From assembly GCA_001023575.1 (NCBI GenBank), contig CP011489.1, positions 1,177,001-1,241,000 on the forward strand: a stretch of 64,000 bases of DNA. The letters are read 5' to 3'. This document shows, in pieces, positions 1 to 64,000 of the stretch (position 1 is its first letter; every line of letters begins with the position of its first letter). Both the position numbers and the translations under genes were made by a program. The notes beneath the pieces were generated by a model. The model was not told the origin of the DNA. It was given only the letters and a program-made list of their open reading frames with translations, and made no database searches. This stretch comes from Actinobacteria bacterium IMCC26256 (GTDB lineage: Bacteria; Actinomycetota; Acidimicrobiia; IMCC26256).

Positions 1-103
1 TATTTCGTTGATTCGTTAGGGGTAGCAGTTCTGCGCTATTCCTTACACTGCAGATGCGTTCTCGTCTGCTGTTCCCATCAATCAAAGCCATAGGAAGACG
101 CGG

Positions 104-1198
104 ATGACGGAGATTCTTCGAACTAGTCCACTCGATGCTGTGCACCGCGCTCTTGGGGCGCGATTGGCGGAGTTTGGTGGGTGGGAGATGCCTATTCAGT
201 ACTCCGGAGTTATTGAGGAGCACCGCGCTTGTCGTGAGTCGGCAGTAGTTTTTGACGTTTCACATCTGGGCTCCGTGCGTGTAAGCGGGCCCGGCGCATT
301 CGCTGCGTTGCAGTGGGCATTTACCAACGACTTAAATCGCATTGAACCTAGGCGCGCTCAGTACACGCACCTCCTCGACGAACGTGACGCCCATGTTGTG
401 GACGACATAATCGTTTGGTGGCTGGAGCCAGAGGCCTTTACCGTTATGCCGAATGCCTCCAACACGGAGCCTCTTGTTGCGGCAATTAAGGCTGCGGTGA
501 AGACAGCCGCAGCAGGTGAGGCCGAGGTTCTCGATGTCACAGATTCGCGTGTCGTACTTGCAGTACAGGGGCCCGAGGCGCGTGCTCGATTATCGACCTT
601 TTGGCCGGAGGCCGCCTCCGTGGGTCACTTCCATGTCGTGCCCGTTACTTGGTTAGGCGAGTCTGGGTGGGCCTCTGGTACTGGTTACACAGGTGAGGAT
701 GGCGTCGAGATTGAGGTCCCGGCATCAGTCGCTAATGAACTCTGGGATGCGATTGTTGCCTCAGGGGTAACCCCTGCCGGGCTAGGTGCGCGAGACACTC
801 TGCGTCTTGAGGCGGGACTCCCGCTGCATGGGCACGAATTAGGGGAGGGGATTACCTCTCTTCAGGCAGGGCTTGCTTGGGTGGTGCGCTTCGATAAGCC
901 GGGTGGCTTTAGGGGAGCCGGAGCACTGCGCGTAGAGCAAGAGCAAGGCCCGAGTCGCGTGCTCCGGGGAATTTCAGTTGAGGGGCGCCAACCTCCACGG
1001 GGTGGCAACACTGTTTTCTTCGGTGGAGATGATGTGGGCGAAGTATCTAGTGGAAACTTCTCTCCGATTCTTGGGCACAGCATTGCTCTCGCCTTTCTTA
1101 AACCAAGTGTTGAGCTCGGCGCAGAGGTAACTATCGAGGTACGCGGGCGTGAATTAAGAGGAACAGTTGTTAGGCCGCCGTTTGTGCGGCGTCCATGA
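104..1198 (+). CDS. gcvT: aminomethyltransferase, glycine cleavage T protein
   Basis: This 364-residue protein is the T protein of the glycine cleavage system. It takes the aminomethyl group from lipoylated H protein, releases ammonia and passes the one-carbon unit to tetrahydrofolate. The N-terminal part carries the family signature FGGWEMP (about residues 25-31), followed by EHRAC and FDVSHLG. The HVVDDIIV segment near residue 100 holds the conserved acidic residue of the folate site. The C-terminal GCV_T barrel is complete, and the length is usual for the family. The ATG is preceded by AGGAAG at a good distance. gcvP follows after 85 bases on the same strand, so the two are probably co-transcribed. 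gcvH is not between them, so the H protein must be encoded elsewhere. Confidence 0.95.
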   Translation: MTEILRTSPLDAVHRALGARLAEFGGWEMPIQYSGVIEEHRACRESAVVFDVSHLGSVRVSGPGAFAALQWAFTNDLNRIEPRRAQYTHLLDERDAHVVDDIIVWWLEPEAFTVMPNASNTEPLVAAIKAAVKTAAAGEAEVLDVTDSRVVLAVQGPEARARLSTFWPEAASVGHFHVVPVTWLGESGWASGTGYTGEDGVEIEVPASVANELWDAIVASGVTPAGLGARDTLRLEAGLPLHGHELGEGITSLQAGLAWVVRFDKPGGFRGAGALRVEQEQGPSRVLRGISVEGRQPPRGGNTVFFGGDDVGEVSSGNFSPILGHSIALAFLKPSVELGAEVTIEVRGRELRGTVVRPPFVRRP

Positions 1199-1239
1199 AA
1201 CCATCTCTCATGAAACCAGCGCTAAAGAGATCCTCTTTA
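1194..1239 (+). repeat. direct repeat and small hairpin between gcvT and gcvP
   Basis: CATGAAACCA occurs twice (1194-1203 and 1209-1218), the first copy spanning the gcvT stop codon. A 7-bp perfect hairpin follows at 1223-1239: TAAAGAG, loop ATC, CTCTTTA. It has no U-tract of terminator type, and gcvP follows closely. An mRNA processing or stability element inside the gcvTP transcript is possible, but this is inference. Confidence 0.4.
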
Positions 1240-1283
1240 AAAATGAGAGTCCCATCCAATCTTGTAATTGAAGGGGCAAGCCG

Positions 1284-4169
1284 GTGACGAATATAGATCG
1301 ACCCTCGTACGATGACTTGGCGAACCACGGAGCGTTCATAGAGCGCCACATTGGACCATCATCTGCAGATCAACTCAAAATGCTCAAGGTCCTTGGCTAC
1401 TCCTCCCTTGATGAACTCACCTCCGCTGCGATTCCCAGCACAATTGAGCGGCTCGGAGCTTTGAGTATTGGGTCGCCACGATCTGAGGTAGAGGTCATCG
1501 CAGAGTTGCGCGAGATTGCTGCCCAGAATCAATCACTTATCTCTCTTATCGGTCTTGGCTATTACGGCACTGTCACGCCACCGGTAGTGCTTCGGAATGT
1601 TCTTGAGAATCCGGCCTGGTATACCGCCTACACGCCTTACCAGCCGGAGATTTCGCAGGGGCGCTTAGAGGCAGTACTCAATTTTCAGACGATGATTGCT
1701 GACCTAACAGCCATGGACATCGCTAATGCCTCGATGCTTGACGAAGGCACCGCAGCGGCCGAGGCGATGGCGCTCTGCTATCGCTTGAATCCGAAAGCCG
1801 GAGAGGTTTTCTTTATTGACGAAGATTGCTTCCCCCAGACAATTGCTGTAGTCGCTACCCGTGCCGAGCCGCTTGGCATTGCACTAGTAGTCGGTGACCC
1901 TGAGACTGATATCCCGAGTGAGGGCGTCTTTGGGGTACTGCTTCAGTACCCTGGAGCTAGCGGTCGTCTGCGTGACGACGGCGAACTTATTGAGCGCATA
2001 CATGCGCAGGGAGCAAGCGTTGCTGTCGCTGCTGATTTGCTCGCACTCTCGCTTATTCGCCCGCCAGGCGAGATCGGCGCCGATGTAGTCGTCGGGTCGT
2101 CGCAGAGATTTGGAGTCCCACTTGGTTTCGGGGGCCCGCACGCGGGTTTCATGGCCGTCAGGGACGCATCTAAGCGCTCCTTACCAGGAAGACTTGTCGG
2201 GGTATCGGTTGACTCTGCAGGGCGACCAGCCTTGCGACTCGCCTTGCAGACAAGGGAGCAGCACATTCGTCGCGAGAAGGCAACGAGCAACATCTGCACA
2301 GCGCAGGTTTTGCTAGCAGTAATCGCAGGGTTTTACGGCGTGTGGCATGGTCCAGATGGACTTAAACGCATCGCAGAGCGGATACACCGCCAGGCCTCCG
2401 CAGTAGCTGAGGCACTTCGTAGCGCTGGATTGGTTGTCCTCGAGGATGCATTCTTCGACACGCTCTCGATCCGAGTCCCAGGGCGCGCTACTGAAGTGAT
2501 CGCTAATGCTCTAGAGAGCGGGATCAATCTCCGATTAGTTGATGACGACACAATTGGGTTATCCCTTGACGAGCAGACAACCCAAGATGTTCTGCAGCGC
2601 GTGCTACTCGCGTTCGGTGTAAATCTCGATATCGCTCCTCTTCTTGAGTCAGCCTCAGATTCGATTCCTACGGCATTGATTAGAACCTCTGAGTTCATGA
2701 CTCACCCCGTCTTCTCTAAGTACAGGTCAGAGACGTTGCTGCTTCGTTATCTGCGCAGGCTCGCTGATCGAGATCTTGCCCTCGACCGTACAATGATTCC
2801 GCTTGGATCATGCACGATGAAGCTCAACTCTACGACTGAGATGATCCCCGTGACATGGCCAGAGTTTGGGGCGATGCATCCTTTCGCTCCGATAGATCAG
2901 AGCATTGGATACCGGAGGCTCTTCAAAGAACTTGAGGCTGCTCTAGTTGAGATCACTGGCTATGACGCTGTCTCACTGCAGCCCAATGCTGGATCGCAGG
3001 GCGAGTTTGCAGGGCTATTAGCGATCAGGGCTTACCACCGCTCTCGCGGAGATTTTGAGAGAACTGTCTGTCTCATACCTGCCTCTGCGCATGGAACGAA
3101 TGCCGCCAGCGCTGCAATGGTTGGTATGAAGGTCATAGTTATTGCGTGCAACGACTCAGGCGACATCGACCTAGAGGACCTTAAACGACGCATTGAAGAG
3201 AATGTCGGGCGACTCGGAGCGTTGATGGTCACGTACCCCTCAACACACGGAGTCTTTGATACTGAGATCACAGATGTATGTGCGATGGTTCACGAGGCAG
3301 GCGGCCAGGTATATCTCGATGGCGCAAATTTGAATGCTCTAGTTGGGCTAGCGGCTCCGGGGCATTTTGGTGCTGACGTGTCGCACTTAAATCTGCACAA
3401 GACATTCTGCATTCCCCACGGAGGGGGAGGGCCAGGTGTCGGCCCCGTTGGGGTTCGCTCCCACCTTGCAGAATTCCTGCCCTCGCACCCACTTGTACCT
3501 GAGTGTGGCCCCGCTGGTGGTGGGGTAGGGGCGATCTCTGCAGCCCCGTGGGGTTCTGCGTCGCTGCTCCCAATCTCGTGGGCGTATGTAGCGATGATGG
3601 GGGGAGAGGGTCTTCGTCGGGCGACTCAAGTTGCGATCCTGAATGCAAACTACATAGCGCATCAACTTGAAGAGCATTTCCCAGTTCTATATCGAGGTGA
3701 GTCTGGGCTAGTGGCCCATGAGTGCATCATTGATATTCGCCCAATTACAGATGCGACTGGTGTGAGTGTTGATGATGTAGCGAAGCGATTGGTTGACTAC
3801 GGATTTCACTCACCAACAATGAGTTTCCCTGTATCCGGAACGCTAATGATCGAGCCAACAGAGTCGGAAGATCTTGGAGAGGTCGATCGTTTTATCGACG
3901 CGATGATTGCAATTCGCTCCGAGATTACCGATGTTCAGGAGGGGCGGGTATCTCTTGATGAGAGCGCGCTCCACAACGCACCGCACACGGCTGCCGATCT
4001 TCTAACAGGCGAATGGGATCGGCCGTATACGCGCGAGCATGCGGCATACCCATCGGATGCAACCCGTAGAAATAAATACTGGCCGCCGGTGAGCCGAATA
4101 GATGGCGTTTACGGCGATCGGAACGTATTTTGCTCGTGTCCACCGCTATCTGATTATGAGGACAACTAG
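1284..4169 (+). CDS. gcvP: glycine dehydrogenase (decarboxylating), P protein
   Basis: This 961-residue protein is the full-length fused homodimeric type of P protein. It decarboxylates glycine with pyridoxal phosphate and loads the aminomethyl group on the H-protein lipoate. The N-terminal FIERHIGPS motif and two aminotransferase-like halves are present. The second half contains HLNLHKTF, whose Lys706 should bind PLP, followed by the glycine-rich [13 protein letters not shown] loop. The start is GTG at 1284 behind GAAGGGG. It lies 85 bases after gcvT. In many bacteria P protein is split in two (gcvPA/gcvPB); here it is one chain. Confidence 0.96.
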
Positions 4170-4256
4170 GTCGTCCCTCAGGCTCGTCAAAGGCGTCTAT
4201 TTGGTGCGAGGGCGTTCTTCAGGGCTGCGATTCCTCTCAGCGGATTGATTCTGGGC

Positions 4257-4262
4257 TAATTT
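4257..4262 (+). promoter_or_regulatory. -10 box for a probable leaderless mRNA (FKBP gene)
   Basis: TAATTT fits the actinobacterial -10 form TANNNT. It is followed by exactly six bases (CACGCC) and then the ATG at 4269. No Shine-Dalgarno sequence is present. Transcription would start at or next to the A of ATG, giving a leaderless message. The same geometry is seen before prcB and fbiC. The -35 region is not recognisable. Confidence 0.45.
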
Positions 4263-4268
4263 CACGCC

Positions 4269-4643
4269 ATGGCTGACACAAAACCAACAATCACAATTCC
4301 AGATACCGCTCCTCCAGCAGAACTTGTATTAGAGGATCTAGAGATTGGAACCGGCGACGAAGCAGTCTCCGGTACCTTCGTTAGCGTTCACTATGTAGGG
4401 GTCTCCTGGAGCACAGGGAAGCAGTTCGACGCCTCCTGGGACAGGAATGACTTCTTTGGATTCCACCTCGGTCGAGGTGAAGTCATCGCAGGCTGGGACC
4501 AAGGGGTTGCCGGCATGAAGGTTGGCGGACGACGCAGCATCACGATCCCGCCGCACCTTGGATATGGATCAGCCGGTGCCGGGGGGGTCATTAAAGGCGG
4601 AGAGACTCTCGTATTCGTCGTTGACCTCATAGGCGTGGGGTAG
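4269..4643 (+). CDS. FKBP-type peptidyl-prolyl cis-trans isomerase
   Basis: This 124-residue cytoplasmic protein is a single FKBP domain that isomerises peptide bonds before proline. The characteristic run is present: VSVHYVG, FDASWDR, FHLGRGEVIAGWDQGVAGM, RRSITIPPHLGYGSAG and the closing LVFVVDLI strand. There is no signal peptide, and the first 14 residues look disordered. It stands alone between gcvP and the oppositely oriented acetyltransferase gene. A TANNNT box six bases before the ATG suggests a leaderless transcript. Confidence 0.93.
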   Translation: MADTKPTITIPDTAPPAELVLEDLEIGTGDEAVSGTFVSVHYVGVSWSTGKQFDASWDRNDFFGFHLGRGEVIAGWDQGVAGMKVGGRRSITIPPHLGYGSAGAGGVIKGGETLVFVVDLIGVG

Positions 4644-4752
4644 CAAGCCCTCTCCACAGAGTTACATAACGAAGATTATGGGCGTTTGCCGTATTGCTGG
4701 ATCCCCTAGATATCAGGGTTTATGGCCAGCACTTCGGCTATTCCCGGGCTCC

Positions 4753-4778
4753 TCTACAGCCCCTTTCTACAGCCCCTT
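4753..4778. repeat. 13-bp perfect tandem duplication
   Basis: TCTACAGCCCCTT occurs twice head to tail (4753-4765, 4766-4778). It lies between two convergent genes, and the second copy touches the stop codon of the acetyltransferase gene. It looks like a replication-slippage product; no function is evident. Confidence 0.6.
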
Positions 4779-5241
4779 AAAGAGTTCTGTGCATGGTGAG
4801 CATGCGTGCTGTGAAGCCTTGCTCCTCAAAGAAGTTCTTTGTTTGGCGGTGCCCAGGAAGAGCCCTTGCGTCGATGCCGATACAGCCTCTCTCGATGCAG
4901 AATTCAGTAAGCGAAACCAGAATCAGTTCTCCAAGGCCGACCGCCCTGGCCTCGGGCTCGACCCAGATCTCAGTGATGTCTCCTAGCAGGGTGCCGTCGT
5001 TTAGGCGTCTCAGTACGGCGACTCCAAACCCCATTGGAGCGCCCTCTAAGAGCCCGATAATGATGCTCGAGTCCTCCGACGCAAGAAGGGTCGTAAATGC
5101 CTCGCCGAGGGGCTCTATGAGTGATTCCTGAGCAGCCCAGAGAGCGCCACCTCTCATAGGTATGAGCTCGTGGGCTAACTGCGCAGCGAAGCCACTGAGG
5201 GTCTCCACGTCGTCGCTGGTCGCATTGCGCACGGACTCCAA
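4777..5241 (-). CDS. GNAT family N-acetyltransferase
   Basis: This 154-residue protein has the fold pattern of GNAT acyltransferases that use acetyl-CoA. The acyl-CoA pyrophosphate loop is represented by EARAVGLGELIL (about residues 95-106), preceded by the strand GDITEIWVEP. A C-terminal region with FFEEQGFTARMLTMHRTL is typical of the family end. The substrate cannot be told. It is the last gene of the minus-strand run lnt, 215-residue protein, acetyltransferase, and starts 12 bases after the preceding gene. A 13-bp tandem duplication sits at its stop codon. Confidence 0.85.
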   Translation of the reverse strand: MESVRNATSDDVETLSGFAAQLAHELIPMRGGALWAAQESLIEPLGEAFTTLLASEDSSIIIGLLEGAPMGFGVAVLRRLNDGTLLGDITEIWVEPEARAVGLGELILVSLTEFCIERGCIGIDARALPGHRQTKNFFEEQGFTARMLTMHRTL

Positions 5242-5253
5242 CGCTGTGGCCCT

Positions 5254-5901
5254 CTACTTGGTCCGCAGAATGGCGATCTTGCCGAGAATGGTGCGGCGAG
5301 CACGTGTTGATCGTTCGTATTCTTCTACGTCGTTTAGTTCTTCCGGGTTGAGGCCCTCGAGCCGCTCAATAATCTGGCTCGCCGCTAACCCGTCATAATC
5401 TGGGATCGAGAGAATCCCTGGCTGCATTGGGCTTGAGTCGGTCTCCGGAGTACTCGGTTCATTAATCGATTCGGAAATTGGTGCCATGCTCGGCGCTGAA
5501 TCTTCCTTCGCTGGCGCTTCTTTGCTCCTCGCCTCGAGATTCTCAGTGACGTGAGGGCCAGCGCCTGAAGAGCACATGTCGGAGAGGCCGGAGTATGCCT
5601 TCGAGGATGCCGAGAATGACTCGAAGGCTTCGATGCTTTTAGCTCGTAGAGTGACCATCTGCTCGTTTACCCGCTGCTTTACAACAGGCGGCCCAAATTT
5701 AACCGCCAACTCACCTACTGCTTTGTAGTTCGCTATTTGGCCAACTACCTCGCGTTGATGTACATCTACCTCGCGCTTGCCTCGTCCAGCGAACATTGTT
5801 ACGAGTGTGGGTACTGCATCTCTAGCGAATGCAGCGATGCCCACGGGAACATGTACTGCTAACTCAACTACTCGATCAACTGTGCTGCGTTCGTCACTCA
5901 C
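5254..5901 (-). CDS. uncharacterised protein with conserved C-terminal IPDYD motif
   Basis: This is a 215-residue protein of unknown function. I place the start at GTG 5901, behind AGAGGAG; the gene then overlaps the end of lnt by 8 bases, which indicates coupling. The N-terminal half is amphipathic and could associate with membranes or lipid surfaces (VHVPVGIAAFARDAVP). The middle is a Ser/Pro/Glu-rich linker. The C-terminal 50 residues form a compact module: IPDYDGLAASQIIERLEGL, then a helix ending YERSTRARRTILGKIAIL. This end resembles that of actinobacterial proteins annotated as lipid-droplet associated, but the likeness comes from memory and is not a firm assignment. Confidence 0.7.
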   Translation of the reverse strand: MSDERSTVDRVVELAVHVPVGIAAFARDAVPTLVTMFAGRGKREVDVHQREVVGQIANYKAVGELAVKFGPPVVKQRVNEQMVTLRAKSIEAFESFSASSKAYSGLSDMCSSGAGPHVTENLEARSKEAPAKEDSAPSMAPISESINEPSTPETDSSPMQPGILSIPDYDGLAASQIIERLEGLNPEELNDVEEYERSTRARRTILGKIAILRTK

Positions 5902-7486
5902 TGGAGTCTCCTCTACTGGGCATACTCTGCAGTCTACGGCGAAGTAGGCCAAACGCCACAGCCGCAATCAGGATCGTGGCTGAGATCTCTACTATTAACG
6001 GTCCATGCTTCACATACGGGGTCTCCCCTGCACGAAGAGGAACCTTTGTCTCGATAATTGCAGGCTTGAATAGCTCAGTTCTCTTCTCAATATGGCCCCG
6101 TGGGTCGATAATGGCAGAGATTCCAGAGATTGAGGCCTGTACCAATGCCCGACCAGTCTCCGCAGCTCTCATCTGTGATGACTGCACATGCTGCGCGCTA
6201 TTCGCGCTGCGGCGGTAGGAGCGATTATTGGTTGAGACAATAAGTGCCTCCGCTCCGTCACGGACCTCTCGTCGTGCAAGCTCAGGGAATACCGACTCGA
6301 AACAAATAAGACTCCCAATTTTCTTGCGGTCGAGATTAAGGACGCCTGAGTTTGAAGCGTTGTTCTGACCAGCAGTGAAGTCTTCTGGTACCTGATCAAT
6401 TGCAGATATAAAACTCAACTCAGAGCGCCAAGGCACATACTCCCCGAACGGCACTAGATGTCTTTTGGAGTAATTCGCTACTAACGAACCATCGGGTGCG
6501 TATAGGCGATTCGTATTGTAAATGGCGCCTTCTTGTTCGCGATTTATTGCATTGATAAGTACAAATGAATTATGGCGCCTCGCAGTAGCGACAATTCTTG
6601 ACATGAGTAGTGGGTCTGCCTCAGGGTCGCTCATAAGCGCAGACTCTGGGAAAATAATTAGGTCGTAGTCTCCCGTTAATTGGCCAGCCAGATCAAAGTG
6701 CTTCTCCGTGAGCACTTGGTTAGAAATCTCATCTGAGCTCAACATTCTGTTGAGATCGTTCCCCTGAATGGCAGCAATCTTTAATGCTCCTACCTCACGC
6801 GTTGTCGGAGGATTGAGCCCGGCAGCAAGGAAGATCAGAACTAACAGCGCAGCTACTCCTAAATGGATTCGGTGAGATTGAAGGCGGTGAGAATGGAGGG
6901 CGTGAGCGCCTCTCCCCTCCCCGCCTGCCACTGCTGCCCCACGCCTAGTGGCCTTGAGTAGTACTTCAAGCAACACTGCCTGAGAGAGAACCACCGCAAA
7001 GGTGACCCCTAGAGCACCTGCCCAGGCGGCTAACCCGCGCGCCGGCGTGAAAGGAGACATGGCGGTACCAACCTCTCCCCATGCCAGCCCCCCTAACGGC
7101 CAAGTCCCTCGCAGATACTCGCCAAGACTCCACGCCGCAGCAACGATTAACGGCGATGAGGTTCCGAGGCGACGTATCGCTGCGATACCGCTGCCTACCG
7201 CCGCTACGTAGAGGGCTTGAGTCGCAACGAGCGGGAGAATTGCTACCGCCCCGAAATACCATGCCCATGAGAGAACGACTCCGAAAAAAAGCACTCCGAA
7301 TACGAAGCCACTCCAAGCTGCCCGCCAAATTGATGCGCTGCTCCAGACCCAGAGCAATGGCAGTAATGCGACGATCGCAAACGGCCAGGCACCAATGGGC
7401 GGGAACGCGCATGCCATGAAAAGCCCAGATAGAGCAGAGGCTATGAATGCAATACGCGCGTTAGGTGCGAGCACAGACCTCTCCAT
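5894..7486 (-). CDS. lnt: apolipoprotein N-acyltransferase
   Basis: This 530-residue membrane enzyme N-acylates the N-terminal cysteine of lipoproteins. About 200 residues of membrane helices come first, then a carbon-nitrogen hydrolase domain outside the membrane. The catalytic triad is visible: Glu in IIFPESALM, Lys in YSKRHLVPFGEYVPW and Cys in SLICFESVFPE. STNNRSY after the Cys matches the usual substrate-side loop (in most relatives N-D/N-x-W/F). A last membrane helix closes the protein. Its stop overlaps the GTG of the next gene by 8 bases. No polyprenol-phosphate-mannose synthase is fused, unlike some mycobacterial forms. Confidence 0.93.
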   Translation of the reverse strand: MERSVLAPNARIAFIASALSGLFMACAFPPIGAWPFAIVALLPLLWVWSSASIWRAAWSGFVFGVLFFGVVLSWAWYFGAVAILPLVATQALYVAAVGSGIAAIRRLGTSSPLIVAAAWSLGEYLRGTWPLGGLAWGEVGTAMSPFTPARGLAAWAGALGVTFAVVLSQAVLLEVLLKATRRGAAVAGGEGRGAHALHSHRLQSHRIHLGVAALLVLIFLAAGLNPPTTREVGALKIAAIQGNDLNRMLSSDEISNQVLTEKHFDLAGQLTGDYDLIIFPESALMSDPEADPLLMSRIVATARRHNSFVLINAINREQEGAIYNTNRLYAPDGSLVANYSKRHLVPFGEYVPWRSELSFISAIDQVPEDFTAGQNNASNSGVLNLDRKKIGSLICFESVFPELARREVRDGAEALIVSTNNRSYRRSANSAQHVQSSQMRAAETGRALVQASISGISAIIDPRGHIEKRTELFKPAIIETKVPLRAGETPYVKHGPLIVEISATILIAAVAFGLLRRRLQSMPSRGDSSE

Positions 7487-7542
7487 CAGCGATGAGTCGA
7501 GTTCAAATTTGCCCTAAAGGATCTTGAGAAACTTACCTAGAT

Positions 7543-8007
7543 TTACGCGCAGTCTCTGCAGCGTTCCTTCTGCCCAGATGCAAGTTGACTGAGTGGCAAT
7601 ACCAAGAAGCACGAGTCGCATAAGAACTCGTCGTCTCCTCGCGGCTTCACCTTGTTGGTGCCCTCGACTCGATCTGCCTCGCTCTCAGCGTCCTCAAGGT
7701 CTTCATCCTCGGGGCGATCGCTAGTCGTCTTCTCCTTGAGAAGAATATCCAGCGATGCCTCTACGTCATCGGGGTGGAGTTCATCCTCAAGGACCACAAC
7801 TGTTTGATCATCGTCGTCATCGAGTTCGTCGTCTGTGGAGACATCAGCGGGATTGTCGTCTACGCCCTCAATCGCCAACAGGTCATCATCGAGTGGAGAG
7901 TCAATTAACGGATCGGCCTCATCATCGAGTTCGTCCTCAATCTCATCGCCATCGAGTTCATCGTCGGTCTCGAGTTCGTCTTCTGGGTCTATTACATCTT
8001 TAGGCAT
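7543..8007 (-). CDS. DUF4193-type acidic protein with C-terminal zinc ribbon
   Basis: This is a 154-residue protein. I choose the ATG at 8007, behind GGAAG. Residues 1-110 are almost all Asp, Glu, Leu and Val with runs such as DDELDGDEIEDELDDE, so this part is probably disordered and strongly negative. The last 30 residues hold two CxxC pairs (CDSC and CRDC), a likely small zinc site. This layout fits the actinobacterial DUF4193 family, usually about 100 residues; the acidic part here is longer. Function is unknown. A TATATT box on the minus strand at 8075-8080 could be its own promoter, and upstream lies the structured RNA at 8105-8352. Confidence 0.8.
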   Translation of the reverse strand: MPKDVIDPEDELETDDELDGDEIEDELDDEADPLIDSPLDDDLLAIEGVDDNPADVSTDDELDDDDDQTVVVLEDELHPDDVEASLDILLKEKTTSDRPEDEDLEDAESEADRVEGTNKVKPRGDDEFLCDSCFLVLPLSQLASGQKERCRDCA

Positions 8008-8104
8008 GTTCACTTCCGGGGTGGAGGGGCGCGCAACATAACACGCAGAGGGAGCAGAATCGCGCAGGGCAGGCAATATATGGCGGAAAACCTAAAATAA
8101 GGCC

Positions 8105-8352
8105 CCAATGCAGTCTCGGTCGGGGGGGTATCAGCGGTATCAGGCCAATAGGCCCGTGATGGCTGATGGCGTGGCTTCGGGACTCAGATACCCTTGGGGT
8201 CACCGCCTCATCTTCTCGGCGTCTCCGTCAATCAATGAGCACAGCGTTCTCTGCTGGGTATCTGAATCCCGTTGCCTAAGCCTTCTTCGATCGGCCTCCG
8301 CTCCAGCGAACTGGAATTGACCCCGACCGGGCCCTCGCTCACAACTGCAAGC
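8105..8352 (-). ncRNA. candidate structured RNA (6S-like rod) in a 0.5-kb gene-free region
   Basis: The gene-free interval 8008-8513 holds nested inverted repeats. The outer arms 8117-8125 and 8321-8329 pair perfectly over 9 bp. Inside, 8173-8177 pairs with 8278-8282 (5 bp) and 8179-8193 pairs with 8256-8270 (15 positions). The one mismatch in the 15-bp helix on the plus strand (C-A at 8183/8266) becomes G-U in a minus-strand RNA, so minus is favoured. A side hairpin at 8302-8315 reads UCCAG-UUCG-CUGGA on minus, a UUCG tetraloop. The opposite side of the central bubble has 8136-8143 against 8163-8170. A promoter lies just upstream. The closing stem, wide bubble and long apical stem recall 6S RNA, but I cannot match a known family. 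A long leader of the DUF4193 gene is the alternative. Confidence 0.5.
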
Positions 8353-8358
8353 AGGTGC

Positions 8359-8387
8359 ATTACACCCCATTAGCCGCTAATAATCAA
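8359..8387 (-). promoter_or_regulatory. sigma-70-like promoter for the structured RNA
   Basis: On the minus strand TTGATT (8387-8382) and TGTAAT (8364-8359) are separated by exactly 17 bases. The -10 differs from TATAAT at one position and the -35 from TTGACA at two. The start would fall near 8352, just before the 5' arm of the outer helix. The spacer contains the palindrome TTAGCGGCTAA, a possible regulator site. Confidence 0.5.
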
Positions 8388-8513
8388 GGCGAGCCGAGAA
8401 GTTATTTTTCGCCCCTTAAAGTAGAAATATTCTTCGCGCTGAACGCTCTTAAATCGCGCTGTGAGTCATCTTTGCGTTGCCGATGTTGGCGGTGTTGCTG
8501 ATGCTCGTTGTGG

Positions 8514-10115
8514 TTAGACGCCTGTGGAGCGACGAGCGGCGGCAGCGCGTTCAGATGCGAGACGCTCGAGTTCGTAGACCCCGTAATCAACGTATGACAT
8601 GGCATCGGCAATCGCCGCGTGCCCCGCCTGCTCTTTTATGAGGCGATGCATATGCTGTACGACTGTCCTGTATGCAGCATGGCCTTGGGGTCCGCTGCGC
8701 AACTCGAGCATATGGAATGCTTCGCGTGCGTTGAACTGCATAACGAAACGAATTCGATATGCGAGAGAGACTGCATAGGAGGACTGCTCTGGAAAACGCA
8801 GAGCCATGGCGCCATGGAGTGCAGCTGATCGCTCCATCGCCTCGGTAAATTCGCGCTCCGCTCCGGCCTCTACTACCGCCTCGGGTAGATCAAATCCATG
8901 CAGCGGTGTTAGGGGTTGCCATTCGATAGTCAACATTCGGTGTCGCTGTAAATCGCGAAATGCTCCGTAATCAGCGAGTACATCGAATCTGTAATCGGTC
9001 CGCTCAAGAGCGCGCCCGGGCTTATGGCGCCGATTATTGCGCTCCCCTACATATGCGGCCAGCAATTGACGGCGGTCCTCCGCTCCGAGGCTGCGCACTC
9101 GATGCAGAACTTCATCCTCTGGCAGGTTTGATACGGGGTAGAGGATCGCTGCAAGTACCTTGTCCTCGCCCTCCGGATCGAAGTCGACAAGTGTCACTCC
9201 AGGCCTATCTTCTGGCTCCATGCGACCGAGGATTCGGTTTGCAACGCTCTGGGTTTGCTCGCGCGTATCCATCAGATACTGAGACCATGCACCTCCCCTA
9301 TCTGGGCGATCTACGCGTGTTAAAAAGGAAGGAATAACCTTGCGCAACTCAGTGAGCATCAACTCTGAATACTCGCGTGCCTCTGGTAGCGGGTGAGCGC
9401 GCATCTTTAGTAGAAGAGATTCGTAGGCCTGGCCAGTTCCGTAGATGCCTACATTAGAGAGAGTCCCGGCTGGGAGTATCCCTCTTACTGCATCACATGC
9501 TTTTGCCTTGATGGTTTGCTTGTAGACAAAATCGGGGTCACCAGGGTCCTTTGGGTAACGCTCGCGGGCCCACTCCATCATCCTCGGGAGTAGCTGCTGG
9601 TAAGTCGCAAAGAGTCGATCCATCTCAGCTACGTAGAGCGCCCCAAGCGGCGACTCAAGTACCTCGGGAGGTCGTAGATAACGGAATCTCCCTCCGAGTC
9701 GAGAGTCGTATGGAATGTACCGAGTCGATTGCTCTAGGTACGCCATCAATCGTCCCCACTCGAGGACTTTGGTGAGAATATTTGAAGCCTGCTCACACGC
9801 GAGATGCACTCCACCTAGTTGCGCCACAGAGTCATCGCCGTACTCAAGGAATACTTTGTCGTATAAGGCTTCCGCTCGTTTAACCCCGACACTCGCGTCG
9901 ACTGTGATGTCTCCCGAGAGATCAAGTTCGACGGCAAACTCATCTAGGAATAGCCGCCGAAGACTCTTCTCCGAGCGGGAATAACGTGCAAACAATGCTC
10001 CCTTGACGACCTCTGGGAGATTTACGAGGGCGAAGACGGGGCCGTCAATATTCGTGAAGTATGGGCGCAGGGCCGTGGCTTCATCTGAGGTGAATTGCTC
10101 TGCGACGTACTGCAT
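8514..10115 (-). CDS. ThyX-like protein with two flavin-dependent thymidylate synthase domains
   Basis: This 533-residue protein is made of two ThyX-like domains. ThyX makes dTMP from dUMP with FAD and methylenetetrahydrofolate, and its signature is RHRxxSxNExSxRY. In domain 1 the aligned stretch reads WGRLMAYLEQSTRY (residues 120-133): the EQSTRY end is kept but RH is lost. In domain 2 it reads RHRMLTIEWQPLTP (from residue 391): RHR is kept but the end is lost. The halves thus keep complementary parts of the signature. Whether it makes dTMP is open; a noncanonical or pseudo-enzyme role is possible. It lies downstream of the lipid-kinase-domain gene, 97 bases away. Confidence 0.75.
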   Translation of the reverse strand: MQYVAEQFTSDEATALRPYFTNIDGPVFALVNLPEVVKGALFARYSRSEKSLRRLFLDEFAVELDLSGDITVDASVGVKRAEALYDKVFLEYGDDSVAQLGGVHLACEQASNILTKVLEWGRLMAYLEQSTRYIPYDSRLGGRFRYLRPPEVLESPLGALYVAEMDRLFATYQQLLPRMMEWARERYPKDPGDPDFVYKQTIKAKACDAVRGILPAGTLSNVGIYGTGQAYESLLLKMRAHPLPEAREYSELMLTELRKVIPSFLTRVDRPDRGGAWSQYLMDTREQTQSVANRILGRMEPEDRPGVTLVDFDPEGEDKVLAAILYPVSNLPEDEVLHRVRSLGAEDRRQLLAAYVGERNNRRHKPGRALERTDYRFDVLADYGAFRDLQRHRMLTIEWQPLTPLHGFDLPEAVVEAGAEREFTEAMERSAALHGAMALRFPEQSSYAVSLAYRIRFVMQFNAREAFHMLELRSGPQGHAAYRTVVQHMHRLIKEQAGHAAIADAMSYVDYGVYELERLASERAAAARRSTGV

Positions 10116-10151
10116 GGGTTGCGAATCGTACCGGGCGACTTGGAGTTTGAA

Positions 10152-10175
10152 TGGGAATGGATGCCGAAATTCCCA
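10152..10175. promoter_or_regulatory. inverted repeat upstream of the ThyX-like gene
   Basis: TGGGAAT (10152-10158) and ATTCCCA (10169-10175) form a 7-bp inverted repeat with a 10-base centre. It lies 37-60 bases upstream of the ATG at 10115. The spacing of the arm centres, about 17 bases, fits a dimeric regulator on one DNA face. There is no direct evidence for a binding protein. Confidence 0.3.
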
Positions 10176-10212
10176 AAAGAATTTAGAACTCAGAGACTGG
10201 GAGTGGTCTGGC

Positions 10213-10908
10213 TTACAGGAGGAGCCGGGCTACCGGGCTCCGGACCTCGAACTCAATCCTCCCCGCTCGCCCCGCCAACTCGGAGTCGGCCCTGATCGGC
10301 CATGCGCCGCCCTTCACCTCAATTCGAACACGCGAACCTGAACCCGTCGAGATGCGGGGATGTGGAAGATGGCTTCCGGCGGCTAGGCGCCTGCGCATCG
10401 CCGCTCGCTCACCTGCTTTGAGGCTGTAAATGTGAATCTCGAGTCGCCCATCTCCGGGGTGGCTCCGTGGAACGAGGTCTGCGGCTCCGATGAATTCTCC
10501 ATTTGCTACGACGACTCCGCTTGCGAGTCCATTGAAGAATTTTCGTCCGTTAATTGTGACCGAGATCTCTTTGCTTCTACTTGTTGCCCGCAGCACTAGT
10601 GGTGAGACCCCCACCTCAATAGCGTTCATAGCGAGATATGTCTTCCCTGCAATTCTGTATTCAATTGCGTCAATCGGCGCCTCCATTTTTCCTGCAGCGC
10701 CAACATTTGTTACTTCAGGATCACGAACCGATGAGAGCCCAAGGGATTTTGCAAAATCCGAATCTACCGAGGGTTCAAAAGCGATCAAAGGGTTTGGATG
10801 TAGCCAAGATTTGAGTGAACGCGCTAGGTCGCCATCGCTACCGCTAACCACTAAATCGGGGGCGGAGTCAGTAGGCGTTCCCCATTCGTCTCCTGGACGG
10901 ATAGTCAT
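10213..10908 (-). CDS. stand-alone diacylglycerol/lipid kinase C-terminal domain protein
   Basis: This is a 231-residue protein starting at ATG 10908, whose ATGA overlaps the helY stop. From about residue 85 it follows the C-terminal beta-sandwich of YegS/DagK-type lipid kinases: FNGLASGVVVANGEFIGAAD, then GDGRLEIHIY, a LAAGSHLPHP segment and a final DSELAGRAGRIEFEV. The N-terminal kinase domain with the GGDGT nucleotide loop is not present; the first 85 residues do not contain it. It may therefore bind a lipid or a nucleotide without phosphorylating. Annotation pipelines would probably call it a diacylglycerol kinase, but a kinase activity is not supported by the sequence. Confidence 0.65.
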   Translation of the reverse strand: MTIRPGDEWGTPTDSAPDLVVSGSDGDLARSLKSWLHPNPLIAFEPSVDSDFAKSLGLSSVRDPEVTNVGAAGKMEAPIDAIEYRIAGKTYLAMNAIEVGVSPLVLRATSRSKEISVTINGRKFFNGLASGVVVANGEFIGAADLVPRSHPGDGRLEIHIYSLKAGERAAMRRRLAAGSHLPHPRISTGSGSRVRIEVKGGAWPIRADSELAGRAGRIEFEVRSPVARLLL

Positions 10909-13577
10909 TTGGAGGTCACCCCTGAGGCGCAGACAACACCTCGAAAACACAGTTCTGCGGCAGTACGCGCACTCTCTTTAGTCTGTGCATTCTCTGAGAC
11001 CAACGAAATCTGACGGAGTAGATCAACGAGTTGCTTCATGTGACGAACAAAATCTCCACCGGTTAGGTCATCGGTTAAATCAAGTACGTCGCTCAGGTCG
11101 TTCCCAGAAGCCCATGCTTTAACGATCAGTGCAAGCCCGGGGTCGGGTGGCCGCATCTCTGGTAGCCCTGCGTCCTCTTCATCGCTACGCAGCGAGTTCC
11201 AATGACGTTCGATGGAGCGCCAGCGTTTTGCCAAGTCTCCACTAGGCCAGCGAGGTGCGGGTGGTCGGCGATGCTCTGGACCTCGATGTTCGTATGTGAA
11301 CACAGAGGCTATGGATGCCAATTCCTGAGGCCGGAGTCCATCGAATACTCCGGTGTTGATTGCATCTGCAACAAGGATGTCAGTCTCAGAGTTGATTCGC
11401 ATAAGGCTCTCCCCAGATGCGGTCAACGACCAACCATCGAGGTACCCGCGTTCCTCTAGAACGCGAAGCACGCGATCAAACATGCGCCCGAGGTTGTCGC
11501 TTCGGGCTTGGACACGGCGCTCTAAGCGTGCAGCATCCTTAGCGAGGCGATCGGCCTTCGATGCTGCCCGCATGTGATCATCTAAATCTGGGCACGCAGA
11601 GACCGGGTGAATCTCCGGAGCGGGAGGCGTCTTTTTCTGCTTTTTTCCTCGCTGATTAGTGTCAGGGTCAGCAGCATCGCCAGAGTCGCCCTCGAGTTTT
11701 AGTGCTCGCAGACGCCCAGCAAGTGCCCGACGGAATGAAGGGTTTTTAGGGGCGAATGGTGTGGGTATTTCAAGGTCCCCGGCCACTATCGGAGCGGTCT
11801 CAAAATCGGCTGGCCCTAGACGGGTGAGGGTGGAGTCAGCTCCTAGTACAAGAATTCTTGTTCCGCTCCGCCCACCTTCATGACGTAGAACCACACAGCG
11901 TCCACCACAGCGTTTGGTTCGAAGAACAGAACCTGGGCGCATCTGAGCAAGAGCGCTCTCTACTGAACTGCGCTTAGCGGAGTCGCCTGGGCGTTCCTTT
12001 CCAGCAATAAGCGCTCGGTAATCCTCAAAATCACCTAAGTCACACTTCATTAGTTCACGCTCCTTCGCTAGGAGGGAGCCAATTATCTCTAGTTGATCCT
12101 CGAGAGCCACCACATCACTATTGGCCCGATACTGAGCAAAAGACAGGTTTAGAAGATGACGGGCCTCAATTGAATCGCATCTAGCGACCAAGTTCGCAGT
12201 CATGTTGTAGGTAGGGCGAAAACTAGATGTGAGCGCATAGGTGCGCCGAGAGGCAAGCCCCGCAACTTGCTCAAATGGCACGAATGGGCTCCATGCGACT
12301 ACCGCGAATCCGCGATCGTCTATACCTCTACGCCCAGCTCGACCTGTTAACTGCGTGTACTCGCCCGGTGTTAGGAATTCGTGGTGCTCCCCCGTGAACT
12401 TGGAGAGTTTCTCAATTACAACCGTGCGCGCCGGCATATTGATTCCGAGAGCAAGTGTCTCGGTTGCAAACACAACCTTTACGAGGCCGGCTGCGAATGC
12501 CTCCTCTGCTGCTTCTTTTAACGGTGGGATCATTCCGGCGTGGTGGGCTGCAATCCCCGCCTCAAATGCAATTCTCCACGCGTCATATCGAAGTGCCACA
12601 AGATCTGACTCGCTCAGCATCGAGGTGCGCTCCTCTGCTATGCGGTGAAGTTCTCTGCGCTCCTCGCGTGTCGTGAGCCGAATGCCTGAAGCGAGGCATT
12701 GATCAACGGCAGCATCGCAGCCTGCGCGACTGAAAATGAAGGTAATTGCAGGGAGCATGTTCTCGTCGGCCAAGCGTTGAATGATCTCGACGCGCGATGG
12801 TGTAAATAATCGGCCTGACTGTGGCTCCCCTCTACCCCTCGGATATCGCGAAGCCGATCGATCTCTATTGGGTTGACCGTCTAGTTTGGCTGCCTCTGGA
12901 TTCGGACGGAGGTCGTCGGCTGGATCAGGCATGAAGACGGGCAACAAATGAAAATCGGGGCTGCCCTTCTCCCCAACTGCGTAGAGATTCGTGAGGCGTA
13001 CTGGTCGACGCTCCTCAATTATTGCGACAGTTTTGCCGCGAACAGTCTGAATCCACTCAGCGAACTCCTCTGCGTTCGAGACAGTTGCAGATAGAGCGAC
13101 GATGCGCACGTGCGCAGGGAGATGTATGAGAACCTCCTCCCAGACAGCGCCTCTAAATCGGTCCTGTAGGTAGTGCACCTCATCGAGTACGACAAACTCG
13201 AGAGCATCGAGCACATCGGAGCCGGCGTAAATCATGTTTCGCAGCACCTCGGTTGTCATCACGACTACCGATGCGTCACCGCGAACTGAGTTGTCACCGG
13301 TAAGCAGACCGACTTGGATATCTCCATGGGCCTCAACTAGGTCACCATACTTCTGATTTGAGAGCGCCTTAAGCGGTGTTGTGTAGAACGTCTTCGTACC
13401 GCGACTAATGGCGCATGCAGCTGCGTACTCGGCGATGAGGGTCTTCCCAGAGCCGGTCGGAGCCGCTACAAGAACAGAGTCGCCGGCATCAATCGCATCG
13501 AGTGCGCGTCTCTGAAAATCATCGAGAGGAAATTTGAGGCTCGACTCGAATGCGCCTCGATGTGACTCCAGGGTCAC
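10905..13577 (-). CDS. helY: DEAD/DEAH-box RNA helicase of the HelY/Ski2 type
   Basis: This 890-residue protein is an ATP-dependent helicase of the Ski2/Mtr4 superfamily. Motif I is APTGSGKTLIAEYA (about residue 40), motif II is DEVHY, motif III SATVSN and motif VI QLTGRAGRRGIDDRG. The C-terminal third is the DSHCT region typical of Mtr4-like helicases. A long insert with charged residues (GKKQKKTPPAPEI) precedes it. The order tatA-tatC-helY downstream of the paf genes is like that of mycobacteria. It is coupled by ATGA overlaps both to the 84-residue protein upstream and to the lipid-kinase-domain protein downstream. A role in RNA turnover or processing is inferred from the family. Confidence 0.92.
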   Translation of the reverse strand: MTLESHRGAFESSLKFPLDDFQRRALDAIDAGDSVLVAAPTGSGKTLIAEYAAACAISRGTKTFYTTPLKALSNQKYGDLVEAHGDIQVGLLTGDNSVRGDASVVVMTTEVLRNMIYAGSDVLDALEFVVLDEVHYLQDRFRGAVWEEVLIHLPAHVRIVALSATVSNAEEFAEWIQTVRGKTVAIIEERRPVRLTNLYAVGEKGSPDFHLLPVFMPDPADDLRPNPEAAKLDGQPNRDRSASRYPRGRGEPQSGRLFTPSRVEIIQRLADENMLPAITFIFSRAGCDAAVDQCLASGIRLTTREERRELHRIAEERTSMLSESDLVALRYDAWRIAFEAGIAAHHAGMIPPLKEAAEEAFAAGLVKVVFATETLALGINMPARTVVIEKLSKFTGEHHEFLTPGEYTQLTGRAGRRGIDDRGFAVVAWSPFVPFEQVAGLASRRTYALTSSFRPTYNMTANLVARCDSIEARHLLNLSFAQYRANSDVVALEDQLEIIGSLLAKERELMKCDLGDFEDYRALIAGKERPGDSAKRSSVESALAQMRPGSVLRTKRCGGRCVVLRHEGGRSGTRILVLGADSTLTRLGPADFETAPIVAGDLEIPTPFAPKNPSFRRALAGRLRALKLEGDSGDAADPDTNQRGKKQKKTPPAPEIHPVSACPDLDDHMRAASKADRLAKDAARLERRVQARSDNLGRMFDRVLRVLEERGYLDGWSLTASGESLMRINSETDILVADAINTGVFDGLRPQELASIASVFTYEHRGPEHRRPPAPRWPSGDLAKRWRSIERHWNSLRSDEEDAGLPEMRPPDPGLALIVKAWASGNDLSDVLDLTDDLTGGDFVRHMKQLVDLLRQISLVSENAQTKESARTAAELCFRGVVCASGVTSK

Positions 13578-13828
13578 GGTGCAAGCGTCGTAGACGGCGC
13601 TGTCTGTGGATCAGTAGCGCCAGTAATTCCAGATATCCCTACAGCAGCAGTACTTGTTGTGACAAACGATGAGGTACTCGGTAGAGGTGGGATGCTCGGG
13701 GTGCGCGGACGTACTGCAAATATTAATAATGCGGTAGATAGCACCACCGCTGCACCAACAGCGATAGCAACTCGTATCTGCTTCTTCTCATCGGCATTCT
13801 TAGGCCTTGGATTGTGTCTGTCATTCAT
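13574..13828 (-). CDS. small single-pass membrane protein
   Basis: This 84-residue protein has a charged N terminus (NPRPKNADEKKQIR), one membrane helix at about residues 20-42 (VAIAVGAAVVLSTALLIFAV) and a Ser/Thr/Pro-rich tail outside the membrane. Its start overlaps the tatC stop and its stop overlaps the helY start, both by 4 bases. It must therefore be translated with the tat-helY run. I do not recognise a family. The tail composition resembles secreted linkers. Confidence 0.7.
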   Translation of the reverse strand: MNDRHNPRPKNADEKKQIRVAIAVGAAVVLSTALLIFAVRPRTPSIPPLPSTSSFVTTSTAAVGISGITGATDPQTAPSTTLAP

Positions 13829-14598
13829 CGTTTCATCAACTTTCCAATAACTATTGAGGCTTCATAAAAGAAGTACATCGGTACAGCCATGAAGAGCAAG
13901 GAGTAGGGGTCTTGGCTGGGGGTAATGATGGCAGCGAAGAGTGTGATAAGGACAATCGCCCATCTTCTCCACTTCTTAAGTTGAGAGGTGTTGAGTACCT
14001 TGGCCAAAAGAAGAAATACCAGTACAACAGGAAACTCAAACGCAACACCAAAGGCAACGATCATCAAGGCAACCAGAGTTATATAGGACTCTCCGGTCAG
14101 GAGTGGGGTTAGTTCGGCGCCACCAACCCCTAGAAGGAATGTCAGGGCGGGCTTGAGAGTGAGGAAGGCAACGAGCCCCCCGAAGGTGAATAGAAGTATG
14201 GCCGAGAGAATGAACGGAATGACGTAGCGCTTTTCACGCGGGTTCAAACCTGGGGTGATGAAGCGCCATATCTGAAACAACCAGATTGGCATTGAGACGA
14301 CGATTCCGCCGTATGTTGCGATCTTTAGCCTCAGTATGAACGCGTCAGCTGGTCCGGTAAATATGAGTGTGTTGTTTTTCCTGTTAATCGCCTCGGCATA
14401 GAAGCGTGCCAAGAATGAGATGATCTGGGGTGTAAAGAAGAAGCAGACTGTGGCGCCGATGACGATTGCGACCGCACAGATAAAGATTCGTCTTCGGAGT
14501 TCTGTGAGATGCTCGAGCACGGTCATCTGCCCTGAGCTCTTTGAACTCTCCGTGTCACTTGATTTACCTTTAGACCTGAGCCCTAGTCGTATAGCCAT
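13825..14598 (-). CDS. tatC: Sec-independent protein translocase TatC
   Basis: This 257-residue protein is the polytopic receptor of the twin-arginine pathway, which exports folded proteins. It has six predicted membrane helices. The conserved cytoplasmic start TVLEHLTELRRRIF and the loop FITPGLNPREKRY are intact; both help bind the signal peptide. FGVAFEFPVVL and the ITPSQDPYSLL loop also match the family. Its ATG shares one base with the tatA stop (TAATG) and its end overlaps the next gene by 4 bases, so it is tightly coupled. The first 20 residues are a Ser/Lys-rich extension. Confidence 0.96.
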   Translation of the reverse strand: MAIRLGLRSKGKSSDTESSKSSGQMTVLEHLTELRRRIFICAVAIVIGATVCFFFTPQIISFLARFYAEAINRKNNTLIFTGPADAFILRLKIATYGGIVVSMPIWLFQIWRFITPGLNPREKRYVIPFILSAILLFTFGGLVAFLTLKPALTFLLGVGGAELTPLLTGESYITLVALMIVAFGVAFEFPVVLVFLLLAKVLNTSQLKKWRRWAIVLITLFAAIITPSQDPYSLLFMAVPMYFFYEASIVIGKLMKR

Positions 14599-15044
14599 TA
14601 CTCCGCCACCGGTGGTCGGTACTTGGATGGGGCTTGCCCAACGCCTGGGGTACCCGAGCTGGGTCTTGGATTCTTATCGTCATCCTCGGCATCGCCTCGA
14701 AGGTCTGTCCTGCTAACTGTCTCTGACAAGGGCTGCTGATCAGGAGGGCCCTCATCGATGAGGGTGCCATCGTGGAGGGTTTCATCGTGGAGGGCCTCGG
14801 GATTCTTAGCCTCTGATCCACCGACACGTGATACGAAATCAGTAAGACCGCTGAAGGGGTCCTCGGGGTCATCAGAGTGGAGAACCTGATGAAGCTCTTG
14901 ACTCACCTGCTCTTGTAGGTTCTTCACCGTGCGGAGTCCGCGCCCGACCTGACGACCAACCTCTGGGAGTCGCTTGGGCCCAAATACAAGCAGAGCAACT
15001 AGGACAACGACGACTATCTCAAGCGGTCCTAGTTGGGGAATCAT
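14598..15044 (-). CDS. tatA: twin-arginine translocase subunit TatA/TatB
   Basis: This 148-residue protein has one N-terminal membrane helix (LGPLEIVVVVLVALLVFG), the hinge FGPKRLPEVGRQVGRGL and an amphipathic helix, then a long acidic, probably disordered tail. FGP-K-LPE is typical of TatA and of actinobacterial TatB, so the length leaves both open. With tatC directly downstream it forms the export pore. No second TatA/B gene is nearby. The 78-residue membrane protein upstream is separated by 54 bases. Confidence 0.88.
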   Translation of the reverse strand: MIPQLGPLEIVVVVLVALLVFGPKRLPEVGRQVGRGLRTVKNLQEQVSQELHQVLHSDDPEDPFSGLTDFVSRVGGSEAKNPEALHDETLHDGTLIDEGPPDQQPLSETVSRTDLRGDAEDDDKNPRPSSGTPGVGQAPSKYRPPVAE

Positions 15045-15098
15045 TGGGTCCTTAAACGCTGCTGCGGCCCCACCTCTGGGAGATGGCCAATTCTTAGC

Positions 15099-15335
15099 CT
15101 ACCGTCCGAGGCTTGGGGAGTTGACCCGTTGAGAGGATCTCCCCTGTTCAAGGCGACTCGCTGCCTTGAATGAGTCTCGGCGTAGAGAGAGAACTGCAGG
15201 GTCTAGAGCGCCACGAAACTCAGCAAACGCATCAATAGTTGGCCAGACCTCGGCGCGCGCCCTCTTAAGAACTGTCACCAGGGCAAGCGTGCCGCCCACG
15301 ATTATCACGATCAAGAGTGTCAGCAGTGCGAGCAT
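15099..15335 (-). CDS. small membrane protein, unknown
   Basis: This 78-residue protein begins with a strongly hydrophobic helix (LALLTLLIVIIVGGTLALV) followed by a basic, soluble segment. It lies between a zinc-ribbon protein (13 bases upstream) and tatA on the same strand. The arrangement, helix then basic segment, is superficially Tat-like, but the FGP hinge is missing. I do not recognise a family. Confidence 0.6.
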   Translation of the reverse strand: MLALLTLLIVIIVGGTLALVTVLKRARAEVWPTIDAFAEFRGALDPAVLSLRRDSFKAASRLEQGRSSQRVNSPSLGR

Positions 15336-15348
15336 GATCTTGGGGACC

Positions 15349-15693
15349 CTACTGCGATGGTGCGCTGCGCACCATCTCGATTAGGTCTCCGAACCAGTGG
15401 CTCGTCTCGAGGAGCTCATGGAACGAGAGTAGGTCATCGCTAGAGAGCTGAGGCCCACGGAAATGTGGCTCGCTGAGCTCTGCTGGAAGGCTCCAGACCT
15501 GCAACTCAACCCCGCTAGAGGTAAGTAGGTCAACGATGCGGCGACTTGCTTCCTTGGTGACGACTGTTGAGCAGGTCGGGCAGTCGAACATGTATGAACC
15601 CTGTTCGTCGTTGCTGCAGACCCTCACAGTGAGGTCAGTTACCTTTAGTTGTACGTCCCCACATTCGGGGCAGTTCGCGCGGATTGTTGTCAT
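15349..15693 (-). CDS. zinc-ribbon protein, unknown function
   Basis: This 114-residue protein opens with CPECG (Cys9 and Cys12), then a strand region, then CPTC about 30 residues later. The two CxxC knuckles can form one zinc ribbon over residues 9-45. The C-terminal part (LLSFHELLETSHWFGDLIEMV) is helical. It is the first gene of the minus-strand run leading to tatA, tatC and helY. The 202 bases upstream, 15694-15895, must hold its promoter and that of the divergent phosphodiesterase. Confidence 0.7.
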   Translation of the reverse strand: MTTIRANCPECGDVQLKVTDLTVRVCSNDEQGSYMFDCPTCSTVVTKEASRRIVDLLTSSGVELQVWSLPAELSEPHFRGPQLSSDDLLSFHELLETSHWFGDLIEMVRSAPSQ

Positions 15694-15895
15694 TTTGGCT
15701 CTCCCTCTCTTAGGTACAGAGGGGTCATCGGCCCTAGATCCGGGAACCTTTAGGAGAAATATTTGGGGAAGCGCCCCTAATGACTGGGCATTAATACCCG
15801 GGCCAGTTCAGGCCACCTATTGCCATTCAGAGGTACCTACTCGGAGCGAGCGAGCAATCAGCGCTCTCGCCTCCATTCGTGCAACGATTCGCCCT

Positions 15896-16618
15896 GTGAG
15901 TACCCGACAGACCCCGATCGCCTTCGCCCATCGCGGAGCGAGAACCCTTGAGCCAGAGAACACAATTCCCGCTTTCCGCAAAGCACTTGATCAAGGTGCT
16001 ACCGGTTTAGAGAGCGATGCATGGGTCTCCTCAGACGGTCAAGTGGTGCTCGTACATGACGGCGTCCTGCGTGCTGGGTTGAGGAGAGTCAAAGTCGCTG
16101 AGACCAGTGCTCTGGACCTAGAAAAATTTGGGGTCCCAACCCTTCGCGCGCTGTACGAGGAGTGTGGATCCGAATTTGAGTTGTCTATAGATATTAAGGA
16201 GCCAGGTTCTGCATCGAAGATGATAGAGATCGCCTCCAATTTGGGTGTTGAGTCTCGCCTCTGGCTCTGCTCTCCTGACTCTGATTTTTTAGCAACATTG
16301 CGCGAGATTTCAAGCAGTATTCGCCTGGTCCACTCCCCCGGTCGCGGCAACGTTGTACCTGCAACGTTCGAGCGTCTTGCCTCCGATCTAGCGGAGAAGG
16401 GACTCAATGCTCTGAACCTGCACCACTCGGATTGGAGTAAAGGCGTCGTCTCTCTTATCCATAGGTTCGAGCTCTCATCATTCGCTTGGGATACCCAAGA
16501 GATTCGCCACCTCAACGCTGCATTCAACATGGGCGTCGATGGCGTCTACTGCGACCGTACTGATCGAATGATGACAACTCTTCATGAATGGCAGAGCCGA
16601 GAGATATTGCCGCTGTAA
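15896..16618 (+). CDS. glycerophosphodiester phosphodiesterase family protein
   Basis: This is a 240-residue protein. I place the start at GTG 15896, the last in-frame start before the domain. The enzyme family hydrolyses glycerophosphodiesters to an alcohol and glycerol 3-phosphate. AHRGA (His and Arg), PENTIPAF, the metal pair in LESDAW and VLVHDG are in the expected order, and LSIDIKEPG supplies a further metal ligand. There is no signal peptide, so it should be cytoplasmic. It is convergent with lepB, only 4 bases away, and divergent from the zinc-ribbon gene. Confidence 0.88.
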   Translation: MSTRQTPIAFAHRGARTLEPENTIPAFRKALDQGATGLESDAWVSSDGQVVLVHDGVLRAGLRRVKVAETSALDLEKFGVPTLRALYEECGSEFELSIDIKEPGSASKMIEIASNLGVESRLWLCSPDSDFLATLREISSSIRLVHSPGRGNVVPATFERLASDLAEKGLNALNLHHSDWSKGVVSLIHRFELSSFAWDTQEIRHLNAAFNMGVDGVYCDRTDRMMTTLHEWQSREILPL

Positions 16619-16622
16619 ACCT

Positions 16623-17318
16623 CTACAGGAGGCTCAAGCGATTTAGCGGCCATATGCGCACGAATACGCGCCCCACGAATGTCTTTCCTTCGATGGGGCC
16701 AAAGTATGTCGAGTCTTTTGAGAACGGACGATTATCCCCAAGCATGAAGTAAGACTTCGGCGGGACCTTCACTGGCCCGAAGGTTCGCGATTGAATCCCT
16801 GCAGGCAAGAACGGCTCCTCGATGACTGCGCCGTTGATGAGAATGCGGCCGTCTCTCCCCTCAATGGTCTCTCCGGGGAGGCCAACCACACGCTTAACTA
16901 GATCCTTAATTAAAGCGGTCTCTGTTCCTTTGGGAGCGAGAAATACAACTATGTCGAATCGATTTGGCTCATGAGCTCTGTAACTTAACTTGTTAACCAG
17001 CACTCGATCCCCGACAACCAGAGTTGGGACCATCGAGTCGGATGGGATATAGAAGGCTTGGAAGAGAAACGTCTTCACTATGAAAGCAACAAGAAGTGCT
17101 GCTCCGACTAGAACAATCCACTCAACTACGGTGCGGAGCGGCTTGCTTTTAATTTCTTTTGGCAATCCTGATGCTGCCACGACTACAGAGTCGCTTGACG
17201 TTGATGTGGTGCCACTTAGGAGTGACTCTGTACTCGATTGAGATTCATCTTTACCCGCTCCGGTGATCTCCATTGTTGGCAGCATCGCACATCTCGGGCT
17301 CTGATAAGAATCACGCAA
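16623..17318 (-). CDS. lepB: signal peptidase I
   Basis: This 231-residue enzyme cleaves signal peptides from exported proteins. One membrane helix (EWIVLVGAALLVAFIVKTFLF) precedes the catalytic Ser in IPSDSMVPTLVVGDRV. The general-base Lys is in VKRVVGLPGE. YFMLGDNRPFSKDSTYFGPI is the conserved third box. The earliest start is TTG at 17318; ATG at 17285 or 17273 would give a more usual N terminus and cannot be excluded. It lies 18 bases after pafC, so it probably ends the proteasome transcription unit. It is convergent with the phosphodiesterase gene. Confidence 0.93.
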   Translation of the reverse strand: MRDSYQSPRCAMLPTMEITGAGKDESQSSTESLLSGTTSTSSDSVVVAASGLPKEIKSKPLRTVVEWIVLVGAALLVAFIVKTFLFQAFYIPSDSMVPTLVVGDRVLVNKLSYRAHEPNRFDIVVFLAPKGTETALIKDLVKRVVGLPGETIEGRDGRILINGAVIEEPFLPAGIQSRTFGPVKVPPKSYFMLGDNRPFSKDSTYFGPIEGKTFVGRVFVRIWPLNRLSLL

Positions 17319-17336
17319 GTAGATTCATACTCAATA

Positions 17337-18263
17337 TTAGGAATAGCTCTCAAGGACTCGTCTAGCGGCGATCGCTCCAGTATCGCTCCACTCTGGTGGA
17401 GTGAGCACCTCGGTGCCGGGGCCTAGAAGGAGAATCAGTCGCTCAAGCCAAGTGCGCTCCGATACAGGCATGCTCGCTGTCACCCAGTCGCCCTGCGTCT
17501 CGATCTCTGTAAAAGGGAGGTCGTACAGGACTCCTGAACGGGCAACGGGGGTGCGCAGGATGACCTCCGTCGCTGTGACGTCAGGGCTGTAAAGCTGATT
17601 GGGCACATCGAGGTCGCTCGGTGCGAACCTGCCTCCAGACTCATGTAATGCGCGAATTCGATCGACCCTAAAGAGCCGCCTCTCGTTGCGGAGGTGGCAG
17701 AAGGAGTCGGTATACCAATTACCAAGGGCAAAGAACGGAGGCGAAGGGTCGATCTCTCGAGTGGTGCGTTGGGCGCGCCCTGAACTCCAATACTCAATGG
17801 AGAGGGTTCGACCCACCCCGGCAGCTCTTCGCACTGCGTCTAGTGCCAGCGGCTCGGAGAGTTCGACTACGACATCTACGCCAACAGCATCGAGAGCACT
17901 GCGTAGTTTGGCTGCAGCTCGCGCTAGAGGACCATCAGCCTCAACTCCCTTCACAGCAAGAATTGCAGTAGCTGCGGCAAGAATCGCAACGCCCTCGCCT
18001 TGCGAGAGTTTGAATTGGCGATCGAATACCGGTGCTAAGAAGAGATCGACCATCTCGCCGTCATAGATCACATTGACATAATTTCCCGGCGTATAAGGCG
18101 GTGTGCCGACCATGAGAATGAGATCTAGGTCGCGTTCAAGTTGATCCGGAGTCAATACGAAGCGCTCGCATACCTCGATTTTTGAGACGCCTGGACGACT
18201 CGCAAGCCAAGGGATCATCGCGAGGATGCGCAGCATTTGGATCTCAGCAATGCTCATGCTCAT
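17337..18263 (-). CDS. pafC: WYL-domain transcriptional regulator PafC
   Basis: This is a 308-residue protein. I choose ATG 18263, which overlaps the pafB stop as ATGA; an upstream ATG at 18293 is the alternative. An N-terminal winged-helix region (AEIQMLRILAMIPWLASRPG) precedes a WYL domain around residues 140-215 and a C-terminal extension. PafB and PafC act together as the DNA-damage activator in mycobacteria. The WYL triad region reads LGNWYTDSFCHLRNERRLFRVDRI. Position after pafB and downstream of pafA supports the assignment. Confidence 0.88.
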   Translation of the reverse strand: MSMSIAEIQMLRILAMIPWLASRPGVSKIEVCERFVLTPDQLERDLDLILMVGTPPYTPGNYVNVIYDGEMVDLFLAPVFDRQFKLSQGEGVAILAAATAILAVKGVEADGPLARAAAKLRSALDAVGVDVVVELSEPLALDAVRRAAGVGRTLSIEYWSSGRAQRTTREIDPSPPFFALGNWYTDSFCHLRNERRLFRVDRIRALHESGGRFAPSDLDVPNQLYSPDVTATEVILRTPVARSGVLYDLPFTEIETQGDWVTASMPVSERTWLERLILLLGPGTEVLTPPEWSDTGAIAARRVLESYS

Positions 18264-19216
18264 TGGGCTGGCTCCGCTAAGGCTGTTAGCCAAGAAATCA
18301 TGGACTCGCGAACCTCTGCTGGGGAGATTATCTCTGCGTGCTCGAGCATCCCCAAGACAACACTCTGAATGCCTGCGATATTAGAGACCCAGACTCCGAG
18401 GTCAATATGGTTGTCCGGTCCAGGACTCGAACTTATCTCAGCACCGAGGCGCTGCATAAGGGCATCCGCATGCTCTGATACAACTCGCACGGTAACAAGC
18501 AGGGGTTCGTCGCGACCGAACTGCCACGGCTGACTCGCTATGTGGTCCTCAGCCCTAAAACCGTCAGGCGGGTTTGTCAACGAAGACTCTGACGTCAGAG
18601 ATAAATCCTGAATTCGATCCGAACGAAATGTGCGAATCCCTTGCTCGGTATCGTCTGATTCATCGCCATTCGCGTGCTCATCTCTCCCCACTACATACCA
18701 GTGCCCAAATTTGCAGGAGATTCCCCAGGGAGATACGCGACGCTCTCTCCCAAAGTATGAAAACTCAATAGCCTCTCTCCTCCGCAGCGCCGAGAAAATC
18801 GGCCCTAGGTTCTCGCCGAGTGGGATCTGGAGTATCGGAGAGGCCCCATCGATGCCTTCCTCGCCAATCTTAATTAATGCATCCAGCGCCGCAGCGTCAC
18901 CGAGTGCAACGGCAGAGACTGCAACTCGGAGTGCAGCACGCTCATCTGCGTCGAGTCTCAAATCACGTAGATAGAAGTCCTCAGGAGCGACACGGTATCG
19001 AGCCTTCTCCCCGTCGAGGCTCTGCGTAATCTCGATTCCAATTGCACGTAGCGCAGATTTGTCACGCTCGAATGCCCTGCGTAGAGACTCCCCGGTAGAT
19101 GTATACCCAAGGGACGACTCTGCTGCGATCTCTTCGAGAGTTGCTCCCCCTCGAGACTCAACTAAAAGGGCTAAGAGATTTAACAAGCGCTCAGCGCGCT
19201 GGGGAGGTGCAGTCAT
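18260..19216 (-). CDS. pafB: WYL-domain transcriptional regulator PafB
   Basis: This 318-residue protein starts at ATG 19216 (AERLLNLLALLVESRGGATLEEIA). Residues 1-75 form a winged helix-turn-helix. The WYL domain follows (FGHWYVVGRDEHANG, then RTFRSDRIQDL), with a C-terminal WCX extension. In mycobacteria PafB pairs with PafC to switch on RecA-independent DNA-repair genes. The pair is coupled here by a 4-base overlap, and its place after pafA and DUF3866 is the usual actinobacterial context. A start at 19273 would only add residues without family features. Confidence 0.88.
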   Translation of the reverse strand: MTAPPQRAERLLNLLALLVESRGGATLEEIAAESSLGYTSTGESLRRAFERDKSALRAIGIEITQSLDGEKARYRVAPEDFYLRDLRLDADERAALRVAVSAVALGDAAALDALIKIGEEGIDGASPILQIPLGENLGPIFSALRRREAIEFSYFGRERRVSPWGISCKFGHWYVVGRDEHANGDESDDTEQGIRTFRSDRIQDLSLTSESSLTNPPDGFRAEDHIASQPWQFGRDEPLLVTVRVVSEHADALMQRLGAEISSSPGPDNHIDLGVWVSNIAGIQSVVLGMLEHAEIISPAEVRESMISWLTALAEPAQ

Positions 19217-19226
19217 CTTGTTGATA

Positions 19227-20297
19227 TTAGGACTCTGCGGGTATTCTCTGCGCTGCGTAGGCCCCTGCGGCACCTGCGGCTAGGAATAGAACGGGGTCGG
19301 CACTTGCGGGTCGACCCATGGAGCCAACCTCCAAGTTGTGTTCCGCAAACGCCCCAAGAATATCGGGTGCGATTGCGTTGACAATTTTATGCCGCTGATC
19401 AATCCCTGCAGCATGAAGATCTGATCTGATCTTGGACTCTTCCTCTCCGCCGATCATCGGAACCACTACATGGACCCCATCTGCTCCAAGTGTGCTGAGT
19501 GAATTCAATGTGTGGTGTGAGACTCCTTGATGGCGTACTCGTTCATCTGCGAACGAAACACGTAACGACGCCACAGGTACTCCGCCAAGAGCGCGGGCTG
19601 TGTCTAGCCACGAGACTCCTTCAACACCCGTATGACCAAACTTGCTACCCGTGCCTACAATGCCAGGGCCCATTCCGACAACCGCAACGTCGCATTCCCC
19701 CGCAATCTTGGCTGCAAGGAGCGCTGCCGGGGCAGATACGGCCTCAAAGTCACCGCCAAACGCGTGCCCAGATGTGACAGTCGCGTCGATTAGTGATCGC
19801 TCCCTCAGGGATGCGACTAAATCAGAGAATGCAATCGGTAGCGCCGCCCCATCAGTCATGACGTAAGCAATGCGTGCCCTCGGACTGATGCTCCTGATTC
19901 CTAATACTGCAGCGGGGAGTTGACTATGAAGAGGAACATATACAACCGGCATACCGCCTATGTCGTTGGCGTCAAGAAGCTCAGGGTGTGACTCCTCCGC
20001 ACTACCCGCATCTACTTGAAGGCTCGTGTATCTAAGTTTCATGATGTGCCCGGGCCCTATTTCGCTCAACTCTGCCCGATCTAGGTTCCAGTGGATTACG
20101 TGCCATCCGCCAGTCCCCAGCCCTAGTTCAACGGCGGTTGTATTAACCACGACATTGGAACCCACCGAGACATCGCCGGTGAGTTGGGTCAGTACGAATG
20201 CGTTCTCTAGCCCTGCACCCAGATCTACCGTGACGCGCTGAAGCCCCTCCCTCTCATTGAGTATTGAAGCAACTCTCCCCGTCTTGAAAGTTGGCAT
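19227..20297 (-). CDS. DUF3866 family protein
   Basis: This 356-residue protein belongs to the DUF3866 family, commonly found next to pafA in actinobacteria. The N-terminal part has a small beta domain (GRVASILNEREGLQRVTVDL). The main part contains YVMTDGAALPIAFSDLV, the His-rich SGHAFGGDFEAV, and GMGPGIVGTGSKFGHTG. These look like a ligand or phosphate-binding pocket. The reaction, if any, is unknown. It starts immediately where pafA ends (one shared base), so the two are co-translated. That constant linkage suggests a role tied to pupylation or to the Paf regulators, but this is inference. Confidence 0.85.
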   Translation of the reverse strand: MPTFKTGRVASILNEREGLQRVTVDLGAGLENAFVLTQLTGDVSVGSNVVVNTTAVELGLGTGGWHVIHWNLDRAELSEIGPGHIMKLRYTSLQVDAGSAEESHPELLDANDIGGMPVVYVPLHSQLPAAVLGIRSISPRARIAYVMTDGAALPIAFSDLVASLRERSLIDATVTSGHAFGGDFEAVSAPAALLAAKIAGECDVAVVGMGPGIVGTGSKFGHTGVEGVSWLDTARALGGVPVASLRVSFADERVRHQGVSHHTLNSLSTLGADGVHVVVPMIGGEEESKIRSDLHAAGIDQRHKIVNAIAPDILGAFAEHNLEVGSMGRPASADPVLFLAAGAAGAYAAQRIPAES

Positions 20298-21655
20298 CAG
20301 AGAGAAGCGATCAGTTTCTCAACGCGTTCATCATGCGCTTTGAAAGGGTCTTTACAGAGAACTGTTCGCTGCGCCTGATCATTCAACTTTAAATGAACCC
20401 AATCAACTGTGTAGTCGCGATTCTTCTCCTTCGCGCGTTTGATGAATGCACCGCGAAGATTCGCTCGGGTGGTGGCAGGTGGAGTGATCATTGCCTTATT
20501 AATCTCCTCGTCCGAGGTAACACGATCAACTTGCCCTCGTTTCTGCATCAAATAAAAAGGCGACCTAGCACGTGTCACATCGTGATATGCGAGATCAAGA
20601 AAAGATACTCGCGCGTCGTGAAGTTCGAGGTCGTGGCGTTTCTTGTAAGCCTCAATTAGGTGATACTTAATCACCCAGTCGATCTCACGAGACAACTTAA
20701 GTGGATCAGAGGCTAAATGTGTCATGCAATGCTGCCACATTTCTAATGCTCTAGCCTCTAGCGGATTCAGCTCATGGCGTGCTGCAAACTTAAGGGCCCG
20801 CTCTAAATATTCGCTCTGGATCTCTACCGCCGAGAGTTCGCGTCCATTAGCTAGACGCACCTTTCGAGTGCACGTAATGTCATGACTAATCTCACGGATC
20901 GCTCGGATGGGGTTCTCTAGAGTCATATCACGCCACGGAGATGGGTCCTCCTCGAGCATCCTTAAGACGATTGAGCAGGTCCCCAACTTTAGGAAACTTG
21001 TATATTCGCTCATGTTGGAGTCACCAACAATTACATGTAGGCGCCGATACTTCTCTGCGTCAGCATGGGGTTCGTCTCGCGTGTTTATTATTGGCCTAGA
21101 TCGCGTGGTAGCGCTCGAGACCCCCTCCCAGACATGCTCAGAGCGTTGACTTATACAGAACATCGCTCCACGGGGACTCTGCAGGACTTTTCCTGCACCT
21201 GCGTATATCTGGCGAGAGACCAGAAATGGAATGAGCACGTCCGTGAACTTTGAGAGTTCACCCTCACGAGGAATTAAGTAATTCTCGTGGCATCCGTAAG
21301 AATTGCCGGCGGAGTCTGTGTTGTTCTTGAATAGAAATACATCACCGCGTATCCCTTCCTCGTTCAGTCTGTGCTCAGCACTCTCAACAAGACTCTCGAG
21401 TATGCGCTCCCCTGCCTTGTCATGCGCAATTACATCAAGCAATGAATCGCACTCAGGAGTTGCATACTCGGGGTGGCTCCCAACATCTAAGTAGAGTCTT
21501 GCGCCATTCTCGAGGAATACATTGCTTGATCGCCCCCAGGAAACAACCTTTCGAAAAAGGTAGCGAGCCACTTCGTCAGGGCTGAGGCGTCGCTGCCCTC
21601 TAAGAGTGCAGGTAACTCCGTATTCATTCTCGATGCCAAAGATTCGTTTATCCAT
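20297..21655 (-). CDS. pafA: Pup-protein ligase PafA
   Basis: This 452-residue ligase joins the C-terminal glutamate of Pup to lysines of target proteins, using ATP. The glutamine-synthetase-like fold signature is present: [14 protein letters not shown] at the start, then [19 protein letters not shown], whose acidic residues bind Mg-ATP and activate Pup. Its relative dop is in the same cluster. The length is as usual for PafA, and it lacks the extra N-terminal loop of Dop, which separates the two. It lies 55 bases after prcA. The sequence has all expected active-site segments. Confidence 0.95.
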
Positions 21656-21710
21656 TAATCAAAGGACCTCTTAATGATGGATCTCAATGGCTTACGCTGG
21701 GGCGAGGTGA

Positions 21711-22391
21711 TCAAGAAAGAATGCCGAGCAGTTCGTCTCCAATAACTCTTCTAAATGCTCGACGGGGACGGCCTCGCTCAAGTGCTGCAACCTCTAGTTG
21801 ATCTGCTCCAAGAGTTACTCCTTCGTCGGCTAGAGACTTTGCCCCAATCTGAATTGCCTCTGCGAGGGAGAGGCCTGGCCTAAACGTGTCCTCTAACGCA
21901 TCCCCTATTCTCTCGGCGTCTCCACCCAATACTGTGTAATCAGATTCGTCCATCAGGGTTCCGTCGTAGAGAATGTGGAACAACTCGTTGGGCTCCTCTG
22001 GAGTAGCTCCAACCTGCGCTACGAGAATCTCAACCTCATAAGGTTTCATTTCATTTGTAAATACCTGGCCGAGAGTCTGTGCGTAGGCATTGGCCAAGGA
22101 ATTCGCTGTTACGTCTTCGCGTGAATACTGAAAGCCCTTCATATCAGCGAGCCTGACTCCACCAATTTTGAGCATCTGAAATTCGTTGTATTTCCCGACA
22201 CCAGCGAAGGCTATTCGGTCATAAACCTCTGAGATTTTGTAGAGAGTTCGACTTTGGTTCTGTGCGACCATAACGATCCCCTCTGCGCATTCAAGGGCGA
22301 CAAGGCTGCGACCTCGCGCTATTCCTTTACGCGCATAATCCGCTCTGTCCTTCATTACCTGTTCAGGAGAGACATAGAAAGGCATGCTCAT
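21711..22391 (-). CDS. prcA: proteasome alpha subunit
   Basis: This 226-residue subunit forms the outer rings of the 20S proteasome and gates the chamber. The N terminus MPFYVSPEQVMKDRADYARKGIARG matches actinobacterial PrcA, where the first residues close the gate. ALECAEGIVMVAQN and the FAGVGKYNEFQML strand follow. It has no catalytic Thr. The ATG at 22391 overlaps the prcB stop as ATGA, so both subunits are made in coupled amounts. The penultimate segment ELLGILS is shorter than the HbYX-binding tails in some species. Confidence 0.95.
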   Translation of the reverse strand: MSMPFYVSPEQVMKDRADYARKGIARGRSLVALECAEGIVMVAQNQSRTLYKISEVYDRIAFAGVGKYNEFQMLKIGGVRLADMKGFQYSREDVTANSLANAYAQTLGQVFTNEMKPYEVEILVAQVGATPEEPNELFHILYDGTLMDESDYTVLGGDAERIGDALEDTFRPGLSLAEAIQIGAKSLADEGVTLGADQLEVAALERGRPRRAFRRVIGDELLGILS

Positions 22392-23206
22392 GCTGAACCT
22401 CCACGCTCTGGGCCGTCTAAGAGAAGCTGAGATCTTGCTGCCACGTCGGTTTCATCGAGGAACTTGAAGCCCTCGGAGTTGATGACTGCTACTAACGGAT
22501 AGATTCCGCGCACCAGATCAGGCCCGCCAGTGGCAGTATCTTCATCCGCCGCTGCAAATAATGAGCGAATGGAGATTGAGATGGCGTCGTCTGCGCTAAT
22601 CCCCTCGCTCCATGCAGCCTTGATCCAGTTTCGAGCATGGACTGCGCCGGAACCATTCGCCGAGAAGTCGGCTTCTTCATACTTGCCTCCGACTGCGTCG
22701 TATGAAAAGACGCGTCCGCGGTCGCGTCGCTTATCGAAGCCTGCAAATAATGGGACGACGACAAGACCTTGCATCGCCGCCGGTAGGTTCGCCCTAACCA
22801 TCTGCGATAGTTGATTCGCCTTTCCCTCTAGCGAGAGTGCGGCGCCCTCAATCTTCTCGTAGTGCTCAAGTTGAACCTGGAATAAACGGACCATCTCGAT
22901 AGCGAGGCCGGCAGTACCGGCAATCGCAACACCCGAGTACTCGTCGGCCGCAAACAATTTCTCGATACGGCGGTTGGCTATTGAGTTTCCCGATGTAGCC
23001 CTTCTGTCGCCTGCCATAACAACGCCACCTTCGCATCTAATCGCTAAGACGGTGGTTCCATGGGCTAATTCGAACGGCAATGTCTGCCCCGGTATGGCCT
23101 GAGGCATCTGTAGCGAATCTGGTGCAACTCGACGAAGCAGATTCAGAAATGAGGGTCCAGGATCTGTGCCCTCGGAGAAAATGGGGAGTAACGGAGTTTC
23201 GTTCAT
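22388..23206 (-). CDS. prcB: proteasome beta subunit
   Basis: This 272-residue precursor is the catalytic subunit of the 20S proteasome. A 50-residue propeptide ends at Gly50, and cleavage would expose Thr51 of HGTTVLA as the nucleophile. VVMAGDRRATSGN and AGTAGLAIEM are the expected core motifs. The length is ordinary for actinobacteria. Its ATG has no ribosome-binding site; a TAGGCT box lies six bases upstream, at the very end of the pup gene, so it may be expressed from its own leaderless transcript. prcA follows with a 4-base overlap. Confidence 0.95.
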   Translation of the reverse strand: MNETPLLPIFSEGTDPGPSFLNLLRRVAPDSLQMPQAIPGQTLPFELAHGTTVLAIRCEGGVVMAGDRRATSGNSIANRRIEKLFAADEYSGVAIAGTAGLAIEMVRLFQVQLEHYEKIEGAALSLEGKANQLSQMVRANLPAAMQGLVVVPLFAGFDKRRDRGRVFSYDAVGGKYEEADFSANGSGAVHARNWIKAAWSEGISADDAISISIRSLFAAADEDTATGGPDLVRGIYPLVAVINSEGFKFLDETDVAARSQLLLDGPERGGSA

Positions 23207-23212
23207 CGCCTC

Positions 23213-23218
23213 AGCCTA
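23213..23218 (-). promoter_or_regulatory. -10 box for a probable leaderless prcB mRNA
   Basis: On the minus strand TAGGCT is followed by six bases (GAGGCG) and then the prcB ATG. The same box and the same distance occur before fbiC. No Shine-Dalgarno is present, although GAGG lies inside the spacer too close to the ATG. The promoter would sit between pup and prcB, giving the proteasome core a transcript separate from pup. Confidence 0.45.
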
Positions 23219-23244
23219 TGCGCCCTTGGGTCCCGAGGGCAGTG

Positions 23245-23439
23245 CTACTCCCCGCCCTTTTGGATATAAGACTTTACAAATTCCTCAGCGTTTGTCTCGA
23301 GCACGGAGTCGATTTCATCTAGGAGCTCATCTAACTCCCCCTTGATCTTCTCTCCCTGAGATGACGGGGTGTTCGTCTCGGTTGACTCCTCCTCCCTTCT
23401 CTTCTGCGGAGTCTTCTGAATCTGCTCCCGCTCTGGCAT
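23245..23439 (-). CDS. pup: prokaryotic ubiquitin-like protein Pup
   Basis: This is a 64-residue disordered protein that is attached to lysines as a degradation tag. The N-terminal half is polar. The C-terminal half carries the coiled-coil-forming helix that ARC/Mpa binds ([21 protein letters not shown]). It ends in Gly-Gly-Glu. Many actinobacteria end in Gly-Gly-Gln and need Dop to deamidate the Gln; here the Glu is already encoded, so no deamidation is needed. The ATG has a strong AAAGGAG ribosome-binding site. It lies between dop and prcB. Three TTCTTTAA repeats are upstream. Confidence 0.96.
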
Positions 23440-23471
23440 TGGTTACTCCTTTGGGTTTTGGGCTAAGCGCA

Positions 23472-23497
23472 TTCTTTAAATTCTTTAACTTCTTTAA
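23472..23497. repeat. three tandem TTCTTTAA iterons upstream of pup
   Basis: TTCTTTAA stands at 23472-23479, 23481-23488 and 23490-23497, a strict 9-bp period (TTAAAGAA on the coding strand). They lie 33-58 bases upstream of the pup ATG. They are AT-rich against the surrounding sequence. Nothing else in the 147-base gap between dop and pup explains them. They could be a regulator site or an UP-like element. Confidence 0.6.
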
Positions 23498-23586
23498 GTG
23501 CTATAAATTTCCAGATTAAGGGGCCACGTTCGCATATTTGGGCCGATAGTTAGAGATAAATCTTGAGCAGAAGGAGTTAATTACTA

Positions 23587-25080
23587 CTAATGGGGTGTCC
23601 CCAACTTCTCAATTAGTTCTATTGGAGTCTCGCATGAATTGAGTAACGCTTCGACAAGGCGTCTTGTTCCCTTGAGTGGATCCATCATTGGGACCCTCTG
23701 AAGGGATCCGGAGCCCACATCGAAGACGATGCTGTCCCAGTTTGCAGCGACAATCGACTGCGGCCACCTACGTAAGCACTCTCCCCTGAAGTAAGCACGG
23801 GTATCGTGAGGGGGCTGAGACACCGCCTGCTCAATCTCGTCCTCGGTGAGAAGTCTCTCAATGGTTCCAGCCTGGACAAGGCGTTCGTATAGTGAACGCT
23901 CGGGGCGAACATCGTGGTATTGCAGGTCTATGAGTGCCAATTTCGGGTGATCCCACGTCACTCCATCTCTCTCTCTAAATTGCTCGAGAAGGCAATATTT
24001 GGTGACCCAATCCAGTCTGCCATCAAGGCTAAGAGGGTCAACCTCCAAGGCGGAGAGCACCTCCTCCCATCTCCTCAAGACCTCTGCGCCAACAATCTCT
24101 CCACCACAGTGCTCGAGGCCCGTGCGCTCTGCGTAGCGTTGGGCGCTATTAAAAAACTCCCACTGGAGATCGAGTGGAGATGCGCTCCGGCCGCTACGAA
24201 GTTCAAGTAACGCACTGCAGGTTAGATCTCTTGACACCTCTCGAAGAGCCCGCACGGGTTCGTAGATTGAGAGGTCGTTCTCAATTGCATTGTCCTCGAT
24301 CATGGCGAGGACTATTGCAGTGGTCCCTACTTTTAAGAATGTGGATAACTCGCAGAGATTGGCATCCCCTACGATTACATGGAGTCGACGATACTGACTA
24401 GACATTGCGTGAGGTTCGTCTCGAGTGTTTACGATCGGGCGACGAATAGTTGTCTCTAGGCCCACTTCTTCCTCGAAGAAATCAGAGCGAGCACTTATCT
24501 GAAACTCGACGGCGTCGCGCCCGTGCTCCGAACCAACTTTTCCAGCGCCTGTGAATATCTGCCTCGTAACAAACCATGGCAAGAGGTTTTTGACAATCTC
24601 TCCGAAGGCACAGTTACGGTCCATTAGGTAGTTCTCATGGCATCCGTACGAGTTTCCCTTCCCGTCAGAGTTGTTCTTATAGGTCACGATCTCACCTACT
24701 GAACCCTCGGCGAGTCGCGCTAACTCCATTGACTTAGCAATGATCCGCTCCCCTGCTTTATCGGCTCGCAGGAGACTCAAAGCATCTGTACATTCTGGGG
24801 TGGAGTATTCCGGGTGTGCGTGGTCCACGTAATATCTAGCGCCGTTTGTGAGCACCGTATTGACAAGATGTGTCTCTACATCCGGGGGGTTAGATGCATC
24901 TCTAGTAAAACCGCGAGCATCTCGCGCCGGCGTTTCATCCTCGAAATCCCATCCGACGCGTTTGTCATCGACATAGGCATTGATGAGTAAGGATGACGCA
25001 ACAACAGGGTTGTCATCGCCCCCTCCACGCCGACTAACTCCGTACTCGGTCTCAATTCCACAGACCTTAGGAACGGACAA
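23587..25080 (-). CDS. dop: Dop, depupylase
   Basis: This is a 497-residue relative of PafA. Family enzymes remove Pup from substrates and, where Pup ends in Gln, deamidate it. CGIETEYGVSRRGG opens the fold, and GARYYVDHAHPEYSTPEC carries the active-site acids. The Dop-loop, missing in PafA, is present (VGWDFEDETPARDARGF, about residues 38-54). The start is TTG at 25080 behind GGGAGGTG, a good ribosome-binding site. Since Pup here ends in Glu, only the depupylase activity would be needed. It lies 39 bases after the ARC ATPase. Confidence 0.94.
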   Translation of the reverse strand: MSVPKVCGIETEYGVSRRGGGDDNPVVASSLLINAYVDDKRVGWDFEDETPARDARGFTRDASNPPDVETHLVNTVLTNGARYYVDHAHPEYSTPECTDALSLLRADKAGERIIAKSMELARLAEGSVGEIVTYKNNSDGKGNSYGCHENYLMDRNCAFGEIVKNLLPWFVTRQIFTGAGKVGSEHGRDAVEFQISARSDFFEEEVGLETTIRRPIVNTRDEPHAMSSQYRRLHVIVGDANLCELSTFLKVGTTAIVLAMIEDNAIENDLSIYEPVRALREVSRDLTCSALLELRSGRSASPLDLQWEFFNSAQRYAERTGLEHCGGEIVGAEVLRRWEEVLSALEVDPLSLDGRLDWVTKYCLLEQFRERDGVTWDHPKLALIDLQYHDVRPERSLYERLVQAGTIERLLTEDEIEQAVSQPPHDTRAYFRGECLRRWPQSIVAANWDSIVFDVGSGSLQRVPMMDPLKGTRRLVEALLNSCETPIELIEKLGTPH

Positions 25081-25119
25081 GTCGCCACACCTCCCTAGGC
25101 AGTGATGGGGTCAAGGTGA

Positions 25120-26877
25120 TCAGAGGTATTGGCCGGTCGCTACGCGGTCAATCTGCCGGCCGCCCTCTGCATCAGCACCCTTGGTTAGAAGAGTGCGCAC
25201 ATAAACAATTCGTTCGCCCTTCTTACCTGAGATCTTGGCCCAGTCATCGGGGTTCGTTGTATTGGGTAGGTCCTCATGCTCGTGAAATTCTTGGCGAATT
25301 GAATCGACTAGATCCTGCGTTCGAATACCAGGCTCGTCGCCGCGTATCTGCCTTTTAATCGAGAGCTTCTTGGCACGTCGGACAATATTCTCAATCATGG
25401 CTCCGGAGGAGAAGTCCTTGAAATAGAGAAGTTCCTTATCGCCATTCTGGTAGGTAACCTCGAGAAATCGGTTCTCATCCTCGACCGAGTACATAGTCTC
25501 AACTGCACGATCGATCATCGAGTTGATGCAGAGCAGGGGGTCTCCTTTTACCTGCTTCAATTCATCTACCGACAATGGAAGATCAGGGGTCAAATACTGC
25601 AAGAAAATCTGTTTGGCGGACTCCTGGTTCGGTCGTTCGATCTTGATTTTGACATCGAGGCGTCCGGGCCTCAGGATGGCGGGGTCGATTAGGTCCTCTC
25701 TATTCGACGCACCGATCACAATTACATTCTTAAGGCTCTCAACGCCATCTATCTCGGCGAGTAGTTGCGGAACGATTGTGGACTCAATATCTGAGGAGAT
25801 TCCGGTACCGCGAGTTCGAAAGAGAGAGTCCATCTCGTCAAAGAAAACGATTACTGGAACCCCTTCTTCTGATTTCTCGCGCGCCCTTTCGAAAATCAAC
25901 CTGATCTGGCGCTCTGTCTCGCCTACGTACTTGTTGAGCAGCTCCGGGCCTTTAACGTTGAGAAAATAGGAACGCGTTGATTCGTTCCCCGTCTTCTCGG
26001 CGACACGTTTTGCGAGAGAGTTCGCAACTGCCTTCGCTATTAGCGTCTTTCCGCAGCCAGGAGGTCCGTAGAGGAGGATGCCTTTAGGGGCCTGCAACTG
26101 ATGATCCGCAAAGAGGTTGGCGTAGAGGTAAGGGAGTTCCACGGCATCCTTGATCATCTCTATCTGTGAATCGAGCCCACCGACATCGTCGTATGTGACA
26201 TCTGGGACCTCCTCGAGTACTAATTCTTCAACCTCTGGCCGCGGAATTCGCTCTATGAGGAGTCCGGATCGGCCCTCCATGAGAATATGTTCGCCGGCTC
26301 GAATCCTGAGCCCAATTAGCTCGTCAGCGAGCTCGCAGACGCGCTCCTCATCCGCCCTCCCGACGATCAGTGCCCTACGCCCATCGGCGAGAAGCTCCTT
26401 AAATATTACGACCTCACCTTGGGTCTCAGGGCCCCTCGCTAATACAACGCTGAGAGATTCATTCAATACAATCTCTTGGCCCCTGCGAAGTTCTAGAGAC
26501 TCGAGCTCTGGATGTAGCGCAACACGCATCTTGCGCCCGGCGCTAAATATATCCACAGTGCCATCATCGTTCTTCCCAAGATAAGTGCCGTAGGCAGATG
26601 GAGGCATCGTCAATTTCTCGACCTCTTCTCGCAGAGCCGCAATGTGCTCGCGTGCCTCACGCAACGTTGCTGAGAGGCGTTCATTCTGAGAAACGGCCTG
26701 TGTTAGCTGCCCCTTGGTCTCGAGCATGCGCTCCTCTAGGGTGCGCACTCGGGCAGGGGCTTCAAGGAGTTTGCGAGTGAGAACAGCCGCCTCTTCTTCG
26801 AGGTATTTGATCTCGGCTTGAAGCTCCCCAACCTGTGATGCGTATTCGGAGAGGCGCCGTTCGTGCTCGGTAGCCAC
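25120..26877 (-). CDS. arc: proteasome-activating AAA+ ATPase ARC/Mpa
   Basis: This 585-residue hexameric ATPase unfolds pupylated proteins and feeds them into the 20S core. Residues 1-95 form the coiled coil that recognises Pup. Two OB-type beta domains follow, then the AAA+ module with [15 protein letters not shown] (Walker A, about residue 270) and [12 protein letters not shown] (Walker B). It ends in GQYL, the docking tail for PrcA. The start is GTG behind GGAGGG. dop follows on the same strand. Two copies of CAGATTTAGATG lie just upstream. Confidence 0.95.
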
Positions 26878-26886
26878 GTTTCCCTC

Positions 26887-26914
26887 CAGATTTAGATGGT
26901 CTCAGATTTAGATG
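26887..26914. repeat. 12-bp direct repeat in the arc upstream region
   Basis: CAGATTTAGATG occurs at 26887-26898 and 26903-26914, a 16-bp period. The first copy touches the ribosome-binding site of the ATPase gene, so it lies in its leader or promoter. The region 26878-27098 separates this gene from the divergent ferredoxin gene and holds no coding sequence I can support. Confidence 0.5.
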
Positions 26915-27098
26915 ATCAGGTAATCACTGTGACGGCCCCATCCGTGCCTCGGGGGGTCTCACATATGTCACCCTAGCCATGATGGAGAGCCACAATGCCG
27001 TATGCCCATCTATTATGCGTCTACGATTAAGGGGCTAGTTAATTCCTCAAACTATGTCGAACTGGGCGCTGGCCCGGAGAATGATCCAAGGAGTAAAA

Positions 27099-27332
27099 AT
27101 GAAGGTGTGGATTGACCAAGACCTGTGCACCGGAGATGGCCTCTGCGAAGAGATTGCCCCCGCAGTCTTTGCGCTTCTTGATGACGGTCTCGCCTATGTA
27201 AAAGAGGGCGATAAAATATTCAATGAGCCCGGTGGTGCTGAGGGATTAGCCGATGTTCCCGATGGAATGCTTGAGGCAGTAATTGAGTCAGCGGACGAGT
27301 GCCCTGGCGAGTGCATCTTCATCGAGCCATAG
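27099..27332 (+). CDS. small ferredoxin, 3Fe-4S or 4Fe-4S type
   Basis: This is a 77-residue electron carrier. ATG 27099 follows AAGGAG, so the reading frame upstream to 27054 is not needed. The cluster residues are in DLCTGDGLCEE (Cys, Asp in the middle, Cys) and in DECPGECIFIE (two more Cys). The Asp at the usual second-Cys position is typical of 3Fe-4S ferredoxins that serve cytochrome P450s. The last residues GECIFIE are characteristic. No P450 or reductase is nearby. A clear terminator lies 62 bases after the stop, so it is probably a single-gene unit. Confidence 0.92.
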   Translation: MKVWIDQDLCTGDGLCEEIAPAVFALLDDGLAYVKEGDKIFNEPGGAEGLADVPDGMLEAVIESADECPGECIFIEP

Positions 27333-27393
27333 AACGACGTCTCTCTGGAGTCTCAATAAGGGTCTCCATAAAATTTAAGAATGAAAGACTTGA

Positions 27394-27421
27394 GGGGGCC
27401 TAAGAAGGCCCCTTCTTTCTT
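27394..27421 (+). terminator. rho-independent terminator after the ferredoxin gene
   Basis: A 7-bp GC-rich stem (GGGGCCT at 27395-27401, loop AAGA, AGGCCCC at 27406-27412) is followed by TTCTTTCTT. The shape is that of an intrinsic terminator, and it lies 62 bases past the stop codon. Confidence 0.8.
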
Positions 27422-27564
27422 ATCCAAATACAAAACTCCGATAAATCAGCGCCACTATTGAGCCACATCGCCAAAAGTAGTTATTTGCCCGGGTTTTGAG
27501 GAGCATGGGTTCACTTAAATTTCGGTGCTGGTAAGGTGCCGGTGTTGGTTACTTTTTGCTTTGA

Positions 27565-27700
27565 TGAAATGTGGAGGTGAGGCGCATGAAATCCGGAGAA
27601 CCCCCGAGTACCTATCGCCGTACCTTCTTACTGAGGCACTCTCTCTAGAGACGCCAGACTCAAGGTGCGGAATCTTAAATAGCAACCCATAGCCGCCTTT
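27565..27700 (+). promoter_or_regulatory. probable M-box (Mg2+) riboswitch
   Basis: The 394-base gap 27333-27726 ahead of the MgtE-N/CBS gene contains four blocks in the order of the M-box. They are GGTGAGGC (27576-27583), AGAGACGCCA (27647-27656), AAGGTG (27662-27667) and TTAAATAGCAACC (27675-27687). The B. subtilis mgtE leader, as I recall it, reads GGUGAGGCUCCU, AAAGACGCCA, AAGGUG and UUAAUGCAGCUGG in the same order. The downstream genes encode likely Mg2+ handling proteins. A sequestered start region is possible (GGGAGCCCC next to ATG). The middle P2/P3 parts are less alike, so it is a divergent member or a related element. Confidence 0.6.
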
Positions 27701-27726
27701 GTTGGCCGCCGAACTGGGAGCCCCGC

Positions 27727-29067
27727 ATGGCCCTACGCCAAACGTTTCGGGCTAATGGCGCTATTAAGCGCCGTCAGGAACGAAGAACAAAACGAATTCT
27801 CGCAAACCGCACCGTCGCAGAGGCACTGATCTCTGTCGCAGGTCTAGTTGGACGCGCCGTAACGAGTATCGGGGATATCGAGGTCGGGCGCATCTCCGAT
27901 GTAGTGGTTCGCTGGTCTGGAGACGGATATCCACCTGTAACCGGGTTGGTAGTTAGGGTCGGGCGTAGGCGCGCATACGTCCCAATTGATCAGGTGCAGT
28001 CAATAACCCAAGATGGTGCGCGACTTAATTCGGCACGAATGGACCTACGAGATTTTAATCGACGAGACGATGAAGTCTCACTAAACGCAGATGTTGTTGA
28101 TCACCAACTTGTTGACATAGACGGTGTGAGAGTCGTTAGAGCATCCGACTTATATTTGGCCTTGGTTGGAGAAGAAATACGGCTTGTCGGTGTAGACGTC
28201 GGGTTTGCAACGCTCCTACGCCGTCTTGGCCCTGCCAATCGCCGAACGCGCCCCACCCCCGATCGAGTCATTGACTGGGCTGCGGTGCAGCCATTCGGGA
28301 CGGGTGACGGCTCGATGCGTCTCGCTTCACCAAACCAAGCATTGAAGAGACTTCGCCCCGCTGAACTTGCAGACCTACTTGAGGAGCTTGGTCGTGATGA
28401 GCGCCAGGAACTCCTGCGAGCGCTCGATCCTGAGGCTGCAGCCGATGCCCTTGAAGAGATGGAGCCGGGCGAACTGCGCGAATTACTACGCGAGATGACT
28501 CCAGAGGATGCCGCAGCATTATTGATTGAGATGGAGCCCGACGAGGCTGTCGACGCGCTCCGTGAATTTGAGGATGAGGAGGTTGATGCGCTCATAGCAG
28601 TGATGCCTCGAGAGAATGCTGAGCTCCTTGCGCAATTGCTCGGTTATGACGAGGAGTCTGCGGGTGGAGTAATGACCACAAATCTGATTCTTGTGCGCCC
28701 AGATATGACTGTCGGAGAGGTACGACGGATACTCCGGTCTGAGGCGGAGCACCAGGCAGATGTAGATGCCGTGATAATTGTCGACTCCGATGGTCGTCTT
28801 ATTCACGACATTGGACTCTTTGAACTTCTTGTTGCAGCGAAAGAGGATTTGGTCGGCTCGTTAGATGGAGGACCAGATCCGGTGACTGTCTCTCCGGAGA
28901 CATCGGTAGCTTTCGTTGTAGAGCAATTTATTGAGTCTCGGGGATCTTCGGTAGTTGTAGTGGACTCCGAGAACCGTCCTATTGGGCGAATCCTCGCAGA
29001 TGATCTTGTGGATGCTCTTGTACCCGAGCGAGGGAAACTGCGGTTCCCTCGATTCTTGGTCGGATGA
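27727..29067 (+). CDS. PRC-barrel, MgtE-N and CBS-pair cytoplasmic Mg2+-sensor-like protein
   Basis: This 446-residue soluble protein has a PRC-barrel-like region at about residues 40-175. A leucine-rich MgtE_N helical repeat domain follows at about 195-305 (LRPAELADLLEELG and ALEEMEPGELRELL repeats). Then comes a CBS pair from about residue 310, beginning AGGVMTTNLILVRPDM. The MgtE membrane channel is missing. In MgtE the N and CBS domains sense cytoplasmic Mg2+ and lock the pore. Here the module is separate and overlaps an NRAMP-type carrier gene by 4 bases, so it may gate that carrier. The gene sits behind the likely M-box. Confidence 0.85.
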   Translation: MALRQTFRANGAIKRRQERRTKRILANRTVAEALISVAGLVGRAVTSIGDIEVGRISDVVVRWSGDGYPPVTGLVVRVGRRRAYVPIDQVQSITQDGARLNSARMDLRDFNRRDDEVSLNADVVDHQLVDIDGVRVVRASDLYLALVGEEIRLVGVDVGFATLLRRLGPANRRTRPTPDRVIDWAAVQPFGTGDGSMRLASPNQALKRLRPAELADLLEELGRDERQELLRALDPEAAADALEEMEPGELRELLREMTPEDAAALLIEMEPDEAVDALREFEDEEVDALIAVMPRENAELLAQLLGYDEESAGGVMTTNLILVRPDMTVGEVRRILRSEAEHQADVDAVIIVDSDGRLIHDIGLFELLVAAKEDLVGSLDGGPDPVTVSPETSVAFVVEQFIESRGSSVVVVDSENRPIGRILADDLVDALVPERGKLRFPRFLVG

Positions 29068-30335
29068 TGAATACCTCGCCGGGCGTGAAGCCGCGCAGAC
29101 TTGGTAGGTGGGTACGACCTACAGCAGTTTTTGCGATACTTGGTCCTGGGTTGATCGCCGCGAACGCGGGGAATGATTCAGGTGGTATCGCTACCTACTC
29201 TTCGGCCGGTGCACAGTTTGCGTATAAACCACTATTTTTAGCTGTTGTAATCACGCTGATGCTGATCGTTGTGCAGGAGATGGCCGCTCGTGTTGGCACC
29301 TTCGGAGGCGGCGGCATCATGTCTCTTGTTCGAGAGCAGTTCAGTCTTCGTATTGGTGCGTTTGCAGTTTTCTGTATCTTGGTTGCAAATCTTGGATTAG
29401 TGGTCTCTGAGTTTGCAGGGATTGGAGCCGCTCTAGAACTGTTCGGCGTGAGTCGCTACATCTCTGTACCGATCTCTGCTGTGATTTTAATTGGCGTTGT
29501 CGTCTTCGGTTCCTATCGCTGGGCTGAGAGAATCTTCTTAACTTTCGCTCTCGCATTCCTCGCATACCCATTCGCAATGATTCTCTCCCACCCTGACTGG
29601 AGCCAGGTTGTCTCAAATGCGGTAATCCCTCATTTTGTTGGGAGCAAAGCCTTCTTACTAATGGCTATTGCGCTAGTGGGCACAACGATCACTCCGTATA
29701 TGCAGCTATATCAGGCGGCTGCTGTAGCCGATAGCGGCGCAGGCCCAGAAGATTATCCGCGTGTGCGAACTGATGCGGTGGGCGGGGCAATCATCGCTGG
29801 ACTCATATTCATCTGCATCTTGATTGCGACCGCCGCCACTATTGGTGGAACCGGTCCATTGAATTCTGCTGCTCAGGCTGCGAAGGCACTCGAACCAGTC
29901 GCGGGCGCAGGAGCCGAGGTCCTATTTGGTATCGGACTCCTAGGAGCATCAGCGTTAGCTGCAGCCGTGGTACCGCTATCAACTGCGTATGGGCTCGCGG
30001 AGGCTGTAGGAGCAGAGCGATCGGTATCGAGGCGCTTCTCAGAGGCACCGCTCTTTCTAGGCCTATTCGCTGCTCAGGTAGTGATTGGTGCACTTGTTGC
30101 ACTGATCCCGGTCAATCTATTTGCACTACTCATCGGCATGCAGATACTAAACGGATTGATCACGCCAATCATTCTTGGGTTTCTCTACGTTCTCTCTAAT
30201 CGTCAATCTGTTGTCGGTGATGCAGTGAGCTCCCCGATGAACAAAGCAATCTCTCTACTCTGCGTGCTTATCGTCTCTTTGCTTGCAGTGGTTGTTGTAG
30301 GTGTCTCTATCGGAGGGTGGTTCGGAGTTGTATAG
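29064..30335 (+). CDS. NRAMP-family divalent metal transporter, probably NRMT-like
   Basis: This 423-residue protein has about eleven membrane helices and follows the NRAMP pattern LGPGLIAANAG. The canonical helix-1 motif DPGN is DSGG here (Asp38 kept, Pro and Asn lost). The helix-6 motif MPHN is TPYM, so the metal-binding Met is Thr210. Loss of the Met is known in the NRMT subgroup, which carries Mg2+ and Mn2+ and was shown to sit behind M-box riboswitches in clostridia. The neighbouring MgtE-N/CBS protein and upstream element agree with Mg2+. Substrate is an inference. It is the second gene of the pair and converges on the marP-like gene 8 bases away. Confidence 0.82.
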   Translation: MMNTSPGVKPRRLGRWVRPTAVFAILGPGLIAANAGNDSGGIATYSSAGAQFAYKPLFLAVVITLMLIVVQEMAARVGTFGGGGIMSLVREQFSLRIGAFAVFCILVANLGLVVSEFAGIGAALELFGVSRYISVPISAVILIGVVVFGSYRWAERIFLTFALAFLAYPFAMILSHPDWSQVVSNAVIPHFVGSKAFLLMAIALVGTTITPYMQLYQAAAVADSGAGPEDYPRVRTDAVGGAIIAGLIFICILIATAATIGGTGPLNSAAQAAKALEPVAGAGAEVLFGIGLLGASALAAAVVPLSTAYGLAEAVGAERSVSRRFSEAPLFLGLFAAQVVIGALVALIPVNLFALLIGMQILNGLITPIILGFLYVLSNRQSVVGDAVSSPMNKAISLLCVLIVSLLAVVVVGVSIGGWFGVV

Positions 30336-30343
30336 CGACAGGA

Positions 30344-31528
30344 TTATTTTCCAAGGCATTTACCGGTGCCGACCGTAGCTACGCCGACAGTCTCAAGGAC
30401 TGCTCGTACTTCACTCGGATCAAGTGCGTAGCTTGTATTAGGAAGTCGGGGGTCTATAGCGAATGACAACCCCAAGACCCTCCCAGATCCGGTGACTACT
30501 GGTCCGCCCGAGTCTCCAGGTACAAGGTCTGCTGCGAGAATTAAGATCTTTCTAGACCAGTTACCCTTCCCGTATAGGTCGCTACCAGTTGCCTTAATCT
30601 GATCCACTATGCGACCACCCTCGACCCTTAGTTCGCGCCCCCCCGGGTAGCCAAATATTGCTACTTTCGTATCAGTAAGTGGGCTAGAGAATTTCAATGG
30701 TGTTATCCCTAGATTTTTTATGCGTAGCACCGCTATGTCGCGCCTCGGGTCGAATGCCACTACATCGGCCCTGCGGCGGATCTCTCCATTGCTAACTGTT
30801 GTGCTTCCGTTCTCCCCTGCTATGACGTGAGCGTTTGTCACCACGAGGTCTCTCGCAATTACAACCCCTGTGCCATCTTGAATAAGAGAGCAAGCACGCC
30901 CCTCGACACGGAGTGTTGCTGCTCTGACAGCAAGGGAGACAGATTGACTGAGCGCTGGGGCCTTCGGGGGTAGAACAGTCTGAGCAGAGTCGTGACCCGG
31001 TACGCCTCCTGCTCCTCCTATCTCCCCGTCGCTGGCGTTGGCGTAGGTCTGGGCAGCAGTTACAAGTGTCTCTGGAATACTCGGAGCGTTTCTCTCTATT
31101 ACTTTAAGAATTGCTGAGCCATCTGAAATCTCAACTGGCCAGTAACGCGTGGCAGTTACGACGGGGGTGAGAGCCCAGGCTGAGAATGCCACCGCTGCGA
31201 CGCCAGCAACTGCACCAAATGTGCGGTCGAGGGCCAGAAACGGCCTTTTAGTAACCCTATTGGGAGAACGAAGAGCGCGAGATGCGCCGCCGAAAAGAGT
31301 TGCACCTATGCCTGAGCAGATTAGAAGCGATACTAATGGAGCAGATAAGACAACAGCGTCGCTGCTATTTGCGAAACGGTCTGCGACAGAGGGCTGTAGC
31401 GCAATGCCTAACACTCCCCCTAGAAAAAGGCCGAGCCAAATGGCGAAGTGGCGAATGAAGCCCAGCCGAGACCCAGCCATCGCGGCCAAGATGGCGGCAC
31501 ATAGGAGTGTTATGTCGAGAGCGTTCAC
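30344..31528 (-). CDS. membrane serine protease, MarP-like
   Basis: This 394-residue protein starts with four hydrophobic segments of CvpA/MarP type (residues 1-125), followed by an exported trypsin-like protease. The catalytic triad is visible: His in VTNAHVIAG, Asp in RRDIAVLRI, Ser in PGDSGGPVV. MarP of M. tuberculosis is needed to keep internal pH at low external pH and to process the RipA hydrolase. The name here rests on architecture only. It overlaps the end of trmI by 4 bases and converges on the transporter gene. Confidence 0.88.
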   Translation of the reverse strand: MNALDITLLCAAILAAMAGSRLGFIRHFAIWLGLFLGGVLGIALQPSVADRFANSSDAVVLSAPLVSLLICSGIGATLFGGASRALRSPNRVTKRPFLALDRTFGAVAGVAAVAFSAWALTPVVTATRYWPVEISDGSAILKVIERNAPSIPETLVTAAQTYANASDGEIGGAGGVPGHDSAQTVLPPKAPALSQSVSLAVRAATLRVEGRACSLIQDGTGVVIARDLVVTNAHVIAGENGSTTVSNGEIRRRADVVAFDPRRDIAVLRIKNLGITPLKFSSPLTDTKVAIFGYPGGRELRVEGGRIVDQIKATGSDLYGKGNWSRKILILAADLVPGDSGGPVVTGSGRVLGLSFAIDPRLPNTSYALDPSEVRAVLETVGVATVGTGKCLGK

Positions 31529-32307
31529 TCATTCGGCGCCAAAAGGCGCGCATGTGTCAGAAATCCAGTATGTGCAACCATCCGATGGTCCGGTCTAATC
31601 GACTGACCCTCAACGTGCCATGTCCGGTGGAGAACCTCTAGAGACTCGAGCATTCCAAACGCAGAGTCTTCAAGGCGTTCTCTAAGGAGACCAACTTGGC
31701 CGATTGTCGGAAGGTAGGAGAGCAGAATTCCGCCGGGGCTTAAGCACTTCTCCGCATGCTCTACAACTCTCCAAGGCTCCGGAAGATCTAGAACAATGCG
31801 GTCAACCCCCTCGGCGGGGATCCCCTCATAAATATCTCGAACCTCTATCTCCAGAGGAATATCCGTACCTAGGAAGCCCTCAACATTCTTGCGCGCGGTC
31901 TCTGCGAAGTCCTCCCGAATTTCATACCCGAGGACACTTCCAGTTACACCGACTGCGCGCAGGAGCGTCATTGTTAGTGCTCCGGATCCGACCCCGGACT
32001 CGAGAACGCGTGCCCCTGGGAATATATCTGCGAGCATAAGAATAGGCCCTAGATCCTTTGGGTAAATGACCTGAGCGCCGCGCGGCATTTTGAGGATGTA
32101 CTCAGAGAGAGTAGGTCTGAACGCCGTTAGTTTGGAGCCTCGAGTTGTGCGCGCAACAGTTCCTTCAGGCTTCCCAATTAACAAAGTATGCGGAAGAACC
32201 CCAGTATGCGTATGGAATTCACCCTCAGCGCTCAATGTGATCATGTGTCTACGGCGCTTGTTGTCCTCTAGGAGGATCGTGTCGCCAATCTCTAATGGTC
32301 GCGCCAT
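31525..32307 (-). CDS. trmI: tRNA (adenine58-N1)-methyltransferase TrmI
   Basis: This 260-residue enzyme methylates A58 in the T-loop of tRNA using S-adenosylmethionine. The SAM-binding motif is VLESGVGSGALTMTLLRAVG, and the catalytic-site motif is LDLPEPW. The N-terminal beta domain (GDTILLEDNKRRRHMI) is also typical. TrmI is often close to the proteasome genes of actinobacteria. The start ATG has GGAAGGACTG upstream. It lies two bases after the ttuA-like gene and overlaps the marP-like gene, so the three are co-translated with the sulfur carrier. Confidence 0.94.
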   Translation of the reverse strand: MARPLEIGDTILLEDNKRRRHMITLSAEGEFHTHTGVLPHTLLIGKPEGTVARTTRGSKLTAFRPTLSEYILKMPRGAQVIYPKDLGPILMLADIFPGARVLESGVGSGALTMTLLRAVGVTGSVLGYEIREDFAETARKNVEGFLGTDIPLEIEVRDIYEGIPAEGVDRIVLDLPEPWRVVEHAEKCLSPGGILLSYLPTIGQVGLLRERLEDSAFGMLESLEVLHRTWHVEGQSIRPDHRMVAHTGFLTHARLLAPNE

Positions 32308-32309
32308 TC

Positions 32310-33272
32310 TCAGTCCTTCCGACTAATAGATATCGGAGCATTTGATATCCGGCCAATTGATACTGGTGTCTCCGAGATCACACGATTGCGGAGCGCGCAG
32401 AATGCGCATCGGCTGCCGGTAGTTGGTGATCCACACTCGTCGCATGAATTGAGTTCACCCTTCTCAACATGCGCTGCTTCACGAAAGTATTCATGCCCGC
32501 GAGAGAAGAAAGAGCTAAGAAAAGCAGCCTTCGCACCAGGTGAGCGTTGCTCAAGGCTGTTCAGGACTTCCTTGTATCCAAGATGCCGATTGCCCTCGGC
32601 CATCGGGCACTCCTCTACTTGGTAATCGATATCGAGAAGAACGCAGTATGCCGCCATCTCGCGCTCCCCCATTTTCACCAATGGCTTGACTTTTTTGGCA
32701 AAACCATCCGTAGCGGGAAGTACAGGATATTGACGCCCCAGGTACCCAGGCTCCCAGTGGAGAACATTGCCTAACAACACGGCAGCCTCGTCATCGAGAT
32801 TATGTCCAGTGGCGAGAACGTCGTACTCCCCGTCGAGTGCAGCTTTGTTGAATAGGTGGCGCTTCGAGAGCCCACATGAACTGCAAGGCGCGCGGTTTGT
32901 GCGGCTCGCTGCAGTCGGGATGTCGTACCCATAATCACTAGGCAGGGAGACCTCCACGAGCTTGTACCCATGCGCATCAGCAAAAGCGCGGGTCTTCACA
33001 CCTGATTCATCTGAGTAGTCGCCAATGCCTAGGCCGATGTAAAGGCCGTCAACTCTGTAACCCAACTGGGTGAGAATGTGCCATAGCGCTAACGAGTCTT
33101 TGCCGCCAGATACGGCCACAAGAATCCTCGCTTCTGGCCCGAACATCTTGAACTCGTCGATGGCCTTCTTAACCTGTTCCTTGCAGTGGTGTATAAAACA
33201 ATCGCTGCAGAATGCAGCATTATGGCGACGAATATCAATAACTGCTGGCGCCTTACATCTGCGGCATTTCAC
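32310..33272 (-). CDS. TtuA/TtcA-family tRNA 2-thiolation enzyme
   Basis: This 320-residue adenylating enzyme is of the type that puts sulfur into tRNA. An N-terminal zinc finger (CRRC, then CSDCF), a PP-loop VAVSGGKDSLALW, a central APCSSCGL pair, a later Cys in VEECPMAEG and a C-terminal zinc finger (CDECG, CAFC) are in TtuA order. The three internal Cys residues should hold an Fe-S cluster. TtuA acts on U54 of tRNA with sulfur from the ubiquitin-like TtuB. A carrier gene directly precedes it, with an ATGA overlap. A54-T/U54 modification is inferred from the family. Confidence 0.85.
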   Translation of the reverse strand: MKCRRCKAPAVIDIRRHNAAFCSDCFIHHCKEQVKKAIDEFKMFGPEARILVAVSGGKDSLALWHILTQLGYRVDGLYIGLGIGDYSDESGVKTRAFADAHGYKLVEVSLPSDYGYDIPTAASRTNRAPCSSCGLSKRHLFNKAALDGEYDVLATGHNLDDEAAVLLGNVLHWEPGYLGRQYPVLPATDGFAKKVKPLVKMGEREMAAYCVLLDIDYQVEECPMAEGNRHLGYKEVLNSLEQRSPGAKAAFLSSFFSRGHEYFREAAHVEKGELNSCDECGSPTTGSRCAFCALRNRVISETPVSIGRISNAPISISRKD

Positions 33273-33469
33273 GCTGCGCCGCCTGAGATAACAGGGCGGA
33301 GTTCAATTTCATCGTCGTCGGAGAAACGCGTGTCGCGTGGAACGAGAGTGCCATTGCAGATAATTAAGACAGTCTCAGGGTTAATCTCAAGACGGCGAAG
33401 AAGAGAGTCCGCGACCATGGGTCCCTGGATCTCGATCTCGCGACGTGGATTACGGAGAATGACTTTCAT
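33269..33469 (-). CDS. MoaD/ThiS/TtuB-like sulfur carrier protein
   Basis: This 66-residue protein has the beta-grasp fold. I take ATG 33469, since the TTG seven codons earlier adds nothing of the family. Typical features are VADSLLRRLEINPETV and IICNGTLVPRDTRFSDDDEIELRPVISGG. The end is GGAA, two residues longer than the free Gly-Gly of TtuB, MoaD and ThiS. For thiocarboxylate formation the Ala-Ala would have to be removed, as a metalloprotease does for QbsE. No such protease is nearby. It is coupled to ttuA by a 4-base overlap, which makes it the likely sulfur donor. Confidence 0.78.
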   Translation of the reverse strand: MKVILRNPRREIEIQGPMVADSLLRRLEINPETVLIICNGTLVPRDTRFSDDDEIELRPVISGGAA

Positions 33470-33570
33470 TTGCTCAGAGTACTTGAGCAAATTTGAAGGT
33501 ATTGAGCATGGGCTAAGAGTATCCGGATTCCTGGAGTTTCTCGGTGCTGGGATGGAGCGACCATCAATAG

Positions 33571-33771
33571 CTATACGCCGCGTCGGAGACCGATAATTTC
33601 GTAGCGTGAACCGGGTTCAACCTTGAACTTCAAAATCGTTTTGTTCTTAGTCTTTAGGCGACGGAACAGAAATCGAAAGACTAGGTACGAGACCCCCGCT
33701 ATACGTCGTGGCGTCTGGCGTCTCGCAGAGTAAAGAATCAACGATCCAACCACAGCACGCGTGGTCTTCAT
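33571..33771 (-). CDS. small basic protein, unknown
   Basis: This 66-residue, strongly basic protein has a hydrophobic middle (GVSYLVFRFLFRRL) followed by TKNKTILKFKVEPGSRYEIIGLRRGV. It could bind membranes or RNA. The ATG overlaps the stop of the upstream 70-residue gene by 4 bases, so it is real and coupled. Three small genes of this run stand downstream of dacB. I do not recognise a family. Confidence 0.65.
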   Translation of the reverse strand: MKTTRAVVGSLILYSARRQTPRRIAGVSYLVFRFLFRRLKTKNKTILKFKVEPGSRYEIIGLRRGV

Positions 33772-33980
33772 ACGCGCCTGATCTCGACAATGGTCGCGAG
33801 CCGCTTCCCTCTGCGTCGTCCGAGTAGGAATACGGAGACGATCACTACCCCAATTACAATTGCCCCAACGGTAACTGCTGTGCTCTTGGTTGTCTCAAAT
33901 TCGTCGCCGACGCTGCCGGTAATCTCGTTGAGTTTGTTGCGAATATCCTCGGGTGAGATCCGCTTATCATCGTGGGTCAT
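33768..33980 (-). CDS. small single-pass membrane protein
   Basis: This is a 70-residue protein from ATG 33980. A polar N terminus (HDDKRISPEDIRNKLNEI) precedes one membrane helix (AVTVGAIVIGVVIVSVFLL) and an RRRGKR tail. It overlaps the gene before by 4 bases and the gene after by 4 bases. Such DUF-type tail-anchored proteins (with phage-holin-X-like neighbours) are frequent in actinobacteria, but its job is unknown. Confidence 0.65.
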   Translation of the reverse strand: MTHDDKRISPEDIRNKLNEITGSVGDEFETTKSTAVTVGAIVIGVVIVSVFLLGRRRGKRLATIVEIRRV

Positions 33981-34336
33981 CGAGAGCTGCCTTCCCGGCG
34001 ACCGGTAGTCGCCTTCCATGTTATGTAACCGCTGATTCCTAGGATCAAGACAACAATCAAATATGGCGCCCAAGACCAAGGGCCATCAAATACTGACGCC
34101 ATTTTTTCTTGGAGAAGCCTTAGCAATCCAACGGCGGCACAGACAACGCCAATTCCTATTAGGAGCCACGCAGCCAAACCGAATGCGACATAGCCGGCAA
34201 GCCCCTTGAGCTCATCGGTTGTCTCCTGCTTAAAATACGCAACTACAAGCTCTTTAAGTTCGAGTCCTTGCTGCGGAAGAGGTTTGCTACTTGGGGCCAC
34301 GGGGTGAGTCTCGCCTGTGAGGGGTGTGCTGGGCAA
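33977..34336 (-). CDS. holin-X/DUF1469-like membrane protein
   Basis: This 119-residue protein has two membrane helices (GYVAFGLAAWLLIGIGVVCAAV and WAPYLIVVLILGISGYITW), preceded by an amphipathic segment ELVVAYFKQETTDEL. This is the shape of the actinobacterial 'putative holin-X' group, which despite the name is a common chromosomal cell-envelope family. It lies 6 bases after dacB and couples to the 70-residue protein by ATGA overlap. Confidence 0.7.
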   Translation of the reverse strand: MPSTPLTGETHPVAPSSKPLPQQGLELKELVVAYFKQETTDELKGLAGYVAFGLAAWLLIGIGVVCAAVGLLRLLQEKMASVFDGPWSWAPYLIVVLILGISGYITWKATTGRREGSSR

Positions 34337-34342
34337 ACGGGG

Positions 34343-35782
34343 TCATGGATTCCCCGGTAATGGCAGGTCAGTGATTGAGATCGGAGCATCTGGAAAGCGC
34401 GAAATCGCTTTTGCAATCGCCTCACGCTTCGCATAAGCCTGTTGCTCGGAGAATGAACCATTAAGGATCAGTGCGAAGAGAAGAGGTCTTCGCACATCGA
34501 GATGGCCAGCTAGCGCTGAGACTCCGTTAAGCGTCCCGGTCTTGGCAGTTAGGTGGCCAACAAGTTCTGTGCCGGCGAGGCGTGGAGCAAGGGTTCCTCT
34601 CACGCCAGCTATCGCAAGGCCGCTTTTGATTACCTGAGTCTTGGGCCTCTCGCCTAGGTGGAGGACATCCGTGAGCGTTCTGCAACTAACAGCGTCTTGC
34701 CTAGCTAAGCCCGAGCCATCAAGCATCACCAGTCCATCGATGGATACACCTCTTTGAACTAAACGCCTCTTAATTCGCTCGACTCCATCGGCGGTACTCC
34801 CGGTGTTTCGAGCATCTGCAGAGACGGCCTTAACTAACATCTCAGCGCCATGGTTGTTACTCGCAGAGAGGATGCTCGCCACGATCTCGTCCAATCTCGG
34901 AGACTTGATCTCAGCGACTGTTGTATCGCCCTCGGATGCCCGTCCGGTTGAGACTCCCCCAACCTTTACGCCCCGATCACGTAAGAGTTTTGCGAAGGAT
35001 GCTCCAGCTGCAAGCGCAGGGTCCTCCCCAGAGGCAGTGCGCGCACTTGGATTACTCCAACCTGAGTCAACGGAGAGAGCACCTATCGGGCCGATCTCGC
35101 CGTCAGTTCGGTACGAGATTGGCCATGCGGGGTTGTACCGGCGTTCATCGAATATATGGTCGTCTACCACGATGCCCTTGGGCAACGAACGTACCCCAGC
35201 GGCGACAACGCGATCAGCAAGAACCGCTAGTTGTGTAATTGCTGAGCCGCTCCGCTCGGGGTCGCGTTCAATGGCGGAAATCCCTTGGGGGGTCGATAAC
35301 ACCGGATCCCCTGACCCTACGAGCGTGAGCGAATCGGAGGAAGACCCAGAATCCCCAACCACCTTTGTTGCAAATCTGTAGCCAGGGCCGAGTAGGTCAA
35401 CTACCCCCGCAGAACTGATTAACTTCATTGCGCTAGCGGGCCTAAGAGGAGTATTCGAATTGAATTCTGCGATTGACTCTCCAGCATCATCGACAACAAA
35501 ACAGGCATCACTCCCAACCGATACTGACTCGATCTGGCCTTGAAGGCGGAGTGCGCTTGCCGTATCGATGATGGTCGCCGGCAGACGCCGAGGCGAGAAG
35601 AGGGGCGTAGTGCTTGCCGGAGAGACTGCTGAAGAACTGCTTTCTTCATGGGTCCAGAGAAGCGCAACCCCGATGAAGGTGGCACCGACAACACCCAAAG
35701 CGGTGGCAGTGATTCGTTGGCGCCTTCGATGCGTAGTAATCAAATCAAACCGTGTTGTTCTCGCCAGCGAGCATGCTGCCAA
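34343..35782 (-). CDS. dacB: D-alanyl-D-alanine carboxypeptidase/endopeptidase, PBP4 type
   Basis: This is a 479-residue S13-family enzyme that trims or cuts peptidoglycan cross-links outside the membrane. One membrane helix or signal anchor lies at about residues 27-45 (TALGVVGATFIGVALLW). SAMK (Ser-x-x-Lys nucleophile), SNN and KTG are present in order, which is the complete penicillin-binding active site. The gene overlaps the upstream synthetase gene by 43 bases if the ATG at 35782 is used; a TTG sharing bases with that gene's stop is possible. The small membrane genes follow. Confidence 0.92.
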   Translation of the reverse strand: MAACSLARTTRFDLITTHRRRQRITATALGVVGATFIGVALLWTHEESSSSAVSPASTTPLFSPRRLPATIIDTASALRLQGQIESVSVGSDACFVVDDAGESIAEFNSNTPLRPASAMKLISSAGVVDLLGPGYRFATKVVGDSGSSSDSLTLVGSGDPVLSTPQGISAIERDPERSGSAITQLAVLADRVVAAGVRSLPKGIVVDDHIFDERRYNPAWPISYRTDGEIGPIGALSVDSGWSNPSARTASGEDPALAAGASFAKLLRDRGVKVGGVSTGRASEGDTTVAEIKSPRLDEIVASILSASNNHGAEMLVKAVSADARNTGSTADGVERIKRRLVQRGVSIDGLVMLDGSGLARQDAVSCRTLTDVLHLGERPKTQVIKSGLAIAGVRGTLAPRLAGTELVGHLTAKTGTLNGVSALAGHLDVRRPLLFALILNGSFSEQQAYAKREAIAKAISRFPDAPISITDLPLPGNP

Positions 35783-37215
35783 AGATGCTCAAGAGCCGTT
35801 ACTGCTCGATTAGAGGATGCGTAGCAAAGCTTCTTTGTCTCTCGTACGGCTCGAGGTCCAGCATTATTTGGATCTGCAATTGCTAATTCGGTTGCGGTGA
35901 GTATCGGCTTGCCGAAAGTTTGAGAAATCTCTGCTGCGGCCTCGGCGAACCTTCTGTCCTGTCGTTCGTGGTAATCGACTATCCGCTCAATTCCATGGTC
36001 TGGATAGAAAGAACCGTTTCGCATCAGGCTCGCTTGGTTTGACTGAATGCCAAGCCCCAGATAAATAATGGCATCGATCGTCGGATCCTGCGCTACCAAG
36101 GACAGGATCTCGGGGATTGTGTCCCTCGTCTCCCCGCCCGCAAGATCGATCGGGTTATTGCGGCTCCAGCGCGGAGGCAGGAGTAAATCAATTGCATCGC
36201 GCAACGAGTCTGAGAGTGTCGCTAAGTCGAGTGAGGAACGGGTAATGGCATCAGCGGTTACTACACCCCAACCTCCGGCGGTCGTTATTACGCCAACTCG
36301 AGGACCCCTAGGCAGAGGCTGTGTAGCGAATGTTGCAGCGGCCTCGAAGGCCTCCTCTACGTTGGCTGCTCGAGTCGCCCCTGCCTGGCGCATGGCACCA
36401 TCAAAGATGCGATCATCTGTTGCGAGCGCACCGGTATGGGACGCAGCAGCGCGTTGACCGCCCGATGTTGCGCCGCCCTTCAGCAAAACTAAGGGCTTCT
36501 GCTCTGTAACGACCCGGATTCGTTCAGCGAAGGCCCTGCCATCCGCTATGCCCTCCACATAAGCAAGAGAGACATCGGTTTCATCGTCACTTGCATAAAA
36601 GTCAAGAAGATCGGGGACAGTCAACGCAGCTGCATTACCTGCTGAGACAGCACGACTTATGCCGACCCCGCTCTGATATGCGTAGTTGAGGAATGAAGAG
36701 ACAAAATTGCCGGATTGGCTTGCAACGCCTATGCGGCCTGCCGGCGGGTATGGAGCCACAATCTGAGCACAGAGTCTCGAGGGAGTAGATACAACTCCCT
36801 GTCCGTTCGGCCCCGCTAGAAGTATTCCAAGTTCGTCGGCGAGCGCAACAAGTCTCTGCTCCGCTACTCGGCCGTCCTCTCCAGACTCGCCGTATCCTGC
36901 CGAGGTTACAAAGGCAGCACGTATTCCGCGCCGAGAACAAGCTCTGAGTAAGTCCTCGTTGCCAGATGCGGGGGTACAGACAAATACGAGGTCTACAACA
37001 GCATCCGGTGGTAGGTCATCAATGCTTGGGACAGTCTCAATTCCAAGAATGGATCCACCATCTCTATTGGTTGCGTAGACCTCACCCGCGTAACCTTGGG
37101 AGAGAATGTTGTGCAGAGCAACAAACCCGAATTTCCCGGGGTGTGTTGAGGCTCCCGCAACTACAACACCGCGAGGATCGAAGAGCGCTTTGAATCCTTC
37201 ACGAGGCGGAGTCAC
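35740..37215 (-). CDS. ADP-forming acyl-CoA synthetase, alpha-type subunit
   Basis: This 491-residue protein resembles the alpha part of ADP-forming acetyl-CoA synthetases. These enzymes convert acyl-CoA, ADP and phosphate to acid, ATP and CoA, or the reverse. An N-terminal CoA-binding Rossmann domain (GVVVAGASTHPGKFGF) is followed by a succinyl-CoA-ligase-like domain with SQSGNF. The catalytic His-containing segment is around AASHTGALATDDRIFDGAM. The ATP-grasp half is a separate gene just upstream, with a 4-base overlap. The acyl substrate cannot be told. Confidence 0.85.
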   Translation of the reverse strand: MTPPREGFKALFDPRGVVVAGASTHPGKFGFVALHNILSQGYAGEVYATNRDGGSILGIETVPSIDDLPPDAVVDLVFVCTPASGNEDLLRACSRRGIRAAFVTSAGYGESGEDGRVAEQRLVALADELGILLAGPNGQGVVSTPSRLCAQIVAPYPPAGRIGVASQSGNFVSSFLNYAYQSGVGISRAVSAGNAAALTVPDLLDFYASDDETDVSLAYVEGIADGRAFAERIRVVTEQKPLVLLKGGATSGGQRAAASHTGALATDDRIFDGAMRQAGATRAANVEEAFEAAATFATQPLPRGPRVGVITTAGGWGVVTADAITRSSLDLATLSDSLRDAIDLLLPPRWSRNNPIDLAGGETRDTIPEILSLVAQDPTIDAIIYLGLGIQSNQASLMRNGSFYPDHGIERIVDYHERQDRRFAEAAAEISQTFGKPILTATELAIADPNNAGPRAVRETKKLCYASSNRAVTALEHLWQHARWREQHGLI

Positions 37216-37868
37216 TTGGAGACTCCACTAAGAATCTCAACGAGTGCATCTACTGCGATTGGCTCTCCATCTACGATGATGAGAGGGTTCAGGTCAACAG
37301 AGAGAACGTTTGATTCCGCTATTGCGACGTTGCTTAGTGCGTTTAACACGATCGCAACTGAGTCCTTGTTTATCGCAGGTTCCCCTCGGAATTCCTCGAA
37401 GAGGGACTGAGTCTTAAGCTCGTCGATCATCGACTCGGCGTCGCCACTCGCTAGGGGAAGAAGCCTAAAAGCGACATCCCCAATTGCTTCAGCGAGAACT
37501 CCCCCGACTCCGATCATTACTACCTTTCCAAATTGTTCATCTGTTAAGAACCCTGCGATCAACTCGCGCGCGCCGCGGAGCATTGGTGCGACGAGAACTG
37601 AGACCTCCCCATCCTCAGGCCTTGCAGCGCCGAAGAGATCGCTAACGGCGTCCCTAACCGCCTCGGGGCTCTGAAGTCCGAGCCGTACCAGGCCGCGCTC
37701 GGTTTTGTGAGCAATTCGGTCACCGTTTAACTTGGCGACACAGGGATATCCGATTTTCTCGGCCGCTTCAATCGCCTCGTCTGGAGAAGAGACAATACGC
37801 TCCTCTGCGAATGGCACTCCGTGGCGCCTGAGTAATTCTTTAGATGATGCTTCTGACAATGTCGTCAA
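37212..37868 (-). CDS. ADP-forming acyl-CoA synthetase, ATP-grasp beta subunit
   Basis: This is a 218-residue ATP-grasp protein. I choose TTG 37868, behind GGAGAGG; frames that extend to 38018 would overlap the divergent glycosyltransferase gene. LLRRHGVPFAEERI, PCVAKLNGDRIAHKTERG and the C-terminal LSVDLNPLIIVDGEPIAVDALVEI are the family landmarks. It supplies ATP binding for the alpha-type subunit that follows with a 4-base overlap. Separate alpha and beta subunits are usual in archaea, fused in many bacteria. Confidence 0.85.
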   Translation of the reverse strand: MTTLSEASSKELLRRHGVPFAEERIVSSPDEAIEAAEKIGYPCVAKLNGDRIAHKTERGLVRLGLQSPEAVRDAVSDLFGAARPEDGEVSVLVAPMLRGARELIAGFLTDEQFGKVVMIGVGGVLAEAIGDVAFRLLPLASGDAESMIDELKTQSLFEEFRGEPAINKDSVAIVLNALSNVAIAESNVLSVDLNPLIIVDGEPIAVDALVEILSGVSK

Positions 37869-37965
37869 GACGGATTCCTCTCCTCGGCCGGGTAGCCTAA
37901 CGGGCTGAGGGCGGGATCTCCGTCGGTTGTTAATTCGAACCCCTAGAGATTTAAAAGGACCGCAA

Positions 37966-38682
37966 GTGATATCGGTAGTGCTTCCAGCGTTCAACGAGTC
38001 TGGGATGCTCGACGCCACAGTCGCAGCGATTCACGAAGGATTTATCTCACGCAAGATCTCCTTTGAGATCCAGATCGTCGAGAACGGATCAACCGATGAG
38101 ACCAACCAGATTGCTGAAGAGATCTGCTCCAGACTCCCCGAGGTCTCTACTCAGTCTCTTGGATACGCGGATTACGGCGAGGCATTGCGGGCCGGTCTCA
38201 AGAGTTCCGTTGGCGAAGTGGCGATTATTTTCGATGTTGATTATTTCGACCTCGATTTCGCTGACTCGGCACTAGAGGTTCTCGATTGGAGTGCGAATCC
38301 AACTGGCCCGGTCGTCGTAGTTGGCTCCAAGCGAGCACCGGGCTCAAGCGACAATCGTTCCAGACTTCGCAGGCTTGCCACAGCCATATTCAGCGGAATA
38401 CTCAGGCGCCAGTTCGGGATTTCGCTCTCTGACACGCACGGTATGAAGGTGCTCAATCTCGCAGCGCTTCGAGGGGTCATTGATGAATGTCAGTGCGGTG
38501 CAGACTTGTTCGACACAGAGGTAATTATTCGTGCTGAGCGGGCCGGAATGATCGTCGCTGAGGTGCCTGTAAACGTTACTGAACTTCGACCTTCAAGAAC
38601 CTCAATCCTTCGACGTGTTCCGCGCACCCTCGGAGGAATTGTTCGCCTAAGGCGCGTCCTAGGCCCGGTCCCGAAAGATTAA
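37966..38682 (+). CDS. family 2 glycosyltransferase (dolichol-phosphate-mannose synthase-like)
   Basis: This is a 238-residue protein from GTG 37966, with AAAAGGA six bases before. The GT-A fold start VVLPAFNESGMLDATV and the acidic metal motif in IFDVDYFDLD are present. There are no membrane helices. It would transfer a sugar from a nucleotide donor, possibly to a lipid phosphate, since ExNGSTDET and the SDTHGMK segment recall DPM1-like enzymes. The acceptor is unknown. It lies two bases before the FIST gene. Confidence 0.82.
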   Translation: MISVVLPAFNESGMLDATVAAIHEGFISRKISFEIQIVENGSTDETNQIAEEICSRLPEVSTQSLGYADYGEALRAGLKSSVGEVAIIFDVDYFDLDFADSALEVLDWSANPTGPVVVVGSKRAPGSSDNRSRLRRLATAIFSGILRRQFGISLSDTHGMKVLNLAALRGVIDECQCGADLFDTEVIIRAERAGMIVAEVPVNVTELRPSRTSILRRVPRTLGGIVRLRRVLGPVPKD

Positions 38683-38684
38683 TA

Positions 38685-39839
38685 ATGAACCAAGAAAGAA
38701 CCTTTGCATCGAGTTGCTCCTCCCATCCTTTGGCGACCCAAGCGGTTGGTGAAGCCGTGGGAGCACTCATCGAAACTCTTAACGGAGAGCGCCCAGACTT
38801 AGTTGTCTGGTTCGCAACGGCTCACCACATCGGCGCGTTCGAGGATATCCATTCTGCTCTGCAGAGTCTCTTAAACGCGCGTGCTGTAGTCGCAGCAACA
38901 TCAGTCTCGGCTATAGGTGGAGAGACCGAGATTGAAGATGCACCAGGCTTGAGCATCTTTGCTGCGGTACTGCCTGACAACGACCTTGATGTTATGAGGC
39001 TCGAGGCAGTACAGACCCTCGATGGTCTAGAGGTAGCGGGTTGGGCTGATGCCACGGATGCTGCTCATACTCTCCTTCTACTCGCTGATCCGTTTAGTTT
39101 CCCAGTTGATTTAGCGCTGAGATCCGCCGAGGAGCGATATCCTCAGCTACTTATTGTAGGCGGCAACGCTTCAGCAGGATCTCGACCAGGTTTGAATCGC
39201 TTGGTCTTGAACAACGAGATATTCACAAGCGGAGCTGTCGGCATTGCTATCTCAGGGGGCGAGTCGATAAGAACTGTTGTCTCTCAAGGATGTCGCCCAC
39301 TTGGGGTTCCTTTTACTGTTACTGCTTCAGAGGGCCAATTCATTGAGTCACTGGGCGGCAAGACTGCATTGGATCGTCTGCGCGATGTCGCCTCGGAGGC
39401 CGAGGAGACCGATCGTGAGTTACTTAGAGGTGGAGTTCATCTCGGAGTGGCAGTCAATGAGAGCGATGACATTCTAGGCAGAGGCGACTTCTTGATTCGC
39501 TCTGTTATCGGCGGCGACAGAGTCACCGGAGCAATTGCGATAGGAGCACACGTTGAGGTGGGCACAACTGCTCAGTTCCAGGTTCGTGATGCCGCCTCGG
39601 CCTTGGAGGATTTAGGGGTGCTACTCGATGGAGAGGAGGCTGGCGGTGTGCTGATGTTTACTTGCAATGGTCGCGGGTCCCGCTTCTTCTCAAAGCCCAA
39701 CCAGGATGCAGAGGCTGTTCAGACTGCGATTGGCCCACTGCCGTTGGCAGGCATGGCCTGCGCCGGCGAGATTGGTCCGATTGCAGGGCAGAACCATCTT
39801 CATGGATTTACTGCAAGCCTTGCTCTTTTCCCAAGGTGA
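38685..39839 (+). CDS. FIST N and C domain protein
   Basis: This 384-residue soluble protein contains a FIST_N domain (about 40-225) and a FIST_C domain (about 230-370, LAFF-like C end). Family landmarks are VVAATSVSAIGGE, LIVGGNASAGSRPG, and FTCNGRGSRFF followed by GMACAGEIGPIAGQNHLHGFTASLALF. FIST domains are sensory modules thought to bind small ligands such as amino acids. Nothing here is fused to an output domain. Free-standing FIST proteins are common, but their roles are unknown. It probably shares a transcript with the glycosyltransferase. Confidence 0.85.
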   Translation: MNQERTFASSCSSHPLATQAVGEAVGALIETLNGERPDLVVWFATAHHIGAFEDIHSALQSLLNARAVVAATSVSAIGGETEIEDAPGLSIFAAVLPDNDLDVMRLEAVQTLDGLEVAGWADATDAAHTLLLLADPFSFPVDLALRSAEERYPQLLIVGGNASAGSRPGLNRLVLNNEIFTSGAVGIAISGGESIRTVVSQGCRPLGVPFTVTASEGQFIESLGGKTALDRLRDVASEAEETDRELLRGGVHLGVAVNESDDILGRGDFLIRSVIGGDRVTGAIAIGAHVEVGTTAQFQVRDAASALEDLGVLLDGEEAGGVLMFTCNGRGSRFFSKPNQDAEAVQTAIGPLPLAGMACAGEIGPIAGQNHLHGFTASLALFPR

Positions 39840-39977
39840 AATGCAAGGAACTTGCGGTAAATACTCAGGCAGAGCGGTAGGTCTGCGTAGGATCGCCCTT
39901 CAGGGCTAATGGGGCGGAACCCGAGGCTTGACCGAACTGATACAAATTCTTCACACTGGACGAGAACGGGGATTTAG

Positions 39978-42056
39978 TTGAGCGCGAGTAGCTCTGGAAC
40001 AAGCGGGTCTACACCTATGGATTCTGGCGATACCGCAGGGAAGGAATTTTCTGGGAATAGTGATTCTTGGGAGCAGCGAGGAATCGAAGTAATTCGCGGT
40101 CTCACAATGGACGCGGTGCAGGCTGCAAAGTCAGGCCACCCAGGAACGCCGATGGCCCTTGCTCCGTTGGCGCATGTTCTATACACCCGGATTCTAAATT
40201 ACGACACCGAAGACGCACTCTGGCCAGACCGCGATCGTTTCGTCCTCAGTGCAGGGCATGCGTCGATGCTTCTCTATTCGATGCTCTACCTATGCGGATT
40301 TGGTCTTGAACTTGATGACCTGCGGAACTTCCGGCAACTTGGATCGAGTGCGCCTGGGCACCCTGAGAAAGGGCATACCCCCGGAGTTGAGGTAACTACA
40401 GGTCCTTTAGGGCAGGGTTTTGCTAACGCAGTAGGGCTTGCAGTTGCTGAGGCCAATCATCGGTCGCGTTTCGGTGCCGAGCTATGCGATCACCGCATCT
40501 TCACAATCTGTGGTGACGGCGACCTTCAGGAGGGCGTAAGCCACGAGGCTGCATCGTTGGCCGGGCATCTAGGCCTTGGGCATTTGATAGCTATCTACGA
40601 CGACAACATGATCACTATCGATGGTTCGACAGATCTCTCTTTCAGCCACGAAGTTGAGAGCGCTTTTGTCGCCTACGGATGGCATGTATTAGAGGTTGGC
40701 GAGATCTCTAACGATCTAGACGCCTTAGAGACTGCTATCAATGCGGCAATTGAAGTTACAGACAAGCCTTCTCTGATCGTTCTTCGCAGTCATATTGGGT
40801 ATCCGTCCCCAAAATTTACTGACACCGCTGCTGCACATGGAAACCCGCTCGGCGAGGATGAAATTGGCGTTGTAAAGGCGATCATTGGGCTCCCTGTCGA
40901 TGAGACCTTTACCGTCCCTAGCGATGTGCTGAGCGAATATCGCATATCTGGAACGCGCGGAGAAGCGAAGCGGCTTGCTTGGATGCAACGTTTGTCTGAA
41001 CTGCGGGGGTCGGATAAGAAACTCTCAGATGAGTTTGATGCATGTATAGATCAGAGCGGTTTACCGGGTTGGGAGGAGTCGCTCCCAACATGGAGTGAAG
41101 GCTCGATCCTTGCTACTCGCGTTGCATGCGCAGCGGTATTAGATGCGCTCGTTAATGATGTTCCTGGGTTGATGGGCGGGGGCGCTGATCTCACTGGGAA
41201 TACCGGTACTGCGTTGAAGAACGCAGAGGTATTTACAGCCGAGAATCCCAGGGGGCGTCAAATCTATTTTGGGGTGCGTGAACACGGTATGGGGTCTGTA
41301 ATGAATGGCATGGCCGAGGGTGGCCTCTTACCTTTCGGTGGGACCTTCTTCGTCTTTAGTGATTACATGCGCCCCGCAGTTCGAACCGCCGCTATGCAGC
41401 GCTCAAAAGTTGCTTTTGTGTGGTCACACGACTCCATCGCAGTTGGGGAGGACGGCCCGACTCATCAACCTATCGAGCAGCTTGCTTCGCTTCGAGCTAT
41501 GCCTGGTCTGCGCCTTATTCGGCCAGCCGATGCGAATGAGGTGGCCGCAGCTTGGAGGGTCCACATCAAAGGAGAGGGCCCAACGGCGATAATCCTCTCG
41601 AGGCAGAACCTTCCAGTACTGCCAGGGACAGAGACTCTCTCTGCAGAGGGAGTAGCCAAGGGTGCTTATGTCTTGGTTAAGGAGGCATTGGACTCCTCTG
41701 ATTCGAAGCCCGACGTGATACTCATCGGTACCGGTTCCGAGGTCACTCTCTGTGTAGATGCGCAGATAAAACTCAATGACCTCGGAGTACGCGCTCGTGT
41801 TGTGTCGATGCCATCGTGGGATTTATTTGCTAATTGCTCAGACGAGGATCGCGCAGGCGTACTCATACCAGGTGTTCCTTGCCTCTCGGTTGAGGCAGCA
41901 AGCACCTTCGGGTGGGCTCGATATGCGCAGGACTCAATCGGCATCGACACCTTCGGTACCTCTGCGCCCGGCGATATAGCGATGCGACACTTTGGTTTTA
42001 CGGTAGAAGCAGTTGTAGAGCGTGCTCAAGCTTTGGTTAGCAATAAGGGGATCTAA
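39978..42056 (+). CDS. tkt: transketolase
   Basis: This 692-residue thiamin-diphosphate enzyme moves two-carbon units in the pentose phosphate pathway. GHPGTPMALAPLAHVLY and the TPP motif GDGDLQEG (then DDNMITIDG) are in place. The pyrimidine domain (MRPAVRTAAMQRSKVAFVW) and the C-terminal domain are complete. The first in-frame start is TTG 39978; ATG 40017 would remove a Ser/Gly-rich head and is equally possible. Transaldolase follows two bases after the stop, so the non-oxidative branch is one unit. Confidence 0.95.
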   Translation: MSASSSGTSGSTPMDSGDTAGKEFSGNSDSWEQRGIEVIRGLTMDAVQAAKSGHPGTPMALAPLAHVLYTRILNYDTEDALWPDRDRFVLSAGHASMLLYSMLYLCGFGLELDDLRNFRQLGSSAPGHPEKGHTPGVEVTTGPLGQGFANAVGLAVAEANHRSRFGAELCDHRIFTICGDGDLQEGVSHEAASLAGHLGLGHLIAIYDDNMITIDGSTDLSFSHEVESAFVAYGWHVLEVGEISNDLDALETAINAAIEVTDKPSLIVLRSHIGYPSPKFTDTAAAHGNPLGEDEIGVVKAIIGLPVDETFTVPSDVLSEYRISGTRGEAKRLAWMQRLSELRGSDKKLSDEFDACIDQSGLPGWEESLPTWSEGSILATRVACAAVLDALVNDVPGLMGGGADLTGNTGTALKNAEVFTAENPRGRQIYFGVREHGMGSVMNGMAEGGLLPFGGTFFVFSDYMRPAVRTAAMQRSKVAFVWSHDSIAVGEDGPTHQPIEQLASLRAMPGLRLIRPADANEVAAAWRVHIKGEGPTAIILSRQNLPVLPGTETLSAEGVAKGAYVLVKEALDSSDSKPDVILIGTGSEVTLCVDAQIKLNDLGVRARVVSMPSWDLFANCSDEDRAGVLIPGVPCLSVEAASTFGWARYAQDSIGIDTFGTSAPGDIAMRHFGFTVEAVVERAQALVSNKGI

Positions 42057-42057
42057 A

Positions 42058-43155
42058 ATGGGAAACGGAATATCTCGCCTCAACGAATTTGGGCAGAGTC
42101 CTTGGTATGACAATCTCTCTCGAAGCATGCTTCGAAGCGGCGGCCTCGATGCCTTGATGACACAGGATGGCATACGCGGAGTTACATCGAACCCAACCAT
42201 TTTTGAGAAGGCAATGGCTGCCGGTGAAGGCTATGACGAACAGTTGCTCAGACTTCATCACGCAGGTGCAAGCCCTGATGAGGCCTTCTGGGGTCTCGTC
42301 GTTCAAGACATAACAGAGGCTGCTGCGATACTCCATCCTCTATATGAATCAACCGCCGGAGCGGATGGCTTTGTCTCGGTTGAGGTATCGCCACGCATTG
42401 CAGACGATACAGACGCCACAATCACTCAGGCTAAAGATCTATTTGCACGCATTGGTGCGCCGAACGTCATGATCAAAATTCCCGCAACACTCGCTGGACT
42501 GCCTGCCATCACCGAGGTCATCGCTGCTGGTATCAACGTAAATGTGACTCTCATTTTCGATCTCGATCGTTACGACGCAGTGCTAGATGCACATCAGCAT
42601 GGGATAGAGAGACTCATCGCATCCGGGGGCAACCCATCGAAGGTTGCATCTGTGGGATCATTCTTCGTGAGCAGAGTAGATACAGAGATCGATAAGCGCC
42701 TAGCGCCGGGTGACCCTCTCAGGGGATTGCCAGCAGTTGCAAACGCTAAAGTTGCGTACGACCGTTTTATTCAGCACTCAGCAACGAGTGAGTGGAGAGA
42801 GTTCGAGGAGAAGGGAGCAAAGCCCCAGAGGCCTCTCTGGGCCAGCACCTCAACTAAGAATCCTGATTATGCGCCAACCCTCTACGTCGATGAGTTAATT
42901 GGAGCAGAGACTGTCAATACCCTCGCTCCGGCATCGATCGAGGCGCTCCGGTCGGGCATAGGTAATCAGAGAGCAGACTCCATAATTGAGGATATAGATG
43001 GAGCCTATGTAGTTTTTGAGCGCCTTGCGGCGGCCGGGGTTTCCTACTTCGACGTTACAAAAACTCTTGAGACCGAGGGCGTGGCATCCTTCATAGCTTC
43101 TTACGACGAAGTCATCCTCACCCTAGAACGCCGAATCAAAGAGCTCATTAGCTAA
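42058..43155 (+). CDS. tal: transaldolase
   Basis: This 365-residue enzyme is of the actinobacterial long type. It moves dihydroxyacetone units between sugar phosphates through a Lys Schiff base. VTSNPTIFEKAM opens the barrel, and the catalytic Lys is in NVMIKIPAT; NVTLIFDLDRY and VASFFVSRVDTEIDKR follow. The start ATG 42058 is one base after the transketolase stop. A start at 42022 in the same frame is less likely because it falls within transketolase. Confidence 0.95.
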   Translation: MGNGISRLNEFGQSPWYDNLSRSMLRSGGLDALMTQDGIRGVTSNPTIFEKAMAAGEGYDEQLLRLHHAGASPDEAFWGLVVQDITEAAAILHPLYESTAGADGFVSVEVSPRIADDTDATITQAKDLFARIGAPNVMIKIPATLAGLPAITEVIAAGINVNVTLIFDLDRYDAVLDAHQHGIERLIASGGNPSKVASVGSFFVSRVDTEIDKRLAPGDPLRGLPAVANAKVAYDRFIQHSATSEWREFEEKGAKPQRPLWASTSTKNPDYAPTLYVDELIGAETVNTLAPASIEALRSGIGNQRADSIIEDIDGAYVVFERLAAAGVSYFDVTKTLETEGVASFIASYDEVILTLERRIKELIS

Positions 43156-43240
43156 GGCTCTCCAAGGCATTAGTGCAGGAGTCAATTCATCTCATTCATA
43201 CGTCTGGAATATCGCATGCTGAATTTACGTAGTAAGCGCC

Positions 43241-43246
43241 TAGGCT
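43241..43246 (+). promoter_or_regulatory. -10 box for a probable leaderless fbiC mRNA
   Basis: TAGGCT is followed by six bases (GCTGAG) and the ATG at 43253. There is no ribosome-binding site. The same hexamer at the same distance precedes prcB. Confidence 0.45.
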
Positions 43247-43252
43247 GCTGAG

Positions 43253-45694
43253 ATGGCGCTGAACCGTGAGCATGTAGACCTCATCAACGCGCCGTTAAGT
43301 GACCTTCTCAGCGAGGCATCGCGCCTGCGTGATGAAGGGCATGGGACTCGAATGACCTTCTCCCCGAAGGTATTTATTCCTCTCACCATGCTCTGCCGTG
43401 ATCGCTGTGGCTACTGCACCTTTGCGAAGCCGCCTGCACATCTTGAGAACCCTTATCTCGGCCTTCATGAGGTCATCAACATCGCTATCGAAGGGCGCCA
43501 ATCAGGTTGCTTCGAGGCATTATTTACTCTTGGGGAAGAGCCCGAGGAGAGATACCCAGTGGCTCGCGATTGGCTCGATGCAAATGGCTACACGAGCACT
43601 CTCGACTACTTAGTCGCTGCTGCGGGTGCTGTGCTCAACGAAACAGGGATGCTTCCCCACGCTAATCCTGGAGCGATTTCTGAGGCGGAACTTCTACGCC
43701 TAAGAGCAGTGAGCCCTTCACAAGGGATGATGATTGAGACACTTGCTGCGCGCCTCGGCGATGCTGGTGGTCCGCATTTTGGTGCCCCCGATAAAACTCC
43801 AGAGCGTCGCCTTGCGACTCTTGAGGCTGCAGGTCGCGCAAGGGTTCCATTTACTACGGGCATACTCGTGGGCATCGGAGAGACTCGAGAAGAACGCCTT
43901 GAGGCTCTAATTGCGATACGCGACTCGCATGCGCGCCATGGACATGTTCAAGAGGTGATTGTTCAGAACTTCTTACCCAAGCCCGGTACCTCGATGCATC
44001 GGAGCGATCCCTGCGATTACGACGAATACTTGCGCACGGTAGCCACAGGTCGAATTGTTCTTGGGTCGGCGATGCATTTACAGGCTCCCCCAAATCTCTC
44101 TAATCCTGAGCAACTCAGTGCTTTAATTGGAGCAGGTATCGACGATTGGGGCGGTGTCTCTCCAGTTACTCCAGACCACGTAAATCCAGAGCGCCCATGG
44201 CCCGCATTAGATGCTCTACGGGACGCCACTGAAGCTGCCGGTAAGAGCCTTGCTCCACGCCTCACTGTCTACCCTGAATATGCATTAGACGATGCTTGGA
44301 TACACCCTGATGTACGCACCGCAGTACGAAGAGCAAGCGACTCTGAGGGGCTTGCTCGTGATGATGAGTGGTCCGCAGGGAGTAACGAGACCCCCCCGGT
44401 GCTTCTTATCTCGACTGAAATACGCGCATCCGGAGCGGTTGCTGAAGTAATCGCCGGAGTTGAGGCCGGCGAGCAAGTTGGTTTTGATGAGATTGTGACG
44501 CTCCTTGAAGCTCGTGGTCAAAACGCTCAGGCCGTTTACCGGCTAGCGGACGCACTCCGCCGAGAAATCATCGGAGACGCTGTCACTTTCGTGCGTAACC
44601 GAAATATCAACTACACCAATATCTGTACTTTCAAGTGCCGCTTCTGCGCCTTCTCTAAGGGGCCGCTCTCGCTAAATCTCCGAGGCAAGCCATACATGCT
44701 CGGCGTTGAGGAGATACAGCGACGCGTAATTGAAGGTGTCGAGTGTGGGGCAACAGAGGTCTGTCTCCAAGGGGGGATCCACCCAGATTTTGATGGTGAC
44801 TACTACTTAGACCTAGCGCGTGCAGTCAAAGAAGTCGCACCTGATATCCATATTCATGGCTTTACAGCGCTAGAGGTTACAGAGGGTGCAAAACGCCTCG
44901 GAATGCCATTGAAGGATTACTTGATTCTGGCTAAGGAAGCCGGTTTGGCAACGTTACCTGGGACTGCAGCTGAGGTACTCGATGACGAAGTAAGGGCGAT
45001 TATCTGCTCCGACAAAGTTAATACTGAAGAATGGCTGGAGGCACATCGCACAGCCCATTCTGTTGGGCTTAGATCCAATGTAACGATTCTCTTCGGAACA
45101 GTTGAGAACCCGCGACACGTAGCGAATCACATGCTTAGGACGCGCGCACTGCAGGCTGAGACCGGTGGGTTCACAGAGTTCGTTCCTCTCCCGTTTGTGC
45201 ATATGGCTAGCCCGATCCATCTTCAAGGCAAATCAAGGCTCGGCCCGACATTCCGTGAGGTTTTACTAATGCATGCCGTTGGGCGTATCGCATACCGCGG
45301 TTCGATTGACAATATTCAGGTCTCTTGGGTGAAGTGCGGCACAGTAGGCGCTTCTCAGATTCTTCAAGCCGGTGCAAACGATCTAGGTGGCACGTTGATG
45401 GATGAGAGCATCTCTCGTGCTGCGGGCGCATCGCACGGCCAAGAAGTTGATGAATTCGAACTGCGCAGCATCGTCGAGGGAATTGGACGGCCGTTGGAGC
45501 AGAGAACCACCCTCTACGGACGGGTAACAACTATCGGCCGCCGACTGCGACCTGTAGATGACGATGGACTCTTGGCAACGCACTCCCATTTAGCACCCAA
45601 GGCGGATAATGGAACCACCTTGGCTACTGCCGAGAATGCGCAGGGCGTGCCCGTACAAATAAGCAGCCGTTTACTTACTGGAGAACGTAAATAA
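43253..45694 (+). CDS. fbiC: 7,8-didemethyl-8-hydroxy-5-deazariboflavin (FO) synthase, CofG/CofH fusion
   Basis: This 813-residue enzyme makes the FO chromophore of coenzyme F420 from tyrosine and a ribityl-uracil. It contains two radical-SAM domains. The CofG half holds CRDRCGYC (about residues 49-56), the CofH half holds CTFKCRFCAF (about residues 460-469). Both CxxxCxxC sites should bind 4Fe-4S clusters. The fusion is typical of actinobacteria. The kinase gene begins within its stop codon (TAATG). Its presence says that the organism uses F420. Confidence 0.96.
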   Translation: MALNREHVDLINAPLSDLLSEASRLRDEGHGTRMTFSPKVFIPLTMLCRDRCGYCTFAKPPAHLENPYLGLHEVINIAIEGRQSGCFEALFTLGEEPEERYPVARDWLDANGYTSTLDYLVAAAGAVLNETGMLPHANPGAISEAELLRLRAVSPSQGMMIETLAARLGDAGGPHFGAPDKTPERRLATLEAAGRARVPFTTGILVGIGETREERLEALIAIRDSHARHGHVQEVIVQNFLPKPGTSMHRSDPCDYDEYLRTVATGRIVLGSAMHLQAPPNLSNPEQLSALIGAGIDDWGGVSPVTPDHVNPERPWPALDALRDATEAAGKSLAPRLTVYPEYALDDAWIHPDVRTAVRRASDSEGLARDDEWSAGSNETPPVLLISTEIRASGAVAEVIAGVEAGEQVGFDEIVTLLEARGQNAQAVYRLADALRREIIGDAVTFVRNRNINYTNICTFKCRFCAFSKGPLSLNLRGKPYMLGVEEIQRRVIEGVECGATEVCLQGGIHPDFDGDYYLDLARAVKEVAPDIHIHGFTALEVTEGAKRLGMPLKDYLILAKEAGLATLPGTAAEVLDDEVRAIICSDKVNTEEWLEAHRTAHSVGLRSNVTILFGTVENPRHVANHMLRTRALQAETGGFTEFVPLPFVHMASPIHLQGKSRLGPTFREVLLMHAVGRIAYRGSIDNIQVSWVKCGTVGASQILQAGANDLGGTLMDESISRAAGASHGQEVDEFELRSIVEGIGRPLEQRTTLYGRVTTIGRRLRPVDDDGLLATHSHLAPKADNGTTLATAENAQGVPVQISSRLLTGERK

Positions 45695-46716
45695 TGCCAC
45701 CAGAAACGACACCTATGACAATGCGAGATGCCACAATTGAATTCGATGTCCTCGCTATTGGAAACGCTTTGGTGGATGTCCTCGCTCAAGAGCCAGATTC
45801 TTTTCTAGATGATCACTCTTTGATCAAAGGTTCAATGACACTGATTGATGCACTCCACGCGGAGGCTCTCTACGACGCCATGGGGCCGGGAGTAGAGGTC
45901 TCTGGAGGATCAGCTGCGAATACCACCGTCGGCATATCCTCATTCGGGGGGAGAAGCGCATTCATAGGCCGAGTCAAAGACGATCAGTTGGGCACAGTAT
46001 TTGCACACGATATTCGCGCTGCTGGCGTTCATTACTCAACACCCGCTACAAAGACTGGTCCCCCTTCAGGTCGCTGCCTCATTTTGGTTACTCCAGATGC
46101 TCAGCGAACAATGGGAACCTTCCTAGGTTCATCAAGTTTTTTAACGCCTGACGATGTAGATGCTGCGCTGGTGCAACGCTCTGCAGTTACATATCTTGAG
46201 GGGTATCTCTGGGATGAGCCGGATGCAAAAGCTGCGTTTATCTATGCAGCGAATCTGGCCCACGAAGCAGGGCGTCGAGTCGCTCTTTCTCTCTCCGATG
46301 CCTTTGTTGTAGACCGGCACCGTAGCGAGTTTCTTGATCTTGTTGATGGCCATATTGATCTTCTCTTTGCAAATGAAGTTGAGATTTGTTCTCTTTACGA
46401 GACAGATGATTTTGACGTCGCCCTGCAGCGAGTGAGTGGCCACTGCGAAGTTGCAGCCCTTACTCGAGGAGAGAAGGGTGCAGTCATTGTGAGTAGCGAT
46501 ACCGTGCACATTATTGATGCTGCCAAAGCGACGCGTGTAGAAGACACAACAGGTGCTGGCGACCTATTCGCAGCGGGATTCCTCTACGGATTCACACATG
46601 GATACGAGCTATCGGTCTGTGGTCGCCTTGGTGCACTCGCTGCCTTCGAGGTAATCGGGCACATGGGTGCTCGCCCAATGGTGAGCCTCGCCGAATTGGC
46701 AGCGCCGCTCCTCTAA
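45694..46716 (+). CDS. PfkB-family carbohydrate/adenosine kinase
   Basis: This 340-residue kinase is of the ribokinase fold. FDVLAIGNALVDVLA opens it, GGSAANTTVGISSFGG forms the sugar pocket, and DTTGAGDLFAAGFLYG is the anion-hole and catalytic-Asp motif. The overall pattern (YLEGYLWD, SLSDAFVVDRHR) is like the group annotated as adenosine kinases. Substrate is not proved. It shares one base with fbiC. A hairpin lies 22 bases past the stop. Confidence 0.88.
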   Translation: MPPETTPMTMRDATIEFDVLAIGNALVDVLAQEPDSFLDDHSLIKGSMTLIDALHAEALYDAMGPGVEVSGGSAANTTVGISSFGGRSAFIGRVKDDQLGTVFAHDIRAAGVHYSTPATKTGPPSGRCLILVTPDAQRTMGTFLGSSSFLTPDDVDAALVQRSAVTYLEGYLWDEPDAKAAFIYAANLAHEAGRRVALSLSDAFVVDRHRSEFLDLVDGHIDLLFANEVEICSLYETDDFDVALQRVSGHCEVAALTRGEKGAVIVSSDTVHIIDAAKATRVEDTTGAGDLFAAGFLYGFTHGYELSVCGRLGALAAFEVIGHMGARPMVSLAELAAPLL

Positions 46717-46738
46717 ATAAGCAACTCCTCTGCGATAT

Positions 46739-46759
46739 AGATGGGCGAGATGCTCATCT
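46739..46759. terminator. possible terminator hairpin between convergent genes
   Basis: AGATGGGC (46739-46746), loop GAGAT, GCTCATCT (46752-46759) form an 8-bp stem with one G-U on the plus strand. It lies between the convergent kinase gene and the 64-residue minus-strand gene. The following bases (ACTCAATATTCTC) are not a clear U-tract, so termination is only a suggestion. Confidence 0.35.
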
Positions 46760-46952
46760 ACTCAATATTCTCAGCCATATCGCCGAGAGCGCGTATTGCT
46801 TTCTCTATCGCCCTTCGTGCCTGGAGGACGCGTTTCTCGTCTCTCGCCGCATCGGCATCTCCAGTAGCAGCGTCTCTCAATTTGTCGTATGCGAGATCAC
46901 GCAGATCTTCCTCGATCACTCTTAGCTTCTCCACAATCAACTCGGTATCCAT
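46758..46952 (-). CDS. small helical protein, unknown
   Basis: This is a 64-residue, highly charged protein predicted to be all helical, with heptad-like spacing in LIVEKLRVIEEDLRDLAYDK. A clear AGGAGAG ribosome-binding site lies four bases before the ATG, which supports it. It is divergent from the M20 peptidase gene. I do not know a family. Confidence 0.65.
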   Translation of the reverse strand: MDTELIVEKLRVIEEDLRDLAYDKLRDAATGDADAARDEKRVLQARRAIEKAIRALGDMAENIE

Positions 46953-47029
46953 TTCACTCTCCTAAGTAAATGACTGATAACGGGCTAATAGTGATCGTAA
47001 TGATTGATGGCGCACTACGCTCGCACCAT

Positions 47030-48427
47030 ATGTCAGAACTGCAACTCTCGGAATACATCTCATCGAACCGTGAGAAAATTATTGATCGTCTCAGCGATTG
47101 GATAGCGATACCTTCGATCTCCTGTGAACCTGGCCGCTCAGGCGATGTTCGGCGCTCCGCAGAGTGGTGCGCCGGGCAGATGAGCGAGGCTGGACTGGAG
47201 AATGTTCACCTCATAGAGACGCCGCTGCATCCCAGCGTTTATGGCGATTGGTTGCATGCTGGCCCCGAGGCGCCAACCGTCGTTGTTTATGGTCACCACG
47301 ATGTCCAGCCAGTAGACCCGGAGTCTGATTGGGACTCCCCTCCCTTTGAAGCAACAGATAGGGAAGGTCAGCTCTTTGCTCGAGGATCGGTAGACGATAA
47401 GGGGCAGGTGCTGTACCACCTAGAGGCTGTACGTGCGCTTTTATCTCGTGACGGTGTACTCCCAGTCAACATCAAATTTGTGATTGAGGGTGAGGAGGAA
47501 TTTGGAAGCCCCAACTTCGAGGACCTTCTTATCACCAATAAGGAGCTCCTCTATTGCGACGCCGTAATCGTCTCTGATACTGGAATGCTCTCGATCAGCG
47601 AGCCCTCTATGTGTATCGGTATGCGCGGTCTTGCAGGCTTCGACGTTCATATTCGATCCTCGAGTACGGATTTACATTCTGGGGTATTCGGTGGAGCGGT
47701 CTTGAATTCTTCCCACCTAGCAGCCGAGATCGTTGCGTCCCTTCATGACTCAAATGGAAGGGTGGCGATCCCTGGGTTCTATGACTCCGTCCTCGAACTC
47801 TCTCCTGAAGAGCGGCTCGCTATGGAGGCGCTTCCATTCCACGAGGCAGATTTCCGTAGAGCGGCAGGCGGGGCACCCTTGATAGGAGAGACAGGGCGAA
47901 GCACCCTTGAACGAACTGGGAGTCGCCCCACTGCCGATGTCGTCGGGATTACATCCGGCTACAGCGGAGTCGGAGTAAAAACCATTGTGCCCTCAACTGC
48001 AAACATCAAAATAACTTTTCGCCTTGTACCCAACCAAGATCCTGATCAAATTGCTGAGTTGTTCCACGCGTGGCTTCGCCCACTAATGCCAGAGGGGGTC
48101 GAGGTTGAGGTATGGGAGGAGGGGCGAGTCTCACCAGCGCTTACCCCTATTCACCATCCAGCGGTGCAGGCTGCCTCTCGTTCGATCGAGAAGGTCTGGG
48201 GTAAGGCTCCATATTTCGTTCGAGAGGGTGGGAGTGGCCCGGAGGAGGCACTTGGGCGAGTCCTCGAAGCACCAGTTGTGTTTCTAGGAGTTGGGCTTCC
48301 AGATGACAACATCCATGCACCGAATGAACGAATAGTTCTAGAGCAGTTTTGGAGAGGCCTACTTGCCGTAGGCGAACTTTGGTTTGATATGGCGCAGACG
48401 CCTGGAATTAGAAAGGTTACGCAATGA
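47030..48427 (+). CDS. M20-family metallopeptidase (dipeptidase-like)
   Basis: This is a 465-residue zinc peptidase. I prefer ATG 47030; the frame is open back to 46970, but that start lies only 17 bases from the divergent gene. VYGHHDVQPVDP holds the first metal ligands, GSVDDKGQ the bridging Asp, and EGEEEFGSPNFE the catalytic Glu and metal-binding Glu. A dimerisation domain is inserted at about residues 215-350. Similar proteins are annotated as dipeptidases or acyl-lysine deacetylases. It overlaps the next gene by 4 bases. Confidence 0.9.
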   Translation: MSELQLSEYISSNREKIIDRLSDWIAIPSISCEPGRSGDVRRSAEWCAGQMSEAGLENVHLIETPLHPSVYGDWLHAGPEAPTVVVYGHHDVQPVDPESDWDSPPFEATDREGQLFARGSVDDKGQVLYHLEAVRALLSRDGVLPVNIKFVIEGEEEFGSPNFEDLLITNKELLYCDAVIVSDTGMLSISEPSMCIGMRGLAGFDVHIRSSSTDLHSGVFGGAVLNSSHLAAEIVASLHDSNGRVAIPGFYDSVLELSPEERLAMEALPFHEADFRRAAGGAPLIGETGRSTLERTGSRPTADVVGITSGYSGVGVKTIVPSTANIKITFRLVPNQDPDQIAELFHAWLRPLMPEGVEVEVWEEGRVSPALTPIHHPAVQAASRSIEKVWGKAPYFVREGGSGPEEALGRVLEAPVVFLGVGLPDDNIHAPNERIVLEQFWRGLLAVGELWFDMAQTPGIRKVTQ

Positions 48428-49200
48428 CTGGTCCAACACGAGAGTGGGTTGTGTTTAACGACCCAAAGCGCAAGAAGCATGTCTGGCATTTTGACGTCAC
48501 CTACCTTGTCTCTTCTCATCAATGTATTTTCGGATCAGGTTGTCAAGGTGTGCTGAACGAAAAATCTCCAGAGATGTCTCAGGGATGCTGCTCTTATGGA
48601 GCGCACTTCTCTGACAAGAAAGACCGGCGCAAAATTGAGAAGATTGCTCTACAACTAGACCCTGAAATCTGGCAGCACTCGAGTGTTGGCCTTAAGAAGG
48701 GCATATCAAAGAAGAATGGTAAGGATGATTGGCAGACGCGTCTCGTGGACGGTGCCTGCGTCTTTCTAAACCGGCCCGAGTTCGAACTCGGCGCCGGATG
48801 CGCTCTCCACGTTCATGCAATGCGTAACGATGTTCACCATTCAACTGTTAAGCCAGAGGTTTGCTGGCAAGTACCCCTGCGCGCTATCGAAGAGTTTGAT
48901 GAGGATGCAGATGATGGGGTTGTTCACCATCGCATCACCGAGTTCGCTCGTCATGGATGGGGTGAAGGCGGAGAGGAGTTTGCGTGGTGGTGTACCGAAG
49001 AGGCAGCGGCATTCTCTGGCGCAGAGCCTGTCTACAAATCAATGGCACCCGAACTTCGGCTTATGGTCGGTGAAGTTCTCTATGAGCAGATGGCCGCTTA
49101 CTTAGATGCTCGAGTTGAGTCGACACCTGCTCCGCTACGCCATCCTTCTGAGACAAAAATTGTTCTCGGGGCTACAAGAACCACCACAGCCCCAAACTAA
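48424..49200 (+). CDS. Cys-rich protein, YkgJ/DUF3109-like
   Basis: This 258-residue protein carries two Cys clusters. The first covers CIFGSGCQG and GCCSYGAHF, the second covers DGACVFLNRPEFELGAGC and then KPEVCWQVPL. The order and spacing (Cys, Cys, Cys-Cys, Cys-x-F-L, Cys, K-P-x-x-C) follow the YkgJ and DUF3109 families, which are thought to bind iron or zinc. Its C-terminal half is not known to me. The 4-base overlap with the peptidase suggests joint translation. Confidence 0.72.
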   Translation: MTGPTREWVVFNDPKRKKHVWHFDVTYLVSSHQCIFGSGCQGVLNEKSPEMSQGCCSYGAHFSDKKDRRKIEKIALQLDPEIWQHSSVGLKKGISKKNGKDDWQTRLVDGACVFLNRPEFELGAGCALHVHAMRNDVHHSTVKPEVCWQVPLRAIEEFDEDADDGVVHHRITEFARHGWGEGGEEFAWWCTEEAAAFSGAEPVYKSMAPELRLMVGEVLYEQMAAYLDARVESTPAPLRHPSETKIVLGATRTTTAPN

Positions 49201-49209
49201 CAAAGCGTC

Positions 49210-49554
49210 TTACAGGTAGAGACCGGTCTGTCCGCCTTCACGCCCAGAGGCAACAGCATGAACATCGCGCTCACGGAGAATTAGATACTCGTCTCCGCGT
49301 ATCTCAACCTCGAAACCTGCATCTGGAGCGAACAGAACTGAGTCTGATTCCTCAACGTTTCTGACCGTAGGACCAACTTGGCTGACTTCTCCCCAGACCA
49401 GGCGGCGGTCCACATTTGCAGTGGCTGGAATCAGGATTCCTGAGCGAGACTTGCGCTCCCCTGCCTCCCTAGACGGAATAACAAGAATGCGGTCGGCCAT
49501 CATTCTGATCGCAAGTTTTGGGTCTGTCTCTGCGCTCCGCGCTGCTTTGGGCAT
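49210..49554 (-). CDS. GroES-like co-chaperonin protein
   Basis: This is a 114-residue protein from ATG 49554. The Cpn10 fold is visible from RMMADRILVIPSREAGERKSRSGILIPATA, including the mobile-loop region, to VLFAPDAGFEVEIRGDEYLILRERDVHAV. An N-terminal extension of about 17 residues is unusual. No groEL lies next to it; normally groES precedes groEL. It may be a diverged second copy. It is divergent from ctaB and converges on the Cys-rich gene. Confidence 0.78.
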   Translation of the reverse strand: MPKAARSAETDPKLAIRMMADRILVIPSREAGERKSRSGILIPATANVDRRLVWGEVSQVGPTVRNVEESDSVLFAPDAGFEVEIRGDEYLILRERDVHAVASGREGGQTGLYL

Positions 49555-49652
49555 GGCGGGAACTGTACCTTTGCTAGCGATATCGACCTGCCTCGTGTCG
49601 ATTTTGGGTCGCTTAGCAAGTTTTGGGGAAGCCCCGACTAGTTTTAATCTCG

Positions 49653-50627
49653 ATGTCAGCACTCTACGAACCAAACCCAGCAGTGCCAGAGAGCCCTCAG
49701 GCATTAGACGAAGTCTCCCGAGAGCCCATGGGCAAAGTCAAACAAACTGGGGCGCTTAACAAACTTCGCATCTACTTCATGCTCACCAAGCCGCGCGTGA
49801 TTGAACTTCTCCTGGTTACAACTCTCCCCTCCATGATTCTCGCTGAGGGCGGTCTCCCCTCGCTCGGGCTAATGCTCTCGGTCTTGCTAGGCGGCGCATT
49901 AGCCGCCGGTGGAGCAAATACCGTGAACTGTTACATCGAGCGCGATCGAGATCAGATAATGAAGCGCACACATGGACGCCCCCTCCCTATGGGCGAGGTC
50001 TCTCCAAATGCTGCCCTTATCTTTGGCCTTACATTGGAGGTGATTGCATTTATCTGGCTCTCTCTGACCGCCAACGTGCTCTCTGCTTCTTTGGCCTTAA
50101 GCGCGATGCTTTTCTATATCTTTGTATACACAATTTGGCTCAAGCCGCGCAGCCCACAGAACATTGTCATTGGTGGAGCAGCCGGTGCGGTCCCAGCACT
50201 AGTTGGCTGGGCGGCGGTAACTGGTTCATTAGCAATTGCACCTTGGTTGCTATTTTTGATCATTTTTCTCTGGACACCCCCCCACTTTTGGGCGCTAGCG
50301 GTTCGCTATCGTGACGACTATGCCAAGGCGGGGATACCCATGCTCCCTGTTGTTAAAGGCCTCAAAGTCGCAGGGCAGCAGATTTTTATTTACTCGGTCC
50401 TTGTGGCTCTCGCATCCATCTCGCTGCAACTCACCGGGACAGTCGGCTGGATCTATACGGCCTCAGCTTTCATTCTTGGATCCCTCTTTGTTGGTCTTGC
50501 ATTCCGCCTAATGCGAGGGATGACACCTGAGAGCGCAATTAAGTTCTTCATGTTCTCGAATACCTACTTAGCGATTCTCTTCGCGATGGTCGCGGTTGAT
50601 GTTCTCGTCCGCAATGCGCTGGGCTAG
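49653..50627 (+). CDS. ctaB: protoheme IX farnesyltransferase (heme O synthase)
   Basis: This 324-residue UbiA-family membrane enzyme adds a farnesyl group to heme b to make heme O for cytochrome oxidase. NCYIERDRDQIMKRTHGRPLP is the first Asp-rich prenyl-diphosphate site, and YRDDYAKAGIPMLPVVKG the second. Eight or nine membrane helices are expected. I choose ATG 49653; TTG 49623 lies upstream in frame. The stop lies within the coding region of the thioredoxin-fold gene that follows. Confidence 0.93.
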   Translation: MSALYEPNPAVPESPQALDEVSREPMGKVKQTGALNKLRIYFMLTKPRVIELLLVTTLPSMILAEGGLPSLGLMLSVLLGGALAAGGANTVNCYIERDRDQIMKRTHGRPLPMGEVSPNAALIFGLTLEVIAFIWLSLTANVLSASLALSAMLFYIFVYTIWLKPRSPQNIVIGGAAGAVPALVGWAAVTGSLAIAPWLLFLIIFLWTPPHFWALAVRYRDDYAKAGIPMLPVVKGLKVAGQQIFIYSVLVALASISLQLTGTVGWIYTASAFILGSLFVGLAFRLMRGMTPESAIKFFMFSNTYLAILFAMVAVDVLVRNALG

Positions 50628-51264
50628 GAAGCGTTGCTCCGGCAATAATGCTGGGAGGATTTCACCGAGGGTGCTCCTATTCGCAACTCTCGGAGCTTTG
50701 GTTCTATGGGGAGTAACTTCTGCAGTCACTGCTGGATCTCCCGACCCAAACGGCTTAATAGCCACCCCTACCACAGCCTCGAGGCTCCCTCCGTCTAGTA
50801 CCTCAGTGGATCTCCGACCAAGTGTCCCAGGGGTTGCAGTTGTCGGTTCGAAGGCTCCTGCGTTCTCCGTTCCTAACCTGAGGTCCGGCGATCGTGTCGG
50901 GGTAGGTATCTCTAACGCTGCACCTACCCTCTTGAACTTTTGGGCCTCCTGGTGCATCCCATGTCGCGAAGAGTTCCCCGAATTGAAGAACATCCGCAAG
51001 CAATATTCTCTTGAGGAACTCTCAATGGTCGGCATTACTTTCAAAGACACTCGCAGAGACGCTCTCCAGTTTGCAGATTCAGAGGGCGCTAATTGGCAAT
51101 TAGGTTTTGATGCAAAGGGAACTGTTGCAAAAGATTATGGAGTGCGCGCTGCGCCACAAACGTTTCTGATTGACAAATCAGGTGTGATTATCCGGCGGTG
51201 GTATGGAAGACCAAATACCAGTGAACTAAACCTTGCAGTCGAGGGTTTAGTACGAGGAATCTAG
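50614..51264 (+). CDS. TlpA/ResA-like thioredoxin-fold protein
   Basis: This 216-residue protein is probably membrane-anchored by ILLFATLG-type helix at residues 20-42 and acts outside the cytoplasm. The active site is WASWCIPCREEFPEL (Cys-Ile-Pro-Cys). GATxxQFADSEG and APQTFLIDKSGVIIRR, the latter with the cis-Pro, complete the fold. These proteins reduce cysteines, often on cytochromes c. The gene overlaps ctaB by 14 bases, so a role in respiratory-complex assembly is likely. Confidence 0.88.
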   Translation: MRWARKRCSGNNAGRISPRVLLFATLGALVLWGVTSAVTAGSPDPNGLIATPTTASRLPPSSTSVDLRPSVPGVAVVGSKAPAFSVPNLRSGDRVGVGISNAAPTLLNFWASWCIPCREEFPELKNIRKQYSLEELSMVGITFKDTRRDALQFADSEGANWQLGFDAKGTVAKDYGVRAAPQTFLIDKSGVIIRRWYGRPNTSELNLAVEGLVRGI

Positions 51265-51296
51265 GTCCGATTTCTAGCGCTTCTTATAGTGCTTAG

Positions 51297-52025
51297 TTAT
51301 TCTTCCCAGCGGAAAAGTTTGGCAGCCAGGACTGGCAGCAGGATTGCCCACACAACCAGAACCACAACGCTCTTCACGGGGACGTCCATTGGTGAGTGCA
51401 GTGCGCCGCGCACACTCTCAGCCAAGGCCGCAGCTGGAAGCAGTTCGGCGAAGCTTCTAACAGCGCTAGGAAGCCTCCTTAAGGGGTACGCCATCCCTCC
51501 TAGGAATAAGAGGGCCAAGTAGAGGCCGTTTGCTAGAGCAAGATTGGCCTCTGCTCGGAGAGTTCCTGCAAGCAAGAGCCCGAGACCGGCAAAAGCAATG
51601 GTTCCTATCAGGAGAAACAAGAACGCAAGCGGTATCCCGCCACCGGCTCGCCACCCCAAAAGTAGTGCGACACCAATTAGTACAGATAATTGAATGGTCT
51701 CAATCGCCAATACGTAGAGGGTTTTGGCTGCAAGTAGCCCAGAGCGGGTCAACGGTGTGGAGCCGAGTCGCTTAAGCACTCCGTATCGACGATCGAAGCC
51801 CGTCGCAATACCAAGGCTGACCATTGCACTCGACATCACTGCGAGCGCTAGTACACCAGGGACCAGAAATGTCAGGGGGTCTCCAACAACTGAAACAGTC
51901 TGCACCTTGCCAAAAAACAGAAGCACCCCGACTGGTATTCCAATTGTCACTACCAGGCTCTCTCCTCTACGCAGCCCTAGCGTGGTCTCAGCGCGTGCTT
52001 GTGCGATAACTCCACGCGCTTTCAC
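51297..52025 (-). CDS. ABC-2 type transporter permease
   Basis: This is a 242-residue protein with six membrane helices. LVPGVLALAVMSSAMVSLGIATGFDRRYGVLKRLGSTPL contains the typical ABC-2 membrane segments and the coupling region. LFLGGMAYPLRRLP is also usual. Together with the ATPase upstream (4-base overlap) it should form a dimeric exporter of the daunorubicin-resistance type. The cargo is unknown. Confidence 0.9.
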   Translation of the reverse strand: MKARGVIAQARAETTLGLRRGESLVVTIGIPVGVLLFFGKVQTVSVVGDPLTFLVPGVLALAVMSSAMVSLGIATGFDRRYGVLKRLGSTPLTRSGLLAAKTLYVLAIETIQLSVLIGVALLLGWRAGGGIPLAFLFLLIGTIAFAGLGLLLAGTLRAEANLALANGLYLALLFLGGMAYPLRRLPSAVRSFAELLPAAALAESVRGALHSPMDVPVKSVVVLVVWAILLPVLAAKLFRWEE

Positions 52026-52963
52026 GGTGTCTCCTCCGTTAATTGAAGAAAAACATCCTCAAGAGTTGCTTGCCCAGTAGCGAGTGAGAACAAGGGTGCA
52101 TTGACCTCGTGGAGGAAATTCACAACGGCACGCACCAATTCAGTGCTGGTCGGGGCCTCAACTACATAGGTGCCGCTGGTGGTCTCTCTACACATCTCGG
52201 CTCTAACTCCAAGTGATCTCTGAAGAGTCTCGGTATCTAAACCTGGGGTGCTTGTAAATACGAGCTCGGACCGGATTACCGCCCCGGTTAATTCGCCAGG
52301 GCTACCTTCGGCAACGACACTTCCTTTATCAATAATTGCAATACGCCCACAGAGGGTCTCAGCCTCGGCGAGATTGTGCGTCGTCAGTACAATCGTCACA
52401 CCTTGTTCTGAGAGTGCTTGGATAATCTCCCAAGTAGTTGCACGAGCTCGTGGATCCATGCCGGCGGTGGGTTCGTCCAAGAAAAGCAATTCAGGCCGCC
52501 CAATTAGAGCCAATGCAAGAGAGAGCCTCTGATACTGCCCACCAGAGAGCCGACGTATCGGAGTTTGAGCTGAGTCGTTGAGGCCCACCAAATCGAGAAG
52601 ACGTTTTGGCTCATCAGGAGACTGGTAGAAGGCGGCATAAAGACGCAGAGTCTCTAATGGTTTTAGCCCTGGAGATAGACCCCCTGATTGAAGCATCACG
52701 CCGATGCGAGGTTTTAGTGCGTCACCTTGGCCCCATGGATCAAGCCCTAGAACCTCTACGGTGCCGGAGTCAGGTTTTCTATAACCCTCTAAAATCTCAA
52801 CGGTCGTTGTCTTGCCAGCACCATTGGGTCCAAGGATTCCGAAGACCTCTCCGACTCCGATCTCAAGGTCTATGCCGTTTACCGCATTGCGAGATCCGTA
52901 TTGCTTCTTGAGACCGCGAACGCGTATCGCGGAGGTAAGCGGCTCAGGCATTGTCGTCGGCAC
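52022..52963 (-). CDS. ABC transporter ATP-binding protein, DrrA-like
   Basis: This is a 313-residue ATPase. Walker A is GPNGAGKTTTVEIL, signature LSGGQYQRLSLALAL, Walker B LLFLDEPTAGMDP, and the H-loop His is in VLTTHNLAE. The C-terminal 80 residues are the regulatory domain of DrrA/CcmA-like exporters. Another start at ATG 52951 is possible. It drives the permease that follows. Confidence 0.94.
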   Translation of the reverse strand: MPTTMPEPLTSAIRVRGLKKQYGSRNAVNGIDLEIGVGEVFGILGPNGAGKTTTVEILEGYRKPDSGTVEVLGLDPWGQGDALKPRIGVMLQSGGLSPGLKPLETLRLYAAFYQSPDEPKRLLDLVGLNDSAQTPIRRLSGGQYQRLSLALALIGRPELLFLDEPTAGMDPRARATTWEIIQALSEQGVTIVLTTHNLAEAETLCGRIAIIDKGSVVAEGSPGELTGAVIRSELVFTSTPGLDTETLQRSLGVRAEMCRETTSGTYVVEAPTSTELVRAVVNFLHEVNAPLFSLATGQATLEDVFLQLTEETP

Positions 52964-53060
52964 TATTTTTCGGCGTTGTTATCGGCATTATCAGGGGCAT
53001 TATCGTCGAATAGTAACGGCCTATGGGTTACAAACATGACTAATGCCGTTTTCAACTCAA

Positions 53061-54158
53061 TTATCGATCTCGCCAAGCTACGAAGAGCCCTAATTCCCCG
53101 AGAGCGTGGCGCGCTTCTTCGGTGATATCAACTTGAGATAGCGCCTCCATACTCTCAGCAACTAAGCGTTTGATCGAGGCCTCCGCTGCATCTACTGCCC
53201 CCGTCTCGATGAGGAGTGCAGAGAGCAGCTCGATCTCTTCGTCATGTAGGTCGGGCGCCCCGACGCGATCTAAAAGTTTGGCCTGAGAAGCATCTGCACG
53301 TTCGGAGGCATAGGCGATGAGCGGGGTTAATTTGCCCTCCCTCAGATCGTCGCCTACTGGTTTGCCTGTGATCGCAGCATCTCCGAAGACTCCAAGGATG
53401 TCATCACGCATCTGAAAAGCCTCACCCAGGGGAAGACCAAAGGCCGATAGATCCTCCGCTAGTTCGTCATAGCGGCCGGCTAGGGCAGCCCCTAGATGTA
53501 ACGGGCGCTCAACTGTGTACTTCCCAGACTTGTACCACTCGATACGCCTGGCCCTCTCAGCGTTGCGCTCCCCCGCTGCAGTCCCAAGCAGGTCAAGGTA
53601 CTGGCCAACGCAGAGTTCGAGCCTGAGTTCATTGTAAATTTCGCGTGTAGTTGGAGAGCAACCCGCCATTAGCCGATCGGCATAAACAAAGGCAAAGTCC
53701 CCAATGAGTATCGCTGCGCCCTCACCAAATCGCCGCTCTTCACCATTCCACAAAGCCTCGGAGTGACGATTCATAAAATGACGGTGCACAGCCGGGAGAT
53801 CCCTTCGCCTGTCAGACCCGTCCATCACATCGTCATGAATCAAAGCGAAACTATGGAGCAACTCGAGTGCCGCTCCCGCATCAATCATTGCAGCGTCATC
53901 TGGTGACCCACCGGCACCAATGAACGACCAATGACAGAAGGCAGGGCGTAGTCGTTTACCGCCAGCAATCACCAAATTTTTCAAAGCCTCGATCGGCTCA
54001 CGTAAATTGGCGTCGATTCCGCTCCAACGCTCGATCTCTTCTGTGAGTAACGCCACCACACGCGCCTCCGCTGCCGCCCCCGCCTCCAAAAGGCTCGGAG
54101 GCAATTTAGGGGTGGCCTGTCGTTCCCTTGGATTGGCAGTTGTCTTATCTAGAGGCAT
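53061..54158 (-). CDS. polyprenyl diphosphate synthase (geranylgeranyl diphosphate synthase type)
   Basis: This 365-residue trans-prenyltransferase elongates allylic diphosphates with isopentenyl diphosphate. The first Asp-rich motif is LIHDDVMDGSDRRR (about residues 120-130), the second is FQMRDDILGVFGD. GGKRLRPAF marks the substrate-binding Lys/Arg. Five residues before the first motif is a Leu/His-Ser-Phe segment (LLHSFALIHDD), so the product is probably C20 or longer. It is monocistronic on the minus strand, divergent from the SCP2 gene. Confidence 0.92.
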   Translation of the reverse strand: MPLDKTTANPRERQATPKLPPSLLEAGAAAEARVVALLTEEIERWSGIDANLREPIEALKNLVIAGGKRLRPAFCHWSFIGAGGSPDDAAMIDAGAALELLHSFALIHDDVMDGSDRRRDLPAVHRHFMNRHSEALWNGEERRFGEGAAILIGDFAFVYADRLMAGCSPTTREIYNELRLELCVGQYLDLLGTAAGERNAERARRIEWYKSGKYTVERPLHLGAALAGRYDELAEDLSAFGLPLGEAFQMRDDILGVFGDAAITGKPVGDDLREGKLTPLIAYASERADASQAKLLDRVGAPDLHDEEIELLSALLIETGAVDAAEASIKRLVAESMEALSQVDITEEARHALGELGLFVAWRDR

Positions 54159-54287
54159 GGTGTCTCAAGGATACGGCGCATGGGCAGATGCTCTCTGAAT
54201 CGTGATGAGCGCCAATTAGGCCGAGGCCGTTGCGCCTGATGCTCAGCGCTCGGATGGGTCAGCCCTGTAATAGGTAAGGTGAGGAGC

Positions 54288-54653
54288 GTGAGAAGCCTAT
54301 TAAATCCTGAGACGCTCGCGGCACGTGCCGCGCAGATTGGCGAGGGTCATGTGCCGCCTGAATTGACCCTCCGGCTGGGTGTCGAGATACGAGGGCTCTG
54401 GATGTATACGGTCTCCTTCAAGGAAGGGCATATCTCAGTTTCAGAGGGTCTTGACTGCGATATCTCGATTCACCTCGGGCAAGAGACAGCAATTGAGATC
54501 GCCAACGGAAGAATGAATGCACAGCAGGCAATTGACGCTGGAAATCTGAAGCTTGCTGGAGAGTTAAGGAAGATTCCTCTCGCCAAAGCACTCTCGACTC
54601 TTACTGCTCTGCTTAGCGAACCAGGCAGCGATTATCCATCAACACTCCCCTAA
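54288..54653 (+). CDS. SCP2-domain protein
   Basis: This is a 121-residue small soluble protein with a sterol-carrier-protein-2 fold, which holds hydrophobic ligands such as acyl-CoA. DCDISIHLGQETAIEIANGRMNAQQAIDAG and LKLAGELRKIPLAKALSTL are the family's characteristic strand-helix end. I prefer GTG 54288, since AGGTGA lies five bases upstream; GTG 54279 is in frame. It stands just ahead of an acyl-CoA dehydrogenase gene, in line with a lipid-handling role. Confidence 0.82.
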   Translation: MRSLLNPETLAARAAQIGEGHVPPELTLRLGVEIRGLWMYTVSFKEGHISVSEGLDCDISIHLGQETAIEIANGRMNAQQAIDAGNLKLAGELRKIPLAKALSTLTALLSEPGSDYPSTLP

Positions 54654-54736
54654 AATTCGCTCCGTGCAGATTGGATTTACTAACAAAGCCTGAGAATCGC
54701 TAGCACCAAGCCTCAATACCGAAAGCCTGTAACCTT

Positions 54737-54773
54737 TTCTCTAGCAACCACGTTCTCTAGCAATAACGTACGT
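54737..54773. promoter_or_regulatory. direct repeats and palindrome upstream of the acyl-CoA dehydrogenase gene
   Basis: TTCTCTAGCAA occurs twice (54737-54747, 54753-54763) with a 16-bp period, followed by the perfect palindrome ACGTACGT (54766-54773). The group lies 34-70 bases upstream of the ATG at 54807. Such patterns fit regulator binding. No regulator gene is nearby. Confidence 0.4.
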
Positions 54774-54806
54774 AAAGATATTTACTCTTCCCAAATCGGA
54801 GACACC

Positions 54807-56033
54807 ATGACAATCGTCGATAGGAATCCATCAATTGAAGATTTCAAGGCTGCCGCTACTGCGTTCTTAGACACCCAGTTTGAGCGCCGATCCGATGAAG
54901 CATTCGAGTGGGGTAAGGGCGACGATCGAGTCGGAGTTCTAGAGGAGAAATCTCCCGATGAGGAGGCGATCGAGTTAGCCGAGGCAAAAGCATTTAAGGC
55001 GAGTGAATTTGATGCTGGATTTGGTTGGATAACTGGCCCATCTGAGTATGGTGGATCATCCCTGAGTGCAGCGCACGAACGCGCCTACAGAGAAATATCT
55101 AGCGAGTACGCAACTCCGAATCAATCGATGTTTGGGATAGGCCTCGGAATGGTCGCTCCAACGATCCTTGCTCATGCAATACCTGAGGTGCGTGAGCGAT
55201 ATTTACGCTCAATGCATCGCGGCGACATAGTCGGCTGCCAACTCTTCTCGGAGCCCATTGCTGGATCTGACCTCGCGGGTATTCAAACAAAGGCTGTTCT
55301 TGATGGTGACGAATGGATTGTCACTGGCCAGAAAGTCTGGACCTCTGGTGCTCACTACTCTGATATCGGAGAGATCATCACGCGCACTGATCCGGAGAAG
55401 CCCAAGCATCGCGGACTGACCATGCTCCTCGTCGATATGCATGCCCCAGGGGTTGAGATCCGCCCTCTACGACAGATGACCGGAGGTGCTTCCTTTAACG
55501 AGGTTTTCTTCGACGAAGTGAGGGTACCAACATCTCACCTCCTCGGTGATGTCGATGGCGGTTGGAGTGTTGCTCTCACTACTCTGATGAATGAGCGAGC
55601 GGCTATTGGTGGCGGCGGCGGTGGTGTCGGAACAATGAGCATGACACGCTTCATCGAGTTGGCGAAGTTCCTTGGATGCGCAGATGATCCGATTACTAGG
55701 CAGCGTCTAGCTGACATATACATCCGTGGCAGTGTCGCAAGATTTACAAACCTAAGGGCGATGGCAAAGATCCGCCTCGGGCAACTCCCGGGTCCAGAAA
55801 TGTCAATCGCGAAATTGGCGCTTACCGAGAATATGTCGCTCATCTCACAACTATTAGGTGAGATGCTCGGACCGCGAATGATTGCAGATACTGGCGAATG
55901 GGGAACCTACGCGTGGAACGAGTTTGTTCTAGGAGTACCCGGAATGAGGATCGCCGGCGGCACCGATGAAGTAATGCGCAACATCGTTGGCGAGCGAGTG
56001 TTGGGTCTTCCAAAAGAGCCAAAGCCGGCGTAG
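54807..56033 (+). CDS. acyl-CoA dehydrogenase
   Basis: This 408-residue FAD enzyme oxidises acyl-CoA. QLFSEPIAGSDLAGIQTKA and ITxxKVWTSGAHYSD are the flavin and substrate-binding segments; FDEVRVPTSHLLGDVDGGW and GTDEVMRNIVGERVLGLP close the fold. It is of the type often found in actinobacterial steroid or lipid degradation (FadE). The substrate is unknown, and no catalytic base can be assigned from the sequence alone. The ATG follows GGAGA. Confidence 0.92.
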   Translation: MTIVDRNPSIEDFKAAATAFLDTQFERRSDEAFEWGKGDDRVGVLEEKSPDEEAIELAEAKAFKASEFDAGFGWITGPSEYGGSSLSAAHERAYREISSEYATPNQSMFGIGLGMVAPTILAHAIPEVRERYLRSMHRGDIVGCQLFSEPIAGSDLAGIQTKAVLDGDEWIVTGQKVWTSGAHYSDIGEIITRTDPEKPKHRGLTMLLVDMHAPGVEIRPLRQMTGGASFNEVFFDEVRVPTSHLLGDVDGGWSVALTTLMNERAAIGGGGGGVGTMSMTRFIELAKFLGCADDPITRQRLADIYIRGSVARFTNLRAMAKIRLGQLPGPEMSIAKLALTENMSLISQLLGEMLGPRMIADTGEWGTYAWNEFVLGVPGMRIAGGTDEVMRNIVGERVLGLPKEPKPA

Positions 56034-56049
56034 GAGAGAGTCGGAGAAG

Positions 56050-56823
56050 GTGCAACCGTTCGAACGCCTTAGGGCTATTGCACGCTGGACAAGGGGACTC
56101 GACGAGGAGTCGCTTTTACTTGAGGCCATCGATTGCTTAGCCGACTTTGATGACGACCCTGCTGGGCTCGTCGTGGCGTGCAGACGATTACTCTCCTACC
56201 ACCCTTACTCGGCAAGGCTCTGGTGGGTATGTAGCCGGGTCATCGGCTCTATGGAGCCCCGTATGGTGGCGTGGGATACCTGGGATCAGATCAGGAATGA
56301 TGCAACGGCTTCTTATCTTCACTCCTATTTAGAGTCAGACGAACGGCCAGTGTTGAGTCTCGGATGGTCACAGACCATGAGCTCTCTGGCAGGGATCTCT
56401 CCGGGGCGTGAAATCGTTGTATTGCGAACCGGTGACGACAACAATCTCAGCAGGTCACTGCGAGAGGAGTCATTACCGATACGCGTAATTGGTGCGGTGG
56501 AGGTTGCCGCACTTGACCCCGTCTGCGTCCTTCTACCGATTGTCGTTTCAGGGGGAGGGCGAGTTTTTATAACCCCAAAGATATTCGAGTCTCTCGATCT
56601 ACTCTCCGAGTTTCCGGCTATCGGGGTTGCACCAATCGGTTGCGCCCTCTCGGAGAATGTAGCTAGAGCGTTTATCTCTGGGAACGAAGCACTCGACCTC
56701 CGGGATCTGCCCACAAGTGCTGCGGCCACATTCGCAGGGCCGAGCGGTGTTGTATCTAGGGTGCAGTTTCAGCAACGTAGGGATGCACCAGATGCACCCG
56801 AGTTGATTCGAAGTCTCGGCTAG
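56050..56823 (+). CDS. uncharacterised protein
   Basis: This is a 257-residue protein. I place the start at GTG 56050, behind GGAGA; an earlier frame start lies inside the dehydrogenase gene. An N-terminal helical part is followed by alternating strands and helices (VLSLGWSQTMSSLAG, EIVVLRTGDDNNLSRSL, CVLLPIVVSGGGRVFITP). The pattern faintly recalls the eIF2B/methylthioribose-1-phosphate isomerase fold, but I do not see its catalytic residues. It follows the dehydrogenase after 16 bases. Confidence 0.65.
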   Translation: MQPFERLRAIARWTRGLDEESLLLEAIDCLADFDDDPAGLVVACRRLLSYHPYSARLWWVCSRVIGSMEPRMVAWDTWDQIRNDATASYLHSYLESDERPVLSLGWSQTMSSLAGISPGREIVVLRTGDDNNLSRSLREESLPIRVIGAVEVAALDPVCVLLPIVVSGGGRVFITPKIFESLDLLSEFPAIGVAPIGCALSENVARAFISGNEALDLRDLPTSAAATFAGPSGVVSRVQFQQRRDAPDAPELIRSLG

Positions 56824-56850
56824 AAGAGAGCTGACATCGGTATCAGAGGA

Positions 56851-57723
56851 TTACCGCTGCTTCAAAATGCTTTCAACACGCTGCGATAATCGACCTACTC
56901 CAAGACGGTCGCACCAACTCTGAAAATCACTGCGCGGGCCAGTCCATACCCAATCGTCTACGCCACTCGAGATCGCGTCGTATCTCAGCGTTGCCAAATC
57001 GCGAAATAAGAGCGCATCTTCGAAACAGGCAACAAAGGTCTCGGCGAGTCTTGCTGCTCCCCTAACCTGCACCGTCCACTGCGATGGGTCGCGCGGGATG
57101 TTCTCAAGGTGTAGATATTCTTGAAGTACAAGTGCCGAGGATTTCGCTCCCCAACCTTTTAAGCCGGGGAATCCGTCTGCTGTATCGCCGGTAAGCGCAA
57201 GCCAATCGGGGATCGATTCCGGAGAGACTCCGAATTTGGCTCTGACCCCATCGGCATTACGTATCTCGCCCCTGCGCCGGTCAACCTGAACTATTCGATC
57301 GCCTTCTACGCACTGAGACAAATCTTTATCGGGGGTACACAAGTGGACGAGAGATACGCGCTCATCGTTACCTGCTATTCGCGCTGCCGAGGCCATAGCA
57401 TCGTCGGCTTCATACTCGGTCATGGCCAAGACGCATACTCCCAATGACCTGAGTGCATCTTCGAGAATGGCGAACTGCAGGAATAGCTCCTCCTCTAAAC
57501 CCTCTCCGGTTTTATACCCTGCATACATAGCATTTCGGAAAGAGTCAACCGTATGGTCAGTAGCTACGGCGATATGTGTAACTCCCTCATCGAGCATCGT
57601 CACTACAGAGTTGAGGACACCGCGAACCGCTGCGATCTCGATACCCTCAGCGTCGATACTTGAGGGCAGTGCAAAGTGATGGCGGAAGAGTTCGTAGGTA
57701 CCGTCGAGGAGGTGTACTTCCAT
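56851..57723 (-). CDS. 5'-3' exonuclease (FEN/PolA N-terminal type)
   Basis: This is a 290-residue stand-alone nuclease starting at ATG 57723. HLLDGTYELFRHHFALP, the helical arch Arg/Lys region (FRNAMYAGYKTGEG), EYEADDAMASAARI and LCTPDKDLSQCV hold metal-binding acids as in the exonuclease domain of DNA polymerase I. WLALTGDTADGFPGLKGWGAKSSALVL is the helix-hairpin-helix. Mycobacteria have a similar free exonuclease near helY. It should remove RNA primers or flaps. Confidence 0.9.
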   Translation of the reverse strand: MEVHLLDGTYELFRHHFALPSSIDAEGIEIAAVRGVLNSVVTMLDEGVTHIAVATDHTVDSFRNAMYAGYKTGEGLEEELFLQFAILEDALRSLGVCVLAMTEYEADDAMASAARIAGNDERVSLVHLCTPDKDLSQCVEGDRIVQVDRRRGEIRNADGVRAKFGVSPESIPDWLALTGDTADGFPGLKGWGAKSSALVLQEYLHLENIPRDPSQWTVQVRGAARLAETFVACFEDALLFRDLATLRYDAISSGVDDWVWTGPRSDFQSWCDRLGVGRLSQRVESILKQR

Positions 57724-57760
57724 GGCGCCATTATCCCCCACCGCATGCTGAGAGCAAGTT

Positions 57761-59557
57761 CTATAGCTCTGCGAAGACAGCCTCTGCCTCTGAGGCTGCC
57801 TGGGCAAATTCGTCGGGTGTTACTGGCGGCGCAAATAAATACCCACTCAAATGATCGCAGCCAAGCTCGATCAAGCGAGCAGCTTGGGACCTGGTCTCCA
57901 CGCACTCTGCCGTGACCCGAAAACCAAGTCCGTGCCCGAGACGTACCACAGCATTTGGTATCGCGGTTTCTCGTGGGCCCAGGTCAACGGTACTGACGAA
58001 CGCTCGGTCAATCTTCAGAGTATGGACGGGGTGCACATGCAGATACCGAAGCGAGGAGAACCCAACACCGAAGTCATCTATGGCGATAGGGAAACCCCTT
58101 CCTGCAAGGTCAGCGAACTCTCCGCCAGCCTCTAAAGCTTCATCGAGAAGCACGCGTTCGGTGAGTTCGACCCCAATTCGCGAAGTTTCGAGCCCGTTCA
58201 TCACTGCATAATTCGACATTCTCTCGCCATACCCTTGGTGGGCGAGTTCCGCCGCACTCATATTTATCCATACGCGATCAATCGGAGTTTCGGAGTGATC
58301 CCATTCAGATAATTGTCGAGCAGCCTCAGCAGCGACCCAGTCGCCGAGTGGGACCACAAGGCCGGTTTCTTCAGCAACATCGATAAAGGAATCTGGATAA
58401 AGCAGTCCGCGTTTAGGGTGGCGCCATCTGACTAGCGCCTCAGACTCTGATGCCCTACCGGTGCGGGTATCCACTATTGGTTGATAATGAATCTCGAGTT
58501 GACCCTCGACAAGAGCGGCTTTGAACTCAGACTCTATGTGCATATCATCGCTAATGCGATCACGCATTTCCTCATCAAATAGCGAGACTCTTGACCGGCC
58601 ATTGCGCTTCGCCTCGTAAGAGGCGCGATCCGCGTTACGAATCAGTTCCTCTGGTTCGCGTGAGCTAGATGCGCATGCAACACCTATAGAGCAAGAGATA
58701 TTTATGCTGCGACCGGCCTTACGGATAGGTTCGTCGAGAGCTTTACGTGCTTGCTCCGCTATGACGATCGCCGCTTCAGCACTCGGAAGATGAGCACAAA
58801 TCAAAAACTCATCGCCTCCAAGTCGGGCGACTACAGCCTCTGCAGGGACAGCTCCTCGAATGCGTGATGCAACCTCTACAAGAACGTGATCTCCAATTGC
58901 ATGGCCCAGAGAGTCGTTAACACGCTTGAAGTGATCTAAATCAACAAACATGACAGCAGTTACTCCACCCACTCGCCTCTGCTGTGCAAGCGACCAACCA
59001 ATCCTGTCCGCAGCAAGTGCGCGATTAGGTAACCCAGTGAGTGGGTCGTGCAGTGCCATACGCTCTAAAGCTTTCTGCGCCAAACGTCGTTCAGTGACAT
59101 CCTGACTCACTACGACGACAGCCTCTCCGATAGAGAGGACTTGCTGATGGATCCAGCGCTTCTCTCCTCTAATAGAGATTGCAATCTCCTCATGAAATTG
59201 CCCAGCGCGTTCTATAGCATCGCCCCAGCGAGCGATTAGATGAACAGCAGACTCCGAGAAAACATCAGAACAGAGACGCCCAACTAAATCGGAGGCAGAC
59301 CTCCTGAGCATCTCTGCGGCCGCTGAGTTCATAAACCGAAACTCAAAATCACGGATCGAGCCATCAGTCGAACGCACCGCATCCCAAATTGAGAAGCCAT
59401 CAGGGCTAACTGCCATAGCCTTAATGAATTGATCTGGCGAGGCCAGCATTCCCTCGCCAATCACCATTCGCTCACCGAGACGCGTGACAACAGCATCCAT
59501 CGCTGCGGGAGTCTCTCCCGAGTCTCTTGCACTCGGCTCCGGATTAGTCGGGTTCAT
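57761..59557 (-). CDS. PAS-GGDEF-EAL cyclic-di-GMP protein
   Basis: This is a 598-residue protein. I choose ATG 59557, eight bases behind GGAG. A PAS-like domain at about residues 40-150 precedes a GGDEF domain with RLGGDEFL intact and an EAL domain (ESEALVRWRHPK). EAL metal-binding residues in IDDFGVGFSSL and the KIDRAFVS segment are also intact. It could both make and break cyclic-di-GMP. There are no membrane helices, so the signal is likely cytoplasmic. No other c-di-GMP gene is in the window. Confidence 0.93.
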   Translation of the reverse strand: MNPTNPEPSARDSGETPAAMDAVVTRLGERMVIGEGMLASPDQFIKAMAVSPDGFSIWDAVRSTDGSIRDFEFRFMNSAAAEMLRRSASDLVGRLCSDVFSESAVHLIARWGDAIERAGQFHEEIAISIRGEKRWIHQQVLSIGEAVVVVSQDVTERRLAQKALERMALHDPLTGLPNRALAADRIGWSLAQQRRVGGVTAVMFVDLDHFKRVNDSLGHAIGDHVLVEVASRIRGAVPAEAVVARLGGDEFLICAHLPSAEAAIVIAEQARKALDEPIRKAGRSINISCSIGVACASSSREPEELIRNADRASYEAKRNGRSRVSLFDEEMRDRISDDMHIESEFKAALVEGQLEIHYQPIVDTRTGRASESEALVRWRHPKRGLLYPDSFIDVAEETGLVVPLGDWVAAEAARQLSEWDHSETPIDRVWINMSAAELAHQGYGERMSNYAVMNGLETSRIGVELTERVLLDEALEAGGEFADLAGRGFPIAIDDFGVGFSSLRYLHVHPVHTLKIDRAFVSTVDLGPRETAIPNAVVRLGHGLGFRVTAECVETRSQAARLIELGCDHLSGYLFAPPVTPDEFAQAASEAEAVFAEL

Positions 59558-59866
59558 TCCTTGGTCTCCATCAGGGAACTCATCAGCGAGACTCAATCCC
59601 ACTGCTACTGGCCGTTCACACTCTAGGGGGAACGGCAACCGTAATTGCCGGGGCTCACGGGTGCCTTAGAGCCGAGAACTCTTACTCAAACAGCCCAAGA
59701 GAACTCAGCGATGCCGGGGGCTCAAAAGCGATCTACTCATATTGTTGAAGTTATAATTTGACACTTATAGTTATGCAGAATCAAGCACTACCCCTTGCGC
59801 CTCCCCACTCTAAGTGGTAGAAAAGGGGCGTTTAGAGGCTTGAAGTAGATATCAAATGGGGGCGTT
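59558..59866. promoter_or_regulatory. intergenic region with TATAAT box and nested hairpin
   Basis: This is the 309-base gap between the divergent GGDEF-EAL and FN3 genes. It includes TATAAT at 59752-59757 (plus strand), a possible -10 for the FN3 gene. CCCCTT (59791-59796) and AAGGGG (59823-59828) enclose CCACT-CTA-AGTGG (59805-59817), a nested inverted repeat 40-75 bases before the GTG. Such a leader hairpin could affect translation. Otherwise I see no gene in it. Confidence 0.35.
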
Positions 59867-62080
59867 GTGAAGAACAGCCAAAAGAGGCTTAGGCGTTTCT
59901 CGAGATTGGTCATCGGCCTTGCAACGCTCATAGGTACAGGAATTATTCTGATTGCGGCGAGCATCGCCGGCGCATCTACGACTCCCGGCTCGCCAACATC
60001 ACCGGCTGCAGTCCCAGGACCGAAGGTCGGAGAGGTGAAGCTCACCTGGATCGCGCCCGCCGATTTGGGTGGTGGGCTCACAACCTACATGGTCGCCAGT
60101 GCACCTGTTGTCGGTGGAGTGACCGGCACCTTCTCCGCCGCAACACCAACTAATTCGATTGCTCTGCGCGCAACTAAAACCTGCACCGAGACCTATCCAG
60201 ATATCTGTGCTTACAAAATCTTTGCAAAGAACTCTGCCGGAACTAGCGCCGCTAGTGCGGAGGCTCGAATTGTTTGGACAGTACCCTCGGCACCTCGCAG
60301 CTTGCGCGCAGTTAGCACAGACTTCTCTGACGTAGACCTTACTTGGAAAGCCCCTAGCCGCAGCGGCGGTCTCGCCCCAACTTTCTCGGTAGAGAAGCGA
60401 ATCGATGGCGGGTCTTGGGTCGCAGTTTCTAGCGGTGAGGCTGGGCCTACATATACAGCTTCATCATCTTGCACCGGCGGGACTTCGTGTATGTACCGAG
60501 TAAAAGCTGTAAACGGTATTGGTGCAGGTCCATGGTCGAACTCGGCAGCGTTGCGCGTTACTCCTGGTGCGCCTAAAGATCTGGTTGTCTCTGTCAGCGC
60601 TACACACCCGGAGACATCTGGGGCATCTGCGGGTGCGGCCGACACATTGGTCGAGTGGTCACCCCCAACCGTTGGGTTGGTTGATGACGACTACGACGTC
60701 CAGTCTTGTCTAAACCTCTGTAATTCAAATACAGGAACTTGGAGCGCGTCGACAAAAGTTGTGATTGGTCCGACCCCGAACCTCGCCGATGAGTGCGGCG
60801 CTCTTCAGCGCACCTGCTCGTACAGAGTTCGTTCCACCAACACGCGCGGCGGGGTAAGTGCTTGGGTCTACCGCGCAATTTCTCCATTCTCCCCCACAGC
60901 AGTATCAGCCGCTACTGGCTCTGCCGAGAACCTCATTGATGTGACATTTAGTGGAGCAGCTGAGACCGGTGTAGGACCAGCCTCAGATAGGGCTTATCGG
61001 TTCTATGTATGCGAATCTACCTGCGGGAGTTCTGGTAGTTGGGCGGCGGATCCCAGCGAAGAGATAACTCTTGACACGATCAGTGTGTACCCGCACACTG
61101 CAAGCATTGCGTGTACAGGTGGAACAAATTGCCTCGTTCGGATGCAGACAGTTGATGCTGATGACAATGAAAGCACACTCACAAGTTTTGCATCTGCGGT
61201 TGGGGCGCTGCTCCCTGGCGACCCGACAGGCACAACGGTGGTCACAGGATCAACCTCGGGGACTGTCAATGTTTCATGGACCGCACCAGCCGTTCTCGGC
61301 TCACCAGCGTTAACTCACTACCAGACGCGCTACTCGGTTGATGCTGGCACATCGTTTACGGCTTGGTCTTCTACTGGTGGAACCGGAACGACGCGCACCA
61401 TTACCTGTGGAGCGGGGAATACCTGTGATGTTGAGGTACGCGCCGTCAATGCGATAGGAGAATCGGATTCGGACGCAGGGTCTGCAGATGCCGCTTCCTT
61501 GCCGGGCGCACCGACTGCAATGACCGTCGTTACAGGAATGAACTCGGGCGAAGTCGATGCCTCATGGACTGACCCAGCAGATTTGGGGACTCCAGCCCTC
61601 AACGACTATGAAACCCGCTACTCCGTAAATGCAGGAACTACTTTTAGCGCTTGGTCCTCTAACGGCGGTACCGGCACTACTCGTACCATCTCCTGTGGGG
61701 CGGGGAATACCTGCATTGTCCAGGTACGCGCCGTGAACTCGATTGGGGCGTCGACATCAGACTCAGATACCGCTGCCGCGGCTAGCGCTCCAAGCGCACC
61801 AACTGGATTTACTGCAGTACTCAACACCGGCAACGGAGACGCTGACCTTGCCTGGACGGCGCCAGCACTCTCGCAAACGATTACTGACTATGAATACAGG
61901 GTTTCATTGGATGGCAGCTCCACTTGGGGGTCTTGGATTTCTCTCGGGAGCACCTCCACTAGTGCTTCGTTCGCGGCGTGCTCTTCAAACTCGGCCGATA
62001 CTTGTCATTATCAAGTAAGAGCCATCAACTCCATAGGCAATGGAGCCGCCTCCTCGACAAGCGGTTTCAGTATTCCGTAG
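59867..62080 (+). CDS. secreted fibronectin type III multi-domain protein
   Basis: This is a 737-residue protein starting at GTG 59867. A basic N terminus and hydrophobic helix (RLVIGLATLIGTGIILIAASIAGAS) act as signal peptide or anchor. Seven FN3-like modules of about 90-110 residues follow, each opening with a Pro-rich linker such as APSAPTGFTAV. Each module has a Cys pair spaced 5-7 residues apart late in the module (CTGGTSC, CTGGTNC, CGAGNTC), suggesting small disulfide loops. Modules 5 and 6 are close copies. There is no LPXTG or C-terminal anchor. A surface or matrix role is likely; the ligand is unknown. Confidence 0.85.
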   Translation: MKNSQKRLRRFSRLVIGLATLIGTGIILIAASIAGASTTPGSPTSPAAVPGPKVGEVKLTWIAPADLGGGLTTYMVASAPVVGGVTGTFSAATPTNSIALRATKTCTETYPDICAYKIFAKNSAGTSAASAEARIVWTVPSAPRSLRAVSTDFSDVDLTWKAPSRSGGLAPTFSVEKRIDGGSWVAVSSGEAGPTYTASSSCTGGTSCMYRVKAVNGIGAGPWSNSAALRVTPGAPKDLVVSVSATHPETSGASAGAADTLVEWSPPTVGLVDDDYDVQSCLNLCNSNTGTWSASTKVVIGPTPNLADECGALQRTCSYRVRSTNTRGGVSAWVYRAISPFSPTAVSAATGSAENLIDVTFSGAAETGVGPASDRAYRFYVCESTCGSSGSWAADPSEEITLDTISVYPHTASIACTGGTNCLVRMQTVDADDNESTLTSFASAVGALLPGDPTGTTVVTGSTSGTVNVSWTAPAVLGSPALTHYQTRYSVDAGTSFTAWSSTGGTGTTRTITCGAGNTCDVEVRAVNAIGESDSDAGSADAASLPGAPTAMTVVTGMNSGEVDASWTDPADLGTPALNDYETRYSVNAGTTFSAWSSNGGTGTTRTISCGAGNTCIVQVRAVNSIGASTSDSDTAAAASAPSAPTGFTAVLNTGNGDADLAWTAPALSQTITDYEYRVSLDGSSTWGSWISLGSTSTSASFAACSSNSADTCHYQVRAINSIGNGAASSTSGFSIP

Positions 62081-62140
62081 TCAAAATTTTTAGTCGGGGA
62101 AGCGGTGCGCGTCCTTGGCTACGCCTAATGTTGCCTCGAA

Positions 62141-64000
62141 ATGAGCACATCTGAGACTTCGAACGATGCAAAATCTGATTCTCACGAAACATGGCGCGCA
62201 GAGTCTCTACCACTCCTCGCAGAGGCTGTGGCAGCGCTCAAAGGCGAGGATCGACCGGGGCAACGCGATTTGGCTACCGCTGTATCCGAGGCGATCCGGT
62301 TTGGACACCACTTAGTCTCGGAGGCGCCAACAGGTTCGGGCAAAAGCCTCGCATACCTAGTGCCGGCGATCGCATCCGGTCTACGGGTAGTAGTAGCAAC
62401 CTCAACCATTGCACTTCAGGATCAATTGATTGGGAAAGACCTCCCGCAATTGGCGAGTGCGACAGATATACGTTTCACAGCGACAGCATTAAAGGGCCGA
62501 GCCAACTATGTCTGCCTCTCAAAGATTCGTACAGCAGATGCACCTGAGACACTCTTCGATCAGCGCCCCGGCGATTCATTCGCTGAGGACTTAAAGACAG
62601 TACGAAACTTCAGCGAGGCCTCACCCACCGGGGACCGGGCCGAATTGCCAGGATCCATTCCGGATGCATCGTGGGCTGCATTCTCCTGCACTGGCCAAGA
62701 ATGCCCAGGGGCAAAAGAATGCCCCGATGGCGTCGAGTGTTTCGCAGAGAAAGCACGTACTCGAGCAAGTGAGTCTGAGATTATTGTCGTCAACCATGCG
62801 CTTGCATGCCTCGATATTGGGGCCGAGGGCAATGTTCTCCCCGACCACGACATACTGATCGTGGATGAGGCTCATGCTCTCGCAGAGGCCGCAACTCGAT
62901 CATTCGGAGCAGATCTCAGCCCAAGCGCTATCGGCCGCCTCGCCACGCTATTGGGCAAGCATGGTGCCACTCAGGCGATGGTTAAGAATCTGAAGACCGT
63001 GGAGAAGCATTTGGAGACTCTCCTCAACCAACATAAGGGCGAGCGCCTCACCGGTGAAGCATTCTCGCCGGTGCAAGGCACGCTGGTATCCATTGCAGAG
63101 CATCTCGCAACCGCTAAGGCGGGCTTAAGTAAATCAGATGACCCCGAGAGCAAGAGAGCTAATCGTCTCGCTGCAACCCGGATAGAGACAGTTAGGCGCA
63201 TGGCAGGAGCCACAGCCACAGATGTTGTCTGGGTAGACGGAGACGGGCCAAGTATCCGACTACGTCTTGCTCCCCTCGAGGTCGGCTCCCCCATGGCTAA
63301 TTCATTACTCTCAACACGGCCCTGTATCTTCGTCTCAGCGACCCTTGGAGGCGAGGCGCCCTATCGCGACTTTGCGGCAGCGCTCGGCTTAGACCCAACT
63401 AGCGATGAAGGTTCATGGGGTGATCCGCCAGGGACGCTTTTAGCGGAGGGAGAACCACCCGAGCGCTCAACCGGAGTCGGTTATGCATCCCTAGCGGTAG
63501 ACCCTTCATTCGACTGGCGCGAACAAGGAACACTCTTTGTAGATCCAAAGCTCCCAGACCCTGCGCGCAATCGCGACGAATGGCTCGCTGCGGGTGGCGC
63601 TCACCTTCTACGTTTACTCGAGGCCAGCGATGGCAGAGCTCTTGTGCTCTGCACATCACGCGCCAACGTCGATCATTTTGCATCACTAATTCGTGACTCA
63701 AAATTGGATGTCACTGTTCTAGCCCAGGGAGATGCTGCACCAGCAGAGTTGACCCGGCGCTTTATTGATGACGAGCGTTCGATACTTGTAGGCACTCGCA
63801 CATTCTGGGCAGGAATTGACGCACCGGGAACAGCCTGTGTCTTGGTAGTCATAGACCGGATACCGTTCCCCGTTCCATCCGAACCACTACATGCAGCGCG
63901 TCGCGAATACGCAGAGGCAGAGGGCGAGGATGCGTTCGCAACAGTTGATATCCCAGCAGCAGCACTAACCCTTGCGCAGGGGGCCGGTCGACTCCTGCGG
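62141..64000 (+). CDS. DinG/XPD-family ATP-dependent helicase, truncated by the window end
   Basis: The frame is open from ATG 62141 to the end of the window (620 residues seen). Walker A is APTGSGKSL, Walker B is VDEAHAL (DEAH at residues 242-245), and LAQGAGRLLR is motif VI. Cys at residues 125, 183, 188, 194 and 200 lie where XPD-type helicases hold a 4Fe-4S cluster. One of the five may be spare. Helicases of this group unwind DNA with 5'-3' polarity in repair or R-loop removal. The C terminus is beyond the window. A TAATGT box lies nine bases before the ATG. Confidence 0.88.
   Translation, partial: MSTSETSNDAKSDSHETWRAESLPLLAEAVAALKGEDRPGQRDLATAVSEAIRFGHHLVSEAPTGSGKSLAYLVPAIASGLRVVVATSTIALQDQLIGKDLPQLASATDIRFTATALKGRANYVCLSKIRTADAPETLFDQRPGDSFAEDLKTVRNFSEASPTGDRAELPGSIPDASWAAFSCTGQECPGAKECPDGVECFAEKARTRASESEIIVVNHALACLDIGAEGNVLPDHDILIVDEAHALAEAATRSFGADLSPSAIGRLATLLGKHGATQAMVKNLKTVEKHLETLLNQHKGERLTGEAFSPVQGTLVSIAEHLATAKAGLSKSDDPESKRANRLAATRIETVRRMAGATATDVVWVDGDGPSIRLRLAPLEVGSPMANSLLSTRPCIFVSATLGGEAPYRDFAAALGLDPTSDEGSWGDPPGTLLAEGEPPERSTGVGYASLAVDPSFDWREQGTLFVDPKLPDPARNRDEWLAAGGAHLLRLLEASDGRALVLCTSRANVDHFASLIRDSKLDVTVLAQGDAAPAELTRRFIDDERSILVGTRTFWAGIDAPGTACVLVVIDRIPFPVPSEPLHAARREYAEAEGEDAFATVDIPAAALTLAQGAGRLLR

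Follow-up and report, generated by a model that had tools for sequence, protein, structure and literature searches.

The window, i.e., the whole 64,000-nt stretch of the Actinobacteria bacterium IMCC26256 genome analysed here, probably encodes a stand-alone, trans-acting small RNA that would dock a protein and would represent an undescribed family of Actinomycetota, although this statement as a whole is a reading of sequence. The existence of a covarying RNA family is practically certain, and the RNA very likely forms a transcription unit separate from the gene that follows it. Computation supplies the covariation of the structure, the conservation of the promoter sequence, a separate promoter box for the next gene, a recurrent gene order, the absence from Rfam and the co-occurrence with 6S RNA.

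All parts of the locus lie on the minus strand. The predicted transcript of about 255 nt spans 8098-8352; both ends are inferred, the start from the position of the promoter and the end from a T-rich TTATTTT (8100-8094) that might act as a weak terminator. The promoter consists of a -35 box TTGATT (8387-8382) and a -10 box TGTAAT (8364-8359) separated by 17 nt, a spacing kept in genomes G003 and G001. The RNA would begin with a small hairpin, GCUUGC-AGUU-GUGAGC (8337-8352), mostly invariant in three members of the genus. It is followed by a 5' domain (8288-8329), a CGGUCGG...CCGAUCG hairpin found both in the free-energy fold and in the genus consensus, whose cap is the CCAG-UUCG-CUGG hairpin (about 8314-8303). 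The conserved core hairpin of the family (8177-8273) scores 65.4 bits with covariance model R2 and 57 bits with R3, which matches nothing else in the window. Its outer stem (helix 1) is a 15-bp helix of GGGAUUCAGAUACCC (8256-8270) with GGGUAUCUGAGUCCC (8179-8193), including a pair that is G-U on the minus strand. The internal loop is formed by AGCAGAGAA (8247-8255) and ACCCCAA (8194-8200), columns that are near-invariant across the phylum with the consensus RAGUAGARAA and GCCCCAAM, from which the loop of the window deviates slightly. The inner helix (helix 2 of alignment A7) and a variable terminal hairpin occupy 8201-8246. The 15-bp helix with its G-U pair, the UUCG hairpin, the promoter and a TATATT box belonging to the next gene had been pointed out in a preliminary description of this region, and all of them are present as claimed.

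That box (8075-8080) is the putative -10 element of the DUF4193 gene (7543-8007), which encodes an acidic protein with C-terminal CxxC pairs. The gene scores 24.8 bits with PF13834, against a cut-off of 25, and passes the DUF4193 family search run across the order. The next gene downstream is lnt (5894-7486; PF20154 and PF00795), encoding an apolipoprotein N-acyltransferase and assigned with the help of synteny. Upstream lies a gene with a ThyX domain (8514-10115; PF02511), the usual upstream gene in Acidimicrobiales; its product of 533 aa contains two Thy1 stretches.

The minus strand folds with -113.2 kcal/mol versus a mean of -85.3 for shuffled sequences (z = -5.81; reached by 0 of 200 shuffles), and the plus strand is less extreme. 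The covariance models score 129.6 bits on the minus strand versus 29.6 on the other, and many pairs turn into G-U, which would be A-C on the opposite strand; thus, the minus strand is the RNA strand. The preliminary description had enclosed the molecule in a 6S-like closed rod by a 9-bp helix of CGGTCGGGG and CCCCGACCG (8329-8321 with 8125-8117). These sequences exist, but they compete with a local 5' hairpin (8329-8323 with 8294-8288), which is the choice of the free-energy minimum for 8105-8352 and which RNAalifold keeps in all three aligned members of the genus. When the fragment is extended slightly, to 8098-8352, the predicted fold does include a long closing stem. Such a stem is not evident in relatives from other families, which have a 5' hairpin and then a hairpin whose stem often runs into T's; where a terminator is visible in them, the RNA ends just past the main stem. 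The closed rod was rejected because the genus alignment favours the local hairpin, so that the closing stem, if it forms at all, is confined to this genus, and we read the predicted architecture as a 5' hairpin followed by the core hairpin.

Covariation, on which the preliminary description had staked its structured RNA, is strong, and the claim stands. At the order level (27 sequences), 94% of the alignment cells pair and both sides change in 19 of the 28 pairs; none of 500 shuffles, which ignore the relatedness among the sequences, reaches any of five measures. With the partner shifted by one column, pairing falls to about half, a control that is biased towards the scored structure since this was drawn by hand from the same sequences; the both-side changes are independent of that bias. 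Helix 1 is 98.1% paired, with both-side changes in 10 of its 14 pairs. Across the phylum (40 sequences), 91.2% of the cells pair, 16 of the 19 pairs show both-side changes, and the cells with such changes amount to 178 versus 45.6 in shuffles of the same kind (0/500 as high). Helix 2 of A7 is 99.4% paired, and the C-G pair that opens it is found in 40 of 40 sequences. The outer stem is free to vary, as are the terminal loops, whereas the loop RAGUAGARAA / GCCCCAAM and the next C-G pair are almost fixed, and so are the dimensions of the internal loop. The consensus of the aligned core is GGGGUCCAGGAGACC-AAGUAGAGAACG-CUG-GAAUAA-CCCG...CGGG-CCAAA-CAG-UGGCCCCAAC-GGUCUCCUGGACCC. At locus L027, an insertion seems to extend the inner helix, with complementary letters gained on both sides. 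Readings of the loop as a kink-turn or a sarcin-ricin motif, compared by eye and from general knowledge, did not fit.

Among 61 related genomes, only two of three congeners yielded the region in a DNA search, at 85% and 79% identity, and the third carries a diverged copy between the same genes. The first covariance model, R1, built from four sequences, gave matches in 67 of 247 genomes of the class (E up to 1), the strong ones being nearly all from Acidimicrobiales. The universal model R3, built from 40 sequences, matched 95 of 396 Actinomycetota genomes (E up to 0.1), or 84 by hand count at E up to 0.001. Homologues are thus spread over many families of Acidimicrobiales and other lineages of Actinomycetota, including genomes that we call Streptomyces-like on the basis of gene order and protein families; copies in Nonomuraea were found by an exact pattern. 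A scan of 84,980 bacterial and archaeal genomes, which serves as a partial control for specificity outside Actinomycetota, places this pattern in 61 contigs, of which only two are clearly non-actinobacterial; both are from Firmicutes and read as chance matches in protein-coding sequence. The exact pattern GAGAACGC...GTGACCC, searched over the order, gave mostly chance matches. Several genomes, including G253, G373, G480 and G508, carry a second copy of the RNA at another locus; the second copy at L142 has GGTTGCTTGGGG before the core and no clear TTGACA nearby.

A separate transcription unit is supported by 31 homologues from Acidimicrobiales. Of these, 26 carry a perfect TTGACA before the RNA (1.8% in shuffles), and 29 have a TATRNT-type box between the RNA and DUF4193 (12% in shuffles); L093, whose DUF4193 gene is not next to the RNA, is one of the two loci lacking this box. 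In promoter scoring, the best two-box score averages 8.8 versus 7.0 in shuffles. The promoter scan did not flag the RNA promoter of the window itself, whose support comes from the homologues. Of 111 copies, near-identical ones included, 24 (22%) have a T-run after the stem, versus 0.9% of control stretches. In the window, a simple terminator scan did not flag TTATTTT at 8094-8100, and a terminator there would be weak. About four in five copies show no visible terminator, which counts against the stand-alone reading.

According to the mechanism that we propose, a sigma-70-type promoter would drive an RNA whose length varies between lineages from roughly 105 to 255 nt, with a 5' hairpin followed by a long hairpin that opens into a loop (about 10 x 8 nt) of nearly fixed sequence; in many species, the long hairpin would double as an intrinsic terminator. 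Once transcribed, the RNA would act in trans. A near-fixed loop inside freely varying stems suggests recognition by a protein or a ligand, and it fits a partner that reads a three-dimensional shape better than it fits base pairing with targets. Most likely, the rigid loop would serve as the docking site of a protein that the RNA would sequester or steer; alternatively, the loop could bind a small molecule.

It is possible, but unlikely, that this protein is RNA polymerase itself and that the RNA is a decoy like 6S or Ms1, in which stem, bubble and stem mimic an open promoter. The long stem with a central bubble resembles the description of Ms1 (PMC4191392), one bubble strand, UAGARA, looks like a piece of a -10 element, and the RNA lies close to rbpA, the gene of a polymerase-binding protein, in the Streptomyces-like genomes; moreover, RNAs of types other than 6S and Ms1, namely CoRP and scr0792, bind the polymerase in other actinobacteria (PMC11077062). 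However, the last T of the -10 element is replaced by A in the bubble, and the loop sequence is nearly fixed. In addition, the main text of the RIP-seq study of S. coelicolor names only scr3559 and scr0792 as polymerase-bound. Ten genomes (G259, G288, G310, G359, G379, G389, G418, G428, G466 and G555) hold an RF00013 6S on a contig different from that of the new RNA, and the Streptomyces-like genomes also have an Ms1 locus, where the model matches nothing but an ordinary hairpin that lacks the loop.

An improbable alternative to the trans-acting RNA is a cis-acting leader, attenuator or riboswitch-like, of a DUF4193-lnt operon. Most of Acidimicrobiales keep thyX - RNA - DUF4193 - lnt in this sequence and on one strand, with a ThyX-domain gene upstream in 28 of 31 loci and DUF4193 directly downstream, on the same strand, in 30 of 31. 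An acidic CxxC gene follows the RNA in 55 loci of the other sets, the arrangement amidohydrolase - RNA - DUF4193 - lnt occurs outside Acidimicrobiales, and the hairpin is terminator-like. Nevertheless, a leader would be co-transcribed with, and always found beside, one type of gene, and the sequences point elsewhere: the box of DUF4193 sits downstream of the RNA in 29 of the 31 loci, and several genomes carry second copies at other loci. Other genes follow the RNA in several lineages. Three Streptomyces-like genomes have the order amidohydrolase - RNA - GT2 - FxsA - RbpA, the RbpA gene being convergent, and we take this amidohydrolase-GT2-FxsA-RbpA order to match SCO1424 to SCO1421 of S. coelicolor. 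Solincola-type copies, which have a near-consensus promoter and a T7 tail, neighbour dapA and an FAD oxidoreductase, and Nonomuraea copies lie near polA, a PaaI-type thioesterase and a branched-chain amino-acid transporter, these neighbours being named by reading the proteins. In G009 (locus L093), the RNA is about 12 kb away from DUF4193. That locus also has a repeat of the 3' half of the RNA (GGCCCCAACGGTCTCCTGGATCCCTTGCC) immediately after the core. Since the downstream genes differ between lineages, the stand-alone RNA is preferred over the structured DUF4193 leader that the preliminary description had offered; of its interpretation, the evidence supports a structured RNA that has a promoter of its own, contains a bubble within a long stem and matches no known family, and supports neither the leader nor the 6S-like closed rod. 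DUF4193 is also present in Corynebacterium glutamicum, and thus it need not be the partner of the RNA. The constant DUF4193-lnt pair downstream of the RNA in many lineages could still reflect a cis role there.

Finally, a base-pairing sRNA regulating mRNAs is very improbable: base-pairing sRNAs typically have such a size and an intrinsic terminator, and the T-runs fit, but the most conserved bases lie in an internal loop of nearly fixed dimensions while the terminal loops are free.

A small RNA kept in many lineages of the phylum to which Streptomyces belongs, with strong covariation and a near-fixed loop, likely has a basic role. The family is described neither in Rfam 15 nor in the literature searched (SCO1423/1424 sRNAs, the motif letters and DUF4193), although individual Streptomyces copies may already be listed in the supplements of sRNA catalogues. 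In Rfam 15, nothing in the window passes the gathering threshold, and permissive E-values for the region brought up only chance eukaryotic families, none of them fitting; as a consequence, genome annotation misses this RNA. The Streptomyces-like homologues would bring genetics within reach, provided that a named model strain proves to carry the RNA.

Like 6S RNA (RF00013), the new RNA would be a small stand-alone molecule with an internal bubble in a long stem and a sigma-70-type promoter. It differs in its loop and in the absence of the conserved 6S segments CCUGAGCC, CACCCACCUG and GGUUCAA; bubble and inner stem are present, but the closing stem is not conserved. The comparison with Rfam 6S suggested in the preliminary description gave no RF00013 match at the gathering cut-off in the window, in its own genome or in the homologue loci. 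A search with the 6S model over the own genome and the phylum led us to reject identity with 6S. In 90 of 396 Actinomycetota genomes (e.g., L264 and L265), a 6S RNA does score above the RF00013 cut-off; to our knowledge, 6S has been described in the literature as missing from Actinobacteria.

The new RNA shares with Ms1, scr3559 and MTS2823 its actinobacterial origin, the long hairpin, the central bubble and the small side hairpins, as described for Ms1 (PMC4191392). The Ms1 locus adjoins a HAD-IB hydrolase (PMC9130861), whereas that of the new RNA, thyX or amidohydrolase - RNA - DUF4193/lnt/ppm, has no such neighbour. In three Streptomyces-like genomes, the Ms1 locus, located via TIGR01490, is separate from the RNA locus, and R3 finds there about 16 bits of plain hairpin in which the loop motif is absent; identity with Ms1 was rejected on both counts. 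CoRP of Corynebacterium is likewise an actinobacterial structured RNA, but it measures 516 nt, sits between tRNA genes and has close homologues only in Corynebacterium (PMC11077062). One actinobacterial genome can thus hold the new RNA plus 6S or Ms1, and we tentatively suggest, at somewhat less than even confidence, an ancient and widespread class of Actinomycetota RNA that would differ from 6S and Ms1, exist beside them and have its own biochemical role, its new loop motif binding a protein or a ligand.
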